This document shows, piece by piece, positions 1 through 6,400 of a stretch of 6,400 nucleotides of DNA; within the stretch, counting starts at the first letter, position 1; each line of letters starts with the position of its first letter. Source of the DNA: Bacteroidales bacterium (GTDB taxonomy: Bacteria > Bacteroidota > Bacteroidia > Bacteroidales > UBA932); contig JAKSKC010000080.1 of NCBI GenBank assembly GCA_024401945.1, positions 1-6,400 on the forward strand, in the 5' to 3' direction. The translations under genes were made by a program, and so were the position numbers. Below the pieces are notes generated by a model. That model was given only the letters and a program-made list of their open reading frames with translations. It searched no databases and was not told the DNA's origin.

Positions 1-655
1 TCATTGGATCGATGTACTGGCCGTCCTTGTAGACGCGCATGTTGCCGGATGCGATTTCATCTATGAGCATCACGTTGCCCTGGCGGTCGTAACCGAACTC
101 GAACTTGATGTCATACAGATCCAGGCCGCGGGTCTTGAGCTCGTCGGCCACGATGGCCGTGATGCGCTGGGTCTGCGCCTTTATGGCGTCGTACTGCTCC
201 TCAGTCATCACGCCGAGGGCCACGAGGGCGTCCTTGGTTACGAGAGGATCTCCTTTTTCGTCGTTCTTGAACGTTGTTTCCACGTATGCAGGCAGGTCAG
301 CACCCGGTTCGATGTATTCACCGTAGCGCCTTATGAAGCTGCCGACTGCCTTGAGGCGGCAGATCACCTCGAGTCCCTTTCCGAACACCTCGGCGGGAAG
401 CACCTCCATTGTGGTGTCCTTGAGGTTTGCGCTGACGAAGTGCGTCCTGATGCCGCTTGCATTGATTTTCTCGAAGAAATAAATTGACATCCTGAGGTTG
501 ACGTCACCTACACCTTCGATTGTGAGACCTACTGAATTCTCTCCCGGATCGAAGACACCGTCCTTGCCGGTGCAGTCGTCCTTGAATTTCAGGAGATAGT
601 TTCCGTTGTCAAGAGCGAAAACGTTTTTGGTTTTGCCTGTGTAAAGGAGTTCCAT
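1..655 (-). CDS. purC: Phosphoribosylaminoimidazole-succinocarboxamide synthase (SAICAR synthase), partial, C-terminus off the left edge
   Basis: This enzyme joins CAIR and aspartate with ATP to make SAICAR in cytosolic de novo purine synthesis. The visible part is 218 codons, starting [13 protein letters not shown] at 655 and still open at position 1; the family is usually about 235-300 residues, so little is missing. Recognisable elements are the N-terminal nucleotide-binding strand GKTKNVF (residues 7-13), LKFKDD (22-27), the first PurC signature around residues 95-112 ([18 protein letters not shown]), KNDEKGDP (130-137), and the second signature LYDIKFEFG (180-188) followed by [14 protein letters not shown] (197-210). 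The ATG at 655 suits the family, because GKTKN lies close to the N-terminus in all PurC proteins. It is transcribed divergently from the pyrimidine operon. No frameshift is seen. I recognise the family from these motifs and am confident of the call. Confidence 0.93.
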
Positions 656-677
656 ATATGAATTGAAAATTAAAGCC

Positions 678-685
678 CAAAGTTA
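678..685 (-). promoter_or_regulatory. Bacteroidota-type -7 element for purC
   Basis: Read on the minus strand, 685 to 678 is TAACTTTG, a perfect match to the Bacteroidota housekeeping sigma -7 consensus TAnnTTTG. It ends 22 nt before the purC ATG, which would leave a short 5' leader of under 20 nt. I found no TTTG at the expected 19-21 bp upstream. The nearest is the T-rich TTTTTG at 705-700, only 14 bp away, so the -33 half is weak or absent. The call rests on the -7 match and its position. Confidence 0.55.
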
Positions 686-744
686 CTATTTAAGGGCCTC
701 AAAAAGAAATTTAATTATCAACACAGTTGATGTTTATAAAAATA

Positions 745-776
745 TTTGGTGGAATCGTGCCAAAACATTAACTTTG
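745..776 (+). promoter_or_regulatory. Bacteroidota-type promoter (-33 TTTG, -7 TAACTTTG) for the pyrC-carA-carB operon
   Basis: TTTG at 745-748 and TAACTTTG at 769-776 are separated by 20 bp. This matches both consensus boxes (TTTG and TAnnTTTG) and the 19-21 bp spacing known for the Bacteroidota primary sigma factor. Transcription normally begins a few bases after the -7 box, which puts the start at about 779-784, at or just before the pyrC ATG (784). The message would be leaderless or nearly so. That leaves no room for a leader attenuator such as a PyrR-binding terminator upstream of pyrC. Confidence 0.8.
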
Positions 777-783
777 AATCCCG

Positions 784-1893
784 ATGAAAAAATTTGAAAA
801 TACACTCGGGGAACATTTCAGCGAAAGCGGGACAGACGTTATTGTTTGTCCCGCTTTCGTAGATGTCCACGTGCATCTGAGGGAGCCCGGATTCTCATAC
901 AAGGAAACCATATTTTCCGGCAGCCGCGCCGCTGCGGCGGGGGGATACCGCTGCGTCTGCGCTATGCCTAACCTGAATCCCGCCCCGGACAGCGTCGAAA
1001 ATATAGGGAAGGAACTTGACATCATCCGCCGCGACGCCTGTATCGACGTCCGTCCTTACGCCACCATCACCAAGGGCCGCAAGGGCCTTGAACCCGTCGA
1101 TATCGAATCCCTGGCGCCACTTGCCGCGGGCTTCTCCGACGACGGCAGCGGCGTGGATGACGACGGTCTGATGCAGGAGGCTATGGAACGTATTGCCGCC
1201 TGCGGCAGCATACTCGCGGCACACTGTGAGGACAAGCGCTACGGGGACACCCCCGAGAGCGAGTGGAAACAGATAGAGCGTGACATCAGGCTTTCCGAGA
1301 AGACGGGATGTCCGTACCACGTCTGCCACATCTCCACGGCATCCAGCGTCAGCCTGATAAGGGATGCCAGGAAGAGCGGAGTCAATGTCAGCTGCGAGAC
1401 CGCCCCGCATTATCTGATGCTCTGCGACAGGGATATTAAGGATGACGGAAGGTTCAGGATGAATCCTCCGCTCAGGACGTCGGCCGACAGGGAAGCCCTT
1501 CTGGAGGGTGTCCTGGACGGTACGATAGAGATTATCGCCACCGACCACGCCCCGCATTCCGCCGAGGAGAAATCCCGCGGCTATGCAGGCAGCGTAATGG
1601 GCATCGTCGGCCTTGAGACCGCATTCCCGGTGCTCTACACCGGTCTTGTGCGCAGGGGACTCATCTCCCTCGACAGGCTGATCGAACTGATGAGCATCAA
1701 CCCGGCCCGCCGTTTCAGGCTTGGGACGGAGTCGGTTTCGACGGTGAAGATCGACATCTCCAACCCATACGTGATAGACAGCGGCAGTTTCCTTTCCAAG
1801 GGACACTCCACACCTTTCGACGGGATGGAGGTATACGGGAGATGCCTTGAAACCGTGATTGACGGAAAAATAATTTACAAATATTCTATATGA
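784..1893 (+). CDS. pyrC: Dihydroorotase, type I, short CAD-like form
   Basis: This cytosolic metalloenzyme of the amidohydrolase superfamily cyclises carbamoyl-aspartate to dihydroorotate, the third step of UMP synthesis. It has 369 residues. The first signature is DVHVHLREP (27-35), giving metal ligands His29 and His31. Likely further ligands are Asp119 or Asp120 in FSDDG, where type I enzymes use Asp rather than carboxylated Lys, His147 in AHCED, His182 in VCHIS, and Asp254 in ATDHAPH. The second signature, ATDHAPHSAEEK (252-263), is complete. MNPPLR (226-231) and the C-terminal SKGHSTPFDGMEVYG segment are also typical. Most bacterial type I enzymes are about 425 residues with some 50 residues before HxH; here there are only 28. 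The start cannot be moved upstream because an in-frame TGA lies at 775-777. It is first in the operon and overlaps carA by 4 nt (ATGA). Confidence 0.93.
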   Translation: MKKFENTLGEHFSESGTDVIVCPAFVDVHVHLREPGFSYKETIFSGSRAAAAGGYRCVCAMPNLNPAPDSVENIGKELDIIRRDACIDVRPYATITKGRKGLEPVDIESLAPLAAGFSDDGSGVDDDGLMQEAMERIAACGSILAAHCEDKRYGDTPESEWKQIERDIRLSEKTGCPYHVCHISTASSVSLIRDARKSGVNVSCETAPHYLMLCDRDIKDDGRFRMNPPLRTSADREALLEGVLDGTIEIIATDHAPHSAEEKSRGYAGSVMGIVGLETAFPVLYTGLVRRGLISLDRLIELMSINPARRFRLGTESVSTVKIDISNPYVIDSGSFLSKGHSTPFDGMEVYGRCLETVIDGKIIYKYSI

Positions 1894-2966
1894 AAGCGAC
1901 AGGAAAGATGAAACTTGTCCTCGAGGACGGACGCGAGTTCACGGGCAATGCCTGCGGAGCTGCAGCCGCCGCTGTCGGGGAACTTGTTTTCAATACCTCT
2001 ATGGTGGGATATCAGGAGATTCTCTCCGATCCTTCCTACAAGGGGAAGATCGTTCTTATGACCTACCCTCCGATGGGGCAGTACGGAATCAACGACGACG
2101 ACTACGAGTCCAGGGCGGCGAGACCGGCCGCGCTCATTGTAAAGGAATGCTGCAACACCCCTTCGAACTACAGATATACCAGGACCCTCTCCGAGGAACT
2201 CGAGGAGCACGGGTTGCCTTGTGTGGAAGGGCTCGACACCAGGATGCTCACACGCATCATCAGGGACAACGGTCCTCTCAAAGCAGCTGTGGTGGATGAA
2301 TCCGTATCGAAGGAGGAGGCTCTCAGGATGATCGGGGAATGCCCGTCCGACAGCCGTCTGGCCGCCGGGGTGAGCTGCACCAAGAGATGGTTCTCGCGCA
2401 CTCCGCGCCACAGCTACGACGTGGTGGTGATCGACTGCGGTCTGAAGCACACCGTGGTGGAGGCTCTCAACAGGCGCGGCTGCAACGTGACAGTGGTTCC
2501 GTTCAACTGCCAGGCTTCCGAGATACTGGCTTTCAATCCGGACGGAGTGCTGGTGTCCAGCGGTCCGGGAGACCCTCATTCCATGACCGAGGTCATAGAA
2601 TGCGTTAAGGCCCTCAAGGGTAAGCTCCCGCTGGCAGGAACAGGTCTGGGACACAATATCATCGGTCTTTCCTACGGAGTGGACTCCGTGAAGCTCCCTT
2701 GCGGGAATTACGGAGGATCCCCGGTACGCCGCATATCTGACGGCAGGATAGTTACGGCGGAGCATTGCAACGCATACTGCTTCGACCCGGAATCCCTGAA
2801 GGGCAGTCCGCTCGAGCCGACATACACCATCATTCCCGGAGGAGGGAACGACGGTGTGCGCTGTGAGGCCGACAGGGTTATTTCGGTGCAGTTCTATCCC
2901 GAAGGAGGCCCCGGTCCCGGTGAAACCGACTTTTTCGATCAATTTATCAACCTGATGAAGAAATAA
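1890..2966 (+). CDS. carA: Carbamoyl-phosphate synthase small subunit with a degenerate, probably inactive glutaminase site
   Basis: CarA normally hydrolyses glutamine and passes ammonia to CarB. The 358-residue product has both usual domains. The N-terminal small-subunit domain (about 1-165) has FNTSMVGYQEILSDPSY, MGQYGIND and LDTRMLTR; the C-terminal class-I amidotransferase domain (about 175-358) has the SSGPGDP loop (223-229). The catalytic elements are changed. The nucleophile motif, normally GICLGHQ, reads GTGLGHN (250-256), so E. coli Cys269 is Gly252 (GGT, 2643-2645) and Gln273 is Asn256. QFHPE reads QFYPE (334-338), so His353 is Tyr336 (TAT, 2895-2897), while Glu338 is kept. The glutamine-contacting QNHGF segment reads EHCNAY (291-296). 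The frame stays aligned on both sides, so this is not a frameshift. Role inferred: a structural partner for an ammonia-using CPSase. ATG 1890 overlaps pyrC by 4 nt; ATG 1908, preceded by AGGAAAG, is an alternative start. Confidence 0.92.
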   Translation: MKATGKMKLVLEDGREFTGNACGAAAAAVGELVFNTSMVGYQEILSDPSYKGKIVLMTYPPMGQYGINDDDYESRAARPAALIVKECCNTPSNYRYTRTLSEELEEHGLPCVEGLDTRMLTRIIRDNGPLKAAVVDESVSKEEALRMIGECPSDSRLAAGVSCTKRWFSRTPRHSYDVVVIDCGLKHTVVEALNRRGCNVTVVPFNCQASEILAFNPDGVLVSSGPGDPHSMTEVIECVKALKGKLPLAGTGLGHNIIGLSYGVDSVKLPCGNYGGSPVRRISDGRIVTAEHCNAYCFDPESLKGSPLEPTYTIIPGGGNDGVRCEADRVISVQFYPEGGPGPGETDFFDQFINLMKK

Positions 2967-2969
2967 GCT

Positions 2970-5900
2970 ATGCCACGCAGAAAAGATATTAGGAAAGTGA
3001 TGGTGATAGGTTCCGGTCCTATAGTCATCGGCCAGGCCGCCGAGTTCGACTATGCCGGAACACAGGCCTGCCTTGCTCTCAAGGAAGAGGGCTATGAGGT
3101 GGTGCTGGTCAATTCAAACCCGGCTACCATTATGACCGACACGCATATCGCGGACAAGGTTTATATGGAGCCCCTCGACCTGGAGTATGTGGCCAAGATA
3201 ATACGTTACGAACGTCCTGACGCCATCGTGCCGGGACTCGGAGGACAGACTGGACTCAACCTTGCGGTAAAACTTGCAAAGAAGGGAGTGCTGGACGAGT
3301 GCCACGTCGAGATACTCGGGACTTCATTCCAGAGCATCGAGCAGGCGGAGGACCGCGAACTGTTCAAGGAGCTCTGCCTCAGTCTCGGGGAGCCCGTCAT
3401 CCCGTCAAGAATCTGCTACAGCTCGGAAGAGGCTGTCGAGACGGCGGAAAAGATAGGCTATCCTGTCGTGCTGCGCCCTGCATTCACCCTTGGAGGAACC
3501 GGCGGCGGATTCGCCAACAACGAAGCCGAACTTGTCGAGATGATGCGCAATGCGCTTGCGCTTTCACCTGTACACCAGGTCCTCATCGAGAAGAGCGTGA
3601 AAGGCTACAAGGAGATTGAGTTCGAGGTTATGCGCGACAGCAACGACACCGCCATAACCATCTGTTCGATGGAGAACGTCGACCCTGTGGGCATCCACAC
3701 CGGCGACTCCATCGTGGTGGCTCCTGTGCAGACCCTTACCGACAAGGAGTACGAGATGCTGCGCGACAGCGCCCTCAAGCTTATCAGGGCCCTCAGGATA
3801 GAGGGAGGATGCAACGTGCAGTTCGCACTCGACCCGCTGTCCAGTGCGTACTGCATCAGCGAGGTCAGCCCGCGCGTGGCGCGCTCATCCGCCCTTGCGT
3901 CCAAGGCCCGCGGTTTCCCTATCGCCAGGGTCACCGCCAAGATTGGGGTGGGACTCACCCTTGACGAGATAACCGTCGCCGGCGCACCTGCCTGCTGCGA
4001 ACCTTCCATCGACTATGTAGTCAGCAAGGTCGCGAGGTTCCCGTTCGACAAGTTCAGCGAGGCCACCAACGAGCTGGGTACCCAGATGAAGGCTACCGGC
4101 GAGGTGATGAGCATAGGAAGGACGGTTGAGGAGAGCCTCCTCAAGGCTGTCCGCTCGCTTGAGATCGGAGCATGCCACCTGCACAAGCGCAAATTCGAGC
4201 AGATGTCCGACCAGGAGATGCTCAAACATATAGTCAAGTTCCCGGACGACCACCTGTTCGCGATAGCCCAGCTCATACGCAACGGCGTGGACATCAAGCT
4301 GATATATGACGTCACCAAGATCGATATGCTCTTCCTCGAGAAGATATGCAGCATAGTCGCCACTGAGCGTGCCCTCGCGGCCTCACCTTTCGACACCGAA
4401 GTGTTCCTCGGGGCGAAGAAGAAGGGATTCAGTGACAAGTTCATAGGACAGCTCTGGGGAAAGACGGAGAAGGAGATGATAGAATGGCGCTGGGCCAGGG
4501 ACATCCGCCCGGTCTACAAATACATAGACAGCTGCGCCGCCGCCCGCAAGGCCGACGTCCCTTACTTCTACTCCACCTACGAGCAGGAGAATGAGAGCGT
4601 CGTCACCGACAGGGAGAAGATCCTTGTGCTCGGAGCCGGCCCTATCCGCATCGGTCAGGGAGTGGAGTTCGATTATTCCACCGTCCACGCCATCTGGGCC
4701 ATCCGCGAAGCCGGATACGAGGCCATTATCATAAACAACAATCCGGAGACGGTATCGACCGATTACTCCATTTCGGACAAGCTGTACTTCGAGCCGCTTA
4801 CGGTCGAGGACGTGATGAACGTCATCAGCCTTGAGAAGCCGAAAGGCGTGATAGTCACCCTCGGAGGCCAGACTGCGATCAATCTTGCAGGACCTCTGAG
4901 CGAGTTCGACGTTCCAGTAATCGGAACCCAGATACAGGCCATTGACAATGCCGAGGACCGCAAGCTCTTCGAGGCCATAATGCGCAAGACCGGCATCCCT
5001 CAGCCGGAGGCGAAGGCTGTGACCGACGTCGAGGAGGGGGTCAAGGCCGCGGCCGAGATCGGATATCCGGTGCTGGTACGCCCTTCATTCGTGCTGGGCG
5101 GCCGCGCGATGATGATAGTCGGCAACGAGGAAGCCCTCCGTCACTATCTCCACAACGCCGTTGAGATAAACGAGAATTCCCCTGTCCTCGTGGACAAGTA
5201 CATTATGGGAAGGGAGAGCGAGGTGGATGCAATCTGCGACGGGAAGAGCGTTTTCATCCCGGGTATTATGGAGCACGTGGAGCGCACCGGTATCCATTCC
5301 GGAGACTCCATCAGCGTCTACCCTTCATTCTCGCTCAGCGACAAGGTGAAGGAACGCATCATCGACTACACCTGCAGGCTCGGACTCGAGATAGGCATCG
5401 TGGGTCTTTTCAATATCCAGTTCATTGTGGACGGCAACGACGACGTCTACATCATCGAGGTCAACCCGCGTTCCTCAAGGACGGTTCCTTTCCTGTCCAA
5501 GTCAACCGGGGTGCCTATGGCGAAGATAGCCACTATGGTGATGCTGGGACATTCCCTCGAGGAGCAGGGCATACACGACGTGTATTTCCCTGAGAGGAAA
5601 CGCCATTACGTCAAGACACCGGCATTCTCGTTCGGAAAGATCAAGGGCATAGACACCTATCTCTCACCTGAAATGAAGTCCACCGGCGAGGCCATCGGTT
5701 ATGACGACACCCTCAACAGGGCCCTCTACAAGTCATTGCAGGCTTCCGGCATGAACGTGGTCAACTACGGTACCATATTCTGCACCATCGCCGATGCCGA
5801 CAAGGAGGATGCGCTTCCTCTGATCAGGCGCTTCTACAACCTCGGATTCAACATCGAGGCCACGAAGGGAACGGCAATGTTCCTCAAGAAGAACGGTATC

Positions 5901-6158
5901 AAGACCAGGAGCCTGGGCAAGATAAGCGAGGGCAGCGACGATATAATCTCAGCGCTCAGGCAGGGACACGTCAGCTACGTGATCAACACCATCGACATAA
6001 ACCAGCACAGCACGCGTCTGGACGGATATGAGATCAGGCGCGCCGCCGTGGAGAACAACGTCACCATCTTCACGGCGCTTGACACCGTGAGGGTTCTGCT
6101 CAATGTTCTTGAAGAGATAACATTCGGTATATCAACCATAAACGCTGAATATGCTTAA
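2970..6158 (+). CDS. carB: Carbamoyl-phosphate synthase large subunit
   Basis: CarB makes carbamoyl phosphate from bicarbonate, ammonia and two ATP. At 1062 residues it is full length (E. coli 1073). Domain order is a carboxyphosphate ATP-grasp half (about 1-400), an oligomerisation domain (401-545), a carbamoyl-phosphate ATP-grasp half (546-925) and a C-terminal MGS-like allosteric domain (926-1062). The halves show the expected internal duplication: [17 protein letters not shown] (14-30) against [16 protein letters not shown] (555-570), GGTGGG (175-180) against GGRAMM (710-715), and GIHTGDS (241-247) against GIHSGDS (774-780). In the second half metal ligands Gln817, Glu830 and Asn832 are present. 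In the first, Gln284 and Glu298 are present but Ser300 replaces the usual Asn, giving [10 protein letters not shown] where EVNPRVSRSS is normal. The allosteric domain keeps TKGTA (965-969), Lys984 and INT (1005-1007), so UMP-type control is plausible. It starts 3 nt after carA stops. Confidence 0.96.
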
Positions 6159-6400
6159 GGATTCCTATAGGATAGCATACAATGTTCCCATAGCCGACAG
6201 GGTATGGAGGATGAGGCTCCTCGAGGACACATCCGCCTATGAGAGGGGAGGACAGTACGCCGACGTCGCGGTCGACGGCTTCTTCCTGGTGTTGGCCTAC
6301 ATGGCCGCGAATCTCCTGCGCTTCGACCTGCAGCCTCCGCGGTGGGGCTGGCGGGTGACGGCCTGCGCAAAGAGATTGCGCACCTCGCGGGCGTTCGCAA
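6151..6400 (+). CDS. pyrK: Probable dihydroorotate dehydrogenase electron-transfer subunit (PyrK-like), N-terminal fragment
   Basis: The ATG at 6151 overlaps the last codons of carB by 8 nt, and the frame stays open to the window edge (83 codons). The first 45 or so residues ([20 protein letters not shown], then [21 protein letters not shown]) resemble the FAD-binding beta-barrel start of PyrK, which carries electrons from dihydroorotate oxidation towards NAD. The typical family pattern there is xGDTS, PGQFVNI, LDGFFLRRPIS. The expected RRPIS flavin motif does not follow: after FFL (to about 6285) the frame reads [14 protein letters not shown] and then a Trp/Arg-rich stretch unlike PyrK, in DNA of about 68% G+C. 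The gene may be frameshifted, disrupted or misassembled there, or be a divergent relative. Its place after pyrC-carAB supports a pyrimidine role. I am fairly confident of the start and the PyrK likeness, not of an intact product. Confidence 0.55.

Follow-up and report, generated by a model that had tools for sequence, protein, structure and literature searches.

A CarA subunit with an eroded glutaminase and a predicted ammonia-fed carbamoyl-phosphate synthetase in gut Bacteroidales

The window, by which we mean the whole 6,400-nucleotide stretch that was analysed, carries purC on the minus strand, cut by the window edge, followed by pyrC, carA, carB and the start of pyrK (Table 1). The CarA protein, the small subunit of carbamoyl-phosphate synthetase (CPSase), matched the Pfam families CPSase_sm_chain and GATase, scored 335 bits against TIGR01368 (curated cut-off, 307.35) and retains the fold of E. 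coli CarA. In many loci pyrC, carA and carB come in this order, and frames of pyrK, pyrD, pyrF and pyrE size follow them. Pfam analysis of one stretch of a related genome (G009) identified dihydroorotase, a PyrK-type Fe-S protein, dihydroorotate dehydrogenase, OMP decarboxylase, aspartate carbamoyltransferase with a PyrI-like C-terminus, IMP dehydrogenase and a short GMP synthase. At L213:12502-13590, aspartate carbamoyltransferase and a PyrI-like metal-binding C-terminus form a single chain. The frame that starts at 6151 in the window is PyrK-like, as judged by eye, until about position 6283, where the likeness is lost while the frame stays open. A Pfam search with the 83-residue frame 6151-6399 gave no match. 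A misassembly or rearrangement after about 6283 is possible, and our impression is that the remainder of the frame resembles a membrane segment.

Table 1. Positions of genes and sequence features in the window.
Feature	Position	Strand	Basis or remark
purC (SAICAR synthetase), divergent, cut by window edge	2..655	-	ORF and Pfam
pyrC, dihydroorotase	784..1893	+	4-base overlap with carA start; ORF, Pfam and curated profiles
carA, CPSase small subunit, eroded glutaminase, 358 aa	1890..2966	+	uninterrupted frame
Nucleophile-elbow motif GTGLGHN, CarA residues 250-256	2637..2657	+	alignment to E. coli CarA
One-residue deletion (E. coli N294) beside kept tunnel residue G293	2715..2720	+	alignment
Remodelled glutamine-binding loop EHCNAY (E. 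coli A309-F314)	2760..2777	+	alignment
QFYPE motif	2889..2903	+	Tyr336 at His353 position; Glu338 kept
carB, CPSase large subunit	2970..6158	+	Pfam and curated profiles; catalytic and ammonia-gate residues kept but one
CarB Ser300 (AGC) at E. coli Asn301 position, N-terminal ATP-grasp site	3867..3869	+	alignment
pyrK start, dihydroorotate dehydrogenase electron-transfer subunit	6151..6283	+	

The original prediction was that this CarA has lost the catalytic Cys and His of its glutaminase. Alignment to E. coli CarA confirmed both substitutions: the position of Cys269 is occupied by Gly252 (GGT, 2643-2645) and that of His353 by Tyr336 (TAT, 2895-2897). E355 is retained as Glu338, so that only the Glu is left of the Cys-His-Glu triad of a glutamine-hydrolysing CPSase. 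The triad losses were only part of the change, and the first reading of the sequence had missed the rest of it. The pocket also carries Asn256 in place of E. coli Gln273 (Q273N), together with A309E, Q310H, N311C, H312N, G313A and the deletion of N294. Of the glutamine-binding residues of E. coli CarA, S47, G241, G243 and L270 are kept, but Q273, N311, G313 and F314 are replaced, the last by Tyr (F314Y). The deletion of N294 lies directly beside G293, whose role as a tunnel residue is given in the CPS1 structure paper (PMC4655335).

We compared 76 CarB rows, 30 of which, the window's included, pair with an eroded CarA. Twenty catalytic, metal-binding and gate positions were checked, and at 18 of them every one of the 76 rows has the E. 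coli residue. The other two positions vary through N301S, which is unique to the window among these rows, and A251C, found in six CarBs that all accompany an intact CarA (L017, L029, L043, L048, L066 and L073). The ammonia-gate residues C232, A251 and A314, as named in PMC4655335, were retained in all 30 rows with an eroded CarA. Judged by its residues, the window therefore appears to encode an inactive glutaminase next to intact synthetase sites, the combination that marks an ammonia-dependent CPSase, with CarB N301S as the exception. This substitution may weaken the window's own CPSase.

The erosion of CarA is shared by many relatives. Among the 120 nearest CarA proteins, that is, the window's own and 119 others at 52-63% identity, 39 retain Cys269, 12 retain His353 and 9 retain the two together, so that Cys, His or both were missing in 111 of 120. 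In a genome scan that used one genome per species, Cys, His or both were missing in 32 of the best 80 loci among the matches listed. All 32 were Bacteroidales-type records, with titles naming Bacteroidales or Bacteroidia, Candidatus Cryptobacteroides (which belongs in Bacteroidales), Candidatus Cacconaster, Alistipes, Tidjanibacter and Rikenellaceae, and their sources, where given, were mostly the rumen, omasum, hindgut or faeces of goat, yak, sheep, buffalo, cattle, deer and horse. A further 21 of the best 80 loci were labelled Clostridia or other Firmicutes, and Cys and His were intact in all of them. These 21 were left out of the genome-wide searches described below, for which genomes of Bacteroidales with an intact CarA served as controls. 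The relatives are metagenome-assembled genomes that may be incomplete, and every absence reported for them is provisional. Sequencing error or chance was rejected as an explanation of the substitutions because many separate assemblies are changed at the same sites, across the clade.

In a quick tree of 209 CarA rows, many inner branches of which are weakly supported, the minimum number of changes was 17 for Cys, 7 for His and 8 for the state "both present". The window CarA sits on a long branch (0.75) in this tree. We then defined 127 clade rows of the window's kind by Gly at position 356. N294 was a gap in 127/127 of these rows and Asn in 52/52 intact rows, and within the clade F352 (98%), E309 (87%), H310 (83%) and Y353 (73%) were prevalent. 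The residue pairs at positions 269 and 353 were C/Y (32 rows), G/Y (27), S/Y (14), A/Y (12), G/C (10), N/Y (7), C/H (5) and S/C (5), plus rarer ones. All five C/H rows already lack N294 and carry H310, and four of the five carry E309. Because these rows share the altered pocket, it is suggested that remodelling of the pocket preceded the loss of the triad, although the C/H rows do not branch basally in the tree. The CarAs of L034 and L036 form a separate lineage with Asp269, Gln353 and Asp355, in which all three triad residues are changed. An entropy contrast between 143 eroded and 57 intact rows found relaxed sites at 353, 269, 272, 273, 290, 312 and 313, but also outside the pocket. Given that the intact set is narrow (effective size 4.0 vs 51.2), this contrast is only a pointer.

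The expectation that the substitutions would mark a clade under purifying selection was borne out. In 12 close pairs of eroded CarAs from five groups of relatives, none of which includes the window itself, dN/dS was 0.033-0.089 over the whole of CarA and 0.034-0.132 over the glutaminase domain alone. Relative to the N-terminal domain, the glutaminase domain diverged faster where CarA is eroded (10,101 pairs, median ratio 1.30), whereas intact CarAs showed no such excess (1,539 pairs, median ratio 0.98). The dead glutaminase domain of CarA thus keeps its fold and continues to be under purifying selection.

We also looked for signs of the ample ammonia with which the organism had been inferred to live. 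AmtB had no match in 29 of the 32 eroded-CarA genomes (3/32 have it), and none over the cut-off in 24 of 27 intact-CarA relatives (3/27 have it). Absence of AmtB as a sign of ammonia-rich life was dropped, since the intact-CarA relatives lack this protein about equally. Going by their record titles, these relatives also come from the same gut types, and an ample supply of ammonia can therefore be seen as at most permissive. Glutamine synthetase was found in 27 of the 32 eroded-CarA genomes, and glutamine is therefore made by, or available to, most of these bacteria.

A second, intact carA in the same genome had been named as a finding that would weaken the physiological interpretation. The outcome was mixed. 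Twenty-four of the 32 eroded-CarA relatives had a single copy, seven had an intact second CarA (G001-G004, G016, G028 and G029), and one had an eroded second CarA (G025, L036). The second carAB of G002 adjoins the large subunit of glutamate synthase, and similar frames were seen by eye in G003 and G004. In L081-L088, the second CarA has a CarB of its own beside it. Among the 27 intact-CarA Bacteroidales genomes, 25 had one carA match, G050 had two, and G042 had one plus a match to a 27-residue fragment.

The loss in CarA stands, but it is not the isolated peculiarity that it had been taken for, as other amidotransferases of nucleotide synthesis have lost glutaminase parts in the same genomes. 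The clearest case was GMP synthase (GuaA). All or part of its glutaminase domain was absent from a GuaA in 21 of 26 scored eroded-CarA genomes, as compared with 0 of 25 intact-CarA genomes, and 16 of those 21 had no other GuaA, leaving 16/26 without a full one. In G005-G010 the sole GuaA is an ATP-pyrophosphatase protein of about 319 residues from which the glutaminase domain is absent, and G001-G003, G029 and G032 have a similar short GuaA alongside a full one. Ten further eroded-CarA genomes encode a 435-residue GuaA in which the glutaminase part is cut near the nucleophile elbow, and five of the 26 had nothing but a full-length GuaA. In the 25 controls, GuaA had Cys and His in 24, and the remaining one was broken by a frameshift, one of its pieces carrying the Cys motif. 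No scorable GuaA turned up in six eroded-CarA genomes (G011, G012, G014, G015, G019 and G028), and the GuaA fragments of G014 and G019 begin like the truncated type.

A raw Fisher test, which ignores kinship, gave p = 6.9e-10 for the association between CarA and GuaA. A phylogenetic test on 51 rows, which used the CarA tree and not a species tree, found two pairs on supported branches and four on all branches, and the sign test was not significant. The association is thus strong by genome count, with few independent lineages behind it. A binning error that joined the two genes is unlikely, because the eroded CarA and the shortened GuaA are on one contig in seven genomes (G005, G006, G009, G018, G026, G027 and G031). 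A search for the class-I glutaminase family PF00117 in G005, G006, G008, G009 and G012 gave no match besides the eroded CarA. The same search gave one further match in G007 (a 296-residue frame) and two in G010 (a 202-residue HisH-like frame and a 270-residue frame). Each of the 120 proteins closest to the short GuaA is 319 residues long. One of them, the glutaminase-less GuaA P0206, comes from a contig of 39,786 bases and shares 86% identity with its short counterpart in G009. The window's contig also has 39,786 bases, and from this equal length we take it that P0206 is probably encoded on the window's own contig.

Erosion was also found in CTP synthase (PyrG). Its triad was eroded in 10 of the 20 eroded-CarA genomes with a PyrG and intact in the other 10, as compared with 0/25 eroded in controls; the PyrG of G020, which is interrupted by a stop codon, was scored from the longer piece. 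PyrG had no match in 12 of 32 eroded-CarA genomes, including all of G005-G012, and was found in 25 of 27 controls. In PurF, the N-terminal Cys is replaced by Ser in 11 eroded-CarA genomes (G010, G011, G012, G022, G026, G030, G031 and the second PurF of G001-G004), whereas all 11 orthologues from intact-CarA genomes, at 63-71% identity, start with ECGVFG and have the Cys. The Cys is kept in the PurF of G018 and G027 and in the first PurF of G001-G004. A PurF of the MxGFFG type, without the N-terminal Cys, was found in G013, G014, G015, G020 and G024. This type was not counted as a specific marker, because it is also present in ten intact-CarA genomes (L228-L236 and L238). The PurF-like proteins of these ten start with MGGFFG, and the genomes are labelled Muribaculaceae, Muribaculum and Porphyromonadaceae. 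Use of ammonia by PurF may thus be older and wider than the lineages with an eroded CarA. G005-G009 had neither a class-II glutaminase match (PF13522) nor a PurF- or GlmS-like match to the PurF query.

The idea that all glutamine amidotransferases were lost was rejected, since motifs are kept in PurL, HisH, a TrpG-type protein, GlmS and AsnB. The PurL motifs were intact at eight loci with an eroded CarA, the Cys motif of HisH was kept in 13 genomes (with His-Pro-Glu seen in 12 of them), and motifs were kept in the TrpG-type protein of one genome (G002), in GlmS of eight and in AsnB of three. These five names were read by eye, and one example of each was confirmed by NCBIfam.

Taken together, these data make it quite probable that the window encodes an ammonia-fed CPSase with a structural CarA, and that this belongs to a wider move from glutamine to ammonia in nucleotide synthesis. 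On this reading, carAB would supply the CPSase for pyrimidine synthesis in an uncultured gut bacterium of the Bacteroidales. CarA would have lost glutamine hydrolysis because neither nucleophile nor base remains and the pocket for glutamine has been altered. CarB requires CarA, and CarA would be retained for its structural, and probably regulatory, part in the complex, much as CPS1 retains its dead domain (PMC4655335). CarB would then join free ammonia to carboxyphosphate, and the carbamoyl phosphate would pass to aspartate carbamoyltransferase, the last gene of this operon in G009. In these lineages CarA, GMP synthase, CTP synthase and PurF would each lose glutaminase activity or the domain itself and come to depend on ammonia. 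The original prediction of a CarA that cannot hydrolyse glutamine, is kept as a structural subunit and belongs to an ammonia-fed enzyme is consistent with the clade-wide loss, the low dN/dS, the kept fold and the conserved CarB. Points against it are the 32 of 127 clade rows in which Cys is kept and only His is changed to Tyr, and the 5 of 127 in which both are kept. N301S in the window's CarB, the intact second CarA of seven genomes, the intact PyrG in 10 of 20 and the sole full GuaA in 5 of 26 eroded-CarA genomes, the similar AmtB counts, the few independent lineages behind the GuaA association and the glutamine synthetase of 27 of the 32 genomes also weigh against it.

A different idea is that hydrolysis of glutamine, or of another amide, goes on in the remodelled pocket by means of new residues. 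E309 and H310 are both new and conserved in the clade, and Cys269 persists beside Tyr353 in 32 of its rows. We nevertheless consider this highly improbable, as position 269 varies (G, C, S, A, N, Q), the glutamine-binding residues vary as well, and GuaA and PyrG of related genomes lose glutaminase residues too. It is also unlikely, if less strikingly so, that the ammonia is still derived from glutamine in trans, with CarB using either the intact CarA that a second carAB encodes or some unknown glutaminase bound to it. The seven genomes with a second, intact triad favour such a supply, but the 24 with no second carA and the one with an eroded second copy speak against it, insofar as these assemblies are complete; the eroded CarA is the sole PF00117 match in the five genomes named above, and the second CarAs of L081-L088 adjoin CarBs of their own.

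Plain decay, in which the operon is becoming a pseudogene and the organism salvages pyrimidines, has several observations in its favour: N301S in the window CarB, the long branch of the window CarA, the end of PyrK likeness near 6283, and the PyrG not found in G005-G012. Still, the carA and carB frames are open throughout, dN/dS is well below 1 in the related eroded pairs (none including the window), the other eroded lineages have retained the catalytic residues of CarB, and the operon order is conserved over many loci, which makes decay very unlikely. Returning to the ammonia-fed CPSase, we tentatively propose a more specific scheme, which we regard as somewhat less likely than not. In several lineages of uncultured gut Bacteroidales, amidation by CPSase, GMP synthase, CTP synthase and PurF could have moved to free ammonia, with the glutaminases lost one by one and glutamine kept for PurL, histidine and amino sugars, and the rebuilt CarA pocket (E309, H310, Y353, G356 and the loss of N294) may be an inlet for outside ammonia to the old tunnel.

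CPSases that use only ammonia are known in animals. According to the CPS1 structure paper, every CPS type except CPS1 uses glutamine (PMC4655335), and our literature search of titles and the beginnings of abstracts turned up none that describes a bacterial clade whose CarA glutaminase is dead. Such a clade would break the rule that all but CPS1 use glutamine. The two systems are alike in that animal CPS1 keeps a dead glutaminase-like domain (Ser for Cys in human CPS1), takes ammonia as its nitrogen source and has an intact CarB-like synthetase (PMC4655335). Animal CPS1 differs in being a single mitochondrial polypeptide that is activated by N-acetylglutamate and serves the urea cycle, whereas the window's pyrimidine operon encodes the small and the large part as two subunits, with a gene for each (carA and carB) and no fusion into one chain. 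Furthermore, His is lost in the window as well as Cys, and several losses occurred within one bacterial order. Compared with E. coli CarAB, the subunits are orthologous, with the same fold and, N301S apart, the same CarB catalytic residues, but CarA lacks the Cys and His needed for catalysis, together with several of the residues that bind glutamine, and has a one-residue deletion beside the tunnel residue G293.

Other synthetases of the amidotransferase type offer parallels. Single-domain NAD synthetases are bacterial enzymes without a glutaminase, for which one report argues that ammonia is the physiological substrate; it holds that the single-domain form came first and gained its glutaminase afterwards (PMC3376133), whereas here the intact forms in relatives point to loss. 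The archaeal two-subunit GMP synthetase likewise has an ATP-pyrophosphatase without a fused glutaminase, and this module can use external ammonia in vitro (PMC10526850). It differs in having a separate glutaminase subunit, whereas G005, G006, G008 and G009 gave no class-I glutaminase match besides the eroded CarA.

The clade would offer many natural stages of loss (both residues kept in a changed pocket, His lost, Cys lost) for the study of tunnels, subunit coupling and ammonia entry. The changes in GMP synthase, CTP synthase and PurF would allow a direct test of where rumen and hindgut bacteria obtain the nitrogen for their nucleotides, and would bear on the ammonia needs of these bacteria and perhaps on the difficulty of growing them. 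The shift across several amidotransferases would be the larger finding if borne out. The comparison also exposed errors of annotation, in which proteins with an eroded glutaminase, or none, are named as glutamine-hydrolyzing. P0161 and P0196, for example, are glutaminase-less GuaAs of 319 residues that carry the NCBI name glutamine-hydrolyzing GMP synthase, and the NCBIfam models for glutamine-hydrolyzing enzymes accepted one truncated GuaA and one eroded PyrG.
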